A stretch of DNA of 64,000 nucleotides, from the NCBI GenBank assembly GCA_019359695.1, contig JAHHGV010000028.1, positions 1-64,000 of the forward strand, in the 5' to 3' direction. Position numbers and translations under genes: made by a program. Numbering within the stretch: position 1 is the stretch's first letter; each line of letters begins with the position of its first letter. The notes beneath the pieces were generated by a model. It was not told the origin of the DNA. It saw only the letters and a list, made by a program, of their open reading frames with translations, and made no database searches. The stretch comes from Brasilonema angustatum HA4187-MV1. GTDB lineage: Bacteria; Cyanobacteriota; Cyanobacteriia; Cyanobacteriales; Nostocaceae. Below, one piece after another: positions 1 through 64,000 of the stretch.

Positions 1-182
1 AGCGATATTTGAATCCTCATATAATTTATCTCGTTGCTACTATTAATCTCCATGTTACTTTTTCTTATTTTTTATATTTAATAGTACTGTTTCGTGATTG
101 TCTCGTCAGTTTCGCACCGCGAACTAGACTAAAGCAGAGCGATCACGCCCTTAAGTAGCTGTGCAAAATACGAATTACAAAT

Positions 183-881
183 TTACGCCTCAATCAGAGG
201 ATGATACTCATCTGGGTTGTCAAAGCCTGCAATCCAGGCAGCTGCTTGATGACAACTCCGCATGTGAGGGGGAACGCGTAGGATATGAGTGTGTCCTGTG
301 GAAGGGCAAGTGACTTTCAAGACCATAAGTGGTTCGTCATCCTCAAAAGGAATGTAGACAAGTTGACGTTCTCCACCAGCGTCTTTATCGCGATCGCGAA
401 CCAACCCTCCCACTTGCTGCAAAAATGTTTCGTATCCCAGACGCTCAATGAGCACGCGGCGCAACTCAACATTTTCTACATTCAGGATATCCTGCCCCGT
501 TATGGACTGCGATTCAAAGGCAATGCTATCGCTCACCTGCACGCCTCGCCAACGCAAAACGAAACCATGCCCCGCAGGCAAACTGGTAATCCCACTTCCA
601 GCCAACTCAATCCAATAAGTGACGTGGAGACCTTTGGGAAGGGTAGTCAGGTTCACACAGTCTCTAATATCTAAACTTTCACAACTGAGATTTTCAGGTA
701 GATTGTAAAGAGCAGACGCCCCATTTAAATCCAGATGATCCAAAACGCGCATACCATCCCATGCGCGATGCTCAACGATGAGTTTTCGAGCACGTTCCGC
801 CGATACAGGCTCGTTGCTTTCGTTTGGGCGCTGCTTAACTGGTTTATTAGGCACGCGTCCATTCGACATCATCTTGAGCAT
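183..881 (-). CDS. DUF6745-like protein with leucine-rich stretch
   Basis: 232-aa soluble protein. The N-terminal half (about residues 50-100) has a short leucine-rich pattern (LPENLSCESLDI..LTTLPKGL), and the C-terminal half has a conserved block ending HTHILRVPPHMRSCHQAAAW. The overall pattern matches what I remember of the DUF6745 proteins of cyanobacteria; biochemical function is unknown. It is read leftward and its ATG overlaps the stop of the preceding 113-aa gene by one base (TAATG), so the two are almost certainly translationally coupled. No signal peptide or membrane segment is seen. Family assignment is from memory of the motif; that it is a real gene is much surer than the family name. 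Confidence 0.75.
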   Translation of the reverse strand: MLKMMSNGRVPNKPVKQRPNESNEPVSAERARKLIVEHRAWDGMRVLDHLDLNGASALYNLPENLSCESLDIRDCVNLTTLPKGLHVTYWIELAGSGITSLPAGHGFVLRWRGVQVSDSIAFESQSITGQDILNVENVELRRVLIERLGYETFLQQVGGLVRDRDKDAGGERQLVYIPFEDDEPLMVLKVTCPSTGHTHILRVPPHMRSCHQAAAWIAGFDNPDEYHPLIEA

Positions 882-1222
882 TAGTCGGTTACCTCCACGT
901 AAGCATCAGGGCGGTATTCACGTTGTCTCCAAACGCGGTAAAGCCCTTGGGGTAATTCAATCGCCCGATGTTCTTCATGAATCAATGTGGCACTTGGTTC
1001 TTTAACCTCTAGAAAAAGGTTACTACCATGTACCCACAACTGAACAGCATTAGATTGCTGAATGCGATGGCTGTGTCCTGTGACTTCACCATGAGCCAGA
1101 GTAGCACCTATACGCCTTTGAGCACCAACTGGTAAGCCAGCAAATCGTTGAATCAGAACGTCGCCGTGTCTGTAGAGAACACCAGATTGGTTAGCTTGGG
1201 AGTTGTTACGGTTGTTCAACAT
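881..1222 (-). CDS. conserved hypothetical protein, partner of DUF6745-like gene
   Basis: 113-aa soluble protein with a distinctive stretch GDVLIQRFAGLP..HGEVTGHSHRI and a C-terminal RVWRQREYRPDAYVEV. No catalytic motif is recognised; the spaced His residues around positions 43-52 could bind metal, but this is only a suggestion. It is the first gene of a two-gene leftward unit, ending in a one-base stop/start overlap with the DUF6745-like gene. The start ATG at 1220-1222 is preceded on its own strand by AAGAGGAACATG, a good ribosome binding site. Function unknown. Confidence 0.7.
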   Translation of the reverse strand: MLNNRNNSQANQSGVLYRHGDVLIQRFAGLPVGAQRRIGATLAHGEVTGHSHRIQQSNAVQLWVHGSNLFLEVKEPSATLIHEEHRAIELPQGLYRVWRQREYRPDAYVEVTD

Positions 1223-1640
1223 GTTCCTCTTATAACATTTTTGTCAAAAATAAAGATTAGGATTTACACAGAAGTAACGTAATTGTGTCATTACGAGCGA
1301 TAGCTACGTAATCTCGAAGATGCTGGGATTGCTTCCCTATACTTCGTTTCGGTCGCGGCGGACATTATGGCACCTGCGTAAGTCGTGAAAATATTGAGAT
1401 TCGTGCACTGCTGTACTAGCTTGCCATCTACCCTGCGGGATATGATGTCAGCGATCTTTTCTATTATCTTTAGGACGTGAAAGACAGCTAGTTTTGGCGT
1501 GCATTTTGTGACTTACTACCTTGATGTTTCTTTATTTACGTCTAGCTTGAAAATAGGGAACGTTTAGCAGATCAAGAAGTATTTTCTATGTGATGTACGC
1601 AGTTCATGATGGCTACTTAAGTGTTATTTGAGAATTTGGT
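1223..1640. other. intergenic region with degenerate dispersed repeat
   Basis: 418 bases between divergent genes. Around 1290-1365 it holds a worn copy of the cattacgag...gattgcttccc type repeat, which is cleaner at 27770-27873. I see no coding potential and no clear promoter consensus; the promoters of both flanking units should lie here. Confidence 0.4.
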
Positions 1641-3236
1641 ATGAAACAAGTAGAAGCAGTCGTCGCGAATATTAACGACTTAAAAGATGGTGAAATGCAA
1701 CAGGTGTGTGTCGGCGAGACAGAAGTTTTGCTGAGCCGATTGGATGGAAAGTTTTATGCCGTCGGTGCACACTGTAGTCATTATAAAGCACCACTGGCAG
1801 AGGGGGTGTTGAGTGGGCATTATGTTGTTTGCCCTTGGCACAATGCCTGTTTTGATGTGACGAGTGGCGATCAAACAGAACCTCCTGGCTTGGATTCTTT
1901 AGCGTGCTATACGGTACGCATTGAAGGTGAAAACATCATTGTCAGCGTACCAGAGAAAACAACAGGGTTGCGATCGCCCGAAATGGCGCAATTCGACCCC
2001 AACGTTGATAAACGCACATTTGTTATTTTAGGAGCGGGGGCGGCTGGTTCTCATGCTGCAGAAGCTTTGCGAGTAGCTGGATATCAGGGGCGAATCGTCA
2101 TGATTACTCAGGAAGACAAGCTGCCCTATGATCGCACCAAGCTTAGTAAAGACTACTTAATTGGTGAGACATCCTCAGAGGAAATGCCGTTGCGATCGCC
2201 AGATTTCTACAAAGAACACGCAATTGAAGTGCTGTTTAATAAGCGAGTTGAGCAGGTGACAACGAGTGCGATCACCTTGAGTGATGGTGATTCGTTGACT
2301 TATGATGCCTTGCTGGTAGCAACAGGAGGAAAGCCAGTAAGCCTCGATATTCCAGGTGCAGACTTGCAGAACATTTTCACATTACGTAGTTTTGATGATA
2401 CCAATCGCGCTTTGGCACTCACCGAGCAAAAAAAACAGGTGGTAGTGATTGGTTCGAGTTTTATCGGTATGGAAATGGCAGCGGGACTGAGTCAGCGAGG
2501 CTCACAAGTAACCGTTGTTTCGCCCGATTCTGTACCTTTTGAGAAAATCTTGGGCGAGCAAATTGGCAAGCAATTTCAGCAGGTTCATCAGGAGAATGGC
2601 GTTTCCTTTAAATTGGGTAGGAAAGCGGTTCGATTTGAAGGTAGTAGCAAAGTAGAAGCCGTAATATTAGATAATGGCGATCGCTTAACAGCCGATATAG
2701 TTATTGTGGGAATTGGCGTACAGCCAGCAACAGAGTTTCTTGAGGGTGTTAATTTGCATTCCAAAGATAAGAGTGTTGTTGTTGATGAATACTTGCGTGC
2801 GGCTGAGGGCATTTACGCTGCAGGTGATATTGCTCGTTATCCCGACTGGCGTACAGGAGAACCAATTCGCGTTGAACATTGGCGAGTTGCGGCAGAGCAA
2901 GGGCGGATTGCAGCTCATAACATGGCAGGAAAAGCAGTCAAATTTAAAGGACTTCCTATTTTCTGGACGATGCAATTCAAATTTCCCTTGCGCTACGTTG
3001 GACATGCTGAAAGTTGGGATGAGATGATTGTGGATGGCGATCTGCAAAAACAGGAATTTATTGCTTGCTATGTGAAAAATAATCAAGTATTGGCAGTTGC
3101 AACCAGCCATAAGGATACCGAAACAGCGGCTATTTTTGAACTGATGCGCTCCAACCAAATGCCAACACTCGATGAATTACGCAGCGGTGCAGTTGATTTC
3201 GTTCAGAGACAGCGTCAAGTTAACAGCAAGTCCTAG
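1641..3236 (+). CDS. Rieske domain-FAD/NAD oxidoreductase (AIF3/rubredoxin-reductase-like)
   Basis: 531 aa. The N-terminal ~105 residues are a Rieske [2Fe-2S] domain with the two Cys-His pairs CSHYKAPL and CPWHNACF. After a short linker comes a pyridine-nucleotide-disulfide-type flavoprotein: FAD-binding VILGAGAAGSHAAEALR near residue 129, NAD-binding VVVIGSSFIGMEMAAGL near 270, and the second FAD motif IYAAGDIARYP near 390. This architecture is known from AIFL/AIFM3-type reductases that pass electrons from NAD(P)H to ferredoxins or oxygenases. It is cytoplasmic, with no signal peptide. It converges on a P450 gene 80 bases downstream, so it could reduce that enzyme, but this is inference. Start ATG 1641 gives the full Rieske domain. 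Confidence 0.9.
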   Translation: MKQVEAVVANINDLKDGEMQQVCVGETEVLLSRLDGKFYAVGAHCSHYKAPLAEGVLSGHYVVCPWHNACFDVTSGDQTEPPGLDSLACYTVRIEGENIIVSVPEKTTGLRSPEMAQFDPNVDKRTFVILGAGAAGSHAAEALRVAGYQGRIVMITQEDKLPYDRTKLSKDYLIGETSSEEMPLRSPDFYKEHAIEVLFNKRVEQVTTSAITLSDGDSLTYDALLVATGGKPVSLDIPGADLQNIFTLRSFDDTNRALALTEQKKQVVVIGSSFIGMEMAAGLSQRGSQVTVVSPDSVPFEKILGEQIGKQFQQVHQENGVSFKLGRKAVRFEGSSKVEAVILDNGDRLTADIVIVGIGVQPATEFLEGVNLHSKDKSVVVDEYLRAAEGIYAAGDIARYPDWRTGEPIRVEHWRVAAEQGRIAAHNMAGKAVKFKGLPIFWTMQFKFPLRYVGHAESWDEMIVDGDLQKQEFIACYVKNNQVLAVATSHKDTETAAIFELMRSNQMPTLDELRSGAVDFVQRQRQVNSKS

Positions 3237-3316
3237 GCTGTCGGAAGACCATGCACGGCAGTGGCATCTCAATCTATTGATGGGGTTCCCGTATTTCTTT
3301 ATAGAAAGCTTGACCC

Positions 3317-4891
3317 CTACTTCCTCAACCGAAAACGCACCGGCATTCTGTCGGATGGATAAATCAAAAGGTTCTGCTGTAAATGTTCCACAGATGAACG
3401 ACCGTTAACTAACTCCCAGTCGAAGTAGCGCAACAATAATGCCAGCATCACCGTTGCTTCTAGCATTGACAGATGCTCTCCCAAGCAACGATGATAACCT
3501 GAGCCAAAGTCTATCATTGGAAGTAAACTACTTTCCTTACTCTTGTCTAACCAACGCTCCGGCAAAAATTCCTCACTCTGAGGATAGACCGATGGATCTC
3601 GTCCAGCAGCAAGCATTGACCAAAATACATGCGTACCACGAGGAATAAGCTTACCTTCAATAACAATGTCACGTTGAGCTTCCAATGAAGTCGAGCCGGA
3701 GGCAACTGAATAAAGGCGCAAAGTCTCCTTGATAATAGCGCGAACGTAAGCCAATTCTTTTAGGGTTTCTGTATTAATGCCACCTCGACTTTGGCAAGCT
3801 TGGTCTACGACAGCCTGTGCCTGCTGAAAAACCCTTTGATTCAAGGTTAACTCTGCTACGGCAAAGGATAAAGTATGAGCTGTGGTGTCAGTACCAGCTA
3901 TTAACAATTCTATAGTTTCTGCTATGAGTGATTCCCGATTGTATTTCGGTTCTTTGGCGGCTATTTTCACTAACATTGATTCTTGAAACAAAGGACTTAC
4001 CTGTGGTAGCTCGGTTTTGTTTTGTTCTCTCATCTGTAAAGCTAAGTCTACTCTGGGAGTAATAAACTCCTCTAAAAATCGCCTTGCTGCCCAATAATCT
4101 CGTGAATTTTTAGTTGGCAAATATTTCATCCATCTCTTCTCGCCAGTAGCTACCCGTAGGAAGCGATAGCCTACAACAGACATTGCCTCGTATACCTTGA
4201 GAACTTCGAGGGGTGGTCCTTCATGACTAGTGCTCTTTTTATCTACAGGAATCCCCAGTACTAAACAGCAAATCACCCTCATCGTCAGTTCTACAAACAG
4301 AGGATCTACCTGAACTTCTTTTGGTGGAGCGGTTTCTTTAAGTGTGTCGATGACTTGTTCGCAAGCTTGGCTAATAATCTCAACATATTTGAACAGACCG
4401 CTAGAACTAAATTCGGGGTTCCAAGCCTTGCGTCGCCACTGCCACTCAGTCCCGTTTTGACCGAGAAGAATCGGCCCACTGATATCGTTCCAAGCTTTGC
4501 TCGCTCTCTGGGATCTAACTAGGCTACCGTCTCTCATCCCATTTACAATAGTGTCTTCAATAACTTTTGGCTTACTCAAAACCAGAACTGGATTGCCAGT
4601 CCAGAGAACATACATTAGTCCTAGCTGCTGGCTCCAATCAAACAATAATTGGAAGTATTTCTTCTGTTTTACTGCTGCTAATACTTGAGGGACATTTCCT
4701 AACAGCCAGTGTCTGGGAGGAGAGGGAAGCGAGTTTAGAGATTTGTAAGTGTTGTTTTGTTTCCACCAGCGCCAGCCAAATATGACCGCTATGCTAGTAA
4801 CGCCTAAGACTGTAACTAAATATGGAGATGAGTCAGAAAAAGCAATCTGAGCAGCAATCTTTTGGAACATGAATCCGCCTTTGTCTAACAA
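3317..4891 (-). CDS. cytochrome P450, membrane-anchored type
   Basis: 524 aa, long for a bacterial P450. It has an N-terminal hydrophobic anchor (about residues 22-42) followed by a proline-rich hinge (LPSPPRHWLLGNVP), like microsomal P450s. Diagnostic motifs are the I-helix oxygen-activation motif AGTDTT, the K-helix ETLRLYS (ExxR), PERWLD, and the heme-binding loop FGSGYHRCLGEHL with the cysteine ligand. Probably a monooxygenase at the cytoplasmic membrane or thylakoid; substrate unknown. It is transcribed toward the Rieske-FAD protein. A distinct soluble P450 lies just upstream, so the two are not tandem duplicates. The ATG at 4889-4891 keeps the whole anchor. Confidence 0.92.
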   Translation of the reverse strand: MLDKGGFMFQKIAAQIAFSDSSPYLVTVLGVTSIAVIFGWRWWKQNNTYKSLNSLPSPPRHWLLGNVPQVLAAVKQKKYFQLLFDWSQQLGLMYVLWTGNPVLVLSKPKVIEDTIVNGMRDGSLVRSQRASKAWNDISGPILLGQNGTEWQWRRKAWNPEFSSSGLFKYVEIISQACEQVIDTLKETAPPKEVQVDPLFVELTMRVICCLVLGIPVDKKSTSHEGPPLEVLKVYEAMSVVGYRFLRVATGEKRWMKYLPTKNSRDYWAARRFLEEFITPRVDLALQMREQNKTELPQVSPLFQESMLVKIAAKEPKYNRESLIAETIELLIAGTDTTAHTLSFAVAELTLNQRVFQQAQAVVDQACQSRGGINTETLKELAYVRAIIKETLRLYSVASGSTSLEAQRDIVIEGKLIPRGTHVFWSMLAAGRDPSVYPQSEEFLPERWLDKSKESSLLPMIDFGSGYHRCLGEHLSMLEATVMLALLLRYFDWELVNGRSSVEHLQQNLLIYPSDRMPVRFRLRK

Positions 4892-5082
4892 AAACTTCAG
4901 ATTATCCAGATACTAGCGTATTGTTTCGGTGATTCGTTGATGCAATTTTCATGCGAAAATAGACGTTTTGAGAACTCATGGTGCTTCAATATCCACTTGC
5001 TGAAGAGATGCTCCCTTTGTTCGCGGCACTTTTGGCTGTTGGTAGTGAGCGGGACATAGTAGTCCCCATCGACTCTACCAGA

Positions 5083-5194
5083 AGCGCTTGTCACTCTGTC
5101 CTGAATGAATGAACTTGTTAAAATCCTTTGAATCTAAGCTAATTTTCCAAAAGCCTTCAAGAGGTGACAAAGATGGTTGAGTGTCGCCTACTAA
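5083..5194 (-). pseudogene. duplicated 3' fragment of the 155-aa gene at 8399-8866
   Basis: 112 bases nearly identical (about five substitutions and a 3-base indel) to 8422-8536, in the same orientation. 8422-8536 is the C-terminal coding part of a secreted hypothetical gene. In this copy the reading continues DKRFW and then stops, whereas the 8.4-kb copy runs on into a different tail. This copy may therefore be the original 3' end, cut off when the P450/AKR/TetR cassette entered. The rest of the 345-base gap 4892-5236 shows no convincing gene. Confidence 0.75.
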
Positions 5195-5236
5195 TAGCGT
5201 TTCGACGAGAATCCTGAGATTTACGTCCTCATTTGA

Positions 5237-6379
5237 CTAGAACAATACAGGTAGAGATTTGAACCCATGCAGATCAAAAACGGGGGAAACTCGTTCCAGC
5301 GTGGCAGTTGGATCAACGCGCAAATTTGGCAACCGCTCTAACACGGCACGTAGTCCGATCGCGGCTTCCAGTCTAGCCAGGGGCGCACCCAAGCAAAAGT
5401 GAATGCCGTTGCCAAACGCGACGTGTTCATTCGGATCGCGATCAATCACAAACTCATCTGCCCGCTCGAACTTGGTTTCATCCCGGTTTGCCGATCCAAC
5501 GCAGAGGTTCACCAGTTGTCCGGCTGGAATGGTTTGATCGCCAACTTGAGTATCCACTTTCGTGAAACGAAAAATGCTTTGGACGGGTGAACGGTAGCGC
5601 AGCACTTCCTCGATCGCTGAGTGCAGCAAAGCAGGTTCGTTTTGCAGACGCTTGTAGGCGGATGGAGACTCGTGCAGGCAAACGATCGCATTCGCCAGCA
5701 TGTTTGTCGTCGTTTCGTTACCCGCCACTAACAAGACAATGCAGAAATCGACTAGCTCTTGAGCCGAGAGCGTTTCACCATCTTCGTGTGCCGCAATCAA
5801 ATCACTCACTAAATCATTACTAGGCTTGCCACTCCGCTGTTGAATCAATTCACGGAAATAGTCTCCAAGTTCCCGAGATGCTGTTAAATCCTTGTTTACG
5901 ACTCCATCCGACCAGTGTTTGAAATCGGCGTGACGCTCGATTGGCACACCAAGAATCTCGGCAATCACAACCACAGGTAGGGGAACAGCAAAGTCACGAA
6001 CGAAGTCCATCTGACCCTGATCTTGGACGCGATCGAGCAACTTATCGACAATCAGTCTCATGCGTGGTGCCAGTGCTTCAACTCGGCGGGCTGTAAAGAC
6101 TTTAGCAACTAGAGTACGGAGCGATCGGTGCTTGGGTGGATCGACAAGGTTGAGGCTTTGGGTAAAATCAGTTTGCTCTGGTGGCTGCGGCACTTTAGAC
6201 GAGAACATCTGCCAGTTGGCAAACACCTGTTTGACATTCTCATAGCGAAATACGAACCAAGTTTGCTGCTCGGCATCGTAGAACACGGGCGCTTCACGGC
6301 GCATTTTGGCATACCAGGGAAGTGTATCATCGAAGAGGGCAGAGTTTGATGTTGATCTTGATGGTTGATTGGCTTGCAT
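5237..6379 (-). CDS. soluble bacterial cytochrome P450
   Basis: 380 aa from the ATG at 6377-6379, which has AAGGAA seven bases upstream; an in-frame upstream extension to 6454 is less likely. Motifs: I-helix LLVAGNETTTNML, K-helix EEVLRYRSPVQ, heme loop FGNGIHFCLGAPLAR. Size and motifs are those of class I soluble P450s that need separate ferredoxin and reductase partners; none is encoded next to it. It is followed upstream on the same strand by an aldo/keto reductase and a TetR regulator. The three form a cassette whose codon use looks more GC-rich than the neighbours (visual impression), between two ~112-bp direct repeats. Horizontal acquisition is likely. Substrate unknown. Confidence 0.92.
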   Translation of the reverse strand: MQANQPSRSTSNSALFDDTLPWYAKMRREAPVFYDAEQQTWFVFRYENVKQVFANWQMFSSKVPQPPEQTDFTQSLNLVDPPKHRSLRTLVAKVFTARRVEALAPRMRLIVDKLLDRVQDQGQMDFVRDFAVPLPVVVIAEILGVPIERHADFKHWSDGVVNKDLTASRELGDYFRELIQQRSGKPSNDLVSDLIAAHEDGETLSAQELVDFCIVLLVAGNETTTNMLANAIVCLHESPSAYKRLQNEPALLHSAIEEVLRYRSPVQSIFRFTKVDTQVGDQTIPAGQLVNLCVGSANRDETKFERADEFVIDRDPNEHVAFGNGIHFCLGAPLARLEAAIGLRAVLERLPNLRVDPTATLERVSPVFDLHGFKSLPVLF

Positions 6380-6478
6380 ATTAAAGTTCCTTGTGTGTGA
6401 ACAATTGATTTTGAACAAAAAAATTGCAGGTTGAACCGGATCACTCTCCGTCATCTTTCACAAAGGCCTGACTCGAAT

Positions 6479-7531
6479 CTAGCGGCGTTCGACAGATACT
6501 CCTCCAAAAATGCCTACTCTCCCCGCCGGATGGTCAAGAACCCTATGAGGAAAACCCATATCGACCGCGCTCACGGCGTCAAGCCTTTGAAGGTGTTCAT
6601 CTGACAGCGTTGTGTCCAAAACCTCCAAATTGGTTTTAAGCTGCGCGCTTTTGCTTGCGCCTAGCAAAATTGATGTGACGGCTGGCTTTGATCGCAGCCA
6701 CGCAAGAGCGACAACTGCGGCTGGCTTGTTGATTTCACTAGCGATCTTCTTAACTTCGTCCACGGTGTTCAAAATCTGCTCATTGATCACGCCTAAGCCG
6801 GTAATCAAAGCTTTTCTTCCTCCTCCGGCCACCGATTCAATGGCGCTGCTGGACTTCAATTCCTCCCTGGAATACTTTCCGGCTAAAAGACCGTTGGCGA
6901 GGGGCGACCAGACGACCAGCCCAAGCCCCATTTCCTTCGCCATCGGAATTAGCTCTCGTTCGGTTGTTCTCTCAACAAGGCTGTATTCGCTTTGGAGAGC
7001 GATCAGCGGTGACCATCCCCGTAAGTCAGCAATCGTCTGCATCCGTGAAATCTGCCAGGCGGTCGTATCGGAAATGCCGACATAGAGGACTTTGCCCGCG
7101 CGAACCAGGTCGTCCATGCCACGAAGGATTTCCTCCACAGGCGTTGTGTTATCCCAAGTGTGGAGGTAGAGAAGGTCGATGTAATCGGTCTTCATGCGGG
7201 ACAAGCTCTGCTCGACCGATTGAACCATGTTCTTTCTGTGGTTACCACCTGCGTTCGGATCGCCGTTGTGGGTGTTTTGAGTGTATTTGGTAGAGAGAAC
7301 AATCCTCTCGCGCCGTTCGCCGAGAAACTCGCCCAAGAATTTCTCCGAGCTTCCGTTCGTATAGCCGCTGGCCGTATCGACGAAATTGCCACCGCGCTCA
7401 AGATACATATCCAGCATGTTGCGCGCTTCATCGGGCGCGGCACCCCATCCCCAATCCGTTCCGAATGTCATCGTTCCGAGAGCGAGTTCCGAAACCCGCA
7501 GCCCGCTTTTTCCGAGTAAATAGTATTTCAT
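6479..7531 (-). CDS. aldo/keto reductase
   Basis: 350-aa NAD(P)H-dependent oxidoreductase of the AKR superfamily. The catalytic tetrad is visible: Asp and Tyr in GGNFVDTASGYTNG, Lys in IVLSTKY, His in DLLYLHTWD; the late LLGASKSAQLKTNLE block is the cofactor-phosphate region. The start ATG at 7529-7531 has AAGGA five bases upstream. It lies about 100 bases upstream of the P450 on the same strand and downstream of a TetR gene, so P450 plus reductase plausibly act on one xenobiotic or metabolite under TetR control. GC-rich codon use suggests transfer from a non-cyanobacterial source. Confidence 0.92.
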   Translation of the reverse strand: MKYYLLGKSGLRVSELALGTMTFGTDWGWGAAPDEARNMLDMYLERGGNFVDTASGYTNGSSEKFLGEFLGERRERIVLSTKYTQNTHNGDPNAGGNHRKNMVQSVEQSLSRMKTDYIDLLYLHTWDNTTPVEEILRGMDDLVRAGKVLYVGISDTTAWQISRMQTIADLRGWSPLIALQSEYSLVERTTERELIPMAKEMGLGLVVWSPLANGLLAGKYSREELKSSSAIESVAGGGRKALITGLGVINEQILNTVDEVKKIASEINKPAAVVALAWLRSKPAVTSILLGASKSAQLKTNLEVLDTTLSDEHLQRLDAVSAVDMGFPHRVLDHPAGRVGIFGGVSVERR

Positions 7532-7587
7532 GATGTCCTTCTATGCGATTTGTTGTGGTTCATTCATTTCTCATGGATGCCAATCGG

Positions 7588-8121
7588 TTAAACAAAGCGT
7601 TGAACTAGCAGTTCCACCCGGCGCTGAAGCGCCGCTGGCGTTGGCATGTCCCCTTGGAGACCGTCGATAGCGAGTAGAAACAATTCAGCCAAATCCTTGT
7701 CCTCCAAGATCGTTTGAACGCTTTCTAGCATCACCTTTTGATATCTCGCCTCGACGTCAGGATCGAGGCGCGCACACACGTCGTAGAACTCGGCCGCCAT
7801 AGGCGCGCCCGCCATTTCGACCCACGGTTCGAGCAGCATCACCTCGCACACCTTGAAAAGGCGCTCGAACTTGCTTCCCGCACCAGTAGCGGCTTGCTGA
7901 GCCGTCGGATAACGCGCCTCAAGCCAATCCTCGAAGACACCAATGAAAATGCCTTCCTTATCCTTGAACATTCGATAGATAAGCGTGCGCGAGATATTCG
8001 CCCGCTTCGCAATGTCGTCAAGCGATGTTTTGCCGTAGCCGAAATTGAGGAAACACCAGCGCGCCGCTTGCAAAATGCTAGCCCGGCGCTCCGCTGCCGC
8101 TTGTTTTGATCGTGTTGACAT
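7588..8121 (-). CDS. TetR/AcrR family transcriptional regulator
   Basis: 177 aa from the ATG at 8119-8121 (an upstream in-frame extension reaches 8157). The N-terminal helix-turn-helix is typical: ILQAARWCFLNFGYGKTSLDDIAKRANISRTLIYRMFKDKEGIF. The C-terminal half is the variable ligand-binding domain. It heads the leftward TetR-AKR-P450 cassette and is the obvious candidate to control it. A promoter-like TTGACA with an inverted repeat (tgacaa/ttgtca) lies directly upstream. Codon use is GC-rich like the AKR gene. Inducer unknown. Confidence 0.9.
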   Translation of the reverse strand: MSTRSKQAAAERRASILQAARWCFLNFGYGKTSLDDIAKRANISRTLIYRMFKDKEGIFIGVFEDWLEARYPTAQQAATGAGSKFERLFKVCEVMLLEPWVEMAGAPMAAEFYDVCARLDPDVEARYQKVMLESVQTILEDKDLAELFLLAIDGLQGDMPTPAALQRRVELLVQRFV

Positions 8122-8132
8122 AGAAAATATTG

Positions 8133-8157
8133 TGACAATTTTTGTTTTTTTTGTCAA
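8133..8157 (-). promoter_or_regulatory. candidate promoter/operator of the TetR-AKR-P450 cassette
   Basis: On the minus strand TTGACA is followed after 17 bases by CACAAT, ending about seven bases before the TetR ATG at 8121; if used, the transcript would be nearly leaderless. The same segment holds the inverted repeat tgacaa (8133-8138) and ttgtca (8151-8156), a plausible autorepressor site. This is prediction from sequence only. Confidence 0.4.
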
Positions 8158-8398
8158 CTTCTTCTCAATGAAACGCTTTTGATGTCGTCGAGTGAACTGT
8201 TGCCAACAGGCTCAACCTCCGTTGCATCAACACTTTAAGAATGGAATAGTCGATGATTTCTTGGTATCCGCTCGTAAGGATTCAGGTCTGGGGGAGCCAA
8301 TTAAAATCGAAACACTAGCTTTAGCACAGTTGGTAAAGCGCCCAATAGAAATAGTTGAGTATCATCGCCACACATGTGTATGTAGCAGTTATTGCAAG

Positions 8399-8866
8399 TT
8401 AAATGCGTGACAGCTTATTAGAGCGCTTGTCACTCTGCCCTGAATTGATGAACTTGTTTAAATCCTTTGAATCTAAGCTAATTTTCCAAAAGCCTTCAAG
8501 AGGAGGTGACGAAGATGGTTGAGTGTCGCCTACTAAACTATTGTCAGGAATCAAGCCAATACTGAATGCCCTATTCAGAAAAATGTGTCCGAGTTTTCCA
8601 AAACCAGAAATGTTGCTCGGGTCAGTTATAACCTTCTGCGACAACTGTATAGTAGTTTCGTATCCACCATCAAAGTAGATTGTCGCTCGATTCTGTTTAA
8701 AGCGTACCTGAACGTCGTAAACTCCACCAGTTGCACGATAGTAAGCTTTGGCTGCTAGCTTTGTGCCATCAATATTTTTCCCCTGATACTCAACTGCCAT
8801 AACAGGTGGCGTCAGCAAAAACAGGGTAGATAAGACTAGCCCTAAGACTTTCATGACTTTGACCAT
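8399..8866 (-). CDS. secreted hypothetical protein, 3' end rearranged
   Basis: 155 aa with a clear signal peptide (KVLGLVLSTLFLLTPPVMA, cleavage near residue 24), so it is exported. The rest has no motif I recognise; a PSSSPPLEGFW segment occurs near the C-terminus. Positions 8422-8536 of its 3' end are duplicated at 5083-5194. The last residues (SNKLSRI) lie outside the duplicated block and may come from sequence that arrived with the inserted cassette, so the C-terminus may not be native. The start could also be the second Met (MKVLG). Function unknown. Confidence 0.65.
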   Translation of the reverse strand: MVKVMKVLGLVLSTLFLLTPPVMAVEYQGKNIDGTKLAAKAYYRATGGVYDVQVRFKQNRATIYFDGGYETTIQLSQKVITDPSNISGFGKLGHIFLNRAFSIGLIPDNSLVGDTQPSSSPPLEGFWKISLDSKDLNKFINSGQSDKRSNKLSRI

Positions 8867-8955
8867 GCGTAACTATCGAGCTATATTCCTAGGATAACGC
8901 TGTACTAAGCCAAAAATACTATTTTTTCGGTAAAGCGCATTTTTTTGTATTTTTG

Positions 8956-11900
8956 TCAATTATGTGAACGGGAAGTTTCGATGTCATCGCACAGATGAGG
9001 ATCTTCCTCTGTAACTTTAGGGTTGGTCTTCAGATAACCGCGTACCCAAGCGCACCCGCGCTTCAATACCATATCTAGATCCAATAGCTCTAAGTTCCAC
9101 ACCAGCACGGTTGTGTCATTACTCCCCGAAGCCAGCCATTTACCGTCAGGACTCCAAGCTATACTCCTAACCGCACTGCTATGCCCTGTAAGTCTCATCA
9201 CTTCCTCACCTTCAAGGTTCCAGAGTTTGATGCCGTTATCACTTGCCGAAGCCAGCAGCTTGCCGTCGGGGCTAAAACTGACGCTGTAGATCCAGCCACC
9301 CTCTACATTACGGGTCCAGCGTTCCTTGGGATTCTCCAGATTCCAGAGTTTGATGGTACCATCAGTACTCCCCGAAACCAAGAGCTTGCCATCCGGACTC
9401 CAAGCGACGCTCCTGACTTCACCGCTATGCCCTGTAAGTTTCATGAGTTCTTTACTCTCAAGGTTCCAGAGTTTGATGGTGCGGCCCCTACTTGCCGAAG
9501 CCAACATCTTACTGTCAGGACTGAAGCTGACGCTCCAAATTTCCTTGTTATGCCCTTTGAATGTCCTGATTTCGTTACCATCTTTGCTCCAAAGTTTGAT
9601 GGTCTTGCCACTCGTCCAAGCTAGCAGCTTGCCATCTGGGCTAAAGCTGACACTTTTGACAGAATCATCCTCTTTGCGCTTCCAGAGTTCCTTGCCATCC
9701 ACTGGATTCGAGAGTTTGATGACGCCGTCCTCACTTCCCGAAGCCAGCATCTTGCTGTCGAGACTCCAAGCGACGCTATAGACTTTACCGCTATCCACTT
9801 TAATCGTCCTCGATTCCTTGCCCTCAAGATTCCAGAGTTTGACAGTCGTGTCATCACTTCCCGATGCCAGCATCTTGCCATTAGGACTGAAGTTGACGCT
9901 CCTGACCACATCGCCATGCCCTGTGAGTGTTTTGAGTTCCTTGCCATCAAGCGTCCAAAGTGTTATGGTACCGTCAAGACTTCCCCAAGCCAGCATCTTG
10001 CCGTCGGGACTCCAAGCTGCGCTTTCGACCCAGTTACTATTTTTAATCGTCCTGAGGATCTTGCCCTCAAGACTCCAGAGTATGACAGTTTTGTCAATAC
10101 TCGCCGAAGTCAGCATCTTCCCGTCGGGACTCCAAACTACGCTTCTGACAGAATCGCTATGCTGCGTGAACGTTTTGAGTTCCTTACCATCTGCCGTCCT
10201 CCAGAGTTTGACGGTTTTATCAGCACTTCCCGAAGCTAGCATCTTGCCGTCGGGGCTAAAGCTGACGCTCTCGACTTCATTGGTATGCCCTGTGAGCGTC
10301 TTGAGTTCCTTGCCATCCACCGTGCTCCAGAGTTTGATCGTGCCGTCACCACCCGCCGAAGCTAGCATTTTGCCGTCTGGGCTGAAGCTGACGCAAAGAA
10401 CCGCAGAGCTATGTTTGAGCGTCCTCAGTTCCTTACTCTCAAAGTTCCAAAGTTGGATAGTGCCGTCATCACTCCCGGAAGCTAGCATCTTACCATTAGG
10501 GCTGAAGTTAACGCTCCTGACCACATCGCCATGCCCCGTGAGCGTCTTGAGTTCCTTGCCGTCTACTGTCCTCCAGAGTTTGATGGTTCCGTCACCACCC
10601 GCCGAAGCTAGCATCTTGCCGTCTGGGCTGAAGCCGACGCTAAGAACTGCAGAGCCATGATTGAGCGTCTTAAGTTCTTTGCCGTCTTGATTCCAAAGTT
10701 TGATGGTACCATCATAACTGCCCGAGGCTAACATTTTACCATTAGGACTCCAAGCTATGCTCCCGACCTTATCCTTATGCCCTTCCAAGGGGTTGTGCTC
10801 TGTAACCCAGTAAACTGCCTGCTGTAGTGCACTCAAAAGCTGAAGCCTAGTATTACTATCTCCTTCAATTGGTTTTTTCAGTTTTTTCCCTGCTTTTAAA
10901 GCTTCTATCAATGCATCTAACTTTTGGTCTGAGGCAAAGAGTGCTTTTGAAGATTCAGTTAAGGTTTGAATCTGACTCACTTCCTTTCCATACCACTCAA
11001 ACCACTCAAAGCCAGCGAATACCAACACGACAACAAACACTGCCGTCATCAGTCCAGTTATCTTGCGGCGGTTGTTGCGCTGGCGTTGGAGGCTGCGTTG
11101 CACAAACTCAGTTTCTACTTTATTGAACCAGTTGTCAGTTGAATTGAGTACCTGATTTAAGAAATTAAGACGTGGATTGTCATGCCAAAGAAACTTTGCC
11201 TGTTGCTTTCTTTTCCACAACTGCTGCAACCAATCACGCGGATTGGGAGTCCAGTGAAACTTTGGCGGTTGCTTGCTGTTCCATTCCATAGCCGCAGGTG
11301 TCAACCGCCGTTGTAGAATTAAAGTCTCCGGCTCTTGTTGTTTCCAAACCAACAGCTTTTGCCATCCCCGTACTAAGGCATCATGGGCAGGCTCAACATA
11401 GCAGTTTCCCTCGCTATCTTCACCTTTGACTAGCAGCCGTGCGTCGGTAAATTGTCGAATCACCTCCTGCACGCGCTCATTTTTGGTTGGAGGATACTCC
11501 AGTTCAGACAAGAGTACTTTTCTACGAGCCAACTCACCGCCATCTAGTGCCACCATCCGCAGCATTACCTGCTTAATAATAAGTGTATAAGCTTGATCGC
11601 GCTTTTGTAACTGCTCATATTCAAAGTCAGCTTTTTGGGTGAGGCTGCGCGTAACGCCACCCAGTTCTTCATAATCTGCTTGAGCGATCGCGCGATCGCT
11701 CCTTGTCCCCTTCCTAACACTTTGAATATACTTGAGGTAAAGCTCACTTAGGGTAAACGACAGCAACGGCAGCGTTCCCGGCATCAGCATGACCTCATCA
11801 ATTAACTGGTCTACCAAAGTGGGTGGCTCAAAAAACATCACTCTGGCAGTAGCTGGTTCCACAATTGCTTGCCGCAATTCTTGCCGCTTCATCCCCGGTA

Positions 11901-13329
11901 CGAGAAACCGAGCTGATGTCCAATACGGCTTTAAAGCAGTATCGCTTAATTGCGGTTCAAAGTCATTTCGCAGTGTTAGCACCAGACGTAACTGCTCGGG
12001 ACTTGCCCCGATGGCCTCTGCCAAGCCGCTCAGAAACTTCTCTCGCTCAGTGTTATTGCGGCATAAAGTGACTAATTCCTCACACTGGTCGATGACCAGC
12101 AGCAGCTTGGAGTTGGGATTAAGCTGACTCCAATTCGCCAATTTTGCCAGCACGCTTTTTACTCCGGGTTTGGCAGCTTCTTTATCAACAACTGGCAAGT
12201 TTTCTTGAAGCAGCATTTTATTCAAAGTCCTGAAGGGGAACTCTCCAGGGCGGATGGGAGGGAGGATGCCCCACTGTTGCTGACTTTTCTTTAACTGAGG
12301 AATCAATCCGGCTTTGACCAAACTCGACTTACCCGCACCGGAAGCGCCTAGTACAACCGTTAATGAATGCGTCGTGACAAATTCTTGTAGCTTTTGGATC
12401 AAGGCAGTTCTACCAAAGAACTTGTCGCTGTCTTCTTCTTCAAACGACGCTAATCCCTTGTACGGGTTAGTTTTTTCATTTAGTTTGGGGGCTGGTTTTA
12501 ATTGATTGCGGTCAAAACCAGGAACGGGAAAAATGTACTCCCCTTTGTCATGCCTCTTAAGTAGAGAGATTTGCGGCGTTTGTTTGCTAGTTATGTTATC
12601 GCGCAAATAGACGTAGAGTTCAGTTGCAGTGATCACACCATCCTTGGTAAAATCTGCCTCTCCGCTGAATGCCTTAAAAAGAAGTTCTGCAAAGGGAGAG
12701 TGACATTCATTCTCGTCCCGGTGCCCAAAACCATACAAGTAATCTGCGGCTTTCTCGTCATCGGCGGCTGAGGTAATCACCTGGTGAGCGCAACCAGCAA
12801 TAAAGCGATCATAGCGTTCCTGATAGAGTTTGTGCGCTCGCACCACTTGTCTATTGCGTCCTGCCCACCGGAAAGTACCAGCAAAGCAGCAGTCAAGGAT
12901 AATCAACATATGACGGCACGGCAGTTTGACTAAGGCATCGTGCAGTTGCTGCATGGGTAGCCAAGTGCTGTCATCTTGTTGCCCATCTTGAAGCACGAGG
13001 AAACCTGCTGGTCCATCCGCATTATCTAATCCATCTTGGGCAAAGCCATGTCCGGCAAAGTAGAACAGGAATCGATCATCAGGTTCAACGTGGATTTTAC
13101 TGCCATCGGGTAAAGTAAGGGTTTGCTCCTCAAAAGCTGTAAACAGACTGGTGAGTTTGTCTTTAGTTGCTTCTGTATCTAACAATCGTAAAACTTGGTA
13201 TTGATACTTTTCCTCTAAGATCAGGGCAAGTTGGTTAGCGTCATTGACAGCAGTTTTCAGTTCCGGGATGCCATTGACATAGTGATTGATACCGATAACA
13301 ACTGCCAGACTGCGTTTAAACTCAGGCAT
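8956..13329 (-). CDS. caspase-STAND NTPase-WD40 protein
   Basis: 1457 aa in three modules. Residues 1-270 are a C14 caspase-like peptidase with catalytic His in FYFAGHG (His94) and Cys in LDCCFAG (Cys148 by the DxC pattern). Residues 290-660 are a STAND/NACHT-like NTPase: NPYKGLASFEEED, FFGR, Walker A GASGAGKS at 328-335, Walker B LLLVIDQCEE near 414. A single transmembrane helix lies near 757-779. Residues ~840-1425 are 14 WD40 repeats, enough for two seven-bladed propellers. Such proteins are thought to sense a ligand through the repeats, oligomerise and activate the protease; bacterial relatives take part in programmed death or anti-phage responses. The neighbouring repeats are very similar to each other, pointing to recent internal duplication. 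The long plus-strand ORFs inside are shadows. Confidence 0.92.
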   Translation of the reverse strand: MPEFKRSLAVVIGINHYVNGIPELKTAVNDANQLALILEEKYQYQVLRLLDTEATKDKLTSLFTAFEEQTLTLPDGSKIHVEPDDRFLFYFAGHGFAQDGLDNADGPAGFLVLQDGQQDDSTWLPMQQLHDALVKLPCRHMLIILDCCFAGTFRWAGRNRQVVRAHKLYQERYDRFIAGCAHQVITSAADDEKAADYLYGFGHRDENECHSPFAELLFKAFSGEADFTKDGVITATELYVYLRDNITSKQTPQISLLKRHDKGEYIFPVPGFDRNQLKPAPKLNEKTNPYKGLASFEEEDSDKFFGRTALIQKLQEFVTTHSLTVVLGASGAGKSSLVKAGLIPQLKKSQQQWGILPPIRPGEFPFRTLNKMLLQENLPVVDKEAAKPGVKSVLAKLANWSQLNPNSKLLLVIDQCEELVTLCRNNTEREKFLSGLAEAIGASPEQLRLVLTLRNDFEPQLSDTALKPYWTSARFLVPGMKRQELRQAIVEPATARVMFFEPPTLVDQLIDEVMLMPGTLPLLSFTLSELYLKYIQSVRKGTRSDRAIAQADYEELGGVTRSLTQKADFEYEQLQKRDQAYTLIIKQVMLRMVALDGGELARRKVLLSELEYPPTKNERVQEVIRQFTDARLLVKGEDSEGNCYVEPAHDALVRGWQKLLVWKQQEPETLILQRRLTPAAMEWNSKQPPKFHWTPNPRDWLQQLWKRKQQAKFLWHDNPRLNFLNQVLNSTDNWFNKVETEFVQRSLQRQRNNRRKITGLMTAVFVVVLVFAGFEWFEWYGKEVSQIQTLTESSKALFASDQKLDALIEALKAGKKLKKPIEGDSNTRLQLLSALQQAVYWVTEHNPLEGHKDKVGSIAWSPNGKMLASGSYDGTIKLWNQDGKELKTLNHGSAVLSVGFSPDGKMLASAGGDGTIKLWRTVDGKELKTLTGHGDVVRSVNFSPNGKMLASGSDDGTIQLWNFESKELRTLKHSSAVLCVSFSPDGKMLASAGGDGTIKLWSTVDGKELKTLTGHTNEVESVSFSPDGKMLASGSADKTVKLWRTADGKELKTFTQHSDSVRSVVWSPDGKMLTSASIDKTVILWSLEGKILRTIKNSNWVESAAWSPDGKMLAWGSLDGTITLWTLDGKELKTLTGHGDVVRSVNFSPNGKMLASGSDDTTVKLWNLEGKESRTIKVDSGKVYSVAWSLDSKMLASGSEDGVIKLSNPVDGKELWKRKEDDSVKSVSFSPDGKLLAWTSGKTIKLWSKDGNEIRTFKGHNKEIWSVSFSPDSKMLASASRGRTIKLWNLESKELMKLTGHSGEVRSVAWSPDGKLLVSGSTDGTIKLWNLENPKERWTRNVEGGWIYSVSFSPDGKLLASASDNGIKLWNLEGEEVMRLTGHSSAVRSIAWSPDGKWLASGSNDTTVLVWNLELLDLDMVLKRGCAWVRGYLKTNPKVTEEDPHLCDDIETSRSHN

Positions 13330-13456
13330 AGTGGAATTTCCATTTAGCGGTTCTCCTACGACGCATTGCTCTCAATGCTCTCAATCGTGAACAGACTTAC
13401 AAACGTAGTCTTGCCTACAGCACGCTACGCGAACGACAAAAAAGTAAACGGGTTGT

Positions 13457-13560
13457 TATAGCAGTCCTAAATGAGATTGTAAATTGTCCCATGAGGGCAG
13501 GGAACGCTTAACAGGGAACAGGGAACAGGAATTGTTTATAAATGATTTAGGATTGCTATA
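13457..13560. repeat. short palindromic mobile-like repeat
   Basis: Bounded by imperfect inverted ends tatagcagtcctaaat (13457-13472) and atttaggattgctata (13545-13560), with gggaaca heptamers inside. A related element is at 34057-34183 and a partial one at about 25136. It lies in the 499-base gap 13330-13828, which otherwise shows no gene. Confidence 0.65.
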
Positions 13561-13787
13561 TAGATAATGATTATATGATTTAAGTTTTGAATTCTTGTTT
13601 TCTTAAAAATACAATATATTGTTCTTATCCCTTGTGTCAACCTTAATTCAGATGCTCTTACCCTGTCGCTGGTAAGATTTTTTTCATTAGTAGAAATGGG
13701 GCGATTAAATTGGTGCTGATAACGTTACGAATATCTTGCTCTTACACTTATTTTTCTTAATTACTCTCATTCATCTTTATTCACTCA

Positions 13788-13821
13788 GTAGCCATCATAT
13801 ACTTTTGTACATGATGGCTAC
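13788..13821. terminator. stem-loop at the 3' end of the VOC gene
   Basis: Perfect 11-bp inverted repeat gtagccatcat / atgatggctac with a 12-base loop, just past the stop of the leftward VOC gene. No T-run follows, so it may be a transcript-stabilising hairpin rather than an intrinsic terminator. Confidence 0.4.
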
Positions 13822-13828
13822 TTAATGA

Positions 13829-14224
13829 CTATTTCAATTCATACTCAGGGTTATATTCAACTAACTCAATCTCATTTCCATCTGGATCGTTAACATAAAT
13901 TCTGTGCTTTGTTTCAGGCGCTGTCATTGTGTAATATTCAATGTTCTCGGTATCGAGCAATTTTTTCATGGCTTCGCCGTCTTTAATCACAAAACCAGTG
14001 TGGTTTATGCCAATGTTTTCATAGGCTGTATGTACACGCTCTTGGCTATTTCGATCATTAAGAGCCAGATAAAATTGATTATCTCCAAAATGCATCCAGT
14101 TTCTACCTTCAAACACCCCCTCGGCGCGTACATACCAATCAGGAAATAGGATTTGATAAAACTTCTTGGTTGTTTCAATATTTTTGCAAGAAACGTTGAT
14201 ATGTTCAAAACGAATAAGATTCAT
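13829..14224 (-). CDS. VOC-family (glyoxalase/bleomycin-resistance fold) protein
   Basis: 131 aa. It begins LIRFEHINVSCKNIETTKKFYQ and ends IYVNDPDGNEIELVEY, the standard start and end of a vicinal-oxygen-chelate domain. The candidate metal ligands are His9, a mid-chain His and the late Glu. It could be a glyoxalase-like enzyme, dioxygenase or binding protein; the substrate cannot be told. A good AGGAGAAAAAT precedes the ATG. The upstream gap 14225-14568 holds no gene I can support. Confidence 0.85.
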   Translation of the reverse strand: MNLIRFEHINVSCKNIETTKKFYQILFPDWYVRAEGVFEGRNWMHFGDNQFYLALNDRNSQERVHTAYENIGINHTGFVIKDGEAMKKLLDTENIEYYTMTAPETKHRIYVNDPDGNEIELVEYNPEYELK

Positions 14225-14568
14225 ATTTTTCTCCTTTGCGCCGAACCCCAGCGTGCTTCCTTGCGATATGCATAGCGTCAGGTTTCTGACTTATAGCCTT
14301 CCAGCATTGTCGTGTCACATTGATTGGCAGTCAAATCGTAAGGCACTAAGAACTATCGCAAGTCCTGCACCTAGTTGGCAACTGCACCGATAACAAGGCT
14401 TTGCATACTTGGTGGGGTTCTTTACTTTATCTTTCTTATTTAATCATACTCGTTATGAGTTTGTTTTACCACTATTTGCCAAAAATCCTTGGTGTTTTGT
14501 CTACTGCAATGATTCAAGGAGTGTTGAATTACTGTGCGTTTTATAGTACATTTGTATGATTTTGATAT

Positions 14569-14784
14569 TTGGCTCAAAGTCAAAAAGCACTACTTCATCA
14601 GATGCATATCAATTTAGAAAATACTTTACAAGCACAACTCAACCAATCTCTTCACTTCACAGCCTGTATGGGTGTGAATGTCGCCATCAATGATGAGAAA
14701 CATGGAGTCTGGTTGGGAAGTAGTGGTTTCTCAGACCTTGATGCCAACAAACCTCTTGATGTTAATCGCTCATTTTACATTTAC
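14569..14784 (+). pseudogene. 5' part of interrupted serine hydrolase (beta-lactamase family)
   Basis: Encodes the first ~72 residues of a beta-lactamase/penicillin-binding-like serine hydrolase (LENTLQAQLNQ..MGVNVAINDE..NRSFYIY). Reading breaks after ...catttac, where an IS605-family element begins; the rest of the gene resumes at about 16337. The break falls exactly where the SxxK nucleophile motif is expected, so neither part can be active. The start could be TTG 14569 or, more conventionally, ATG 14602. Confidence 0.85.
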
Positions 14785-14926
14785 CTTCTTTGTGCGAGAA
14801 GGCTCGCGCCATAATCTTTGATTTGGCGTCAACATAGATCGCAGGACTAAAACGAAACGTCCCCCGATCTATGTTGACCAACGGTTAACGCGGAAGTGGG
14901 GACAGTTTTGTTTTTGTCACTCTCCG

Positions 14927-14956
14927 TGGACATCTTAAAAGTCAATGGGCTATAAT
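14927..14956 (+). promoter_or_regulatory. sigma-70-like promoter of tnpB
   Basis: TGGACA (14927-14932), an 18-base spacer and a perfect TATAAT (14951-14956), 24 bases upstream of the original tnpB ATG at 14981. Good match to consensus; not tested. Confidence 0.6.
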
Positions 14957-14980
14957 TACGTCAACAAGTTTAACGTAACA

Positions 14981-16282
14981 ATGCTAGTACTTGAAGCAAA
15001 GCTGGAAGGGAAGAATGAGCAGTATGAAAAGCTAGTACTCCAAGGCGTAAATTCGGTTAGGGTGTAAATATAGACTTTTAAGGGGAAGCGTTTGGCAGTA
15101 TAACCCTATCTAAACTTACGCCGCACTGTACTAGATGAAGCTATTCGTACTGCCCGCTTTGTTCGCAACAGTTGCGTCAGGTACTGGATGGATAATCGTG
15201 ATATTGGACGCTACGAGCTTTCGGCTTATTGTGCTGTTCTAGCTAAAGAGTTTGAATGGGCAAACAAACTAAACTCTATGGCAAGACAGGCTAGTGCGGA
15301 AAGGGCATGGTCTGCAATATCTCGTTTTTACGACAACTGTAAAAAGAAGGTTTCAGGAAAGAAAGGTTATCCGCGCTTTAAGAAAGAACAAACACATGGC
15401 TCTGTTGAGTACAAGACCAGTGGCTGGAAACTTTCTGTTGACAGGCGCTATATTACTTTTTCTGATGGATTTGAAGCGGGAACTTTCAAGATGTGGGGAA
15501 CCCGTGACTTGCATTTCTACCAGTTCAAACAGATTAAACGAATTCATGTTGTTCGGCGTGCCGATGGGCACTATGTTCAATTTTGCGTTGACCAGGAACG
15601 ACTAGAAAAACGATCGCCGACGCTCAAAACTGTCGGAATTGATGTTGGGTTGAATCACTTCTACACCGATAGTGATGGCAACACAGTTGCAAATCCACGT
15701 CATCTTCGTAAAAGCGAAAAGTCATTAAAACGACTTTCTCGCCGCATGTCTAAGACTAAAAAAGGGTCTAAAAACAGAGCTAAGTTTAGAAATAAACTGG
15801 CTCGCAAACATCTTAAGGTAAGTCGCCAGCGTAAAGATTTTGTTTGCAAAGCAGCAAGATGCGTAGTGAAGTCTAACGACCTCGTGGCGTATGAGGACTT
15901 GAAGGTGCGGAATATGGTAAGGAATAGACACCTTGCTAAATCGATATCTGATGCAGCATGGACTCAGTTTCGTTCTTGGGTTGAGTATTTCGCAAAGGTG
16001 TTTGGAGTGGTAACCGTTGCAGTTCCGCCTCACTACACAAGCCAGAATTGCTCCAACTGTGGAAAAGTAGTGAAAAAGACATTATCGACTAGGACGCATA
16101 CTTGCCCACACTGCGGACATACCCAAGATCGAGATCATAATGCTGCACGAAACATATTAGAAAAAGCACTACGTACGGCGGGTCACGTCGGAACTAACGC
16201 CTCTGGAGAGACTGACCAATACTTGGGAGAGGAGACTCCTTCAAGCAAGTCAACTCATAGAAAGAGGAAACCGGGGAAGTGA
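14981..16282 (+). pseudogene. tnpB: tnpB (RNA-guided nuclease), interrupted by a MITE
   Basis: The original gene starts MLVLEAKLEGKNEQYEKL at 14981. Removing 15035-15127 plus one copy of its 5-bp duplication restores EKLVLDEAIRTARFVRN in frame and joins the 364-aa remainder, giving a normal TnpB of about 400 aa. The RuvC residues are present downstream: Asp in VGIDVGLNHF, Glu in AYEDLKV and Asp in DRDHNAARNI, with the zinc finger CSNCGK..CPHCGH. In the present sequence an in-frame stop in the insertion ends the N-terminal piece. The downstream ATG at 15188 could give a protein lacking about 40 N-terminal residues, probably inactive. Confidence 0.85.
15035..15132. repeat. small MITE inserted in tnpB
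   Basis: An 88-base segment (15040-15127) with imperfect inverted ends (ggcgtaaattcggttagggt against the reverse complement of accctatctaaacttacgcc) between two copies of GTACT (15035-15039, 15128-15132), a 5-bp target duplication. Excision of the segment plus one GTACT restores the tnpB frame exactly, which proves that it is an insertion. Confidence 0.85.
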
Positions 16283-16284
16283 TT

Positions 16285-16336
16285 CCTGGAATCCCCCGCT
16301 GTATTCGGTACTCCGAATCAGCGGTGGGAGGATGTC
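16285..16336 (+). ncRNA. right-end stem-loop / candidate omega-RNA scaffold
   Basis: Immediately after the tnpB stop, ccccgctg and cagcggtgg enclose an inner stem attcgg-tact-ccgaat. In this family the transposon right end and 3' part of tnpB form the RNA scaffold of TnpB, with the guide read from flanking DNA beginning just past the element (here about 16337 on). Inference from family knowledge; the RNA is not demonstrated. Confidence 0.5.
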
Positions 16337-17203
16337 AACAAAACCTTTGTTTCCGTTTGCTTATTGCGTTTAGCTCAGGATAGGTTGTTAAATTTAGATG
16401 ATCCACTGACAAAATGGTTACCCCAAATGCCATTTGATGATACTGTCACCTTGCGTCGGTTGTTAAATCATACCAGTGGAGTACCGAGTTACACCAGCTT
16501 AAAAGATTATTTGCCTACTGTTTGTGAGAATCCTTCCGTTCCTTGGACACATAATAAAGTTGCTGAATTAACCTGTACAGGAAAACTCGATTTTGAACCG
16601 GGAGAAGGATGGAGTTATTCAAACACAGGGTATATGTTGCTGTATGAGGTGATTGAAGCTGCTACCAGTAAGAGTTTTGCCCAAGCGTTAGAAGACAACG
16701 TGTTTTCAGTATTGGATTTACAAAATACTTATGTTGCTCATGATGTTGACACAAAAGGCGTTCTGACACCTGGTTATTGTCGATACTTAAATTCAGAACA
16801 AATCATGGAGAATGTCATTCCTCCTTATCATCCAGACTGGTGTGCAACAGGACTCATTGCTTCTACGCCTGAAGAAGTTGTGAAATTTTTTGACGGTTTT
16901 TTCTCAGGTAAACTATTGGTTTCCAAACAATTAGAGCAGATGCTCACTCTTGTACCCACTGGTACTCGTGAGCCTTGGTATAAAAAACCTTGTTATGGGT
17001 TAGGAATTATGGCAGATCCAGAATCCAAGCATGGTGAAAAGTATGGTCATGGTGGAGATGGTCCCGGCTATAATTTGTGGGCAATGCATATACCCAATTT
17101 TCACGGACGCAAACTGACGTTAGCAGTTTTTTGTAATACTTCTATTATTGAGCATCCTTATGCAATGGTTAATGATTTATTGCGTGTTCTTGAAGCTGCA
17201 TAG
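16337..17203 (+). pseudogene. 3' part of interrupted serine hydrolase (beta-lactamase family)
   Basis: Resumes the frame of the 14.6-kb fragment with NKTFVSVCLLRLAQDRLLNLDDPL, the region just after the SxxK motif, and runs to the normal C-terminus. The second active-site motif Tyr-Ser-Asn appears as GWSYSNTGYML, and a late HGGDGPGY block corresponds to the third motif. The Ser of SxxK cannot be found on either side of the inserted element. The apparent start at 16364 is not a genuine start. Confidence 0.85.
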
Positions 17204-17207
17204 CAAA

Positions 17208-17233
17208 AGAGTGGAGGAAATACCCTCCACTCT
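17208..17233. terminator. hairpin between convergent genes
   Basis: Perfect 10-bp stem agagtggagg / cctccactct with a 6-base loop, placed between the end of the serine hydrolase remnant and the end of the leftward DUF1295-like gene. There is an A-run on the left and none on the right; it could serve the leftward transcript. Confidence 0.5.
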
Positions 17234-17257
17234 ACCTACTGACTCCTCGCTGAAACT

Positions 17258-17914
17258 TCACCAGATAAACGGAATCAAACGGGCGCTAGATTGCTTGTAA
17301 TCAGGATATTCTGAGTATTTTTGAGACATTGACTGTTCTTTGTTAGACATCAGCCGCAGGTAAAAAACTAAGATATATGCAGGCAGCAAATAAGCCCAGA
17401 GTGAACCAGCAACGACGCTAAAACTCAGATACCGTAGCAAATCCCCAAAATAATTGATATTTCGGGATAAACGCCAGATATTGTCATTAACTAGCCCTGC
17501 CCCATACTGCTTGGCGGTAAGTTTTTGGATATCGGCGGTAGCATTGATCAGAGTGCCGAAAATGTAAAGTGATAATGCCACAGCAGCTGTGGTCATTGAT
17601 AGGGGAACGGGATTAGTAAATGCTAGGTATCCTGGAAGTGCGTAAAAAACCCCGACGGATAATAGTATGAAAACAAATAGACCAACCCCCACAGGGTCAT
17701 TGAACATCTGTCGCCGCTGGGGATAAAACCATTGCTCAATTAGCCACCAAAGACAATAACTGATGTGCAGGCACATATAAATGACTTGTCGCCAGTCTTG
17801 AATGCCGAAGACGACAGCAAAAGCGACCAAGCAGCTTATTGTGAGAACTTTTGCGATGTTAATCGCCGTGAGAGCTGTAACTCCAGTTTTTTCAGCGTTG
17901 GCAGTGTTTTGCAT
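17258..17914 (-). CDS. DUF1295/isoprenylcysteine methyltransferase-like membrane protein
   Basis: 218 aa with about five or six hydrophobic helices. The C-terminal signature RLSRNINYFGDLLRYLSF, then EQSMSQKYSEYPDYKQ and a terminal RLIPFIW, resembles the conserved end of DUF1295 / steroid-5-alpha-reductase / ICMT-fold membrane enzymes (LwxxSRHPNYFGE..). The usual His of that motif is Ile here (RNINYFG), so activity may differ. It follows the SDR gene after 39 bases on the same strand, which suggests a two-step modification of a lipid-like substrate. Substrate unknown. Confidence 0.8.
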   Translation of the reverse strand: MQNTANAEKTGVTALTAINIAKVLTISCLVAFAVVFGIQDWRQVIYMCLHISYCLWWLIEQWFYPQRRQMFNDPVGVGLFVFILLSVGVFYALPGYLAFTNPVPLSMTTAAVALSLYIFGTLINATADIQKLTAKQYGAGLVNDNIWRLSRNINYFGDLLRYLSFSVVAGSLWAYLLPAYILVFYLRLMSNKEQSMSQKYSEYPDYKQSSARLIPFIW

Positions 17915-17953
17915 AAAGCCATACCAAATTTATCTTCTTAACATTGCTTAATT

Positions 17954-18727
17954 TTAACTTCGCCTATTAACCAGGGTAGCGCTAGCCTGATCAACTGGCA
18001 TAAGGACGACTTCGTTGATATTTACATGGCTTAGTCGTGTGACGCAGAAAAAGACGACATCAGCAACATCATCTGGAGTCAGAGGCTTGACTCCTTGGTA
18101 AACTTTGTTGGCGCGATCGCTATCGCCATGAAAGCGTACATCGCTAAATTCTGTTTCTACCATACCAGGGTCAACAGAACTGACACGGATAGGGGTTCCT
18201 AGCAGGTCTTGTTTGAAACCTTCGGAAATAGCTCTGACAGCAGCTTTGGTGCCACAATAGACGTTACCATTGGGATATGTCTGATGTCCGGCGATGGAAC
18301 CAATGTTGACGACATGACCGCGATCGCGTTTCACCATTCCAGGCACAACATAGCGCGTCAGGTACAGCAGACCCTTGATATTGGTATCAATCATTTCTTC
18401 CCAGTCTTGGAAGTCACCTTCGTGGAGTTTGTCTAAACCGCGACTCAGACCAGCGTTGTTGATTAAGATGTCAATTTCAGACCAGGAGGGGGGTAGAGTT
18501 GAGATAGCAGATTCTACAGCAGTGCGATCGCGCACATCCAGTTGTACCAAGTGAATGTCAGTTGTAAAGTTTTTGCTGACTTCATCTGCTAACTCCTGCA
18601 ACCGCTCCAACCGTCGTGCGGCTAAAATAAGTTTTGCACCTGCATTTGCGAATACTTTGGCACAAGCAGCACCGATACCACTGCTTGCACCAGTGATTAA
18701 AACAATTTGGTTTTGAATAGAAAGCAT
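17954..18727 (-). CDS. short-chain dehydrogenase/reductase (YdfG-like)
   Basis: 257 aa, classical SDR. Cofactor motif TGASSGIG near residue 13, NNAG near 91, catalytic Ser in IGSIAG, and YxxxK as YCGTK near 157. The C-terminal LSHVNINEVVLMPVDQ resembles the YdfG/serine-3-dehydrogenase subgroup, which oxidises 3-hydroxy acids or serine with NADP. Cytosolic. It is the first gene of a pair with the DUF1295-like membrane protein. The exact substrate cannot be inferred. Confidence 0.9.
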   Translation of the reverse strand: MLSIQNQIVLITGASSGIGAACAKVFANAGAKLILAARRLERLQELADEVSKNFTTDIHLVQLDVRDRTAVESAISTLPPSWSEIDILINNAGLSRGLDKLHEGDFQDWEEMIDTNIKGLLYLTRYVVPGMVKRDRGHVVNIGSIAGHQTYPNGNVYCGTKAAVRAISEGFKQDLLGTPIRVSSVDPGMVETEFSDVRFHGDSDRANKVYQGVKPLTPDDVADVVFFCVTRLSHVNINEVVLMPVDQASATLVNRRS

Positions 18728-18734
18728 TTTAGTT

Positions 18735-18861
18735 ATTAGTCATGAGTCATTAGTCATTAAACTTCTTGCAAAAGTGAGATTTTACAAGGTTCTGTTCCCT
18801 GTTCCTGCAAGAAGTCTATTAGTCATTAATCATTAGTCATTACTAAATGACCAATGACTAA
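18735..18861. repeat. attagtc heptamer repeats around an acttcttgca inverted repeat
   Basis: Runs of the heptamer attagtc/gtcatta flank a palindromic core with perfect 10-bp arms acttcttgca (18761-18770) and tgcaagaagt (18806-18815). This is typical dispersed repeat DNA of Nostocales. Confidence 0.7.
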
Positions 18862-18865
18862 GTAA

Positions 18866-19732
18866 TTAGTTTTTGACAACCTGTATGCGCTGAGTGATCA
18901 TGACCATGCCATCTCCGCGCATGATCACAGCAGAAACCCATTGACTACCAGGGACAGCTGGTGCGCGTCCAACTTTAAAAATTCCACCAGATGAAAGTAA
19001 TTCTAAATCCACAGGTGTGGCAGTCAGCAATTTCTCTGGTTTAATAGGTTCTTCCAACGCTGTTCCTAATAGATAGTCATCACCAAGAGGTTCTTGGACA
19101 ATCGCGTCAACGTTAAACTGCTGACCAACTTTTACCTGCTGTGGTAATTTGAAATCTACTTTAGGTGGCTTGGCACCGGAAGTCAATTGAGTGCGTTCAG
19201 CCAAAATGTCTTGGCGGGTAATTTTGCCTCCTGCAATGTGCTGGCGCGACCTAATTGTCGCATTGAATGCCGCGTTTTCACTCCTGGTAGAGGGCACACC
19301 AGTTATATTAGTCACTGTTTCGGCGACAACACCATTACCTTGAGATTTCCAAGATTCTACCTGGGTAGTATATTTCAATTGGGGGTATCGCTGCCAAAAT
19401 CCAGTTAAAGCTTTCTCCATATTCTGACGAGTTAAGCCATCTCCATTAACGAAATTGGGACTATAGAACTGCATGACGCCTTTGATATTCTTCTGACTTG
19501 CTGCTGCATCAACTTGCGCCAATAAGTTTTTGACTTGAGAGGGTGCATTTTGAGAGGCGCTACTGGGTTGGGGAGCCAGTACTTGATGAGGGTTTCCCTC
19601 CGTAGGTATCTGGCGTCTGGGTTGCCCGGCTTGTACCAACTGCTGTGGTGTATTGGCAAGAGCCGTTTTCCAACTGGTTAATAAACTTAGTGTAAGCAGA
19701 GAAAAAACTAGTAAGCGAGTAGGTTGCAACAT
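18866..19732 (-). CDS. secreted protein with NTF2/SnoaL-like domain
   Basis: 288 aa from the ATG at 19730-19732; an alternative start at 19771 adds 13 residues. It has an N-terminal signal peptide (LLVFSLLTLSLLTSWKTALA). A domain resembling the NTF2/SnoaL fold follows: VKNLLAQVDAAASQKNIKGVMQFYSPNFVNGDG..GFWQRYPQLKYTTQVESW. The C-terminal ~90 residues look like a beta-sandwich (VDFKLPQQVKVGQQFNVDAIV). Probably periplasmic; function unknown. It is divergent from murG, about 100 bases away. Confidence 0.75.
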   Translation of the reverse strand: MLQPTRLLVFSLLTLSLLTSWKTALANTPQQLVQAGQPRRQIPTEGNPHQVLAPQPSSASQNAPSQVKNLLAQVDAAASQKNIKGVMQFYSPNFVNGDGLTRQNMEKALTGFWQRYPQLKYTTQVESWKSQGNGVVAETVTNITGVPSTRSENAAFNATIRSRQHIAGGKITRQDILAERTQLTSGAKPPKVDFKLPQQVKVGQQFNVDAIVQEPLGDDYLLGTALEEPIKPEKLLTATPVDLELLSSGGIFKVGRAPAVPGSQWVSAVIMRGDGMVMITQRIQVVKN

Positions 19733-19868
19733 TGTTTGACGTTTGTGTAAAAAGGAAGCAAAATTTGGCATGAGTTAACTAGTAAAAAAGTAAATGGCAA
19801 CTTGACGACACAAGGGGTGGAAATTGTTTTATTTTAGGTTAAGCTAAGCGCTAACAGGGTGGAGGGTG

Positions 19869-20942
19869 ATGGTAGAAACTCCTATACGGTTACTAATAGC
19901 TGCTAGTGGAACGGGCGGACACGTGTTTCCGGCGATCGCACTAGCTGAACACTTAAGCGATTATCAAATCGAATGGCTTGGTGTCCCCAATCGATTAGAA
20001 ACTCAGCTTGTTCCCAAACAGTATCGATTGAATACTATTGCAGTTGAAGGTTTTCAGCAAGGTTTTGGAATTTCTTCACTTCGCGTTTTGGGAAAACTGA
20101 TTGGTTCAATTTTAGAGGTCAGGAAACTTTTACGACAAGGAAACTTTCAAGGAGTGTTCACCACAGGAGGCTACATTGCTGGACCTGCTGTCATTGCAGC
20201 CCGTTCTTTGGGTTTACCTGTTATTCTCCACGAAGCTAACGCTTTACCAGGTAAAGTGACTCGCTTTTTAGGACCTTGGTGTAGTGCAGTGGCGGTGGGT
20301 TTTGAAGCCGCTTCTGAGCACTTGCCTCGTGTGAAAACAATTTACACCAGTACTCCGGTGCGTTCTCAATTTTTGTCAGAAGAAATTGAAGCATCTTTGG
20401 ATCTGCCTATTCCAAAAGACGTTCCTGTGATCGTTGTCTTTGGTGGTAGCCAGGGAGCTGTTGCTATCAATAAGCTGGTGCGACAGTCTGCCAATGCTTG
20501 GTTTGATGCTGGTGCTTGGGTTGTGCATTTGACAGGTGATAATGATCCTGAGGCTGACACTTTGAAACATCCTCAGTATATTTGCTTACCATTTTATAAT
20601 AACATGGCTGCGTTACTGCGACGAGCAAATTTAGCAATTACTCGTTCTGGAGCAGGTAGTTTAACGGAGATGGCGGTGTGCGGAACACCAGCAATTTTGA
20701 TTCCGTACCCATTTGCAGCAGAAGACCATCAAACTTACAATGCAAAAGTTTTTACTTCAGTTGGTGCGGCGAGTCTGTTTAAACAATCAGAGTTGACGGC
20801 CCAGGTGTTGCAAAGTCAGGTTTTGAAGTTGTTGCAGCATCCGGAAGAATTGCGAAAGATGAGGGAGGCTGCGAAGGCGATCGCAACTCCTGATAGTGCG
20901 GAAAAATTAGCACAGCTAGTGCGTGAGGTGGTGGAGAGGTAA
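19869..20942 (+). CDS. murG: MurG, UDP-GlcNAc:lipid I N-acetylglucosaminyltransferase
   Basis: 357 aa. It adds GlcNAc to undecaprenyl-PP-MurNAc-pentapeptide at the inner face of the cytoplasmic membrane, making lipid II for peptidoglycan. Motifs: SGTGGHVFPAIALAEHL at the N-terminus, FTTGGYIAGPAVIAA, VVFGGSQGAVAINKLV, and the donor-binding TRSGAGSLTEMAVCGTPAILIPYP. GTG 19866 and ATG 19869 are adjacent; the ATG sits after GGAGGGTG. The last ~45 bases of the gene are repeated 1 kb downstream after the methyltransferase gene. Confidence 0.95.
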   Translation: MVETPIRLLIAASGTGGHVFPAIALAEHLSDYQIEWLGVPNRLETQLVPKQYRLNTIAVEGFQQGFGISSLRVLGKLIGSILEVRKLLRQGNFQGVFTTGGYIAGPAVIAARSLGLPVILHEANALPGKVTRFLGPWCSAVAVGFEAASEHLPRVKTIYTSTPVRSQFLSEEIEASLDLPIPKDVPVIVVFGGSQGAVAINKLVRQSANAWFDAGAWVVHLTGDNDPEADTLKHPQYICLPFYNNMAALLRRANLAITRSGAGSLTEMAVCGTPAILIPYPFAAEDHQTYNAKVFTSVGAASLFKQSELTAQVLQSQVLKLLQHPEELRKMREAAKAIATPDSAEKLAQLVREVVER

Positions 20943-20946
20943 AAAA
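20897..20946. repeat. direct repeat, left copy (murG 3' end)
   Basis: The last 46 bases of murG plus four more match 21941-21990 at about 45 of 50 positions. The two copies bracket the cytosine methyltransferase gene, which suggests insertion at the murG 3' end. Confidence 0.8.
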
Positions 20947-20992
20947 TACGACATAAACGCAAAAGATCAGCAGATCAGTTACCTAACTCACG

Positions 20993-21970
20993 ATGAACTA
21001 CGTAGATAAAATCAATCATCTACTCAAACCTGCATTTTCCCGTAGTCCACTGGTGGTAGACTTATTTGCTGGCTGTGGCGGTTTATCTGTTGGATTTGAA
21101 GCACAGGGATTTGCAACTCACGGGTTTGAAATGGATGCTGATTCCTGTGCTACCTATAGAAAAAACTTAAAGGGAAACTGTACTCAGGTTATTCTCACAC
21201 ACCAGACAGAATTACCATCTGCCAAAGTACTCATAGGTGGACCACCCTGTCAACCTTTCAGTGTGGGAGGAAAACAAAAAGGTTTACAAGATTCACGCGA
21301 CGGATTTCCAATTTTTCTTAGTGCAGTTAAGAGGCTTGATCCTGAAATTTGGTTGTTTGAAAATGTTCGTGGACTTCTTTATAAAAACAAGTGGTACTTA
21401 GACGAAATCGTTCAAGCATTTCAAGATTTAGGCTTTATAGTAGAATGGAGATTATTAAATGCCGCTGACTTTGGTGTTCCTCAAAATCGAGAACGTCTTA
21501 TAGTAGTAGGACACAAAGGAAACTTCAAATTTCCTAACCTATTCGAGAAGAAAATTAGTGCAGGCGAGGCTTTAGGAGAACTTGCTTTCTTGGCTCCAGA
21601 AGAATCGAAGTTTCTAACACCTAGCATGGATGAATATGTCGCAAAATATGAAAAAGCATCCTTTTGCAAACATCCCCGCGATCTTCATTTAGATAAACCA
21701 GCAAGAACTTTGACCTGTAGAAACTTAGCTGGAGCAACAGGTGATATGCACAGAATTAAATTACCATGTGGTAGGCGGCGACGTTTGTTTATAACAGAAG
21801 CTGCTAGATTACAAAGCTTTCCAGATTGGTTTGAATTTGTAGGAACACAAACAAGTTGTTTTAATCAAGTGGGTAATGCTGTACCACCATTATTTGCATT
21901 GCATCTAGCTGGAAGTGTTAGAGATTATTTACAATCTCGTTGCGGAAAAGTTAGCACAGTTGGTGCGTGA
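20993..21970 (+). CDS. DNA (cytosine-5) methyltransferase
   Basis: 325 aa with the full set of C5-methyltransferase motifs: I DLFAGCGG (23-30), IV GGPPCQPFS with catalytic Cys86, VI ENVRG, VIII QNRERLIVVG, IX RLQSFPDWF and X NQVGNAVPP. The target-recognition region between VIII and IX is short, so specificity cannot be read. The final residues (CGKVSTVGA) are translated, in another frame, from a duplicated piece of the murG 3' end, so the original C-terminus was probably a little different. It converges on a GHKL ATPase gene 80 bases away, a possible partner in an R-M-like system. No classical endonuclease gene is adjacent. Confidence 0.93.
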   Translation: MNYVDKINHLLKPAFSRSPLVVDLFAGCGGLSVGFEAQGFATHGFEMDADSCATYRKNLKGNCTQVILTHQTELPSAKVLIGGPPCQPFSVGGKQKGLQDSRDGFPIFLSAVKRLDPEIWLFENVRGLLYKNKWYLDEIVQAFQDLGFIVEWRLLNAADFGVPQNRERLIVVGHKGNFKFPNLFEKKISAGEALGELAFLAPEESKFLTPSMDEYVAKYEKASFCKHPRDLHLDKPARTLTCRNLAGATGDMHRIKLPCGRRRRLFITEAARLQSFPDWFEFVGTQTSCFNQVGNAVPPLFALHLAGSVRDYLQSRCGKVSTVGA

Positions 21971-21990
21971 TGTGGTTGAGAGGTAAAAAA
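21941..21990. repeat. direct repeat, right copy of murG 3' end
   Basis: Begins tgcggaaaag and ends gaggtaaaaaa, about 90% identical to 20897-20946. It overlaps the last codons of the methyltransferase gene in a different frame from murG. Confidence 0.8.
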
Positions 21991-22050
21991 ACGAACCGCA
22001 AAGGAAAGAGGAGGGGTGAAGGGAGCAGTCAGCTTTGTTATTTTGACTTT

Positions 22051-24006
22051 TTACCGCTTTCTTCTCGTTGCGGAAGCAGTTACTCTAGGCGGTGGAGTTA
22101 CCCATTGGCAATTAAAAGTCTTATCAAGTAGATTCTTGAGGCTAATTACTTTTACTTTCCCGCCGTGATAATCACCTTCACGACACTGGATCTTTATAAT
22201 TTCGTAGCCAAGTCCATCAAGTTCTTCAGTAAAGATAATTTCTCCAAAATAGTTGTATGAGTCATTAATCTGCTTACCATTTTCTCCAATGGGCATCTCC
22301 CAACATACAATATAGTCAGTCAATATCAGTGGATGATTAAACTCCTCACTTGGTGAAAAAGTGTACTTGTACTCAAGAGCTTTATGAACGTTGTCTGCTA
22401 AACTATTCTCGCCGACACTGACAGCAACGCTATCAATTCCCATGCTAGAGAAGGTTCTTGGACGAAGCCAAAGATGAGCATATTGTGAGTCAGCAGGGGC
22501 AAGGTGAGCAAAAATCGTATACAAGGTTCCAACCGAATACTCTTCTCCAATTCCAGGTTCTACAAGCCACTTATCCTTTATTTGTTCGATATCTTGTACC
22601 ATAAACCTGGATCTATCTTGAATCCCTTGCTTTAGTGCATTCAGCTTTTTAGTATAAGCCTCTAGTTTAACATCTTGAATCTCCTTATTTAGCCTATCGA
22701 CCAGTTCGGCAAAAATTTTTACATCTCTTTTTGCTGTATCAAAAAACTGTTTTATCTTCTCGATAAAAGAATCATTATTAAGAATTTTTAATGCAGCTTC
22801 AGTCAAGGAATTTCTGTTTGTTACCACATCGAAACTACCATTGATCATAAGAATGTAGTGAGACTGTGCATTAGACGTGCCAAGTACTGCGTAATCAGCT
22901 AGTTTGCTATGTTCAAATATTTCATTATATCGACAAATTTTCACCCCTTCTGAGCAGATAAATACGCCTCTTTGATCCGTCAACCTAATTCCAGACTTTT
23001 TCTTACCTTTTCTATCCAGTTCTTCATACTTTTCATGCGCCCGACGATTACCATCAATTGCTAGCGCCAAACAGTAAGTAATCCCTTCAAATGTAAAAGT
23101 TGCAGCACCCCTTGCTGAAAATCTACCAGCGCTTAGACTTGATACTTCAGCAGGGCTGCTTATTACTAAATCATTAGGCTTTTCCAAGTATGGATATCCG
23201 GCGAAAATTTTTTTCAAATCATCAACTTTTCTACCTTTTGTCCACAGGTATAATTCACACTGATCATTATATCCAGGAGACTGTTTAAAGCTTTCTGCTT
23301 TCCTAGCTGGAAAATCAGTGTCATTAGGGCGGAGAATCCTCATGTCTCCATGCCTTGTGTTAAAACATATGTAATGCTTTAGGTATGACCATTTAGTAAT
23401 ACGATCCTCTTCTGAGTCGTAAAAATCTGAAAATTTTTCTACCTCTAGAGCTTGAACAATGATCATGGCTCCGCTGTCAAAGCGGTTCAGGAAAAACTCT
23501 TCACTCAAATACTCAAGGATATTTGCTGTTTGTTTATTATGTCTGGAAAATAAGTTTCTTAGGGTTTGCCAGGGACTATTGTCTAAGTTGGATTGAATGT
23601 TGTATTGAGGATTTAAGTTATCTTTAGGGTTATCTATCGATATTGACCGCCAGTATTCTTCACCCCTACAACGTGTAATCAAAGTAAATTTTTTGGAAGC
23701 AAAGCATAGCTTTGAGCCTTGGCACTTATAACCTATAAATTCACCTTGAATTTTAGTAGATTTGCCTATAGAAAAAAAGGCTTGGTAAGAGGTTATATCA
23801 TTGATAACTTCTGTTTCGCTTAAACCAGTACCATTGTCAAAGAATATAAAGCCTTGATACTGTAAGAGGGGGTAAATTTCGATTCTTGATGCTTGAGCAT
23901 CATAAGAGTTAGATATCAACTCACGGATTACTTCACAAGGATCTTTGCGATTAACTGAAAGCTCAGATAGGACATGTGTATAAGATATATCTGGATACTG
24001 CGGCAT
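22051..24006 (-). CDS. GHKL (HSP90/MutL/MORC-like) ATPase
   Basis: 651 aa. The N-terminal ATPase is a GHKL fold: N-box EVIRELISNSYDAQ (Glu29, Asn33, Asp36), G1 box FFDNGTGLS, then a glycine-rich lid GEFIGYKCQGSKLCFASKK. About 400 further residues follow, with a basic KKSGIRLTDQRG segment and a helical region around 430-470, and no recognised nuclease motif. It is neither a histidine kinase (no phosphoacceptor or receiver context) nor full Hsp90. Prokaryotic MORC/MutL-like ATPases are known next to restriction-modification genes, and here a C5 methyltransferase lies convergently 80 bases away. A role in restriction or defence is inferred. Confidence 0.75.
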   Translation of the reverse strand: MPQYPDISYTHVLSELSVNRKDPCEVIRELISNSYDAQASRIEIYPLLQYQGFIFFDNGTGLSETEVINDITSYQAFFSIGKSTKIQGEFIGYKCQGSKLCFASKKFTLITRCRGEEYWRSISIDNPKDNLNPQYNIQSNLDNSPWQTLRNLFSRHNKQTANILEYLSEEFFLNRFDSGAMIIVQALEVEKFSDFYDSEEDRITKWSYLKHYICFNTRHGDMRILRPNDTDFPARKAESFKQSPGYNDQCELYLWTKGRKVDDLKKIFAGYPYLEKPNDLVISSPAEVSSLSAGRFSARGAATFTFEGITYCLALAIDGNRRAHEKYEELDRKGKKKSGIRLTDQRGVFICSEGVKICRYNEIFEHSKLADYAVLGTSNAQSHYILMINGSFDVVTNRNSLTEAALKILNNDSFIEKIKQFFDTAKRDVKIFAELVDRLNKEIQDVKLEAYTKKLNALKQGIQDRSRFMVQDIEQIKDKWLVEPGIGEEYSVGTLYTIFAHLAPADSQYAHLWLRPRTFSSMGIDSVAVSVGENSLADNVHKALEYKYTFSPSEEFNHPLILTDYIVCWEMPIGENGKQINDSYNYFGEIIFTEELDGLGYEIIKIQCREGDYHGGKVKVISLKNLLDKTFNCQWVTPPPRVTASATRRKR

Positions 24007-24219
24007 GCAAAATAGATAATAATTTCGAGCAAAGCCTTACTTAAAACATTATATACATATAGTACGTTATTGTGTAAATATACTGAAAAAAACCTCTGCA
24101 AGTAACCCTAAAACAATTGCCAAATTGTGTTACATTTTGTAAAAGAAACACATAAATTAAGATTAGTTAAGATGTTTGGTGATAATTGAAGGAATATTTG
24201 CAAATTCGCAGTCAAACAA

Positions 24220-24462
24220 ATGTCTGAACAAAAGCCCCTCAGTCCTTGGAAATACAAACCGTGGTGGTGTCAGCCTTGGTCTATTCTTCTCACAGGTGTG
24301 ACGCTGATAAGTGGTAGCTGGGTTATATTTAAGATAGTCTGGTTAACTGTTCTTGTCTCTGTACCCCTACTGACATGGATGGGTTTCTTTTTGATAATCT
24401 GGCCCCAACTTATGATTCGTAGTGGGATTTTGGAGTCGTATGAGGATCAGGTTAAAACATAA
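24220..24462 (+). CDS. small cyanobacterial membrane protein (DUF6737-like)
   Basis: 80 aa with the conserved start PLSPWKYKPWWCQPWSILLTG and two hydrophobic helices (about residues 20-40 and 43-62). This matches a small conserved cyanobacterial membrane family that I recall as DUF6737; function unknown. A terminator-like hairpin follows directly. Confidence 0.7.
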   Translation: MSEQKPLSPWKYKPWWCQPWSILLTGVTLISGSWVIFKIVWLTVLVSVPLLTWMGFFLIIWPQLMIRSGILESYEDQVKT

Positions 24463-24482
24463 AGCCCGCTTGCGCAGGCTTT
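24461..24482. terminator. hairpin shared by convergent genes
   Basis: aaagcccgcttgcgcaggcttt forms a stem (aaagcc.gc / gc.ggcttt) between the small membrane protein and the leftward txlA gene, with flanking A- and T-rich ends. Could work in both directions. Confidence 0.5.
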
Positions 24483-24514
24483 GTAGGTGTAGCTTGTAGG
24501 TATTTGCGAATCTT

Positions 24515-25105
24515 TTAATTTACAACTTGAGCGCCATGACTGCGGGGATCATCTTGACTATTTGTTGGTGCGACGGGTGCATTAAATTGCGAAACTCTGC
24601 CGTTTGCTTGAGCATAAGGCAAAGGCGAAGCAGCAACCAAGGCTTCTAGGTTACTGGATAAAATAGTACGAGGTTGATCACCAATGGCTTGGGCGATCGC
24701 CTCCCCTTTCTGATTCATATACACAAAATGGGGAATACCATCCACCCGATATTTCAACATCTCTGGCAGCCATTTGGTATTATCCACATTCAGCATGACA
24801 AAATTTACCTTGCCAGTATACTGGTGTTCCAGTTGCCCGACATCTGGTGCCATTTTTTGGCAAACAGTACACCAATCTGCATAAAACTCTACAAACGATG
24901 GCTTACCATTGGTTAAAGCAACATCAAAAGGTGTAGACTGCTTATCTAACTGAGACAAAGTTGCAGAGGTTGTCTCAGTTCTCAGCCCCAAAATTAAGGC
25001 AACGCTGAGGGCGATCGCCACCATAGCGATTAAGAAATTTCTCAAGCGCGTCCCAAACTTGGATTCTGATGTTTCTGGAGAATGAACCGGTGAATCGTTA
25101 CTCAT
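24515..25105 (-). CDS. txlA: TxlA/HCF164-like membrane-anchored thioredoxin
   Basis: 196 aa. One N-terminal transmembrane helix (about residues 22-42, FLIAMVAIALSVALILGL) anchors a thioredoxin domain with active site FYADWCTVCQKM and cis-Pro in GIPHFVY. TxlA and plant HCF164 carry reducing equivalents across the thylakoid membrane for cytochrome b6f and c biogenesis, with the thioredoxin domain in the lumen. A disordered C-terminal tail of ~35 residues follows. Family naming rests on the anchor and WCxVC sequence. Confidence 0.9.
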   Translation of the reverse strand: MSNDSPVHSPETSESKFGTRLRNFLIAMVAIALSVALILGLRTETTSATLSQLDKQSTPFDVALTNGKPSFVEFYADWCTVCQKMAPDVGQLEHQYTGKVNFVMLNVDNTKWLPEMLKYRVDGIPHFVYMNQKGEAIAQAIGDQPRTILSSNLEALVAASPLPYAQANGRVSQFNAPVAPTNSQDDPRSHGAQVVN

Positions 25106-25176
25106 AATATAGTTTTATTAAAACTTATTAAGTACTATAGCAATCCTATCTGATAGGGAACGCTTAACGCTTAACA

Positions 25177-25253
25177 GGGAGCAGGGAGCAGGGAGCAGGG
25201 AGCAGGGAGCAGGGAGCAGGGAGCAGGGAGCAGGGAGCAGGGAGCAGGGAGCA
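25177..25253. repeat. tandem heptamer repeat (gggagca)x11
   Basis: Eleven consecutive copies of gggagca, preceded by agggaacgcttaac and a partial tatagcaatccta end like the elements at 13457 and 34057. The small leftward ORFs crossing it (repeated LLPAPCS) are artefacts of the repeat. Confidence 0.85.
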
Positions 25254-25361
25254 GTGAAAAAGGGGTGGACGAGTCCGTTTCCTACCTGATAACTGGTACT
25301 GCGGGTACTTGATAACTGATAACTGGTAAAATATGCTTGGGAAACTCCCGCGTGAATTACT

Positions 25362-25766
25362 GTGAAAAAACGAGTCACACTGACTTTTCCCAAACGTGTC
25401 GTCCAAATGCCAGTGACTTATCGATTGGCAAGAGATTTTAACGTTGCTGCAAATATTATTCGCGCTCAGGTTGCACCAAATCAAATCGGTAAACTGGTGG
25501 TGGAACTCTCGGGAGATATTGATGAATTGGATGCAGCGATTGAGTGGATGCGATCGCAAAACATCACTGTATCTCAAGCTTTAGGAGAAATCACCATTGA
25601 TGAAGATTCGTGCGTCCACTGTGGTTTGTGTACAGGAGTTTGCCCAACACAAGCTCTCAATCTTGATCCCGAAAGTTATAAACTGACGTTTACGCGATCG
25701 CGCTGCATTGTCTGCGAACAATGTATTCCCACTTGTCCCGTGCAGGCAATTTCGACTAATTTATGA
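25362..25766 (+). CDS. NIL domain-4Fe-4S ferredoxin protein
   Basis: 134 aa, GTG start. Residues 1-75 are an NIL (ACT-like) domain, the ligand-binding module first described in methionine ABC transporter ATPases. Residues 80-130 carry two [4Fe-4S] clusters with motifs CVHCGLCTGVCP and CIVCEQCIPTCP. The fusion is common in cyanobacteria and methanogens and is thought to serve sulfur or homocysteine metabolism as an electron carrier. Cytosolic and single-gene. Confidence 0.9.
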   Translation: MKKRVTLTFPKRVVQMPVTYRLARDFNVAANIIRAQVAPNQIGKLVVELSGDIDELDAAIEWMRSQNITVSQALGEITIDEDSCVHCGLCTGVCPTQALNLDPESYKLTFTRSRCIVCEQCIPTCPVQAISTNL

Positions 25767-25956
25767 AGAAGGCAGAGGAATCGCTGCTTTAGAGAGCTCC
25801 CTTTACTGATAGTTGGTACAAGTGGCGGATGCTGTTGGCGAAAGATTTCTTAACATTGAAAAATTCGATAAATTTGCCGTGTCCACTTTCATCTACGTAA
25901 CTTCAGTTCGTGGATAAAAGTGTCCTGTTTTGTTTTAGGTTAAGTTAGGTGTTTTA

Positions 25957-26403
25957 ATGCTAGTTATGCCAAAAAGTCTCAATACCCTAATTCTTACAGC
26001 GTTACTTTTTATCACTCCTACTTACACAAATACTTTTGTTCGCGCTCAATTACCGCAAACTTCCACTTCAAACCCAAGTGAAAAAATTCTTACCAAAGAT
26101 GAATTGTACTTTGGCTTATCCAAACCAGGAGGGAAGACAGTATCTGAGGTTGAGTGGCAGCTGTTTTTGAACCGTGTGATTACACCTCGCTTTCAAAGCG
26201 GACTAACTGTGATTGATGCCTATGGGCAGTACCTCAACAGTTCTGGTAAGCTAGCTAGAGAAAAAACTAAACTAGTCATTCTCATTTATGAAAACAGCCC
26301 AATAAAAAGTTCTCAGATCGCAGAGGTGATAGCAAGCTATAAGCAAACATTTCAACAAGAATCAGTTCTGCGCGTGACTACCACTATCAAGGCGTCTTTT
26401 TGA
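25957..26403 (+). CDS. DUF3574 secreted protein
   Basis: 148 aa with an N-terminal signal peptide (LNTLILTALLFITPTYTNTFVRA). The mature part has the DUF3574 pattern: ELYFGLSKPGGKTVSEVEWQLFLNRVITPRF, GLTVIDAYGQYL, and a late REKTKLVILIYE. Function unknown; probably periplasmic. Start could be ATG 25957 or 25966. Confidence 0.8.
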   Translation: MLVMPKSLNTLILTALLFITPTYTNTFVRAQLPQTSTSNPSEKILTKDELYFGLSKPGGKTVSEVEWQLFLNRVITPRFQSGLTVIDAYGQYLNSSGKLAREKTKLVILIYENSPIKSSQIAEVIASYKQTFQQESVLRVTTTIKASF

Positions 26404-26570
26404 GCTTCGCTTTAGCATAGTTATAAATTTTCGCGCCCACCTACTTAGCGCTAGAGACATCAGCAAAAAATGATACGCTGTAAGACAGCCGATAAATCCA
26501 GTTGTGTAAGAGGAGAGGTTGGGCAATTCCTCAAAGCCAGCGGGATGGATGTATCAAATGACGATGGTTT

Positions 26571-27722
26571 ATGACATTTGTATTAAGTTCTCAGAATATT
26601 TTTAATTACTTAGTTGAGCATAGACTCTGTACTCAGTTGGAGTCAGATCTGTATCAGGTTGAGCCGATAAGAGCAAAAAACTTTAACTTATTACTGACTT
26701 TGCCAGAAAGTCGGAAACTACTGATTAAGCAAGAACGACACAATAAAGAAGGCAAAACACTGGGCGAGTTTTTGAGTGAATGGCGAATTCAAGAGTTTTT
26801 ACAAACATTTCCAGAACTTAGTTACCTTCGATCTTGGATGCCGGAGGCGCTTCATTTTGAGGCTGAACATTCCATCATTGTTTTCAGCTACTTGGATGAC
26901 TATCGGGATTTAGCAGATTTCTACGAGAAGGAGAATGTTTTCCCAACTCAAATTGGCGAGGCGATCGCCACCATTCTCGCCACCATCCATCGAGCCACTT
27001 TCAACCGCCAAGAGTATCAGGAATTCTTCTCGGCAAAACCTAATAATCTCAGCCCTGCTCATGTGCCTAACTGGGTTCGTAGTATAGAACGGATAGGACC
27101 AGAAATTTTTGGTATAGTTCCTGCAGATGGGCTGAAATTCTTTAAGCTTTATCAGCGATACGAAAGCTTAGGGCAAGCAATCAGAGAACTTGCCGATGTT
27201 TTCCAACCCTGTTGCCTGACTCACAATGATCTCAAACTCAACAACATTCTCCTACACAATAATTGGGAGCAAGAATGGGAGCAAGAAAGTCCCAACATTG
27301 TACGGCTGATTGATTGGGAGCGCTCTTGTTGGGGAGATCCTGCTTTTGATTTGGGAACGCTGATTGCCAGCTACCTGCAAATCTGGCTGAGTAGCTTAGT
27401 CATTAGTAAGTCTTTGACTATCGAAGAATCTCTGCGTCTGGCTATGACACCTCTAGAACAGCTTCAACCTTCCATTGCTGCTCTGACTAGCGCTTATTTC
27501 GATAACTTCCCGGAGATTTTAGAGCATCGCCCCAATTTTTTGCTGCGAGTCGTGCAATTTGCTGGTTTGGCATTAATTCAACAGATTCAGGCAATGATTC
27601 AGTACCAAAAATCCTTTGGCAATAAAGGGATTTGCATGCTTCAAGTTGCCAAGAGTTTGTTATGTCGTCCGGAACAATCCTTGGCGACTGTTTTCGGAAC
27701 TGCAGCGACAGAACTCACTTAA
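26571..27722 (+). CDS. APH-fold kinase of a class V-like RiPP pathway (LxmK/TvaC-like)
   Basis: 383 aa of the aminoglycoside-phosphotransferase/kinase fold. Catalytic loop HNDLKLNN at 218-225 (Asp220 base, Asn225 metal ligand), then the DFG-equivalent IDWERSCWGDPAFDLG (Asp248). Upstream is the nucleotide-lobe segment KLLIKQ. An APH-like kinase next to a HopA1-family protein is the signature of class V lanthipeptide and thioamitide pathways, where the pair phosphorylates and then eliminates Ser/Thr in a precursor. A HopA1 gene lies 203 bases downstream and a candidate precursor after that. The start ATG 26571 aligns with the chosen start of the second kinase-like gene. Other APH substrates are possible if read alone. 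Confidence 0.85.
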   Translation: MTFVLSSQNIFNYLVEHRLCTQLESDLYQVEPIRAKNFNLLLTLPESRKLLIKQERHNKEGKTLGEFLSEWRIQEFLQTFPELSYLRSWMPEALHFEAEHSIIVFSYLDDYRDLADFYEKENVFPTQIGEAIATILATIHRATFNRQEYQEFFSAKPNNLSPAHVPNWVRSIERIGPEIFGIVPADGLKFFKLYQRYESLGQAIRELADVFQPCCLTHNDLKLNNILLHNNWEQEWEQESPNIVRLIDWERSCWGDPAFDLGTLIASYLQIWLSSLVISKSLTIEESLRLAMTPLEQLQPSIAALTSAYFDNFPEILEHRPNFLLRVVQFAGLALIQQIQAMIQYQKSFGNKGICMLQVAKSLLCRPEQSLATVFGTAATELT

Positions 27723-27769
27723 TTAGGGAGTATCTCAAATGTGTAATTTATATCAAACCCAGGTTATGA

Positions 27770-27873
27770 ATTGTCATTGCGAGCGGAACAGAGTGGAGCG
27801 AAGCAATCGCAAGGGCTGGGATTGCTTCGCTTCGTTCGCAATGACTGGGATTGCTTCGCTTCGCTCGCAATGA
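27770..27873. repeat. dispersed gattgcttcgcttcg repeat
   Basis: Two to three copies of the palindromic unit (cattgcgagcg... / ...ggattgcttcgcttcg, then cgcaatgac) fill the space between the kinase and the HopA1 gene. Common intergenic repeat type; no coding role. Confidence 0.75.
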
Positions 27874-27925
27874 CTGTACACATTTTGTTCATCTACTTAT
27901 TGATGTTTAATCGCGACGAAACTAT

Positions 27926-29047
27926 ATGCAACTAGAAAATTCTTCTCAAACTCAACAGCCGGATTCTGCTTCACAACAGCTACTCGATACTTTGCAAGAT
28001 ATCGTCAGCAATGTGCAAATCCACTCCAACTTCTCTATTAGCCATCCAAATTACAAACCTTTGGAATTACCAGATGAGGTTGTCGCCCGCTTCCAGCGAA
28101 TGCCTGCGGAGATTCAGAATAAGTATTTTAGCTTGCAACTGCGCTCGTTTCTCTACGGTATCTATTACAATGGCTCTATGCGAGCAGCTTTCGCACCAGA
28201 CGCCGATTTAGATAATTTGGCACTGCACCAGGACTTAGAAAATAACACCCGCCTCGGAGTAGACACAGCATTTTACGAACGGTTGCACTCGTCCAATCAA
28301 GGCAGCGGCTATTTTGACTCAGGTTGGTGTGTGGTGAGGCAAGAAAGTGATGGCACTCTTGCTGTAACCAAGAATAATTTAACTTTATACATTCAACCAG
28401 AGAAGCATCTGCAACTCGTCGAACAATCTGCCGCTGTAGGTGAGTTGGTGGCTATCCGAATGCCGAAAAATTTTGTGCAAAACGGGTTCTACATGGCAGT
28501 GAGCAATGCAGGACCACGCAGTTATACTCATCCAAACCGCCAGCCAGAAATCGTGCGAATTTACTTCAATTTCAGCCCAGAAGGTGCGGTGGCGGTTATG
28601 GACAGTCTGACGCGCGAGTTGAACTATATCTCAATTCCCTTTACCTTTAAAGTGCTATACAACCCAGGTGAATACAGGCGCTATGACTCAGGAGTCCTGT
28701 ATTTCGAGAAGAGTAACTATGAAGCTGTCCGGCAGGTGCTTGAGAGTGTCTACGCACAAACAAAAGCGCACTTTCACACAGATATCCCCTTATTCACCAA
28801 GTTTCTGGCACCAGGGTTAGGTTTAGCAGAAGAACCAGACCAAAAATTTGCAGAACAAGAAAGCTTTGGAATGAACCGCTGCCAAATTATTGCTAATGGT
28901 TTGTTGGAAGCTTGGCACTCGCTTGATAACTCCCCCCAAGGGCGGATGACTTCTATCCTCAAGCAATTCTCACAAGTGGGAATTGAATTGCTGCGTTCCT
29001 ACCTGAATGCTAACTCTGTGGACATATATACGCCGTTGAACTTATGA
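27926..29047 (+). CDS. HopA1-family protein of RiPP pathway (first copy)
   Basis: 373 aa. Conserved blocks of the HopA1 family: RMPAEIQNKYFSLQLRSFLYGIY (59-80), YFNFSPEGA (213-221), FKVLYNP (241-247), YRRYDSG (250-256), TKFLAPGLGLAE (291-302) and GMNRCQI (315-321). HopA1 was named for a Pseudomonas type III effector, but in bacterial RiPP clusters relatives act with an APH-like kinase, probably as the lyase that makes dehydroalanine or dehydrobutyrine. No signal peptide. It lies between the kinase and the precursor-like gene, all on the plus strand. A second, diverged copy is at 31005-32099. A role as effector toxin is unlikely in this context. Confidence 0.85.
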   Translation: MQLENSSQTQQPDSASQQLLDTLQDIVSNVQIHSNFSISHPNYKPLELPDEVVARFQRMPAEIQNKYFSLQLRSFLYGIYYNGSMRAAFAPDADLDNLALHQDLENNTRLGVDTAFYERLHSSNQGSGYFDSGWCVVRQESDGTLAVTKNNLTLYIQPEKHLQLVEQSAAVGELVAIRMPKNFVQNGFYMAVSNAGPRSYTHPNRQPEIVRIYFNFSPEGAVAVMDSLTRELNYISIPFTFKVLYNPGEYRRYDSGVLYFEKSNYEAVRQVLESVYAQTKAHFHTDIPLFTKFLAPGLGLAEEPDQKFAEQESFGMNRCQIIANGLLEAWHSLDNSPQGRMTSILKQFSQVGIELLRSYLNANSVDIYTPLNL

Positions 29048-29131
29048 CGGAAATTACTCCGTATGGTATAAATACTTTGTAGAAAGGATTTGATAATAGT
29101 AATTAAGAACACATTGATTAATATTCAAATC

Positions 29132-29341
29132 ATGAAAAACACAGATACTAACATCACAAATCAGATCACAAATGATATCACAAATGATATCCCAGTGGCC
29201 GGAACTGACTTGTTTGCCGATTCTGAAGACTTCTTGAATGAACTGACTGATAGTGAATTGGTTCAAATAAACGGTGGTGCTCGTTATGAGCCCAGCAACA
29301 TAAGCCTATTGTTATGTGGTGGTGATGTACTACTGCACTAG
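29132..29341 (+). CDS. candidate RiPP precursor peptide with double-glycine leader
   Basis: 69 aa from the ATG at 29132 (the frame is open back to TTG 29090, but ATG is the plausible start; no strong ribosome site is seen). The acidic leader ends FLNELTDSELVQINGG (residues 34-49), a classic double-glycine processing site. The predicted core is ARYEPSNISLLLCGGDVLLH (50-69) with Ser55, Ser58 and a single Cys62; SLLLC could close one lanthionine-type ring after Ser dehydration. Residues 8-19 come from three tandem 12-bp units (29153-29188) coding ITNQ/ITND. It sits between two kinase-like/HopA1 pairs. No C39 peptidase or exporter is in the window. It is not similar to any named lantibiotic I know. 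Confidence 0.7.
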   Translation: MKNTDTNITNQITNDITNDIPVAGTDLFADSEDFLNELTDSELVQINGGARYEPSNISLLLCGGDVLLH

Positions 29342-29456
29342 TTGACAATACCCGTGTGACAATTTGACCACGGTAAGCCTACTGGTCTGTAAGGAATTAC
29401 CTTAATTGCTCGTCCAAAGCTTGACATTTGGAACAGAAAACTCATTTTATCTAATG

Positions 29457-29492
29457 AAATCATAGAGTGGGCTAATCTCCACTCTATGATTT
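29457..29492. terminator. perfect 14-bp stem-loop after precursor gene
   Basis: Arms aaatcatagagtgg (29457-29470) and ccactctatgattt (29479-29492) around an 8-base loop, 116 bases past the precursor stop. It probably ends or attenuates the precursor transcript so that the peptide is made in excess over downstream enzymes. An ATG at 29486 lies inside the right arm and is therefore an unlikely start for the next gene. Confidence 0.6.
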
Positions 29493-29554
29493 ATTTAATT
29501 CAACTCATCAAGTCCAGAAAACACACTCGTCTGATAAGAATAAAGAAGCTTTTT

Positions 29555-30700
29555 GTGGCTATCAAACTCAACTCTAACAACTTATTTGATTACTTAATTG
29601 ATACTGCTATATGCCAAAAAGACGACTTAGACTATCTGAAAGTTGACGTTAATAGCAAGACTTTTCATTGGCTCATCGAGTTGCCCCAAAGTCAGGGCAA
29701 ACTATTTGTTAAGCAGACACCTGATTATAGAAGTCTTGAGCACGATGTTAGGATTTCTAAAGAGTGGAAGCTTTATAATTTTTTGCAGTCTCACAAAGAT
29801 TTAGATTCTGCTTCATCATTAATTCCAGAAGTCCTGCATTTTGATGACAGCAATTCCATACTAATATACAAATGCTCAAATGATTATATTAGCTTAAAAA
29901 GTTTTTATGAAAATCAGGAAGCTTTCCCAATAGCGCTCGCAGAATTGCTAGGAACGACTTTAGCAAAGCTACATTCACAGACAATGAGTACTCAGGCGTG
30001 CTACACTTTTCTGACTGAACTGGAAGAATCTAAACTTAACTACCAACTTCCTTATCCTGATTATCTTTCTGACTATCTTGTTAGCCGAATTGAACCTGAG
30101 AGTTTAAAGAAAACTCAAGCTGTTGCTTGGAGATTTCTGGGTATTTTTCAACAATCTGAAGTTGTGAGGGAAATTGTTACAGAGTTGGTGTTGAATCATC
30201 GCCACTGCTGTTTAACACACAATAATATTCAATTTCATAAGATTTTTATACCTAGACATTGGGAGAAGTTAGTAACGGAAACTCAGGATTATGACAAAAG
30301 CCTAATTAAGATTGTTGATTGGGAAGCATGTAGTTGGGGCGATCCAGCTTGCGATTTAGGAAAAGCAATTCTTGGCTATTTTCTCTTCTGGCTCAACAGT
30401 ATGATTGTACATCCTGCTATTGAAGTCAAAAAATCTATACAGCTAGCTACAATGCCTCTAGAAGTCGTTCGTCCTTCAATTGTCGCTATGACAAAAGCTT
30501 ATATCAATACTTACCCAAAGATTTTAGAAGATTATCCGGAATTTCTCAAGCGGGTTATTCAGTTTACTGGACTTGGTTTAATTTATCAACTCCTCACAGA
30601 ATTTCAACTTCAGCCAGAGATGGCTTTAAGTCACCAAGGGCTATATTTTTTCATTGCTACACAATTTCTGTGCAAGCCTGAAAAGTTTCTGTCAATTTAA
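29555..30700 (+). CDS. degenerate APH-fold kinase (predicted pseudokinase), second RiPP copy
   Basis: 381 aa from GTG 29555, which aligns residue for residue with the start of the first kinase (AIKLNSNNLFDYL against TFVLSSQNIFNYL); an extension to ATG 29486 would begin inside a hairpin. The catalytic loop reads THNNIQFHK: the base Asp is Asn224 and the metal-binding Asn is Lys229. The later metal Asp is kept in KIVDWEACSWGDPACDLG. Such changes normally abolish phosphotransfer, so it is probably a pseudokinase that binds precursor or partner. It is followed by the second HopA1 gene, as in the first pair. Overall it is clearly homologous to the 26.6-kb kinase but diverged. Confidence 0.8.
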   Translation: MAIKLNSNNLFDYLIDTAICQKDDLDYLKVDVNSKTFHWLIELPQSQGKLFVKQTPDYRSLEHDVRISKEWKLYNFLQSHKDLDSASSLIPEVLHFDDSNSILIYKCSNDYISLKSFYENQEAFPIALAELLGTTLAKLHSQTMSTQACYTFLTELEESKLNYQLPYPDYLSDYLVSRIEPESLKKTQAVAWRFLGIFQQSEVVREIVTELVLNHRHCCLTHNNIQFHKIFIPRHWEKLVTETQDYDKSLIKIVDWEACSWGDPACDLGKAILGYFLFWLNSMIVHPAIEVKKSIQLATMPLEVVRPSIVAMTKAYINTYPKILEDYPEFLKRVIQFTGLGLIYQLLTEFQLQPEMALSHQGLYFFIATQFLCKPEKFLSI

Positions 30701-30701
30701 C

Positions 30702-30927
30702 GGGAGCATTCCAATTTTGCACAGACACCTGGCGAATAGAATTCGCGGCTACACAGGCAAAGTCCGCCTACGCGGACTAATTACAGCCTGCGGAGGCAGG
30801 CTTTGTTTGTATAGCCGAGCCAGTGCGTTGGACGGGTTTCCCGGCTTGAAGCACCTGGCGTCCAGACTTCCAGTCTGTTAGCGAAGCGGCACGAAGTGCG
30901 GGCATTTTGCACATTTGGGATGCTCCC
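30702..30927. repeat. 226-bp palindromic MITE-like element
   Basis: Imperfect ~20-bp terminal inverted repeats (gggagcattccaattttgca at 30702-30721; right arm 30908-30927). Internal hairpins include agtccgcctacgcggact and agcctgcggaggcaggct. Positions 30817-30861 match a second copy at 44237-44281. It fills the gap 30701-31004 between the second kinase-like gene and the second HopA1 gene, where no ORF is supported. Confidence 0.7.
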
Positions 30928-31004
30928 ACTACTGTCTTTTTTGCCAAATTGAAAAACTCCCTGATTCAATACCCTGTCAATAAAAAAATATAAGAGAATC
31001 TATC

Positions 31005-32099
31005 ATGCAATTACCACCAACTTTACAGGAGACTTTACACGATATTGCTGACAACATTCAAATAGAATTCTCCAAATTACGCATCAGTCATTCTGACTAT
31101 TCTCCTATAGAAACTCCTGCTGCTACTGTGGCACAACTGCAAAAGATGCCTCAGGAAATCCAGTATAAATATTTAAATTCTCAGTTATCCAAATTCATAT
31201 ATAGTATTTACTTTGAAGGTTCGTGTACAACAGAAGTCAGCCCAGGAATTAAGACGAACGAACAAATTCTACAAGAAATAGATTCCAGAGAAATAGACTG
31301 GGAATTTTATGAACAACTGGACGAAAACAATGATGGAAGAGGTTTTTTTCACCCAGGATACCGCATCCTTAAACAGGAAGCTGATGGTAGCCTAGCCGCA
31401 GAATTTGATACTTTCATTCAACACATCCAGCGAGAGCGTCATCTTCCTTTATCTTTGCAATCAGCTAGTGTAAACGATCCAGTAGCAGTATTGTTACCTT
31501 CTAGCTATATTCATGAAAATAGGTATAGAGCAAATGGCGATGGTATAGGTGGTTTACCGCCTATGAAATTTCACAGTGAGGGAATAGTTGTTTACTTCAA
31601 CTTCAGTCCAGAAGCTGCTGTTTGGACTATGAAATATTTAACGACAAAATTGAATGAAGTGAAAGTCCCCTTTGCTTTCGAGGTATTACACAACCCTTTG
31701 AACTACAGGTTGTATAATTCAGGATTTCTCAAGTTTCCTTATAATCCAGATGAGTCTTACCGATACAAAGAAATTCTTTTACCTGTCTTACAGACGATTT
31801 ATGCAGAAAATAAATCCCACTTTCGGGAGCAGGTTCCCATATTTACCAAGGTACTCGCACCTGGTATCGGATTAGCCGAACATCCTGCTTCTGAACTGAA
31901 GTTTGGACTTCAACAACAGTTTGGAGAAAACCGCTGCGAAATTGTTGCCAGTGCAATGCTTGAAGCTCATCAAAACGGTGATGAATCAAAAGAAGCTCGG
32001 ATGAAATATATTATCCAACATTTTGAGCGGTTGGGGCTTGACATCGAGCGTCCCTATCTCAATCCTAACTCGGAAGATATTTACACACCATTGGAGTGA
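31005..32099 (+). CDS. HopA1-family protein of RiPP pathway (second copy)
   Basis: 364 aa, homologous along its length to the first copy: KMPQEIQYKYLNSQLSKFIYSIY, VYFNFSPEA, FEVLHNP, YRLYNSG, TKVLAPGIGLAE, GENRCEI, ending NPNSEDIYTPLE (first copy NANSVDIYTPLNL). One visible difference in a conserved block is YNSG where the first copy has YDSG. A 10-residue deletion/insertion pattern in the N-terminal third suggests old divergence. It is paired with the predicted pseudokinase; the two may form a scaffold or act on a different residue. Start ATG 31005. Confidence 0.85.
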   Translation: MQLPPTLQETLHDIADNIQIEFSKLRISHSDYSPIETPAATVAQLQKMPQEIQYKYLNSQLSKFIYSIYFEGSCTTEVSPGIKTNEQILQEIDSREIDWEFYEQLDENNDGRGFFHPGYRILKQEADGSLAAEFDTFIQHIQRERHLPLSLQSASVNDPVAVLLPSSYIHENRYRANGDGIGGLPPMKFHSEGIVVYFNFSPEAAVWTMKYLTTKLNEVKVPFAFEVLHNPLNYRLYNSGFLKFPYNPDESYRYKEILLPVLQTIYAENKSHFREQVPIFTKVLAPGIGLAEHPASELKFGLQQQFGENRCEIVASAMLEAHQNGDESKEARMKYIIQHFERLGLDIERPYLNPNSEDIYTPLE

Positions 32100-32102
32100 A
32101 TT

Positions 32103-32260
32103 CCTCTGAACCTCACCCTGCCCTATCGGGCATCCCTCTCCTTAGCAAGGAGAGGGAAAGATTTTAGCGAAGCTAAAAGCGAGGGTGAGGTGAAAGGCGA
32201 TCCGGTGTGTACACCGTCGCCTTGCTAAGGAGGGTGCGCGGTAGCGCGAGTGGAGTATCT
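32103..32260. repeat. intergenic palindromic repeats
   Basis: ctctccttagcaaggagag hairpin, tttagcgaagctaaa, and a duplicated ccttgctaaggagggtgcgcg stretch between the second HopA1 gene and the flavodoxin-like gene. Typical dispersed repeats; no coding sequence. Confidence 0.65.
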
Positions 32261-32349
32261 GTTGCAAAGAAAGCGACTTCACTTTTTGACAAAGAGTCTT
32301 TATGATATGACTGGCGTCATTTGACATAAAATAATTAAACAGGTTTCCC

Positions 32350-32940
32350 ATGCCCACTGTAGCAATTGTCTACTTTTCCGGTGCTGGTCATACTCACCTT
32401 ATGGCTCAAGCTATTGCTGAAGGTGCAAGCAAAGTTGAAGGTACCACTGTTGAGGTTTTGCGGATTGTTGGCGAGCAGATTGTAAAGGGTCGTTGGAAGG
32501 ATGATGCAACAATAGAAAAGCTTAATAATGCTGATGCAATTGTGTTTGGTTCACCTACCTACATGGGTGGTGTTGCAGCTCAGTTTAAGGCATTTATTGA
32601 TGCAGCTAGCGGAATTTGGTTTAAACACGGATGGAAAGACAAAATCGCTGCTGGGTTTACGCACTCTAGCTCTCCCAGTGGCGATAAGCAAGGAACACTG
32701 CTATATTTAGCAACAAATGCGGCTCAACACGGTATGATTTGGGTAAACGTGGGAGATTTGTCAAGCTTTTTGTTCGGTAAGGATGATGGAATAAACCGAC
32801 TCGGTGCATATTTAGGCGTGATGGGTCATGTTCCACTTGATATGAGCGGTAAGGAAGCAGAGATAGATGCGGGCGATCGCCTCACCTCAGAACGTTTTGG
32901 ACAACGCATTGCAGAGGTAACAAAACGTTGGGTTAGGTAG
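32350..32940 (+). CDS. flavodoxin-like / WrbA-type FMN-binding protein
   Basis: 196 aa. The phosphate-binding loop VYFSGAGHTHLMAQ near residues 7-20 and the isoalloxazine loop FGSPTYMGGVAAQFK near 67-81 identify an FMN-binding flavodoxin-like fold related to WrbA quinone reductases; a late QHGMIWVNVG matches that subgroup. It probably reduces quinones with NAD(P)H. It is 250 bases from the RiPP locus and separated by repeats, so a role in peptide modification is possible but not supported. A short palindrome atgac-tggc-gtcat lies ~40 bases before the ATG and might be a regulator site. Confidence 0.85.
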   Translation: MPTVAIVYFSGAGHTHLMAQAIAEGASKVEGTTVEVLRIVGEQIVKGRWKDDATIEKLNNADAIVFGSPTYMGGVAAQFKAFIDAASGIWFKHGWKDKIAAGFTHSSSPSGDKQGTLLYLATNAAQHGMIWVNVGDLSSFLFGKDDGINRLGAYLGVMGHVPLDMSGKEAEIDAGDRLTSERFGQRIAEVTKRWVR

Positions 32941-32951
32941 ATTAGATACGA

Positions 32952-32987
32952 ACAGAGCAAGACTGTTAAGAGTCCTGCTCTTTTTTT
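32952..32987. terminator. rho-independent terminator
   Basis: agagcaagact / agagtcctgctct stem (one mismatch) followed by a run of seven T. Ends the flavodoxin transcript and lies at the stop of the convergent DUF3616 gene. Confidence 0.8.
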
Positions 32988-34054
32988 CAAATCAGCTTAA
33001 AAACATCTGCCAGTACACCACCATCTCCTACCAACCTATTCTTTGCCGGAGAATCATAAACTGTTAGTAGTGAAGGTACCCCAGCTATATCATGAAATAA
33101 AGTTATTCCCTCAGCGTGTTCGTCTCTATTTCCATATGGGATATCAAGGACAAACTCTGGATAATTGAGAACATTTTCTTGTAAATCAGCGCCATTCTTC
33201 AGACGATAAACTTGCACAGGACCATCCAAATCCATTGTCGGTCCTGCTAAAATCAACAAATCTTCACTTTCTAAGCATAAATCTCGAATTCCTAAACCAT
33301 TCAAGAAGAGAAAATGCTTTTTGTATCCCTTGCCATCATCTGTAATATTCTTCAATCTCAGGAGTCCGGGAGCAGAGTTTTCTAACTCTATTTCCAGAAT
33401 GATAGCCCAACCTCGTAATACAGGTCCACGCAAACCTAGAAAAATTCTGTTTTTACAAACGGCTATCCCTTCTATATCAAAACCATTATCCTTACCGGGA
33501 ATTGTCGCTTTCACAAAAAAGCCCAAGTGTGGATCATCTGCCAAAGCTTCCATGAGTAAGTTACCTTGTTGGGTTACCTCAAGTTTGGCAGCACTTAATT
33601 GTACGTTAGGATTTTTTGGATGTTGACATGATGATAATAATTCCCCATCCACCAGTGGAATACGTCCTATGATATAGCGATTTGGTTCGGATGCAATTTT
33701 GGCTAGTCTTTTAATATTTTTATCATCAGAAAATTCAGGTTTCGGTTTTTTACGTTTATAGCTGTGAGAACCAATTAACCATAGATAATAATCAGCATAT
33801 GCCAAACCTTCAATATCAATTTCTTCTTCTTCTGGTGCAGGTAAGCTGATAAAGTTTGCTACGTGATATTGTTTATGTTCTGCAAAGTTACTTACATCTA
33901 CAAAAGACAGCCGTTCAATAGTTGAGGTTTCATCCGATCCCAACCATAAGTGCTTCTCTGGAGTTAGTAGCATTGCTGAAAGGTCGTTCCGATGTTCTTT
34001 AAAACCATCAGTAAAAGTTAGTAAAACTTGATTTATTCGATGTGAATAGTCCAT
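32987..34054 (-). CDS. DUF3616 protein
   Basis: 355 aa, soluble. The repeated beta-strand pattern and markers such as DLSAMLLTPEKHLWLGSDE, DIEGLAYADYYLWLIGSHS, FDIEGIAVCKNRIFLGLRGP and GIRDLCLESEDLLILAGPT fit the DUF3616 family, which looks like a beta-propeller. Function unknown. It stands alone between a terminator and a repeat element. Start ATG 34052-34054. Confidence 0.85.
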   Translation of the reverse strand: MDYSHRINQVLLTFTDGFKEHRNDLSAMLLTPEKHLWLGSDETSTIERLSFVDVSNFAEHKQYHVANFISLPAPEEEEIDIEGLAYADYYLWLIGSHSYKRKKPKPEFSDDKNIKRLAKIASEPNRYIIGRIPLVDGELLSSCQHPKNPNVQLSAAKLEVTQQGNLLMEALADDPHLGFFVKATIPGKDNGFDIEGIAVCKNRIFLGLRGPVLRGWAIILEIELENSAPGLLRLKNITDDGKGYKKHFLFLNGLGIRDLCLESEDLLILAGPTMDLDGPVQVYRLKNGADLQENVLNYPEFVLDIPYGNRDEHAEGITLFHDIAGVPSLLTVYDSPAKNRLVGDGGVLADVFKLI

Positions 34055-34056
34055 TG

Positions 34057-34183
34057 TATAGCGCTCCTAAATGAGTTGTGAAATTTTTCGTTAAGCCAGG
34101 GAACAGGGAACGGGGAACAGGGAACAGGAAAGAATGATTTACAAATGTACTTCGTTTTTTACAAATGACTTAGGGCTGCTATA
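34057..34183. repeat. second tatagc..tcctaaat palindromic element
   Basis: Ends tatagcgctcctaaat and acttagggctgctata (imperfect inverted repeat) with gggaaca heptamers inside; the same type as 13457-13560. It touches the start of the DUF3616 gene. The rest of the gap to the CHAD gene is AT-rich with no gene. Confidence 0.65.
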
Positions 34184-34408
34184 TATACTTCAGATGAAAA
34201 TTATTTTTTATTTTAACGTGTTATTGATATCACGTTTTCTTCAGTGTTTATATTTAAAAAAATAACGAAAACTAACTTATGATAACAAAATTATACAAAT
34301 TTTTCCGAATAAAAACTTTACAAAACATAGATGATAGATTTAAAAAATGCTACGATTCAATCACATCAGCCAGTTAAGTACTTTCATTCAAGATGTGTAT
34401 CAATTTGT

Positions 34409-35377
34409 ATGACATTAGCTATAAAATCAGAAGTCGAAACTCTCGGAAACTATGCTTACTCAGCAATTGAAAAACATAGTAAAAAAACCTTAAAGTGGGA
34501 AACAGAAGTCAAGAAAGATAAAGATCCAGAAGCATTGCATCAGATGCGAGTGGGGATGCGTCGCCTACGCACAGCTGTAACAAGGTTTTCCCCGGCTGTG
34601 GATTTGCCAAAGCCAGCTAGTGATAAAAATATCGGTAAAATTGCGCGTCGTCTGGGTAATCTGCGGGATTTAGACGTGCTAAAAGAAAGTTTGGAAAATC
34701 TTGAGCAATCAGATTTACCCCGCAAAGAACAGCGATCGCTGCAAACAGCAATGGAAGCTTTAACCAAACAACGTCAAGAGGCTGTGACAGATGTAAAGTC
34801 AACATTCAAGGACGATCATTACAAATCTCTTAAACAGAAATTGAACGAGTGGTTAAAGGAGCCATCCTATCAACCAATAGCATATTTGCCAATTCAGCAA
34901 GTGCTACCAGATTTACTTTTACCAGAAGTTAGTACATTTTTACTGCATCCAGGTTGGCTTGTTGGAACCCAAGTAGAGGGAGGGGAGATTGTTATTTCTA
35001 GAGACTGGGAAGCCCAAAGAGTAGAGCAAGAATTAGCAACTAATGGGGAAACTTTTCACAGTTTACGCAAACAAGCCAAACGCCTGCGCTACCAGATGGA
35101 GTTATTTTCTGATTTATATAGCCAGTCTTATACCAATTGTATTGCAGAAGTGAAAAATCTCCAAGAGATATTGGGAGCAATGCAAGATAGCGCAGTCTTA
35201 GCTGACTGGCTTGCAGATGTGTTTAACTCAGAAATAGATTCTCAACTGCCGACTCTTGCTTCAATGTTCGCCCAAAAACGTTATAAATTATGGCAACAAT
35301 GGCAGCCCTTACAGCAGCAGTATCTCAAAGCCCAGACAAGACAAAGGTTTCATACAACAATACTACATCCAGTGTGA
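34409..35377 (+). CDS. CHAD-domain protein
   Basis: 322 aa from ATG 34409 (the frame is open to an earlier ATG at 34331). Conserved histidine/arginine alpha-helical domain: HQMRVGMRRLRTAVTRF near residue 48, LGNLRDLDVL near 88, and a second half with FHSLRKQAKRLRYQMELF and LQEILGAMQDSAVLADWL. CHAD domains bind polyphosphate through their basic channel; this protein has no CYTH triphosphatase domain. It probably localises to polyphosphate granules, by family analogy. Confidence 0.9.
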   Translation: MTLAIKSEVETLGNYAYSAIEKHSKKTLKWETEVKKDKDPEALHQMRVGMRRLRTAVTRFSPAVDLPKPASDKNIGKIARRLGNLRDLDVLKESLENLEQSDLPRKEQRSLQTAMEALTKQRQEAVTDVKSTFKDDHYKSLKQKLNEWLKEPSYQPIAYLPIQQVLPDLLLPEVSTFLLHPGWLVGTQVEGGEIVISRDWEAQRVEQELATNGETFHSLRKQAKRLRYQMELFSDLYSQSYTNCIAEVKNLQEILGAMQDSAVLADWLADVFNSEIDSQLPTLASMFAQKRYKLWQQWQPLQQQYLKAQTRQRFHTTILHPV

Positions 35378-35484
35378 GCTTCGCCTACGCTCCAATTCAA
35401 AATTAAAAAATAATTTTGAATTTTGTAGAGTACAAGGACGCAGTCCCTAAGTGAATTTTGAATTCCCCATAACAGGAGTGGAGG

Positions 35485-36003
35485 TTAGCAAGAGTAGTTG
35501 TTGATTAAACCTTGAACTATTGCATTTGCCATAGCCTCCTCATTATATAACTTCATATCTTTTTGCGAATCAACAAAACAACCCTCTATAAGAATTGCAG
35601 GCATAATTGTATTTTTCAGGACAAATAACTTAGAACCATCTTTTATACCACGATTATTAAATCCTAGCTTAATGATTTCATCTAAGACTGATTTAGCAAT
35701 CTTTTTTCCGACTTCGCTCATTGCATATACTTCTGTCCCATTTGCTTGACCATTAAAGCAATTGAAATGGATAGAAACAAAAATATCAACATTAGCTGCA
35801 TTGGCTGTAGCGCATCTCTTTGTCAAAGATGCCTTGACTGTATCAGCGTTTGTCGGTTGACATGGTACAACTTGATGCCCCAAAGTTTTTAATTTTTCTA
35901 TAACTTTATTCCCGACATTTAAGTTTAAATCATCCTCACACTTGATGCCTTTACAACCTGTATCAGGGGGACAATTGTGCCCAATATCAATTCCAATTTT
36001 CAT
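35485..36003 (-). CDS. N-acetylmuramoyl-L-alanine amidase (Amidase_3)
   Basis: 172 aa from ATG 36001-36003 (MKIGIDIGHNCPP); the ORF upstream of this is repeat DNA. Zn-amidase motifs: His in IDIGHN, Glu in KCEDDLNL, His in FVSIHFNCF, catalytic Glu in LIEGCFVD. It cleaves the amide between MurNAc and L-Ala in peptidoglycan. It lacks a signal peptide and cell-wall-binding domains, so it may be a phage-like or cytosolic form. Gene ends NNYSC. Confidence 0.85.
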   Translation of the reverse strand: MKIGIDIGHNCPPDTGCKGIKCEDDLNLNVGNKVIEKLKTLGHQVVPCQPTNADTVKASLTKRCATANAANVDIFVSIHFNCFNGQANGTEVYAMSEVGKKIAKSVLDEIIKLGFNNRGIKDGSKLFVLKNTIMPAILIEGCFVDSQKDMKLYNEEAMANAIVQGLINNYSC

Positions 36004-36033
36004 TGTAAGTAGGTCGGCGTAAATAATTCTTGT

Positions 36034-36308
36034 TGGAATAAAGCAGGGAGCAGGGAGCAGGGAGTAGGGAGACAAAGAGTTTGAGCTTTATTTACTTTTC
36101 TTTACACAGTTTGATTTTTTTGCACCGACTTACTTAAGTAGGTCGTTAAAATAAAGTTAACGATGTTTTGGCAGTCATTCGTCAAGAGTCAAGAGTCATT
36201 AGTCAAGAGTCAAGGGTTCAGAGTTATCTCCCTATTCCCTGCTCCCTGCTCCCTGCTCCCTGCTCCCTGCTCCTCTGCTCCCCTGCTCCCTATTCCCTAT
36301 TCCCTGTT
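36034..36308. repeat. gggagca / gtcaaga short tandem repeats
   Basis: Clusters of gggagca on the plus strand near 36045-36070, and of its complement tccctgc at about 36235-36305, with gtcaagagtcattagtcaagagtc between. The opposed clusters could fold back on each other. They fill the space between the amidase and chlH. Confidence 0.75.
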
Positions 36309-36378
36309 AAGCGTTCCCAAAAATAGACGTGTCACAATAAGAAATATAACACCTTAACTAAGCTTTCTATCTCAACAC

Positions 36379-39300
36379 ATGAAACGTATCGTCTTAATTG
36401 CTGGGTTTGAATCATTTAACGCCGACTTGTATCGGAAGGCAGCTTTTTTGGCGACTTCTCGTGTCAGTGAGTTGGATATTAGCGTGTTTAGCGATCGCGA
36501 CATCACCACTAAACGCGCTGAAGTAGAAGCAGCACTAAAAGATGCTGATGTGTTTTTTGGCAGTTTGCTGTTTGACTATGATCAGGTGTTGTGGTTGCGC
36601 GATCGCATCTCCCATATCCCCATCCGCCTCGTGTTTGAGTCAGCTTTGGAATTGTTGAGTTTAACCAAGTTGGGCGCTTTCGCCATTGGCGATAAACCCA
36701 AAGGAATGCCCAAACCAGTAAAATTCATTCTTGATAAATTCAGCAACGGACGAGAGGAAGATAAACTCGCAGGTTATATTAGCTTTTTAAAAGTCGGACC
36801 AAAACTATTGAAATATGTGCCAGGGCAAAAAGTACAAGACTTACGCAACTGGCTGATTATATATGGTTACTGGAATGCTGGTGGACCAGAAAACGTTGCT
36901 GCTTTATTCTGGACATTGGCAGAAAAATATTTAAGTCTTAAGGTAGGTGAAATTCCCCCGCCAGTCGAAACCCCGAATATGGGGTTGTTACATCCCGACT
37001 ATCAAGGATTTTTTGAATCACCACGGGCATACCTGGAATGGTATCAACAGATTCCTCCTCGCCCTGCTTATAAAGAGGAGAATATTAGCCCCCCTTTTGA
37101 AGGGGGGTTGGGGGGATCTAATTTGAAAGCGGGGTTGGGGGGATCTAATTTGAAAGCGGGGTTGGGGGGATCTAAAATCCAAAAGCCAGTAGTCGGAATT
37201 CTCCTCTATCGCAAGCACGTCATTACTAAACAACCTTACATACCGCAACTCATTCGCAATTTTGAAGAAGCTGGTTTGATACCATTACCCATCTTTATTA
37301 ATGGTGTAGAAGGTCATGTCGCAGTACGTGATTGGATGACAACCGACTACGAACAAGGGCAAAGACAACAAGGAAATGTAGAAATTGCCTCACTTTCAAA
37401 AGAAGCAGTCAAGGTTGACGCCATTGTCTCAACGATTGGCTTTCCTCTTGTCGGTGGTCCGGCTGGTTCTATGGAAGCGGGAAGACAAGTTGAGGTAGCA
37501 AAACGCATCCTTACTGCTAAGAACATACCATACATTGTCGCCGCACCATTGCTGATTCAAGATATTTCTTCTTGGACGCGCCAAGGTATTGGAGGATTGC
37601 AAAGTGTTGTGTTATACGCTTTACCAGAATTGGATGGGGCGATCGACACCGTTCCCCTTGGTGGTTTGGTGGGAGAAGAAATTTATCTGGTTCCCGAACG
37701 GGTACAGCGGTTAATTGGGAGAGTGAAAAATTGGGTTGCTTTGCGGCAAAAACCTGTCTCGCAACGAAAGATTGCAATTATTTTGTATGGGTTCCCGCCT
37801 GGTTACGGTGCTGTGGGAACAGCTGCGTTGTTAAATGTACCAAGAAGTTTACTGAAGTTTCTTCAAGCATTGAAAGACCAAGGTTATACAGTTGGAGATT
37901 TACCGGAAGATGGAGAAGAGTTGATTCGCAAAGTTAAAGAAGCGGATGAACTCAAATGGGAAGATAAGCAAGATGTTAGCGTTTGCGTAGCGCCCCCTTC
38001 GGGGCTAGCGAGCCGTAGGCTGGAAAATATTGTTCCCTCATCAGTTAATGTCCGCACCTTGGAAAAATGGCTAGGATACCTCCGCACATCCCGCATTGAA
38101 AAACAATGGAAATCTCTCACAGGTACTGGGATTAAGACTTATGGTGATGAATTTCATATTGGGGGTGTTCAGGTTGGAAATGTTTGGATAGGTGTACAAC
38201 CACCATTGGGATTACAAGGTGATCCGATGCGGTTGATGTTTGAACGGGATTTAACTCCTCATCCGCAGTACGCTGCTTTTTACAAATGGTTGCAAAATGA
38301 ATTTGCAGCTGATGCTGTGGTTCACTTTGGGATGCACGGGACTGTAGAATGGTTGCCTGGTTCTCCTTTGGGGAATACGGGATATTCTTGGTCTGATATT
38401 TTGTTGGGAGATTTGCCTAATCTATATATATATGCGGCGAATAATCCTTCGGAGTCTATGTTGGCGAAGCGTCGTGGTTATGGGGTGTTGATTTCTCACA
38501 ATGTACCGCCTTATGGGCGTGCGGGTTTGTATAAGGAGTTGGTGACGTTGCGGGATTTGATTGCGGAGTATCGAGAAGATCCGCAGAAGAATTATGCCCT
38601 CAAGGAAGCGATTTGTAAGAAGATTGTGGATACTGGTTTGGATGCCGATTGTCCGTTTGAGGATGCGAAGCGGTTGGGGATTGCGTTTACGCCTGAGAAT
38701 GTTCGGATGTTTAGTGGTCATGCTTTTGATGATTATCTGGTGAAGTTGTACGAGTATTTGCAAGTGTTGGAGAATCGTCTGTTTTCTTCTGGGTTGCATG
38801 TTTTGGGGGAAAAGCCAAGTGAGGAGGAGATGGCGGGGTATTTGGAGGCTTATTTTGGAAATGAACCGCAAAGACGCGAAGGACACGAAGAAGAAAGGAA
38901 AGAAGAAGAGAAACAAGTTAGAGATTTGTTGATGCAGACAACTGATGAGTTGACGAATCTGGTGCGGGGTTTGAATGGGGAGTATATTCCGCCTGCGCCT
39001 GGTGGTGATTTGTTGCGAGATGGTGCGGGTGTTTTGCCTACGGGGAGAAATATTCATGCTTTAGATCCTTATCGTATGCCTTCGCCTGCGGCGTTTGCAC
39101 GGGGACGGGAAATTGGTCAAAAGATTATTGCCCAGCATCTGCAAGAGAATGGGACGTATCCGGAGACTGTGGCGGTGATATTATGGGGTTTGGATGCGAT
39201 TAAAACTAAGGGGGAATCTCTTGGTATTCTCTTGGAGTTGGTTGGTGCGGAAGCTGTGAAGGAGGGGACGGGGCGAATTGTTCGTTATGAGTTGAAGCCT

Positions 39301-40215
39301 TTGGCTGAGGTGGGACATCCCCGGATTGATGTGTTGGGGAATTTGTCGGGGATTTTCCGAGATAGTTTTGTGAATGTTATTGAGTTGCTGGATGATTTGT
39401 TTGGGCGGGCGGCTGAGGCTGATGAACCGGAGAACCAGAATTTTATTAGGAAACATGCTTTGGCTTTGAAGGCGCAAGGGGTAGAAAATGTTTCGGCGAG
39501 GTTGTTTTCTAATCCTGCAGGTGATTTTGGTTCTTTGGTGAATGACCGAGTGGTTGATAGTAATTGGGAATCTGGGGATGAGTTGGGGGATACTTGGCAA
39601 GGTCGCAATGTGTTTAGCTATGGTAGGCAAGATAAAGGTCAAGCAAGACCAGAAGTACTGACTCAACTTTTGCAAAACACCAGTCGCATTGTCCAAGAAA
39701 TTGATTCTGTGGAATACGGTTTGACTGATATTCAAGAATATTATGCCAATACTGGTGGTTTGAAGAAAGCGGCGGAAAAACAACGCGGGAAAAAAGTGAC
39801 TACTAGTTTTGTGGAAAGTTTCTCGAAGGATACGACTCCCCGAAATTTGGATGATTTGTTACGGATGGAGTATCGCAGCAAGTTGCTGAATCCCAAATGG
39901 GCGGAAGCGATGGCGAATCAGGGTTCGGGTGGTGCTTATGAAATTTCTCAACGGATGACGGCGTTGATTGGTTGGGGCGGTACTGCTGATTTTACTGATA
40001 ATTGGGTATATGACCAAGCTGCTGATACTTATGCTTTAGATGCAGAGATGGCAGAGAAATTACGGAAGGCGAATCCGGAAGCTTTCCGTAATCTTGTGGG
40101 CAGGATGTTGGAGGCGCATGGGCGCGGTTTTTGGGAGGCTGGTGAGGATAAGTTGCAGAAGTTACGCCAGTTGTATGAGTTGACGGATGAGGAATTGGAA
40201 GGGGTGACGGTTTAG
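36379..40215 (+). CDS. chlH: Mg-chelatase subunit H
   Basis: 1278 aa, the large porphyrin-binding subunit that, with ChlI and ChlD and ATP, inserts Mg2+ into protoporphyrin IX, the first committed step of chlorophyll synthesis. Recognised by the CobN/Mg-chelatase pattern: HFGMHGTVEWLPGSPLGNTG, YIYAANNPSE, NIHALDPYRMPSPAAFARG, GWGGTADFTDNW. Three segments look like repeat DNA translated in frame: residues about 237-266 (GLGGSNLKA units), 533-548 (CVAPPSGLASRRLE) and 827-847 (EPQRREGHEEERKEEEK). They probably fall in surface loops, since the frame is intact. Slightly shorter than the usual ~1330 aa, so it may be the second ChlH type of some cyanobacteria. Confidence 0.93.
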   Translation: MKRIVLIAGFESFNADLYRKAAFLATSRVSELDISVFSDRDITTKRAEVEAALKDADVFFGSLLFDYDQVLWLRDRISHIPIRLVFESALELLSLTKLGAFAIGDKPKGMPKPVKFILDKFSNGREEDKLAGYISFLKVGPKLLKYVPGQKVQDLRNWLIIYGYWNAGGPENVAALFWTLAEKYLSLKVGEIPPPVETPNMGLLHPDYQGFFESPRAYLEWYQQIPPRPAYKEENISPPFEGGLGGSNLKAGLGGSNLKAGLGGSKIQKPVVGILLYRKHVITKQPYIPQLIRNFEEAGLIPLPIFINGVEGHVAVRDWMTTDYEQGQRQQGNVEIASLSKEAVKVDAIVSTIGFPLVGGPAGSMEAGRQVEVAKRILTAKNIPYIVAAPLLIQDISSWTRQGIGGLQSVVLYALPELDGAIDTVPLGGLVGEEIYLVPERVQRLIGRVKNWVALRQKPVSQRKIAIILYGFPPGYGAVGTAALLNVPRSLLKFLQALKDQGYTVGDLPEDGEELIRKVKEADELKWEDKQDVSVCVAPPSGLASRRLENIVPSSVNVRTLEKWLGYLRTSRIEKQWKSLTGTGIKTYGDEFHIGGVQVGNVWIGVQPPLGLQGDPMRLMFERDLTPHPQYAAFYKWLQNEFAADAVVHFGMHGTVEWLPGSPLGNTGYSWSDILLGDLPNLYIYAANNPSESMLAKRRGYGVLISHNVPPYGRAGLYKELVTLRDLIAEYREDPQKNYALKEAICKKIVDTGLDADCPFEDAKRLGIAFTPENVRMFSGHAFDDYLVKLYEYLQVLENRLFSSGLHVLGEKPSEEEMAGYLEAYFGNEPQRREGHEEERKEEEKQVRDLLMQTTDELTNLVRGLNGEYIPPAPGGDLLRDGAGVLPTGRNIHALDPYRMPSPAAFARGREIGQKIIAQHLQENGTYPETVAVILWGLDAIKTKGESLGILLELVGAEAVKEGTGRIVRYELKPLAEVGHPRIDVLGNLSGIFRDSFVNVIELLDDLFGRAAEADEPENQNFIRKHALALKAQGVENVSARLFSNPAGDFGSLVNDRVVDSNWESGDELGDTWQGRNVFSYGRQDKGQARPEVLTQLLQNTSRIVQEIDSVEYGLTDIQEYYANTGGLKKAAEKQRGKKVTTSFVESFSKDTTPRNLDDLLRMEYRSKLLNPKWAEAMANQGSGGAYEISQRMTALIGWGGTADFTDNWVYDQAADTYALDAEMAEKLRKANPEAFRNLVGRMLEAHGRGFWEAGEDKLQKLRQLYELTDEELEGVTV
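37089..37177. repeat. 27-bp tandem repeat inside chlH
   Basis: Units at 37104-37130, 37131-37157 and a partial third unit to 37177; each begins ggggttggggggatctaatt and encodes GLGGSNLKA. Preceded by ccccccttttgaaggggggtt, a palindrome. Repeat insertion that keeps the frame. Confidence 0.85.
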
Positions 40216-40409
40216 ATAGGTAGTGTGGACATATTGCCCTACCTATATAAAAGCTAATAGTGTCGCCAATAAAAAGACGATTGAGTTTTGTCCGGATAAG
40301 TACTTTGCTGAATTGTTATTATTTTCTAGTGTGATTTAAATTTAACTTTTCCTCACATATTCAGCAAAAATACTTATAAAAAGCGAGAAAACTCAGGAGT
40401 AACCAAAAA

Positions 40410-41147
40410 ATGGCAGAACTAATTACTACACATCTTGAGGATGTATCGCGCGAGCTATGGCAAGTTTTAGGGCAATATGAATCTTGGAAATCTGATCCAG
40501 CCAAGTGTGAGGATATACAGCGGAGGCTATCGCACTTCAACGAGAGCCATTCAGCTGATTTAAAGCATATTAATGATGTTATCAAAGCTTTATCAAGAGG
40601 ATTTTATCTAATAAAATCTGGAGCAGAATGGGATGAACCTGCTGTTGGTCATATCTCAACTGATAAACCTAACTCGACACATAAGGCGCGTGGTGCCCAG
40701 TGGCGACTTGTGATAGTTTGGAGTGGATTTGAGATTGTTATAAAGACATTATTACTTAAGACAGGGACAGGTGGTCTAGGTCCAGATGATTTTAGTAAGA
40801 TCACACAAAAATCCGGACTAAATTCATACAAATCATTGCCCTCACCAAACAAAGAATTAAAAAAGTTGTCTAGATGGCTTGATCAATCACAAGAAGGGAG
40901 AGAAGTACTAGATTTTCTGAGTGCTATAAAGGGAGACGCAAACATAATTCAACATTGGATAATTAACGGACAACCTGTTTCTACCTGGGTTGATGCTGCA
41001 AAACTTGCTAAAGCACTGCGGAACGCAACTGCTCATGGTGCGCTTTCAGCCAGTAAAGTTAAACAATGGGGACTTCAGCAGCCACTGCTAACTTTATCAG
41101 ATAATCTTGGAGAAATCGTTTTGGCTAGTATGCACAAGCTGATATAG
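40410..41147 (+). CDS. hypothetical protein with HEPN-like Rx4H motif
   Basis: 245 aa, mostly helical, no signal peptide. Not a family I recognise. Near the C-terminus KALRNATAHGAL contains R204-N-A-T-A-H209, the spacing of the HEPN ribonuclease motif (Rx4-6H), and HEPN proteins have a similar all-helical make-up. A WSGFEIVIKTLL helix near 104-115 would fit a HEPN helix. If so, it could be an RNase of a toxin or defence type; no antitoxin gene is adjacent. Weak inference. Start ATG 40410 follows AGGAGTAACC. Confidence 0.7.
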   Translation: MAELITTHLEDVSRELWQVLGQYESWKSDPAKCEDIQRRLSHFNESHSADLKHINDVIKALSRGFYLIKSGAEWDEPAVGHISTDKPNSTHKARGAQWRLVIVWSGFEIVIKTLLLKTGTGGLGPDDFSKITQKSGLNSYKSLPSPNKELKKLSRWLDQSQEGREVLDFLSAIKGDANIIQHWIINGQPVSTWVDAAKLAKALRNATAHGALSASKVKQWGLQQPLLTLSDNLGEIVLASMHKLI

Positions 41148-41230
41148 CTTTGAACAAAAACGTATTTTCTCTGCGTTCTCTGCGCCTCTGCGGTTTTAAA
41201 ATCGCTAATTTTTTGGCGCAAAAGCAGTAA

Positions 41231-41980
41231 TTAACCCACTTTCGCTGCAGCATCTACACCATCGCTGATAAGATGACCATCTTCCATATAAATAATGCGA
41301 TCGGCTATATCAAGAATGCGGTTATCATGAGTCACTAGCAAAATTGTACAGCCTTGTTCTTTCGCTAACTTCTGCATCAATTCCACGACATCACGCCCAG
41401 ATTTTTTATCGAGTGCTGCTGTGGGTTCATCTGCTAGAACTATTTTTGGTTGACTGATTAGGGCGCGGGCGATCGCCACTCTCTGCTTTTGTCCACCCGA
41501 TAAACTATCTGGATAATAATCTGCACGATTTCCCAAACCTACACTCTCCAATATGCTAATAGCTTTAGCGTCCATATCCTGATTTAAAAACTCGTCATGC
41601 AACTCTAACGACATCCGCACATTTTCCTTAGCTGTCAGAAATGTCATCAGGTTATGCGCTTGGAAAATATAGCCAATTTGACGGCGAACGTCTCGCAGCT
41701 GCTTCTTACTCGCACTACACATTTCTTGTCCGAGAATTTTTAAACTTCCTTCTTGGGCAGAACGTAGTCCTCCCATAAGGGTTAACAAGGTTGTTTTTCC
41801 TGAACCTGAAGGTCCAGTCATTATGATAATATCGCCAGAGTAAATATCTAAGTTGATATCAAATAACGCTTGTTTGCGAAGCGTACCTTCACCAAAGTAA
41901 TGATTGAGTTTTTGGGCAGAGATGACGGGTTCAGTTGTTACTATGTGCATTGGGTTATGAGAATAATCTATTTTTTTCAT
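41231..41980 (-). CDS. devA: DevA-type ABC transporter ATPase
   Basis: 249 aa. Walker A GPSGSGKTT, Q-loop IFQAHNLMTF, signature LSGGQKQRVAIARAL, Walker B KIVLADEPTAALD and the H-loop LLVTHD. Member of the MacB/LolD-like DevA group, which powers DevBC-TolC exporters in cyanobacteria (glycolipid or peptide export across the envelope). It is the last gene of the leftward TetR-devB-devC-methyltransferase-devA unit, with a methyltransferase inserted before it. Start may be the Met at residue 11 (MHIVTTEP). Confidence 0.92.
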   Translation of the reverse strand: MKKIDYSHNPMHIVTTEPVISAQKLNHYFGEGTLRKQALFDINLDIYSGDIIIMTGPSGSGKTTLLTLMGGLRSAQEGSLKILGQEMCSASKKQLRDVRRQIGYIFQAHNLMTFLTAKENVRMSLELHDEFLNQDMDAKAISILESVGLGNRADYYPDSLSGGQKQRVAIARALISQPKIVLADEPTAALDKKSGRDVVELMQKLAKEQGCTILLVTHDNRILDIADRIIYMEDGHLISDGVDAAAKVG

Positions 41981-42018
41981 AGTCTTATTTTTATAGGTTA
42001 TTATTATTGACTAACTGC

Positions 42019-42876
42019 CTAAGATGTGCGTAGTAATTCATCACAAAATCTCAACCTGGCAACAAGCGCAGGTGGAATTTGAGTAAAGTTAGACCAACTG
42101 TAAAAGCGACTGTCAGAAGAATCGTCAGCAGGAAAAGCAGGTTCTTCCAAGCCATCAAGTACAAACCCAACACGGAATGCTGCACCTAACAGAACGTGCA
42201 ATGGTCGATGGAAGTACAATTGGGGTTTTGGTTGATTTTCTATTGCTAATCCTTTTGTGGTGCTGGGTTGTAAGTATCCAGACACTTTGACCGAGTATTC
42301 TGTCACCAGTTGACCTTCGCAATCTTTAACTTCTGCAGCCATACTGGTATGTGTACTATTGAAACAAGGATGCATCACAGCAAAGATAAAGCTACCTCCA
42401 GGACGCAACAACTTTGTGAGTGCCCGTAACAGAGGGTCTATTTCTGCCATGTCCATAAGTACCATTGCGGATACAGCAGCATCAAAGGAACGTTCTCCCA
42501 GCCCAAGTAAAGCTGTCTCATCGGTAGCGTCAAGAACGTGATACTCAATTGATGTCTCATGCTGTTGAGTTCTTTTGCGGGCACAGGTAATCATCTCCTC
42601 GGCAAAATCTATTCCGACGACATGTGCACCCAAGCTGGCTAATCTGCGAGTTGTCAGCCCAGTTCCACAGCCTATGTCCAAAATGCGGCTACCCGGTTTT
42701 ACCTCCAGCAGTCTCTCCATTGCAGGACGAATCAGCACTTGATGAAAGTCACTCCCGTCATCACCCATGCGGGCGTCCCACACACTAGCGTTGGTATTCC
42801 ACGCATCACGAGTTTCATTGTTCCATGCATTTGTTGAGTCATTTGACATTGATGTACTCCTAATTTCTGTCATCAC
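42019..42876 (-). CDS. class I SAM-dependent methyltransferase
   Basis: 285 aa; the start may be the second or third Met (MSNDSTNAW). SAM-binding motif I RILDIGCGTGLTTRRL near residue 83, motif II VVGIDFAEEMI, then LLRPGGSFIFAVMHP. Methyltransf_11/25-type fold; cytosolic. Its place between devC and devA is unusual for this exporter operon and suggests that it modifies the exported compound or drug. Flanked upstream by a short palindromic repeat (42935-42965). Confidence 0.88.
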   Translation of the reverse strand: MMTEIRSTSMSNDSTNAWNNETRDAWNTNASVWDARMGDDGSDFHQVLIRPAMERLLEVKPGSRILDIGCGTGLTTRRLASLGAHVVGIDFAEEMITCARKRTQQHETSIEYHVLDATDETALLGLGERSFDAAVSAMVLMDMAEIDPLLRALTKLLRPGGSFIFAVMHPCFNSTHTSMAAEVKDCEGQLVTEYSVKVSGYLQPSTTKGLAIENQPKPQLYFHRPLHVLLGAAFRVGFVLDGLEEPAFPADDSSDSRFYSWSNFTQIPPALVARLRFCDELLRTS

Positions 42877-42903
42877 TTAATCTTGAGTTTGGTTGATTGT
42901 TTA

Positions 42904-42975
42904 TCATCCCCATGGGTTTACCCCACCCGCCTGACGGCACTCTCCCCTTGGTAAGGGGAGGGTTGGGGAGGGGTA
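42904..42975. repeat. intergenic hairpin repeat
   Basis: ctccccttggtaaggggag stem-loop followed by ggttggggagggg, a common dispersed repeat between devC and the methyltransferase gene. Confidence 0.6.
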
Positions 42976-43012
42976 TTTTTTATAACTGTTCATCCAGACA
43001 TTATATGACTCA

Positions 43013-44179
43013 CTAAAACACATCTGCTGGATCTGCAGATTGTAACTTCCTCATTGCAACTGCGCCAGAAAAAGTACACATGACTATCGTTATGATAAAC
43101 ACAGTAATTGCACGAGTTAGTGTCATAGCAATAGGTAGTAGAGTTGCTGCATATGTCACCTGGTAGAGTGCGATCGCAATCAAAAATCCAGGCACATAAC
43201 CCAATGCTGCCAAAAGTAACGCTTCTTGAAACAAAACACCCAAAAGATAGCCGTCGCTATATCCCATTGCCTTCAACGTGGCGTACTCTGGTAAATGGTC
43301 GGAAACATCACTGTAAAGAATTTGGTACACAATCACGATTCCCACAATAAACCCCACAATCACACCCAGTCCAAAAATAAATCCAATTGTCCCTTGGCTT
43401 TCCCAGTAGTACTTTTCCACCCCCGCAAAACCTTCTAGTGTTAAAACTCGTACATCTGGTGATAATTCTTTAGCAAGCTGTTTTTCAACTTGAGTCGGAT
43501 TAAAACCAGGTTTAAGCTTAATCAAACCGATTTCTATCTGATTTGGTTGACGTTCGGGAAACAATTTCAAAAATGTTGAATCACTCGTGATGATGTTACC
43601 ATCAGCAGCAAATGAACTACCAATAGTAAACAGTCCGGTGACTTGAATATTCTGGCGATTGAGTTCTGCTTCCAGTGTTCCGCGCTTTTGCACAGCCTCA
43701 GCAACAGCCCCGTATTCCGGACGTCCAGCACGATCAAACAACACTGTATTCAATAGTTGTAACTGTGTTGCATTTTGCTTCACCTCTGGCAAATTCAAGC
43801 CTGGTGCTTGTGGATCAATTCCCCAAATCAAAATGGAACGGTTAATCCGAGTTTCTGGATTTTTCCACTGTCCCAAACTGATGTAAACAGAACTCACCGA
43901 CTGAACGCCTTCATGATTCAATGCTTGATAAAGTCGTTCACGAGAAAAGCTTTTGACAGAGAACAGAGTTTGAAGTTGAGGATTCGTCATCACCAAATCT
44001 GCTTCAAGTAGGCGATGAGGCTTTGTCGCACTGTCAAAGAGTGCATCTTGAAAGCCCATTTGCACAAATATCAGCATATCTGCAAATCCAATACCTGCCA
44101 CTGCTACCGCTAGACGAGTTTTTTCTTTCATCACTTGTCGCAATGCTAGCGGCGTTCTACGAAGCCATTTACCAAACAT
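43013..44179 (-). CDS. devC: DevC-type ABC exporter permease
   Basis: 388 aa. Four transmembrane segments: one near residues 18-40, then three in the C-terminal third (GFIFGLGVIVGFIVGIVIVYQIL, ALLLAALGYVPGFLIAIAL, ITVFIITIVMCTFSGAVAM) around a large periplasmic domain. FtsX/MacB permease fold, FtsX signature LPEYATLKAMGYSDGYLL. With DevB adaptor and DevA ATPase it forms a tripartite efflux pump using TolC. Gene order and spacing fit a devBCA operon interrupted by a methyltransferase. Confidence 0.92.
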   Translation of the reverse strand: MFGKWLRRTPLALRQVMKEKTRLAVAVAGIGFADMLIFVQMGFQDALFDSATKPHRLLEADLVMTNPQLQTLFSVKSFSRERLYQALNHEGVQSVSSVYISLGQWKNPETRINRSILIWGIDPQAPGLNLPEVKQNATQLQLLNTVLFDRAGRPEYGAVAEAVQKRGTLEAELNRQNIQVTGLFTIGSSFAADGNIITSDSTFLKLFPERQPNQIEIGLIKLKPGFNPTQVEKQLAKELSPDVRVLTLEGFAGVEKYYWESQGTIGFIFGLGVIVGFIVGIVIVYQILYSDVSDHLPEYATLKAMGYSDGYLLGVLFQEALLLAALGYVPGFLIAIALYQVTYAATLLPIAMTLTRAITVFIITIVMCTFSGAVAMRKLQSADPADVF

Positions 44180-44199
44180 TTCAAAAAACTCCTGTCAAC

Positions 44200-44281
44200 T
44201 AGGGGTGTAAGGGTGTAAGGGGGTAGGGGTGTAGGGGAGCCAGTGCTGTGGGCGGGTTTCCCGACTTGAGGCACCTGGCGT
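44200..44281. repeat. gggtgta heptamers and dispersed repeat copy
   Basis: Heptamer run (gggtgtaagg...) followed at 44237-44281 by a copy of the element also at 30817-30861 (gagccagtgc..cgggtttcccg..gcacctggcgt). It lies between devC and devB. Confidence 0.7.
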
Positions 44282-44347
44282 GGGAGGAAACTGATTCGCA
44301 ATTCTTGTTTTGTTCACTTACACCCTTAGTTTTGGTCATACCAATCT

Positions 44348-44365
44348 ATAACGAACATCCGTTAT
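44348..44365. promoter_or_regulatory. putative TetR operator, copy 2
   Basis: ataacgaacatccgttat, an 18-base near-palindrome matching the site at 46286-46303 at 13 of 18 positions when that site is read on the minus strand (ataacaaacgttcgatat). It is located between devB and devC. Suggested binding site of the operon's TetR protein. Confidence 0.45.
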
Positions 44366-44384
44366 ATTTAGTAGTAAAGAAAAT

Positions 44385-45671
44385 TTATAATTCAATTTGT
44401 GTCTGGACTTGCAAGTTCGTTAAACCTGCAACTCGCTTGCTATCTTCTGGTGTGAGGCGAACCTTCACTTCAATAACTCGCTTATCTAAATTTTCTCCAG
44501 GCTGGTTGCTGAAAACTTTTTGTTGATTAACTTGCAAGCCAACTAACGAAACAACTCCCCGCAGTTCTGTGTTGAAAGCTTGACCTGTTACAATTGCCTT
44601 CTGTCCGGTTTTCACTTTACCAATATCGGATTGATAAACTTCTGCGACAGCAACCATTTGGTTCGTTTGTGCTAAATCCAGAATGCCAGAGTCACTCATC
44701 TTTTCTCCAACTCGCGTATGAATTTTGAGTATCTGTCCTGCTGTCGGTGCTTTGATGTAAGCTTGTTTCAAGTCAGTTTGGGCGCGTTTGACAGCTGAAA
44801 AAGCATTATCAACTTCCGCTTGCGCCGCTTGCACATCCACAGGACGAACTTCAACAATCTTATTGAGGGTGGCGTCAGCTTCCCTAATTTGTTTGACACC
44901 AGTCGCGTTAATTCTTTGCAGCGCGACTTTCGCTTCACGAACTTGTTTGCTACCAGTAGCGTTGATTCTGTTGAGAATAGCTTTCGCTTCGTTGAGTTGT
45001 TGTTGTGAGGTTTCTAAACTTAAGCGCTTACTATCAAATAAGGAACTAGAAATTGCTCCTTGTTTGTATAACTGCTGATAACGCTGATATTCAGCTTGAG
45101 CATTGCTGAGTTCCGCCTGAATTTTCCGAATTGTTGCTTCTTGCGCTGTCCTGTCGCCTTCCCATTGCGCTTGTAGTCGGGCGATTGTTTCTTCTTGAGA
45201 AAGTCTATCACCTTGTAACTGCGCTTGCAAGCGTTCAATGGTTGCTTTTTGAGCAACGATTTCTCCAGATTTCGCGCCTGCTTTAACCTGGGTGAGTTTC
45301 GCTTGAGCTACGTTAACTTGCTCTTGCGCTTGTTTGAGGGAGTCTTGTAATTTATCTCGTGAATCGAGAATTGCTATCACTTGTCCGGCTTTGACTTGTT
45401 CGCCTTCTTTGATGAGTAGTTGAGTTATGCGATCGCCATCCAACGCCAGAGGTGCAGACAGTTTAATCACCTCGGCTTCTGGCTCTAGTCGTCCCAATGC
45501 TGTTACTTTTTTGACTGGAGGAGCAGTTTCCACTGGTGCAGGTTTTTGACTGACTATCCCATACTGAGAAATGCCAGAAAAAATAATTCCACCTGTGATT
45601 ACAGTTCCAGCAACGACTAACCCGATTAACCATCGATTTGTAGGTTTAGAGAATACTTTGAAAGTCGTCAT
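44385..45671 (-). CDS. devB: DevB/HlyD-type membrane fusion protein
   Basis: 428 aa from ATG 45669-45671, which has GGAGGAAG five bases upstream; the ORF is open a few codons further. N-terminal anchor helix (LIGLVVAGTVITGGIIFSGI), biotinyl-lipoyl half-motifs VTALGRLEPEAEVIKLSAP and LKIHTRVGEKM, and a long coiled coil (about residues 105-270) with repeated IQ/LQAQ and heptads including a tandem ILNRINATGSKQVREAK unit. It bridges DevC and TolC in the periplasm. It follows tetR after 15 bases. Confidence 0.92.
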   Translation of the reverse strand: MTTFKVFSKPTNRWLIGLVVAGTVITGGIIFSGISQYGIVSQKPAPVETAPPVKKVTALGRLEPEAEVIKLSAPLALDGDRITQLLIKEGEQVKAGQVIAILDSRDKLQDSLKQAQEQVNVAQAKLTQVKAGAKSGEIVAQKATIERLQAQLQGDRLSQEETIARLQAQWEGDRTAQEATIRKIQAELSNAQAEYQRYQQLYKQGAISSSLFDSKRLSLETSQQQLNEAKAILNRINATGSKQVREAKVALQRINATGVKQIREADATLNKIVEVRPVDVQAAQAEVDNAFSAVKRAQTDLKQAYIKAPTAGQILKIHTRVGEKMSDSGILDLAQTNQMVAVAEVYQSDIGKVKTGQKAIVTGQAFNTELRGVVSLVGLQVNQQKVFSNQPGENLDKRVIEVKVRLTPEDSKRVAGLTNLQVQTQIEL

Positions 45672-45686
45672 ATTCTTCCTCCACAA

Positions 45687-46280
45687 TTAACCGTTATAAC
45701 TTTTATTCGACAGTGGTTTTTCTAAATATGCTGTTAACATCTTGCTTAATAAAGAAAATTGTTCAGTAATAGAAACCATTTCATTATCCATAAGTCGCTC
45801 CACGATTAAGCCATCAATTAAACTGAAGATAAACCAAGCTACGACAGGGTCTTGAATGCCCAAAATATCATGAGCTGCCTGTTGATATCGCTGTGTCGCA
45901 TGTCTAAACGTACCACGACCCTGGATATCCTTTGAGTCTTGATGCTGACAAAAATCAACCTGTAAATAAATCCATTTAATGTAATAATCTTCGTTTTTAG
46001 CCAAATATTTTCCTAAAACTTCCAGCCGTTCTTGCAAAGTTTGTTTTCCTTCCAATTCAGCCTTCGCCATCAGTTCATCTTGCTCACAAATCTCTTCCAT
46101 TAATTGCTCAAATAACGCCTGTTTACTGGGAAAGTAGTGATATAGCGTCCCAGTAGAAACATTTAAGCCTTCAGCAATTTGACGCATGGTAATTGCTGAG
46201 TAACCTTTCTGGGCGAACAAATCAAAGCATTTACTGAGGAGTTCCTTGCGATATAGGTCATGGTCAACAATCTTTGGCAT
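45687..46280 (-). CDS. TetR/AcrR family regulator of the dev-type exporter
   Basis: 197 aa. N-terminal HTH KGYSAITMRQIAEGLNVSTGTLYHYFPSKQALF. The C-terminal domain is ligand-binding and of variable type. It is first in the leftward operon with devB, devC, methyltransferase and devA, so it is probably the local repressor, derepressed by the exported compound. An 18-base palindrome-like site at 46286-46303, adjacent to its start, and a related site before devC are candidate operators. Confidence 0.92.
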   Translation of the reverse strand: MPKIVDHDLYRKELLSKCFDLFAQKGYSAITMRQIAEGLNVSTGTLYHYFPSKQALFEQLMEEICEQDELMAKAELEGKQTLQERLEVLGKYLAKNEDYYIKWIYLQVDFCQHQDSKDIQGRGTFRHATQRYQQAAHDILGIQDPVVAWFIFSLIDGLIVERLMDNEMVSITEQFSLLSKMLTAYLEKPLSNKSYNG

Positions 46281-46285
46281 TTTTT

Positions 46286-46303
46286 ATATCGAACGTTTGT
46301 TAT
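46286..46303. promoter_or_regulatory. putative TetR operator, copy 1
   Basis: atatcgaacgtttgttat, six bases upstream of the tetR start codon; imperfect palindrome centred on gaacgtttg. Consensus with the 44348 site read on this gene's strand is ATAACRAACRTYCGWTAT. Confidence 0.45.
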
Positions 46304-46377
46304 TTATTGAATATACTCTCATTGCTTCTGGCTTGTCAAGCTTTAGACTTGAAAAAGAAGGCAGCCCCAATCAAGGA

Positions 46378-46440
46378 AGACGAGGCAAGGAATCCCCGTT
46401 TCTTCTAAAACGGGGAGGAATTGTCTCCTTGCCCCGTCTT
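46378..46440. repeat. nested hairpin resembling a lone IS605-type right end
   Basis: Outer arms aagacgaggcaagga / tccttgccccgtctt (one mismatch) enclose ggaatccccgttt-cttct-aaacggggagga. The ggaatcccc..ggggagga shape resembles the right end of the element at 16285-16336. It may be a decayed end left by an earlier transposon, or an unrelated palindrome. Confidence 0.5.
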
Positions 46441-46526
46441 AGTCATTAGTCACTTGTCATTAGTCGTTAGTATAATTAATGACAAATTTTCGTGCTCAAC
46501 TACTAATGACTAATCACTTCGATTTC

Positions 46527-46576
46527 CCTCCGGCTATGAAATCATCACTTCGTAGTGATGATTTCATAGCCGGAGG
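46527..46576. repeat. perfect 23-bp palindromic hairpin with tetraloop
   Basis: Arms 46527-46549 and 46554-46576 are exact reverse complements (cctccggctatgaaatc... / ...gatttcatagccggagg) with loop tcgt. Flanked by attagtc-type heptamers. It lies in the 541-base gap 46281-46821, which holds no gene. Not followed by a T-run, so not a standard terminator. Confidence 0.85.
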
Positions 46577-46821
46577 ATTAGTTAAAAATTTTTCACCACC
46601 AAACATGAAAATGTCTTTCCCCTACACCCCTACACCCTTACACCCCTTTTTCAACTATTACCAAATTTATGACTTTGGTAATAGTTGAAGCATGACTTTT
46701 GTCTCATTTGGGTGGCATTTCTAACTTCTAAGATAAGAACATTGAGTACGGACGAGTCCCAACCTCACATAATCTAAATTGAGCGATCCATCAAACTAGT
46801 CCATCAAAGTCAGTTATTATC

Positions 46822-47793
46822 ATGAATAATTCAAAACTTCGCATTTCTAAAGACATTGCGGCGGATGTTTTTGCGCTTGCTGCTCAGTCACACACGCAAC
46901 AAACTCAGGATTATTCTTTGGAAGAAATGATACAGGCTGGGGGGGAAGTAGAAATTCCCCCAGAGTTCATTGTACGAGCTGTACAGCAAATTAAAGCAAA
47001 CCAAATCCAAGCTCGCGAACGACAACAAAAATTAAAGTTAATTCTCATTAGTGGTAGTGTTGGAGCTGCACTAATGCTTTTAGGTGTATTAGTTTACAAC
47101 ATGATCGCTGGTCAGTTTACGCACGCTAGGCGTTCGCCAGAACATCGTTTCCACGCTGCTCGTTTTTGGAGGGGTGAAGACCAAAATCAACTTCCACCAG
47201 ACCACTTCCGACATATGAGGCATCACAGGCAACACACAATAAATGTAGCAGGAGAAGTACAACAGTATCTTTTTAACCCTGAAGGGAAGGCAGATGGGCT
47301 GTTACTCAACAATGGGTTACAGGTAAAATTTCCTCCCTTTATGGGAGATAGTTTGATGGCGACGGTTTCCCCAGGAACTCAAATCACCATTTTAGGGACT
47401 TCCGGCTTTCCCAGCCGCTTTGGTCAGGAAATCAGAGCAAGAAGCATCACCAATGCTCAAACAGGGCAGACTTTGATGTCACAGACTTCTCCAATACTCC
47501 CTCAACCGCCCAATTATGGCAACTACAGTAATGTCTCTGTGGAAGGAACTGCTCAACACTGGTTGGTGGGACACCGAGGAAATGTTAATGGCGTTGTCCT
47601 TTCTAATGGGGCTGTTGTCAGGTTTCCACCCCATGCGAGCCAGCAGCTACAGAGCATAGCGAATGTAGGAGACAAAGTCAAAGCGGAGGGATTCGGCACT
47701 CGTAATGATTCTGGGCAGACTGTAGAAGCGACAACACTAACAATAAATGGGCAATCTGTGCCTTTGGAACCACAAGTTTTTGTTGGTCAGTAG
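46822..47793 (+). CDS. membrane-anchored hypothetical protein with two repeated domains
   Basis: 323 aa. A cytosolic N-terminus of ~70 residues is followed by one transmembrane helix (about 74-96, LILISGSVGAALMLLGVLVYNM), then an external part with two related beta domains: VAGEVQQYLFNPEGKADGLLLNNG.QVKFPP and VEGTAQHWLVGHRGNVNGVVLSNG.VVRFPP. These look like OB-fold-like repeats but I do not recognise the family. A His/Arg-rich linker (HFRHMRHHRQH) precedes them. Function unknown. It is upstream of the TspO-like gene on the same strand. Confidence 0.7.
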   Translation: MNNSKLRISKDIAADVFALAAQSHTQQTQDYSLEEMIQAGGEVEIPPEFIVRAVQQIKANQIQARERQQKLKLILISGSVGAALMLLGVLVYNMIAGQFTHARRSPEHRFHAARFWRGEDQNQLPPDHFRHMRHHRQHTINVAGEVQQYLFNPEGKADGLLLNNGLQVKFPPFMGDSLMATVSPGTQITILGTSGFPSRFGQEIRARSITNAQTGQTLMSQTSPILPQPPNYGNYSNVSVEGTAQHWLVGHRGNVNGVVLSNGAVVRFPPHASQQLQSIANVGDKVKAEGFGTRNDSGQTVEATTLTINGQSVPLEPQVFVGQ

Positions 47794-47948
47794 TAAGATA
47801 AAAGTCTCCAAAAATTAACCACAGTTTCATTGGGGTTTGGGACTCATTTTTGGAGATGTCTTTTGGCTAATGAAACAATCGTACAAGGAGATAGATTACG
47901 AAGCACAATAGAAATGAGTTGTCCTCTATAAATGGTGCCATCTGACCT

Positions 47949-48737
47949 ATGCAGCAGTCCAACAAGAGCGATCATCAAGATTTTCTACGACAGCTTGCTA
48001 CCCTAGCTGCGATCGTTGGCGCTTTTGTAGTTAACGTTTTGTCGAACATCTTTCCGTTAAATGGACTCAGCATTGGTGAAATTTCTAACACTCTGTTCAA
48101 GAACGTATTAATTATTCCCGCTAATTACGCCTTTGCTATTTGGGGATTGATTTATCTTGGTCTATTTGCTCTCGGAATCTATCAAGTTCTACCAAACCAG
48201 CGACATGATATAGATTTACGTAAAACAGGTTACTTGCTAGTAGTTGCTTGCTTTGCTCAAATTATCTGGGTTTATCTGTTCCTTTCCCGGCTTTTTTCAC
48301 TTTCCGTTGTAGCTATGCTGGGAATTTTACTGCCTCTGATTGTTATATATATAAGATTAGGAATTGGGACAAATTCTGTATCTCGTATAAAAAAATGGTG
48401 CGTCCACTTTCCTATCAGTATTTATTTAGCGTGGATTAGTGTCGCAACGATAGTTAATGTCGCTTTTGCCCTGTTTTTTGTGGGCTGGAACGGTTGGGGG
48501 ATTTCTGCTGAAGTCTGGACAGTTATTATGTTGCTAGTTGCAGCAGCACTTGCTATATTCATAGCTGTTCAGCGCCGAGACGTAGCTTACACAGGAGTCA
48601 TGGTTTGGGCAATGATAGCGATCGCTCTCAAACAGTGGAACAACCCTACTTTGAGAATACTGGCTTTGGTATGTGCGGCTGTTCTTGTGTTACTCATTTT
48701 TGTCAAAAGCTCGCGTACTCAGCTTTTGAACGGTTGA
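47949..48737 (+). CDS. TspO/tryptophan-rich sensory-like membrane protein
   Basis: 262 aa with seven or eight hydrophobic helices. Conserved piece IPANYAFAIWGLIYLGL near 56-72 and WISVATIVNVAFALFFVGWNGWGIS near 160-184 fit the longer cyanobacterial tryptophan-rich sensory proteins. Short TspO proteins bind porphyrins and affect tetrapyrrole traffic; this longer form is not characterised to my knowledge. Start ATG 47949. Confidence 0.75.
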   Translation: MQQSNKSDHQDFLRQLATLAAIVGAFVVNVLSNIFPLNGLSIGEISNTLFKNVLIIPANYAFAIWGLIYLGLFALGIYQVLPNQRHDIDLRKTGYLLVVACFAQIIWVYLFLSRLFSLSVVAMLGILLPLIVIYIRLGIGTNSVSRIKKWCVHFPISIYLAWISVATIVNVAFALFFVGWNGWGISAEVWTVIMLLVAAALAIFIAVQRRDVAYTGVMVWAMIAIALKQWNNPTLRILALVCAAVLVLLIFVKSSRTQLLNG

Positions 48738-49309
48738 ATAGCGTCATCCCGATGAGCAAATTGCTAGTCTAGAAGTCCGGTATTTTCGCTTTCAATATCT
48801 TTGACATTAAACAGGACAACAGAACTATCCAAACTATTTCTGTTTCAATTCTTACATTTTTCTTTTTGTTATAAACTAATTTTTCGCTCACCCTTTCATT
48901 TTCTTGCTTATCCACGCTAAATCTTTGTCAATTACGAAACTCCTTTTTATACCCAGCTACTCAGCTTGATACTATTTATTATCATCAAGCCTCTTCACTA
49001 TTCCTCTGCTTTAGTTCTTCTGTACTAAATTATCGACATTTTGTTCATGTGTGACAGCTGAGGGTGCGGAATGTGGCTTCCAAAGCGCCACGCTAACGCA
49101 CCCAGAAGACACGAAAGATTGAAGTAAGTGTCAGCGCCAGCTAAAAAGCGATCGCCCCAACAAAGCAGTCGTAACATTGCCAGCTATTAGATATGATGAT
49201 CAGCACGTAGTCCGATATTCACGTAGCTAGGGGAGCGTCAATTGGGTACTATTGGGGAGTTTAATTGTGCTTTTGCTAAAACACTTCTTGAAACGATAAC
49301 AAACAGATA
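48738..49309. other. 572-base intergenic region
   Basis: AT-rich and no supported gene. It contains a hairpin repeat (gggtgcggaatgtggcttcc ... gctaacgcaccc, about 49062-49103) and a GCGATCGC octamer-like site at about 49147. The promoter of the following gene is not obvious. Confidence 0.4.
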
Positions 49310-51067
49310 ATGCTAGTCTCACGTCTGCATAGATTTTGTACTGGTCCGATAGACAAATTATCTGCTTCTGAACACTTGAGAACCTCTACATCAGTTATAT
49401 TTTGGTTTGGTCTGAGCCTATCGTTTGCATTTTTTTATGGTATCTTAGGGCTTCTGAAAGCTGTCAAAAATGAATACGTTGTCCAGGATGATGCACGGGA
49501 GTATGTGTTTTGGATGCAGCGGTTTATAGATCCTGAACTACTGCCTCATGATTTGATTGCAGATTACTTTAAATCCATTACACCACCAGGATTTGCTACT
49601 GTTTACCAGTTGATGGCAAGTCTAGATATTAATCCACTTTTACTCAGTAAAATTTTACCAATCGTATTGAGCTTGATTGCCACCGCCTACTGTTTTGGCG
49701 TTTGCCTCCAGATTTTTCCAGTGCCTATGGCTGGATTTATCACTACATTCCTCCTAAATCAAAGTCTTTGGTTCCAGGATGATTTGGTTTCTGCCACACC
49801 TAGATCTTTTGTATATCCATTGTTTTTAGCATTTTTGTACTATATGCTACGTACATCTTGGCTAGCCGTGTGCGTAACACTCGTTCTGCAAGGGCTTATT
49901 TATCCTATATTTATATTTATTTCAGAAGGAATTTTGTTCCTACGGTTATGGAACTGGAAGTATTGGTCACCCCGGCTTAAGCAGAAGCACAGTAGCTTAT
50001 TGTTGTGTGTAGTTGCTTTGGGGCTAGGCTTTCTCGCAATGCTGCCCTATGCCTTAGCTTCCTCTGAGTTTAGTCCACTTGTCACCGCTACACAAGCCAG
50101 AGCAATGCCGGAGTTCTGGTCGGGAGGACGACATCCTTTTTTTGACGACAACTTTTGGAGGTTTTGGTTAATTGGACAACATAGTGGTATAGTGCCGCCG
50201 TTATTACCTCCTTTGATTTGGGTTGGGTTGTTATTGCCAATAGTGCTGCAAAATGTGTCTTGCTTCCCATTGGTTAAGCAGGTCAAAAGCGAGGTTGCAG
50301 TTTTATCTCAAATCGTGTTGGTATCCTTATGTCTATTTTTTGCATCTCATGCTTTGCTACTAAAACTATTTTTTCCTACCCGATATACAAGTCATACTTT
50401 GCGAATTGTCATGGCGCTTGCTGCTGGAATAATGTTAACCCTAATACTGGATGCACTCTTTCGGGCTTGTGAGAAAATGACAGAATCGAGTCTGCGAAGA
50501 AAAAGATTCTGGATACTCATATTAATGGTAACATTAGGAGCAACGCTCGTACTATACCCTAATTTTTCAAATGGCTTTCCAAGAACGAATTATAGAGTGT
50601 CTAACGAGTCTTCTTTGTATAAATTTTTTCAGAAGCAACCGAAAAACATTCTTATTGCTACCCTGTCTGATGAAGCAAATAATATCCCGACGTTTGCCCA
50701 ACGATCTATTTTAGTCGGTAAAGAATACGCACTTCCTTTCCATCTAGGCTACTACCGTCAGATTCACCAACGAAGCATTGATTTGATTCATGCTCAGTAC
50801 AGTCAGAACAAATTCGCAGCACGACAGTTGATTCAGAAGTATGGGATAACTTTCTGGCTGTTGGATCGCGTAGCGTTTACACCTGATTATTTGAGGGGCA
50901 AAAGCTGGCTTAGAAGTTTTCAGCCAGCTTTTACGGAGGCTTTAACCAGCTTGGAACAGGGAACAGTTCCGGCACTTGTAATGCTAACAAAACGCTGTTC
51001 TGTGTTCGAGACTAAGAGTATGGTTGTGTTGGAAGCAGACTGTATTACTCATGCACTACAGCAATAA
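49310..51067 (+). CDS. polytopic membrane protein, GT-C glycosyltransferase-like
   Basis: 585 aa with about ten hydrophobic helices and a C-terminal soluble part of ~190 residues. The acidic motif VVQDDAREYVFWMQRF after the first helix is reminiscent of the catalytic DD/DE loop of GT-C enzymes that use lipid-linked sugars; other loops, such as QDDLVSATPRSFVYP, fit a family of bacterial membrane proteins of unknown role. I do not recognise a specific family. Start ATG 49310. It is followed by the drmD fragment. Confidence 0.7.
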   Translation: MLVSRLHRFCTGPIDKLSASEHLRTSTSVIFWFGLSLSFAFFYGILGLLKAVKNEYVVQDDAREYVFWMQRFIDPELLPHDLIADYFKSITPPGFATVYQLMASLDINPLLLSKILPIVLSLIATAYCFGVCLQIFPVPMAGFITTFLLNQSLWFQDDLVSATPRSFVYPLFLAFLYYMLRTSWLAVCVTLVLQGLIYPIFIFISEGILFLRLWNWKYWSPRLKQKHSSLLLCVVALGLGFLAMLPYALASSEFSPLVTATQARAMPEFWSGGRHPFFDDNFWRFWLIGQHSGIVPPLLPPLIWVGLLLPIVLQNVSCFPLVKQVKSEVAVLSQIVLVSLCLFFASHALLLKLFFPTRYTSHTLRIVMALAAGIMLTLILDALFRACEKMTESSLRRKRFWILILMVTLGATLVLYPNFSNGFPRTNYRVSNESSLYKFFQKQPKNILIATLSDEANNIPTFAQRSILVGKEYALPFHLGYYRQIHQRSIDLIHAQYSQNKFAARQLIQKYGITFWLLDRVAFTPDYLRGKSWLRSFQPAFTEALTSLEQGTVPALVMLTKRCSVFETKSMVVLEADCITHALQQ

Positions 51068-51114
51068 CTACCAATTCTTGTGATTGTCATACTCAATCAC
51101 TGATTTGGCTGAAA

Positions 51115-51357
51115 CACGCCCACAATGGTCACTCTAACAGCTTTGCGCTTTGTTAGAAATTCTTGACCCCCAGCGGTTTTGTCGAGGAGTACCAGTCCGC
51201 AGCCCAAAACTTCTGGATACTGTGATGGTGCGGCGACTGAAACGGGATTTACGCTCAATTGGAGAAGATTTTTCACAGCGTCAAGTTATCCCTATAGTTA
51301 TTGATGGGCTGTCTGAGGATGTGCCAGAGTTAAAGATGTCGCAATTGTTACAATAGT
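51115..51357 (+). pseudogene. partial duplicate of drmD
   Basis: Highly similar to drmD 52405-52647 (the segment after the LSATPHNG motif, about residues 283-361), with a one-base deletion (gctttgcgctttg against gctttgccgctttg) and a stop soon after. An out-of-place fragment about 1.3 kb upstream of the matching part. The rest of the gap up to 51563 contains repeats, including a segment with reiterated gaacgtccgttc and tcgcgcttcgcgatcg. Confidence 0.9.
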
Positions 51358-51563
51358 ATAGGCGAACGTCCGTTCAGGGAGACACGAAGTGCCTCGGGCG
51401 TTCTTCGCGCTTCGCGATCGCTCTCAATCTGTTCCCTGTTCCCGTTCGGACGTTCGGCGAAGCTCAGTCGAGCCGCTGACGCTCTAGGCGTTGCCTGTTA
51501 AGCGTTCCCTAGCTCAACTAGTAAATTCATAAACAAAACCGAATTCCTGATAAAATACCACTG

Positions 51564-54500
51564 ATGAACCTAGAAGCCGGACAAATTATTCGGGTACGCT
51601 CCCGACAGTATCTTGTAGAAGATGTCGTTCCTGGACAGTCTGTTGAGGAAGACACCTTAGTTCGTCTTTCGTGTCTGAATGACGATGCATTGGGAGAGTG
51701 CTTAGAAGTTCTCTGGGAACGAGAAATTGATGCTCAGTATATAGGTACAACCAATTGGGATTTAGTCGCCAGCCGGGGTTTTGATGATGCACGGCTGTTT
51801 TCTGCGTATCTGCACACACTCCGTTGGAACTGCGTTACTTCCACAGATCCAAAATTGTTTCAAGCACCTTACAGGGCTGGTATTGAAGTCAAAGCTTATC
51901 AGCTTGAGCCATTGCGTAAAGCATTGCTGATGCCGAGAGTTGCTTTGTTTATAGCAGATGATGTTGGTTTAGGCAAAACCATCGAAGCTGGGCTTATCCT
52001 CCGCGAGATGTTAATGCGTCAAAAAGTCAGGCGCGTTGTCATTTCCTGTCCGCCGTCGGTGGTGCGACAGTGGCGAGATGAGATGGAAAGCCGCTTTGGA
52101 CTGACTTTTATCATTTTTGATCGGGAGTTTGTCGCCGCCCGTCGCCAAGAACGTGGTTATGGTATTAACCCTTGGACGACTCACAACCGCTTCATTATTT
52201 CCCATGCCTTGCTGCGGGATGAAACTTATGCAGCACCTTTGCGGGACTGGTTGGGTGATTTTTCTGCAAGATCTATGCTGATACTTGATGAAGCTCATAA
52301 TGCAGCCCCAGCAAGTAGTTCCAAGTATGCCATTGATTCGCAACTGACGCGGACTGTGCGTGAGTTAGCACCTCGGTTTGAGCATAAGCTGTTTCTGTCT
52401 GCCACTCCCCACAATGGTCACTCTAACAGCTTTGCCGCTTTGCTAGAAATTCTTGACCCCCAGCGGTTTTGTCGAGGAGTCCCAGTCCGCAGTCCAAAAC
52501 TACTGGATACTGTGATGGTGCGGCGATTGAAACGGGATTTACGCTCAATTGGAGAAGATTTTCCACAACGTCAAGTTATCCCCATAGTTATTGATGGGCT
52601 ATCTGAGGATGCGCCAGAGTTAAAGTTGTCGCGATTGTTACAAGAATATAGGGAGTCGCGCGAAGAACGCCTCAAAGATGCATCTAAGTTAACGCAAACA
52701 TCAGCGATGCTTGTGCTCACCTCTTTGCAAAAACGTCTGCTTTCTTCTATTGAAGCATTTGCTCGAACTTTGAAGGTGCATCGCGCTGCAATTGAAAAGC
52801 AAGCCTCCTCGATTCGTACGAGTGGTAAGTTGTCACAAAGTTTACCGCTGCTTTTTGAATCTCCTGGCGCTGACGACGAGCGTGCTGAACTTGTCGAAGA
52901 TGAAGTGCAGGCAGAAGAAGATGCTCAAATGGCGGCTGCAACAGGACAAGCGACTACTGCACTCACAACCCGTGAGCTTGAACTGTTGGAGGAAATGACC
53001 GAAGTAGCAAATGCATCTCGTCATCAGCCAGACCCCCGTATTCAAGAACTCCAAAAGTGGATTCGTGCAAATCTCTGTCCTGATTTGGGTAAGCCTGGGG
53101 CGACTTGGACAGATAGAAGACTCATTATATTTACTGAATATACAGACACAAAAGGCTACCTGAAACAGCAATTGCAAACGTTGATTGTGGGGTGCGGTGG
53201 CGAAGATGAACGCATCGATATATTTCACGGTGGAATGGGGGAAGAACGACGAGAAGCCATCAAATTAGCCTTTAACACCAACCCATCGCGCCATCCCCTG
53301 CGTATCCTCATCGCCACCGATGCAGCGCGGGAGGGAGTCAATCTGCAAAATAACTGTGCTGACTTGTTCCATTTTGACGTACCCTGGAACCCCAGCCGCA
53401 TGGAACAACGTAACGGGCGAATTGACAGAAAACTACAGCGATCGCCTATTGTCCGCTGTTACTATTTTGTCCTACCACAGCGAGCAGAAGACCGAGTCCT
53501 AGATGTTCTGATGAAAAAGACGGCGACAATACAAAGAGAACTTGGTAGTCTTTCGCCAGTCGTAGAGAAGAATTTATCACGGTTGCTAGAGGGAGGAATT
53601 CGTCACGAACAAGCAAATGGTTTGACAGCTTCTATTGAAAAAGCAGATCAACTGGATACCCGTTTTGAAGCGAATGCAAAAGTCATTTCTCAGGAGATGG
53701 AGGAAATCCGGTTGCATAGAGAGCAACTGGTTAATCAGATAGGGCAACTTCAGGAAATGCTGAAGACTTCACGAGATTGGTTGGGATTTGATGATCGTCA
53801 TTTTCGGGATGCTATCTCAGCTTCCTTAGAAATTTGCGGGGCGAATTCTCTAAGACCTATCAATGCGGAGCGAGCTGTTCATGATCCTACTACTGCTCGT
53901 TGGGTATTGCCAGCTCAACGTTTAGAAGCAGATCCCACCTGGGCTACCACCCTTGATACTCTCAGAATACCAAGAAAACAGGGACAAAAACCTTGGGAGT
54001 GGCGGCGTGATGCGGCTATCCGTCCCGTTATTTTCCGTGACTCCGGTTCGCTGGATGGTGATGCAGTTCATTTGCACTTGGAACACAGGGTTGTGCAGCG
54101 TTTGTTGGGACGCTTTTTGTCTCAGGGCTTTTTGCACGATGAATTGACTCGTGCTTGCGTGTGTCTAAGTGATGACCCCATACCTAAGGTACTGATATTG
54201 GGACGGCTATCCTTATATGGAGAACGGGCGGTGAGACTGCATGATGAAATTATTGCTGTGGCGGCGGAGTGGTCTGATCCAGTGACAAGGGGGCGTAAAA
54301 AGTTACAGCCACTACTCGAAGGACAGAAGGACGATGTTTTGGATTTGTTAGAAAATTCTTTGGCTTCTGTGCGTTTGCGAGAGGTTCCAGAAGCGGTGAA
54401 ACAGAGGCTTTGTCAAACGGTAGTGCAAGATGTGACGGAATTAACATCGCATCTCAATAAACGTGCGGAGGTTTTGGCAGAACGAGCAAAGAAAAAGCTG

Positions 54501-54785
54501 ACAGCAAGGGGAGAAAAAGAAGCTGTGGAGATGAAGAGAATTTTAGAGGAACAGCGCGATCGCATTCTCAAGCGCCAGCAAGAAACTCAAGTTTTGCAGC
54601 TAAAATTGTTTTCGGATGAAGAACAACGCCAGATTGAAGCAGATCGTCGTCATTGGAATAAGCGGCTGAGTATGCTAACGGAAGAGTTGGTTCATGAACC
54701 TGCGCGAATTGAAGCAACTTATGAAGTCAAGGCGGTGCGGGTTGAACCAGTGGGTATTGTTTATTTGTATCCGGTGAGTGGTTAG
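51564..54785 (+). CDS. drmD: DrmD, SNF2-type helicase of class 1 DISARM
   Basis: 1073 aa SF2/SNF2 ATPase. Motif I DDVGLGKT (132-139), Walker B LDEAH (241-245), motif III LSATPHNG; C-terminal lobe LIIFTEYTD, then ATDAAREGVNLQNN and NGRIDRKLQR (motif VI), then a long helical, charged C-terminus rich in KR/E. It is followed by the adenine methyltransferase, drmA and drmB homologues, the class 1 DISARM gene set. DISARM is a multi-gene anti-phage system that combines methylation with a helicase complex. A second partial copy of part of this gene is upstream. Start ATG 51564. Confidence 0.92.
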   Translation: MNLEAGQIIRVRSRQYLVEDVVPGQSVEEDTLVRLSCLNDDALGECLEVLWEREIDAQYIGTTNWDLVASRGFDDARLFSAYLHTLRWNCVTSTDPKLFQAPYRAGIEVKAYQLEPLRKALLMPRVALFIADDVGLGKTIEAGLILREMLMRQKVRRVVISCPPSVVRQWRDEMESRFGLTFIIFDREFVAARRQERGYGINPWTTHNRFIISHALLRDETYAAPLRDWLGDFSARSMLILDEAHNAAPASSSKYAIDSQLTRTVRELAPRFEHKLFLSATPHNGHSNSFAALLEILDPQRFCRGVPVRSPKLLDTVMVRRLKRDLRSIGEDFPQRQVIPIVIDGLSEDAPELKLSRLLQEYRESREERLKDASKLTQTSAMLVLTSLQKRLLSSIEAFARTLKVHRAAIEKQASSIRTSGKLSQSLPLLFESPGADDERAELVEDEVQAEEDAQMAAATGQATTALTTRELELLEEMTEVANASRHQPDPRIQELQKWIRANLCPDLGKPGATWTDRRLIIFTEYTDTKGYLKQQLQTLIVGCGGEDERIDIFHGGMGEERREAIKLAFNTNPSRHPLRILIATDAAREGVNLQNNCADLFHFDVPWNPSRMEQRNGRIDRKLQRSPIVRCYYFVLPQRAEDRVLDVLMKKTATIQRELGSLSPVVEKNLSRLLEGGIRHEQANGLTASIEKADQLDTRFEANAKVISQEMEEIRLHREQLVNQIGQLQEMLKTSRDWLGFDDRHFRDAISASLEICGANSLRPINAERAVHDPTTARWVLPAQRLEADPTWATTLDTLRIPRKQGQKPWEWRRDAAIRPVIFRDSGSLDGDAVHLHLEHRVVQRLLGRFLSQGFLHDELTRACVCLSDDPIPKVLILGRLSLYGERAVRLHDEIIAVAAEWSDPVTRGRKKLQPLLEGQKDDVLDLLENSLASVRLREVPEAVKQRLCQTVVQDVTELTSHLNKRAEVLAERAKKKLTARGEKEAVEMKRILEEQRDRILKRQQETQVLQLKLFSDEEQRQIEADRRHWNKRLSMLTEELVHEPARIEATYEVKAVRVEPVGIVYLYPVSG

Positions 54786-54789
54786 TTGT

Positions 54790-54831
54790 TATAGCAGGGA
54801 ACAGGGAACAGGGAACAGGGAACAGGGAACA
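54790..54831. repeat. gggaaca heptamer array
   Basis: Five or six tandem copies of cagggaa/gggaaca directly after drmD. Dispersed heptamer type. Confidence 0.8.
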
Positions 54832-54927
54832 GGCTTGAAAGTTTATTGGTGTGCGTGTTTCTTTCATTAGTTCATGTCCTAATCTACCTGGCAACTGCTA
54901 TGATTCACGTTCAATACAGTAATTGAT

Positions 54928-55284
54928 TCAGATTGCAATCGGTGACATTTCTAAAACCCGTTTTAACCACTCTTCGGCTTGTTGGGTGATTTTCGTTTTT
55001 TCTTTGGAATCAGACCAAATTTTTTCCCAATTAAACAGCCAACGTGTCAAAACACGCCCTAAATCAACCAACTCTGCGGCTTGATCAATATCTACCTGTA
55101 CCATATCTGGAACAGTCCACTCAATAAAATACCTACTTTCTTTGGCAAGATTTAGTATCGATTCCTGATGCGATTCCTCAGCACATAAGTTTTTAATCTG
55201 AGATAAATTATCCACCAACTTATGCAAGCGATTAGGAATATCATTTTTTACAAAGCTTTGTTTCTTTAAGCTAAAGTCTGTCAT
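54928..55284 (-). CDS. small hypothetical protein on the opposite strand within DISARM
   Basis: 118 aa, helical and acidic-basic mixed, no motif I recognise; AEESHQESILNLAKESRYFIEWTVPDMVQ is its most specific-looking segment. It is placed between drmD and drmMI but transcribed opposite to both, so it could be a late addition to the island. Start ATG 55282-55284. Function unknown. Confidence 0.6.
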   Translation of the reverse strand: MTDFSLKKQSFVKNDIPNRLHKLVDNLSQIKNLCAEESHQESILNLAKESRYFIEWTVPDMVQVDIDQAAELVDLGRVLTRWLFNWEKIWSDSKEKTKITQQAEEWLKRVLEMSPIAI

Positions 55285-55512
55285 AATTTTCCTAGAAACT
55301 CGATTATTAAACTAACCGCCAAGACGCAAAGAACGCCAAGAATTAAAGAGGAAGTATTAAGTGCAAGTTTACTCCAGAACTGGTAAGTAGCTCAAACTAA
55401 TTAAACGTGAAATGTCATTACGAGTGTAACGCAGTGAAGCGAAGTAATCGCAGGAATCGTATCTTATGTTTTTTTCTGTTGACCTACTTATTAGTCATCA
55501 AAGATACTTGAT

Positions 55513-56526
55513 TTGAGAGATGAAATTAAAGGAGACACAGGAGAGACAATGGCAATCGACCCAGAAATCACAAGACATAGAGAGTGGTTGGGTTTTCTCC
55601 AACCAGTAGGGTTGGTTGTGTCTCCTCCGGCGTTGGTGAAGGCGCAGGCGGTGGTGAATCGCAATGTGGTGGATTTGCAACAATCGCTGCTGGCTGTGGT
55701 TGATGAGGATGGTAGGATTGCAAATTTTCTTTCTTTCGTGGTAGAAGTATTAAGTTGGGATAACTCTAACTTAATTGAAGCATCCACAGAATATGAGGTA
55801 GCGTTACCTGATTACGGGGAAGTTCTCGCGCCTACTTATATTGTGCCTGACGCAGACAGCGACTCACCGGTGATGTTGGTGCAAATCATTTCCCCGGATG
55901 CTGAGTTGGATGCAGTTGCACCTTTGATTGCTAAGTCTGGTACAAGTTGGCACGCTAGTCCTCAAGCGAAGTTTGAGCGGTTGTTGCGGGAGACGCAAAT
56001 TCCCATCGGTTTGTTGTGCAATGGTGTGGCGTTACGTTTGGTTTATGCGCCACGGGGTGAGTCTTCCGGACATTTGACGTTTCCAGTGCAGGCGATGTGT
56101 GAGGTTTCTGGACGCCTGATTTTGGGGGCGATGGAAATGTTGCTGTCGGGATTTCGGGTGTTTAATGCGCCGACAAATCGTTGTTTGAAAAATTTGTTAG
56201 AAGACAGTCGGAAATACCAAGCGGAAGTTTCGACGACTTTGGCGAATCAAGTGCTGGATGCTTTGTGGGAACTGTTGCGCGGGTTTCAGATGGCGGATGT
56301 GGCGGTGGGTGGTAATCTGTTGGGTGAAATTGCGACGACAGAACCTCAACATATATATGGTGGGTTAATTACTACGTTGATGCGGCTGGTGTTTTTGCTC
56401 TACGCTGAAGACGAAGGACTCATGCCGCCAGACGACATTTATCAGCGTAACTATTCTGTGTCTGGTTTGTATGAACGGCTACGGGAAGATGCCGGAAATT
56501 ATCCGGAAATGCCCTCAAGGAATTAA
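55513..56526 (+). pseudogene. drmMI: drmMI 5' part (N-terminal piece of the DISARM adenine methyltransferase)
   Basis: 337 aa encoding the N-terminal regulatory part of the DrmMI/Eco57I-like protein (e.g. ALVKAQAVVNRNVVDLQQS, SSGHLTFPVQAMCEVSGR, LVFLLYAEDEGLMP). It ends by frameshift at ...NYPEMPSRN, and the frame then continues at 56550 in a different phase with GNALKEL.QTLEDVVAALGRKV. From memory the family has an additional stretch of roughly 200 residues between these two blocks, so this looks like an internal deletion, with ccggaaat occurring twice around the junction, rather than a simple one-base shift. It may be inactivating. Confidence 0.7.
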
Positions 56527-56549
56527 AAGCAGCACAGACATTAGAAGAT

Positions 56550-59414
56550 GTGGTAGCGGCGTTAGGTCGAAAAGTGTCGCGACAAACACCGCATATTTTA
56601 CCAGTGGGTTCGCTGTACTTGCAGCCAGGAGAAGAACGCAGGCGTTCTGGTTCTCACTACACACCCCGTTCCCTCACCAAGCCAATTGTGGAAACAACAC
56701 TGCGTCCGGTATTGGAAGCTTTGGGAGAACGTCCCACTGCTGAGCAAATTTTATCGTTGAAAGTTTGTGACTTGGCGATGGGTTCCGGTGCGTTTTTGGT
56801 AGAGACTTGTCGTCAGTTGGCAGAGAAATTGGTGGAAGCTTGGGAACGTGAGAGAAACGATACCCGCCTGGAAATTAGCGATGATGTCCAAACGCGCCTG
56901 GAAATGAGTGATCATGTCCACATCCGCCTGGGAATAAATTCCCAGTCTCATAGCCAAAGTCCGTTAAAACGGACTGAACAAACCTCAAATTCCAATCAGT
57001 CCTGTTTAGAGGACTTGGATTATGAGCCAGGAAATTCATTTCCTGGTGGACGTGAGGGTGAAGCGACAATCAGTGATCATGTCCACACCCGCTTGGGAAT
57101 AAATTCCCAGTCTCATAGCCAAAGTCCGTTGAAACGGACTGAACGAATCTCAAATTCCAATCAGTCCTGTTTAGAGGACTTGGATTATGAGCCAGGAAAT
57201 TCATTTCCTGGTGGACGTGATGAAAATGCCACAATTATCAATCATAGCCCAGACGAACCCCTCCTTCTCGCTCGTCGTCTCGTCGCCCAACGCTGTTTGT
57301 ATGGAGTGGATAAAAATCCCTTTGCGGTGAATTTGGCGAAGTTATCTTTGTGGTTAGTGACGCTGGCGAAGGATTTGCCGTTTACATTTTTGGATCATGC
57401 GCTCAAGTGTGGAGATTCGCTGGTAGGGTTGAGGAAAGAGGAGATTGGTTCCTTTGGGAAAGATGCGGCTTATGATTTGCCGTTGTTAGCACTGTTGAAA
57501 CAACAACTTGAACGTGCGCGTTCTTATCGGACGGAAATTCAGGCGTTGGATACCCGCAGTGATGCTGATGATGACCAAAAGCGGAATTATCTATATAAAG
57601 TAGAACAAGAATTGCACGAGGCGCGGTTAATAGGAGATGTGAGAATTGCGGCGTTCTTTGAGGGAAGTAATAAGAAGCAGCCAGAGGAGAGAGAAAAAGA
57701 GATTGCAGAATTGGTGAGAAATTGGCGGTATCACCAAGCGGATGCTGAGAGTTTGCAGGAAATTGCGAGTAAGTTGCGGAGTGGGGAACGCGGGATTATT
57801 CCGTTTAACTGGGATATTGAGTTTCCAGAGGTGTTTGATAGGGATGATAGAAATAATAATCCGGGGTTTGATGCGATTGTGGGAAATCCACCGTTTGCGG
57901 GAAAGAATACCACAATTAACGCCCATGCACCTGGTTATCAAGATTGGTTAAAAGAAGTTTACCCAGAGTCTCACGGTAATTCTGATTTAGTGGCGTTTTT
58001 CTTCCGTCGTGCTTTTGAGATTTTGCGTCAGGGTGGAACGCTTGGGTTAATTGCTACGAATACTATTGCACAGGGTGATACTCGTAGCACTGGACTGCGT
58101 TGGATTTGTCAGCAAGGGGGAACAATTTACAATGCTCAAAAACGGTTGAAATGGCCCGGACTAGCAGCAGTTGTTGTCAGCGTGGTTAATATATGTCAGG
58201 GAAATTATAAACAGATAAAGCTGTTGAATGGGCGAGAGGTTCCCCGAATTTCTGCGTTTTTGTTCCATGCGGGGGGAAATGAAAATCCGGCGGTGTTGCT
58301 GGCGAATGCTGAGAAAAGCTTTCAAGGTAGCATTGTTTTGGGCATGGGTTTCACGTTTGATGATACTAATCCAGAGGCGACACCCATTGCAGAAATGCAG
58401 CGCTTGATTGAGAAAGATGCAAGAAACGCAGAGAGGATTTTTCCTTACATTGGTGGTGAAGAGGTAAATAGCAGTCCAACTCACGCGCATCGTCGTTATG
58501 TTATTAATTTTGGGGAGATGAGTGAGGATGAGGCGAGGTTGTATCCTGATTTGATGGAGATTGTTGAGGAGAAGGTAAAAGGAACCCGTGGTAAACATTC
58601 GACAGCACCTTGGTGGCAATTTGAACGACTTAGGGGAGAATTGTTTAGAGCGATCGCCCCACTTGAACGAGTGTTAGTCCGATCACTTACCAGTAAACAT
58701 TTTTGTTTTGCATTTCTTCCAGCAGGGTTTGTTTACGACCAAACTCTGATTGTTTTTGCTCTACCTTACTTTTCTTGCTTTGCTATTCTGAGTTGTAACT
58801 TACATGAAGTGTGGGCACGATTCTTTGGTGCTACATTGGAAGATCGACCTAGGTATAACATAGCTGACTGCTTTGAAACCTTCCCCTTCCCCGAAAACTG
58901 GGAAACCAACCCCACCCTAGAAGCCGCAGGCAAAGAATACTACGAATTCCGCGCCGCCTTAATGGTTCACAACAACCAAGGACTCACCGACACCTACAAC
59001 CGCTTCCATGATCCAGAGGAACGCGACTCTGATATCCTGAAACTGCACGAACTTCACGCCGCAATGGATAAAGCCGTCCTCGATGCTTACGACTGGAGTG
59101 ACATCTCCACCGACTGCACCTTCTTACTAGACTACGACGATGAGGAAGACCTTACCTCCAATCCTTATGAAGGAGAGGGGAGTAGTAGACAACGGAAAAA
59201 ACCTTGGCGCTACCGTTGGACGGAACAAGTGCATGATGAAGTTTTAGCACGCCTGCTTGACCTTAACCAAAAACGGGCGGAAGCGGAAATTCTTGGCGGT
59301 AAGGCGGCGGAGGGGAAAGCGAAGGCGAAGGGTGCGAAAAAGAAAACAACTAAAACCAAATCTCAAAAGCTTGTTAAAGATTCGCCAATAATACCGGGGT
59401 TTAATGTGGAGTAA
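56550..59414 (+). pseudogene. drmMI: drmMI 3' part, DNA adenine-methyltransferase domain
   Basis: 954 aa, catalytic part of a class 1 DISARM N6-adenine methyltransferase. SAM motif I CDLAMGSGAFL (73-83) and catalytic NPPF (446-449, IVGNPPFAG). LLARRLVAQRCLYGVDKNP and an RSGSHYTPRSLT segment are typical of this family. Between motif I and the next block, about residues 120-229 are two 55-residue copies of repeat-derived sequence. The C-terminal end is Lys-rich (KAKAKGAKKKTTKTK). It has no proper start of its own (GTG at 56550 is weak), so the protein depends on the broken 5' part. As it stands probably not full-length. Confidence 0.8.
56909..57238. repeat. 165-bp tandem duplication inside drmMI
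   Basis: Two adjacent units (56909-57073, 57074-57238), each beginning tgatcatgtccaca and encoding ~55 residues in frame. The units are themselves composed of palindromes (gggaataaattccc, agtccg..cggact, caggaaattcatttcctg). They look like typical cyanobacterial dispersed repeats that entered the gene and were then duplicated. Confidence 0.85.
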
Positions 59415-59449
59415 TATGAATTTAAATTGCCTAAATACAAGGAGAGACA

Positions 59450-59647
59450 ATGACAATTAAAGAACAAATTACACAAGAACTAGAAAAATTACCTGAACCC
59501 TTGTTACAGGAAATTTTAGATTTCGTTCAGTTTCTCCAGGCAAAAAACCAGCAACGCAGCATAAGAGAAATCACTATTATGAGTGAATCATCACTACAAA
59601 AAGATTGGTTAAGACCAGAGGAAGAAGCTGCATGGCAGGATTTGTAA
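59450..59647 (+). CDS. DUF2281-like antitoxin
   Basis: 65 aa. TIKEQITQELEKLPEPLLQEILDFVQFLQ is the characteristic N-terminal helix pattern of DUF2281/VapB-like antitoxins; the C-terminal tail (LRPEEEAAWQDL) is probably the toxin-binding part. Its stop overlaps the start of the MazF-like gene by 16 bases. It lies between drmMI and drmA, so it is an insert in the DISARM operon. Start ATG 59450 with ribosome site AAGGAGAG. Confidence 0.8.
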   Translation: MTIKEQITQELEKLPEPLLQEILDFVQFLQAKNQQRSIREITIMSESSLQKDWLRPEEEAAWQDL

Positions 59648-59970
59648 AAGGTGATGTCGTTATCGTTCCCTTTCCATTTTCAGACTTAACTCAAACAAAA
59701 CGCAGACCTGCTTTAGTTATTGCTACACTTGCGGGAGACGACTTAATTCTTTGCCAAATTACTAGCCAATCTGTTGGCGACACATACGCTATTGAAATCG
59801 ATAATAGCGATTTTAGCTCTGGTGGTTTAAATCAACCAAGTAATATCAGACCAAATCGACTTTTTACTGCTGATAGGCAAATTATATTATACAAAGCTGG
59901 TCAAATAAAACCGGAAAAATTAATTGAAGTGATTACTAAAATTGTTGAAATTTTACATGACAGTAGTTAG
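59632..59970 (+). CDS. MazF/PemK-like toxin
   Basis: 112 aa from ATG 59632, which is preceded by AGAGGAAGAAG; the ORF is open to 59605. GDVVIVPFPFSDLTQTKRRPALVIA at the start and LILCQITSQS are the standard MazF-family blocks, so it is likely an mRNA-cleaving ribonuclease. Start and stop overlap the antitoxin gene, typical of a TA pair. It probably stabilises the island or acts as a second defence layer if antitoxin is lost (inference). Confidence 0.85.
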   Translation: MAGFVKGDVVIVPFPFSDLTQTKRRPALVIATLAGDDLILCQITSQSVGDTYAIEIDNSDFSSGGLNQPSNIRPNRLFTADRQIILYKAGQIKPEKLIEVITKIVEILHDSS

Positions 59971-60140
59971 TTGCAGAATCTTGTTTCTACAATATTTATC
60001 TCGACGCCAAAGAACCGCCAGAAAAATCACAAACACCTCGCTTAACTCACAGCAAAATCAGTAAATTGCCCTAATATAGTATATACAGTTGATTGCTTGC
60101 TGTATCTTGATTGAAGGAGTAAACAGCGATAGATAATAAT

Positions 60141-63100
60141 ATGACTATGCCAGCCACTACTCCAGCCGAAGTGCGATCGCACCTCACAGATGCCCTACAA
60201 CTTGACTTAGTAGGACCAACACCTAATGATACCACCCACGCCCGCGAAATCCTGACGCAGCCACCTTCTAAATGGTATCTCACTGGCTTTCTGGTACCTT
60301 TTGGTGCACCGCCTGAAGTGCGTTCTGATGACACAAGCAATGATGAGATTGTCCAAATTAGCAACACCGATGTAGCCGATGATGCTGTTGCCCCGGAAAC
60401 TGCTTCCGCAAGAAAAGTACTTTTTCCTTCTTCGATTGGCTTAAGCTTTCTCATATCATCAGATACTCAAGAGTTAGATGTGACGGTGAATTGGGGCGAC
60501 TACGTTTCTAAAGCAGGCGAAACTGAATTAGAGACTACAGAAACTGAGGACGAATCGGAACAAACAACGGAATTATGGGAACGCATCCCCCAAGCTGTGG
60601 ATGTACACATCATCTTACCCAAAGATAAGCAGAAAAAACAGCTAGATGTTCCTGGTGGTAGTGGGTTGCAGTTGTTTGTTTCCTGTCGGGCAGTACGTTC
60701 TCAAAATCTTCCCAAGGGAACCCGTTCGGTTTCCGTCTTTCTAGTTAACTATCGCACTCATAACCCTAATAAAAAACGAGATCCCTATTTTGCTTTCCAA
60801 GCCAGTCTCAACATCCGTACCACCAACGGCTTTGTTCCTCGTCCTGACTTGCGCGGACAAAATAGTTCAGATTGGGACGAAGCTGTCGCTAGTTTACAAT
60901 ACCGCAATGACTGCGAGTTCGCCGTCGGTCATAACGTCTCGGCAATAGCGATTCACTCTGAGGGCAAATGTCAGGAAATCTCCACAACTTGGATACCACA
61001 AGCCGAAGTTCCCAGAGTTGAACCAGCAGACATCGCAGGGTTAGAACTTTCAATGGAAGCACTGGCGGATGCACCGGACGCGCAAACTGTACGCCGGATG
61101 GTGAATCCAATGGTGACGAGTTATACTCAATGGATTAGTGACCAACAAGCCGCAGCCCCAAGCGAACCGCAACAAGCCAAAGTCGCAACTGACTTGTTAA
61201 ACCGTGCGATAAAAATATGTCATCGCATCGCCGCCGGACTCCAAGCACTTGATGATCCATTGGTTTTTGAGGCGTTTCAAATTGCTAACCGTGTTATTGC
61301 GATCGCCCGCAGACAACGCCTCACCCACGACAGCGACAACATCTCACCCGAAGACTTTCCACCCCCCAAATGGCGACCGTTTCAGTTAGCATTTTTACTC
61401 TTAAATCTCGTTAGCATCACCAACCCCGAAAATTCTGATCGGGAAATTGTCGATTTACTCTTCTTCCCCACAGGTGGCGGGAAAACCGAAGCATACCTGG
61501 GTTTAGCTGCATTTACCCTTGTCTTACGCCGTCTGCGAGACCCCAGCATTTACTCTGCAGGTGTCAGCGTCTTGATGCGCTACACTCTCCGTCTCCTCAC
61601 CCTGGATCAACTCGAACGCGCTGCAACCCTCATCTGTGCTTTGGAACTTCAACGCCAGCATAACCCTAAACTTGGCAATCACCCCTTTGAAATTGGGCTG
61701 TGGGTAGGGCAAAGCGCTACTCCCAATAAAATGGGTAGTAAAAGCGACAAGGATGAAAATTCAGCCCACGCCCGCACTCATGCTTACCAACGCGATGACA
61801 AAGCCAAACCCAAGCCAGTCCCCCTCGAACGCTGTCCTTGGTGCGGTGCAGAGTTAACACCTAACTCGTTTCAATTGTTACCAAATCCAAATACGCCTAC
61901 GGATTTGCAATTAATTTGTGTTGGCAGTAAGAAACGTGCGGACGGTAAACCTGCGTGCGTTTTTAGAAAAAACAGTTATCTGCCCTTAATTGCAGTCGAT
62001 GAGCAGATATATCGCAGATTACCCTGTTTCATCATCGCCACAGTTGACAAATTTGCCAATTTACCCTGGGTAGGTCAAACGGGAGCGCTTTTTGGTAAGG
62101 TGACGCATTACGACGACCGAGAGGGATTTTATGGAACTGGTGATCCAAAAATTAAAGGTCGCCGTCTCGAAAAAACACTACCCCCACCTGACTTAGTTAT
62201 TCAAGACGAATTGCACCTGATTTCCGGACCACTGGGAACGATGGTAGGGCTGTACGAAACAGCAATTGATACTTTGTGCAGTGTTACCAACAACGATAAA
62301 ACCATCCGCCCGAAAATCGTTGCTTCCACTGCAACCGTCCGCCGCGCTGATCGCCAAATCCAAGCATTATTTGGACGCACCCAAGTTGATATTTTCCCCG
62401 CACCAGGTCCCGGTCGCCACGACTCATTTTTTGCCAAAACCATCTTCACTAATCAATCCCCTGGTCGCCTCTATGTCGGTGTCGCCGCCCAAGGACGTAG
62501 CTTAAAAGTTGTCTTATTGCGAACATACTTGGCGTTACTTGGGGCAGCACAAAAAGCTTGGGAAGAAGCAGGAGGAAAGAAAAACCCCAGTAATCCTGCC
62601 GACCCTTACATGACACTTTTGGGTTATTTCAATTCCTTGCGTGAGTTAGGTGGTAGCCGTCGCTTGGTTGAAGATGAAGTCAATTCGCGCCTGACGCAGT
62701 ATGGAGACAGACGCAGATATCAAGCAACCACAAGTTTGTTTGCTAACCGTAAAATCGATGACGAACCCGAAGAATTAACCTCTCGTGTCAGCACGAACAA
62801 AGTCGCCAATACCAAGCGTCGTTTGGCTTTACCCTGCAATGAAAAAGAAAGCGTTGATGTGGCATTAGCAACAAATATGATTTCCGTAGGTTTGGACATC
62901 ACGCGCTTGGGTTTAATGGTTGTGTTGGGACAACCGAAAACCGCTGCTGAATACATCCAAGCCACCAGCCGCGTTGGACGCGATGCGAGTAAACCAGGAT
63001 TGGTGGTAACACTGCTGAATGTCCATCGTCCACGAGATAGGTCGCATTATGAACGCTTCCAGATATGGCATGATACCTTCTACCGTGCAGTAGAAGCAAC

Positions 63101-63578
63101 CAGCGTCACTCCCTTTTCACCCCGTGCGATTGATAGAGGTTTAGCAGGGGTTACTGTTGCATTAGCGCGCCTGGGTATTTCAGATATGACAGCACCTTTG
63201 GGTGCAGCCCAAGTTAATCAATATCGCAGCGAATTGGAATTTGTCATAGATGCCATATCCAAGCGTGCGCAAATGCATAACCCCGATTTAAAAACTGATG
63301 CCGCCGACGCTTTGCGTCAAGAAATTCGCAAAGAAGTGATAAACTTGCTTGATACTTGGGAACAAATTGCCCTACGTGACCAACGTTTGCAATACCAACC
63401 CAACGAAATTGAAATGGCACCTCCTTTACTCCTTGATGCGCTTGATCCGGAAGTCGATAAGAAATCGACTGACCAACAAAAGTTTAAAGCACAGCGTAGC
63501 TTACGTGATGTTGAGCCAGTTGTGAAGCTTTTGGTACGGGATCCTGGAGGATTAGAAGTTGAGGAAAAAGAGGCATGA
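60141..63578 (+). CDS. drmA: DrmA, DISARM core helicase
   Basis: 1145 aa superfamily 2 helicase. Walker A TGGGKT (444-449), Walker B as QDELHL (689-692), motif VI-like AEYIQATSRVGRD, and DITRLGLMVVLGQP. A pair of cysteines (CPWCGAE) with a later Cys in the 550s may be a zinc site. Characteristic N-terminal DrmA sequence THAREILTQPPSKWYLTGFLVPFG. With DrmB it forms the core complex of DISARM that loads on invading DNA. Its stop overlaps the drmB start by ATGA. Start ATG 60141. Confidence 0.93.
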   Translation: MTMPATTPAEVRSHLTDALQLDLVGPTPNDTTHAREILTQPPSKWYLTGFLVPFGAPPEVRSDDTSNDEIVQISNTDVADDAVAPETASARKVLFPSSIGLSFLISSDTQELDVTVNWGDYVSKAGETELETTETEDESEQTTELWERIPQAVDVHIILPKDKQKKQLDVPGGSGLQLFVSCRAVRSQNLPKGTRSVSVFLVNYRTHNPNKKRDPYFAFQASLNIRTTNGFVPRPDLRGQNSSDWDEAVASLQYRNDCEFAVGHNVSAIAIHSEGKCQEISTTWIPQAEVPRVEPADIAGLELSMEALADAPDAQTVRRMVNPMVTSYTQWISDQQAAAPSEPQQAKVATDLLNRAIKICHRIAAGLQALDDPLVFEAFQIANRVIAIARRQRLTHDSDNISPEDFPPPKWRPFQLAFLLLNLVSITNPENSDREIVDLLFFPTGGGKTEAYLGLAAFTLVLRRLRDPSIYSAGVSVLMRYTLRLLTLDQLERAATLICALELQRQHNPKLGNHPFEIGLWVGQSATPNKMGSKSDKDENSAHARTHAYQRDDKAKPKPVPLERCPWCGAELTPNSFQLLPNPNTPTDLQLICVGSKKRADGKPACVFRKNSYLPLIAVDEQIYRRLPCFIIATVDKFANLPWVGQTGALFGKVTHYDDREGFYGTGDPKIKGRRLEKTLPPPDLVIQDELHLISGPLGTMVGLYETAIDTLCSVTNNDKTIRPKIVASTATVRRADRQIQALFGRTQVDIFPAPGPGRHDSFFAKTIFTNQSPGRLYVGVAAQGRSLKVVLLRTYLALLGAAQKAWEEAGGKKNPSNPADPYMTLLGYFNSLRELGGSRRLVEDEVNSRLTQYGDRRRYQATTSLFANRKIDDEPEELTSRVSTNKVANTKRRLALPCNEKESVDVALATNMISVGLDITRLGLMVVLGQPKTAAEYIQATSRVGRDASKPGLVVTLLNVHRPRDRSHYERFQIWHDTFYRAVEATSVTPFSPRAIDRGLAGVTVALARLGISDMTAPLGAAQVNQYRSELEFVIDAISKRAQMHNPDLKTDAADALRQEIRKEVINLLDTWEQIALRDQRLQYQPNEIEMAPPLLLDALDPEVDKKSTDQQKFKAQRSLRDVEPVVKLLVRDPGGLEVEEKEA

Positions 63579-64000
63579 AAAAGTCAAAAAAGCGACATAC
63601 ACCACTAGCAGAAATTCGTCAAAGCCAACTTTTATCTACGTATGGTCCAGGGGCGATGGTCGATTTACCCGACCACTCTGTTGTGATTGGAGGGCTGAGT
63701 TATTGGAAGGGCGATCAACAATATATCCGAGAAGACCGCCTCAAAAATAAAATTTGTGAAATGCTTAAAGTACAGGAGATAAAACTCTTTAGCCCACCGC
63801 GAGAAACTTCTGACCTTAACACTCCTCCCAATGGTGTCAGTGCATTTATTTTCCCAACTTGGTTTGTTGCCCAAGTAGACCACACAATTCAGTTCAATGG
63901 AAAAAATTATCGCACCCGTCCGCTTGTCTATTGGCGTGCCGTCCAAGAAGGATTGAAATTTGAAGGGAAACGTACCTCAGCAGTACCAGTACGCTTTGTC
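63575..64000 (+). CDS. drmB: DrmB (DUF1998), N-terminal part, runs off the window
   Basis: 142 codons present, continuing beyond the edge. ATG at 63575 overlaps the drmA stop (ATGA). The N-terminal sequence IRQSQLLSTYGPGAMVDLP, then VVIGGLSYW, identifies the DrmB type of DUF1998 protein. It works with DrmA as the second core subunit. Whether drmC (PLD-fold nuclease) follows cannot be seen. Confidence 0.92.
   Translation, partial: MKKSKKRHTPLAEIRQSQLLSTYGPGAMVDLPDHSVVIGGLSYWKGDQQYIREDRLKNKICEMLKVQEIKLFSPPRETSDLNTPPNGVSAFIFPTWFVAQVDHTIQFNGKNYRTRPLVYWRAVQEGLKFEGKRTSAVPVRFV

What the first reader, a model, noticed from the sequence alone, without database searches (positions are those of the whole stretch)
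26571..32099. Compact class V-like RiPP locus with duplicated kinase/HopA1 pairs
Seen: APH-fold kinase, HopA1-family gene, a 69-aa peptide gene ending its leader in NGG, then a second kinase-like gene and a second HopA1 gene, all on one strand. Established: an APH-like kinase with a HopA1-family protein forms the Ser/Thr dehydration machinery of class V lanthipeptides (lexapeptide type) and thioamitides. Inference: a cyanobacterial pathway of this kind with a new core (S-N-I-S-L-L-L-C) and a doubled enzyme pair around one precursor. Duplicated pairs around a single precursor are not an arrangement I know from the characterised clusters.
Basis: partly seen in the sequence, partly recalled or inferred. 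Interest (0 to 1): 0.92.

Follow-up and report, generated by a model that had tools for sequence, protein, structure and literature searches.

The report
Conserved inactive enzyme pair beside RiPP
A cyanobacterial five-gene cassette carries one apparently working pair of peptide-dehydrating enzymes and a second, look-alike pair that has lost its catalytic residues yet is kept by evolution beside a short peptide with a Ser-x-x-Ser-x-x-x-Cys motif, which suggests that the inactive pair was re-used for a later step such as closing a ring.

Summary
The five genes are real and lie where stated. Pair 1 (K, Y) keeps the catalytic residues of class V LanK/LanY. Pair 2 (K', Y') is no second working dehydratase: window K' lacks the catalytic Asp and Mg-binding Asn; Y' lacks the residues matching CaoY R187/K219/R229/Y236. 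The arrangement recurs: of 23 non-redundant K' genes (defined by the lost Asp) all have a double-Gly precursor just upstream and 18 a canonical Y; 15 loci, window included, show all five genes. K' and Y' each form one group (100/100, 100/99) and evolve under constraint (median omega 0.32, 0.28). In the window's branch 16 of 16 loci carry S-x2-S-x(2-3)-C cores, against 0 of 7 other K'Y' loci and 0 of 101 precursors at intact-only loci. That is the class III lanthionine/labionin motif. Seven of 20 K'Y' genomes show no LanC. Best reading: pair 1 dehydrates; pair 2 is a retained pseudo-dehydratase serving ring formation. The pseudo-enzyme status is well supported, the cyclase role inferred. The parent family and kinase-fold LanX cyclases are known; my literature listings show no pseudo-pair.

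The parts
26571..27722 (+). K: LanK-type APH-fold kinase, catalytic residues present (K53, H218, D220, N225, D248)
   Evidence: D220 and N225 in 45 of 45 canonical homologues sampled out of 88
27926..29047 (+). Y: LanY/HopA1-type phospho-Ser/Thr lyase with R211, K242, R252, Y259
   Evidence: aligned to the solved lyase chain 9dk1_B, which shows the same four residues
29132..29341 (+). precursor peptide, 69 aa: double-Gly leader (ends INGG at residue 49), core ARYEPSNISLLLCGGDVLLH whose only Ser/Thr/Cys are those of the S-x2-S-x3-C motif
   Evidence: a longer TTG start at 29090 is possible
29457..29492 (+). 15-pair hairpin followed by a T-rich stretch, between precursor and K' (attenuator-like)
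   Evidence: a hairpin of -15.9 to -24.1 kcal/mol in the precursor-K' region of 9 of 9 nearest loci, while the best of 20 mononucleotide shuffles per locus was -8.5 to -12.1
29486..30700 (+). K': pseudokinase paralogue of LanK (HND to HNN; Asn225 equivalent to Lys); real start possibly GTG 29555
31005..32099 (+). Y': HopA1/LanY paralogue with replaced active site (R211, K242, R252, Y259 equivalents are V, E, L, K)

Best explanation
The locus is a minimal RiPP cassette K-Y-A-K'-Y'. Inferred from homology: the K-Y complex binds the double-Gly leader, phosphorylates the two core Ser residues and eliminates phosphate to give two Dha. Shown by sequence: K' and Y' are paralogues of such a pair that lack the residues for phosphorylation and elimination, and they are kept under purifying selection, as a pair, with a precursor beside them. 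Inferred: K'Y' is a retired dehydratase complex that still holds the peptide and now serves the step after dehydration, most likely ring closure on the Ser-x2-Ser-x(2-3)-Cys motif (lanthionine, and because two Ser stand before each Cys, perhaps a labionin-type double ring). A double-Gly exporter/peptidase then removes the leader; I saw none beside the window locus, but one lies by the genome's other K'Y' locus.
For: Catalytic residues of K/Y present, of K'/Y' absent. K' were picked by the lost Asp, so that loss is by definition; independent of it are N225 to K in 14 of 16 K' of the window's branch against N in 45 of 45 canonical K sampled out of 88, and, in the 22 Y' partners, R211 and Y259 lost in 22 of 22 and K242 in 16 of 22. 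The old Y site is replaced rather than randomised in the window's sub-branch: E242 with K259 in 10 of 11 tree rows (exception: Hyella, L037) and in two Y' outside the tree (L109, L110). Each paralogue is one side of a branch. Median omega: K' 0.318, Y' 0.282, K 0.204, Y 0.288. Precursor 87-339 bp upstream of K' in 23 of 23. S-x2-S-x(2-3)-C in 18 of 27 K'-adjacent precursors (shuffled mean 1.3; 0 of 1000 shuffles reach 18) against 0 of 101 at canonical-only loci (Fisher 1.2e-15, rows not independent); Cys in 27 of 27 against 38 of 101. The motif follows the Y' branch, not the Y branch: of the loci with K'Y', canonical-Y groups {L193, L196 with motif; L199 without} and {L114, L200 with; L119, L039 without} are mixed, Y' branches are not. 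The cassette sits in at least four chromosomal contexts. No LanC match in 7 of 20 K'Y' genomes, among them the same-genus G683 (3 contigs, 99% complete). Precedent: RosX, a kinase-fold protein without catalytic residues, is an AviMeCys cyclase, and RosK-RosY moderately speeds lanthionine closure (PMC12291118).
Against: I found no characterised product. Ring closure could be spontaneous once Dha is made (PMC12291118 shows this for one rosin ring), leaving K'Y' with another role. Motif and K'Y' may be linked only because A-K'-Y' is inherited as a unit: the motif sits on one branch of the Y' tree, so the counts are not independent. Seven K'Y' loci (outside the branch) lack the motif, though all have Cys; with Thr and longer spacing allowed the contrast is weaker (20 of 27 against 10 of 101). 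Three loci (L111, L112, L113) have no K/Y within about 6.8 kb upstream. Window K' keeps the ATP-site Lys and Asp248, and 6 of 22 Y' keep the Lys. Y'-like fragments, some with stops, exist in other genomes (G178, G160, G185; not fetched), so the pair is sometimes lost. 13 of 20 genomes do encode a LanC-like protein. No fold model could be made.
Confidence: 0.5

Rival explanations
1. K'Y' is a non-catalytic partner (leader-binding scaffold, processivity or solubility factor, or allosteric regulator) of the working K-Y complex; rings close spontaneously or under K-Y.
For: Loss of catalytic residues with constraint; LanK and LanY work as a complex (PMC9486802), and one lanthionine ring of rosin closes without a cyclase (PMC12291118).
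Against: It does not by itself explain why Cys (27 of 27) and the S-x2-S-x(2-3)-C motif (16 of 16 loci of the branch) go with K'Y' while precursors at intact-only loci have the motif in 0 of 101.
Confidence: 0.3
2. K'Y' is still an active but atypical second dehydratase, dividing the two Ser sites with pair 1.
For: ATP-site Lys and the metal-binding Asp248 equivalent are kept in window K'; 6 of 22 Y' keep the Lys.
Against: The catalytic Asp is N, T or G in the 23 K' (that it is not Asp is how they were chosen); the ATP-site Lys region is missing in two (L038, L116); R211 and Y259 are lost in 22 of 22 Y'. CaoY K219A lost elimination and R187A nearly so (PMC9486802).
Confidence: 0.08
3. K'Y' is a regulator, immunity or sensor pair unrelated to ring chemistry.
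For: Pseudokinases often act in signalling (general knowledge, no call); a hairpin before K' suggests separate dosing.
Against: Tied to precursor position and core motif.
Confidence: 0.07
4. K'Y' is a decaying duplicate.
For: Catalytic residues lost; Y'-like fragments in G178, G160 and G185 show that decay happens in some genomes.
Against: Median omega about 0.3 over 36 K' and 28 Y' pairs; full-length frames (300 aa or more was the selection rule) in 23 K' and 22 Y' loci, down to under 50% identity.
Confidence: 0.03

Closest known systems
Cyanobacterial HopA1/phosphotransferase RiPP loci with Family 1A precursors (PMC8153245) = 'type-B' class V precursors (PMC9486802)
   Same: kinase plus HopA1 pair, double-Gly leader, variable core; 570 peptides in 183 clusters were reported
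   Different: [quoted passage not shown] here the branch with K'Y' has a conserved S-x2-S-x(2-3)-C
Class Va lanthipeptides (lexapeptide, cacaoidin, rosin): LanK, LanY, LanX, LanD
   Same: LanK/LanY dehydratase; an inactive kinase-fold protein (LanX; RosX) that acts as a cyclase
   Different: no LanD among the neighbours scanned; K' is a LanK paralogue with a matching altered LanY partner; in 8 of 10 precursors of the nine nearest loci the motif Cys is not the last residue (in 7 of these by a single residue), so AviCys would need trimming
Class III lanthipeptides with labionin (LanKC)
   Same: core motif SxxSxxxC, sometimes twice (PMC13380574; labionin mostly from LanKC, PMC10604976; passages)
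   Different: no LanKC in the cassette; dehydratase of class V type
Class Vb lanthipeptides (LanK, LanY, LanC; as described in PMC12291118)
   Same: LanK/LanY dehydratase and Cys-containing core
   Different: no LanC in the cassette, no LanC match in the genome in 7 of 20

Membership tests
Class V lanthipeptide pathway | stand-alone LanK (APH) and LanY (HopA1) with active-site residues | tested here: met
   pair 1: (the LxmK model matches below its curated cut-off)
Class V lanthipeptide pathway | precursor with leader and Ser/Thr plus Cys core | tested here: met
Class V lanthipeptide pathway | (methyl)lanthionine in the product | not testable with these tools
   needs chemistry
Class Va | LanD flavoprotein cysteine decarboxylase in the cluster | tested here: not met
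   none among the five neighbour genes scanned; 32350-32940 matches FMN_red and flavodoxin families. The rest of the genome was not searched for LanD
LanX kinase-fold cyclase | kinase fold without catalytic residues | tested here: inconclusive
   K' matches APH and LxmK models and lacks the Asp220 and Asn225 equivalents, but keeps the ATP-site Lys and Asp248 in the window; the fold was not modelled
LanX kinase-fold cyclase | E220/H269/D272 of RosX | not tested
   no RosX or LxmX sequence was at hand
LanX kinase-fold cyclase | lineage far from LanK (about 17% identity of RosX to LxmK, PMC12291118) | tested here: not met
   K' still matches the LxmK model (9.6e-17) and aligns over its length with cyanobacterial LanK
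Class III / labionin | S-x2-S-x3-C core motif | tested here: met
   14 copies in the nine nearest loci; 13 copies with spacing x2 in the other seven loci of the branch
Class III / labionin | LanKC enzyme | tested here: not met
   the cassette holds only K, Y, K', Y'; the genome was searched for LanC-like domains, not for LanKC as such
Cyanobacterial Family 1A / type-B precursors | conserved double-Gly leader beside kinase/HopA1 | tested here: met
   leader HMM finds peptides in 32 of 41 HopA1 stretches; window peptide E = 4.2e-14 (it was also a seed)
Class Vb | LanC cyclase | tested here: not met
   none in the cassette; no PF05147 match in 7 of 20 K'Y' genomes, but 2 matches elsewhere in the window's own genome

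The most novel reading that the evidence does not exclude
K'Y' is a new type of labionin/lanthionine cyclase: a complete kinase-lyase dehydratase complex that lost both activities and was turned into the ring-forming enzyme for S-x2-S-x(2-3)-C cores, giving class V-type labionin peptides made without LanC, LanKC, LanX or LanD.
Probability: 0.3. Interest if true: 0.88.

Novelty: new variant of a known kind. Interest (0 to 1): 0.74.

Why it matters
How class V-type pathways without LanC close their rings is partly open, and PMC10604976 states that almost all labionin-linked lanthipeptides come from class III LanKC. A conserved pair of pseudo-enzymes tied to a labionin motif makes this testable with four genes and one peptide, and would show that both halves of an enzyme complex can lose their activity together and take on a new job. 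It also gives a genome-mining handle: an HNN kinase plus altered HopA1 protein next to a double-Gly precursor.

Tried and rejected
Rejected: two equivalent dehydratases (active sites); decaying duplicates as the general case (omega; but fragments exist in G178, G160, G185); a unique oddity of this genome; LanC as a general requirement (no match in 7 of 20 genomes; 13 of 20 do have one, so it is not excluded where present; most of the 20 are drafts, and G636 is only 87% complete).

Led nowhere: a first regular-expression scan for double-Gly precursors found almost none and was replaced by a leader HMM. Two fold predictions (A5, A6) failed. The solved-structure search with the K profile did not reach LxmK; K' gave only weak kinase matches and Y' only a weak match to 9dk1_B (E = 0.1).

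Rows dropped before counts: K or Y frames under 300 aa were left out of the trees (e.g. L046, L205, the split Y of L108/L186); identical proteins and identical peptides were counted once; trees hold all K'/Y' but only 62 canonical rows each (of 88 K and 90 Y); Y' without a neighbouring K' on the contig (L109/L192, L110) are not among the 22; the residue table used 45 canonical rows; precursors were found by a leader HMM, so peptides with other leaders are not counted; a K'Y' pair beyond a fetched stretch or contig end would make a locus look 'canonical-only'. Loci were chosen by similarity to Y' or K', not at random.

Full report
Observation. The window holds, on the + strand, an APH-fold kinase (K, 26571-27722), a HopA1-family protein (Y, 27926-29047), a 69-aa peptide (29132-29341), a second kinase-like gene (K', 29486-30700) and a second HopA1 gene (Y', 31005-32099). 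Pfam and NCBIfam support all four enzymes: HopA1 7e-60 and 1.4e-40; APH 1.2e-11 and 1.2e-5; LxmK model 2.1e-23 and 9.6e-17, both under its curated cut-off. The peptide has a double-Gly leader ending LVQINGG and the core ARYEPSNISLLLCGGDVLLH; the only Ser, Thr and Cys of the core are S55, S58 and C62.

Active sites. PMC9486802 (parts 1-3 of 5 read) reports that CaoY K219A loses elimination, R187A nearly so, R229Q works poorly, and that Y236 matches a conserved catalytic Tyr. The spacing K, R at +10, Y at +17 is found exactly in window Y (K242, R252, Y259, with R211 upstream), and the solved lyase chain 9dk1_B (E = 6.8e-10 with the Y profile) shows the same four residues. PMC12291118 (parts 1-4 of 6 read) gives entry 9DK3 for the kinase LxmK and names its Asp221 (catalysis), Asp241 and Gln226 (Mg) and Lys66 (ATP); I map these to window K D220, D248, N225 and K53 by motif, not by a computed alignment. 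K and Y keep these. K' has N for D220 and K for N225; Y' has V, E, L and K for R211, K242, R252 and Y259. So pair 2 should neither phosphorylate nor eliminate.

Recurrence. A protein search in 195 genomes of the order gave 56 genomes with HopA1 relatives; further, overlapping searches covered 386, 388 and 217 genomes, and 31 named loci came from one scan. I examined 112 stretches: the window and loci L036-L075, L106-L136, L186-L225, chosen mainly by similarity to Y' or K'. Among 111 non-redundant K proteins of 300 aa or more, 23 lack the catalytic Asp, which is how I define K'; 22 have a Y' on the contig. All 23 have a leader-HMM precursor 87-339 bp upstream; 18 have a canonical Y upstream on the same strand (in L108 it is split into two frames), and 16 of these also the canonical K; one of these, L204, ends before Y', so 15 loci show all five genes. 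Of the other five, two (L037, L038) end at a contig edge within 600 bp and three (L111, L112, L113) show none in about 6.8 kb, although for the third a K-Y pair lies further upstream (L193). Records named include Brasilonema, Scytonema, Nostoc, Moorena, Mastigocoleus, Roholtiella and Hyella. The window's genome belongs to the genus of G686, whose contig length equals that of the Brasilonema sp. CT11 record (inference). It has a second K'Y' locus (L038) whose contig ends at precursors nearly identical to those at the edge of another contig with an intact pair (L053).

Evolution. In the Y tree (84 rows) the 22 Y' fall on one side of a branch (100/99), in the K tree (85 rows) the 23 K' do so (100/100; without four long rows 99 by SH-aLRT alone). 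Trees are unrooted and several rows are long. Pairwise dN/dS over the nine nearest loci (eight or nine per gene): K' median 0.318 (36 pairs), Y' 0.282 (28), K 0.204 (28), Y 0.288 (28). These are ordinary values for proteins in use. In the 11-row branch of Y' that holds the window, 10 rows have E at 242 and K at 259; Hyella (L037) has K and Q; two Y' outside the tree (L109, L110) also have E and K. K' and Y' gained nearly invariant residues of their own, such as Y' H116 and D135 (15 of 15 each) and K' Y190, Y197, K209 (16 of 16 each). Flanks differ: window, L188 and L191 share theirs, L187 and L190 share others, L186 and L189 others again, and L036 has its own, so the genes behave as one unit. 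Against this, Y'-like fragments, some with stops, were listed in G178, G160 and G185 and not fetched.

The core. Precursors next to K' have S-x2-S-x(2-3)-C in 18 of 27 cases and Cys in 27 of 27; precursors at canonical-only loci 0 of 101 and 38 of 101; of 16 further precursors that lie at K'Y' loci but away from K', 1 has the motif. With Ser or Thr and spacing 2-5 the numbers are 20 of 27, 10 of 101 and 5 of 16. On the Y' tree the 15 rows of the window's branch, plus L204 by its K', have the motif at the precursor next to K'; the other seven loci do not. The working Y partners do not sort this way, so the motif goes with K'Y'. In the nine nearest loci there are 14 copies; Ser1, Ser4 and Cys8 are invariant and position 3 is Leu or Ile in 13 of 14, while the rest of the core varies in length and sequence; four loci have two copies in one peptide and one has two precursors. 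In PMC13380574 (passages) SXXSXXXC is the Lab/Lan motif of class III cores, and PMC10604976 (passages) says that almost all labionin-linked lanthipeptides come from class III enzymes.

A control signal. A strong hairpin lies between precursor and K' in 9 of 9 nearest loci, -15.9 to -24.1 kcal/mol, against -8.5 to -12.1 for the best of 20 mononucleotide shuffles per locus; in the window it is followed by T-rich sequence. With a T-tail rule a hairpin below -15 kcal/mol was found in 5 of these 9. This would fit more precursor than K'Y' message; it is not a test of it.

Export. Eight K'Y' loci shown (L193, L196, L197, L199, L200, L209, L216, L115; the listing was cut) have, convergent and downstream of Y', genes alike to a PPIase, an HlyD protein and a C39-peptidase ABC exporter; Pfam confirms the PPIase and C39 ABC families in L038 and L196 and HlyD in L038. 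I saw none beside the window cassette in the scanned neighbours, so the exporter by L038 may serve both (inference).

Mechanism and rivals. K-Y should make two Dha. K'Y' then most likely helps the Cys close on Dha, perhaps followed by carbon-carbon closure to labionin. Precedents: RosX is a cyclase without kinase residues and RosK-RosY moderately speeds lanthionine closure (PMC12291118); KinH, an inactive kinase homologue, is needed with KinI for the kintamdin rings (PMC9415263, passages). LanC has no match in 7 of 20 K'Y' genomes and a match in 13. Against: closure may be spontaneous, the motif sits on one branch, the other K'Y' loci lack it, and nothing was tested biochemically.

Novelty. 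The parent family is known (PMC8153245, section 16 and passages; PMC9486802). My literature searches (HopA1, lanthipeptide, cyanobacteria, phosphotransferase, RiPP, class V, cyclase, labionin, pseudokinase, LanY) show, in the listed titles and abstract starts, no report of inactive LanK/LanY pairs or of labionin in a class V-type cluster; most listed papers were not opened, the held library is partial and supplements were not read, so this is not proof of absence. I file it as a new variant of a known kind.

Noticed in passing
L052, L063, L070, L072, L122-L136 (own genome: contig C75, L002/L052): A second kinase/HopA1 group has Gln in place of the lyase Lys in 19 of 19 rows (at least two rows, L072 and L126, look like one record), a kinase that keeps HND (L133 lacks the ATP-site Lys, L063 and L135 have Asn for Asp248), and no leader-HMM precursor in the fetched stretch; in L002 the neighbours look by eye like a DHNA-CoA thioesterase and an AMP-binding ligase. 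A conserved non-canonical pair without an obvious peptide.
   Followed up: partly
L044, L060, L061, L064, L074: Further HopA1 proteins beside kinases that keep HND have altered active sites (WKCC, NKRC, EKCQ, SKRC, KRRD at the four positions), so lyase divergence without kinase loss also occurs.
   Followed up: no
L038 5443-7455, L216 4757-6769: A ThiF-family gene (339 aa) and a luciferase-like oxidoreductase (309 aa) follow Y' in the second K'Y' locus of the window's genome, and alike genes follow it in a same-genus genome.
   Followed up: partly
L108 / L186, Y gene: The canonical Y is split into two frames (147 and 226 aa) in Nostoc sp. CHAB 5824 while K, precursor, K' and Y' are open; decay or a sequencing error.
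   Followed up: no
window 27723-27925 and 30701-31004: The K-Y gap and the K'-Y' gap hold repeat-like stretches (seen by eye, not analysed); the K'-Y' gap is about 55-57 bp in L107, L108 and L036 but over 300 bp in the window, L106 and L191, so it looks like an insertion in the window's lineage.
   Followed up: no
L119, L120, L197: Mastigocoleus testarum has the K-Y-A-K'-Y' locus on two contigs that differ in the number of identical precursor copies (three and two), which may be tandem-array variation or an assembly effect.
   Followed up: no
G178:C166:4611-4922, G160:C1:3979949-3980203, G185:C2:78238-78486: C-terminal Y'-like fragments (54-58% identity to window Y' over 85-106 residues, two with a stop) hint at decayed copies in other genomes.
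   Followed up: no
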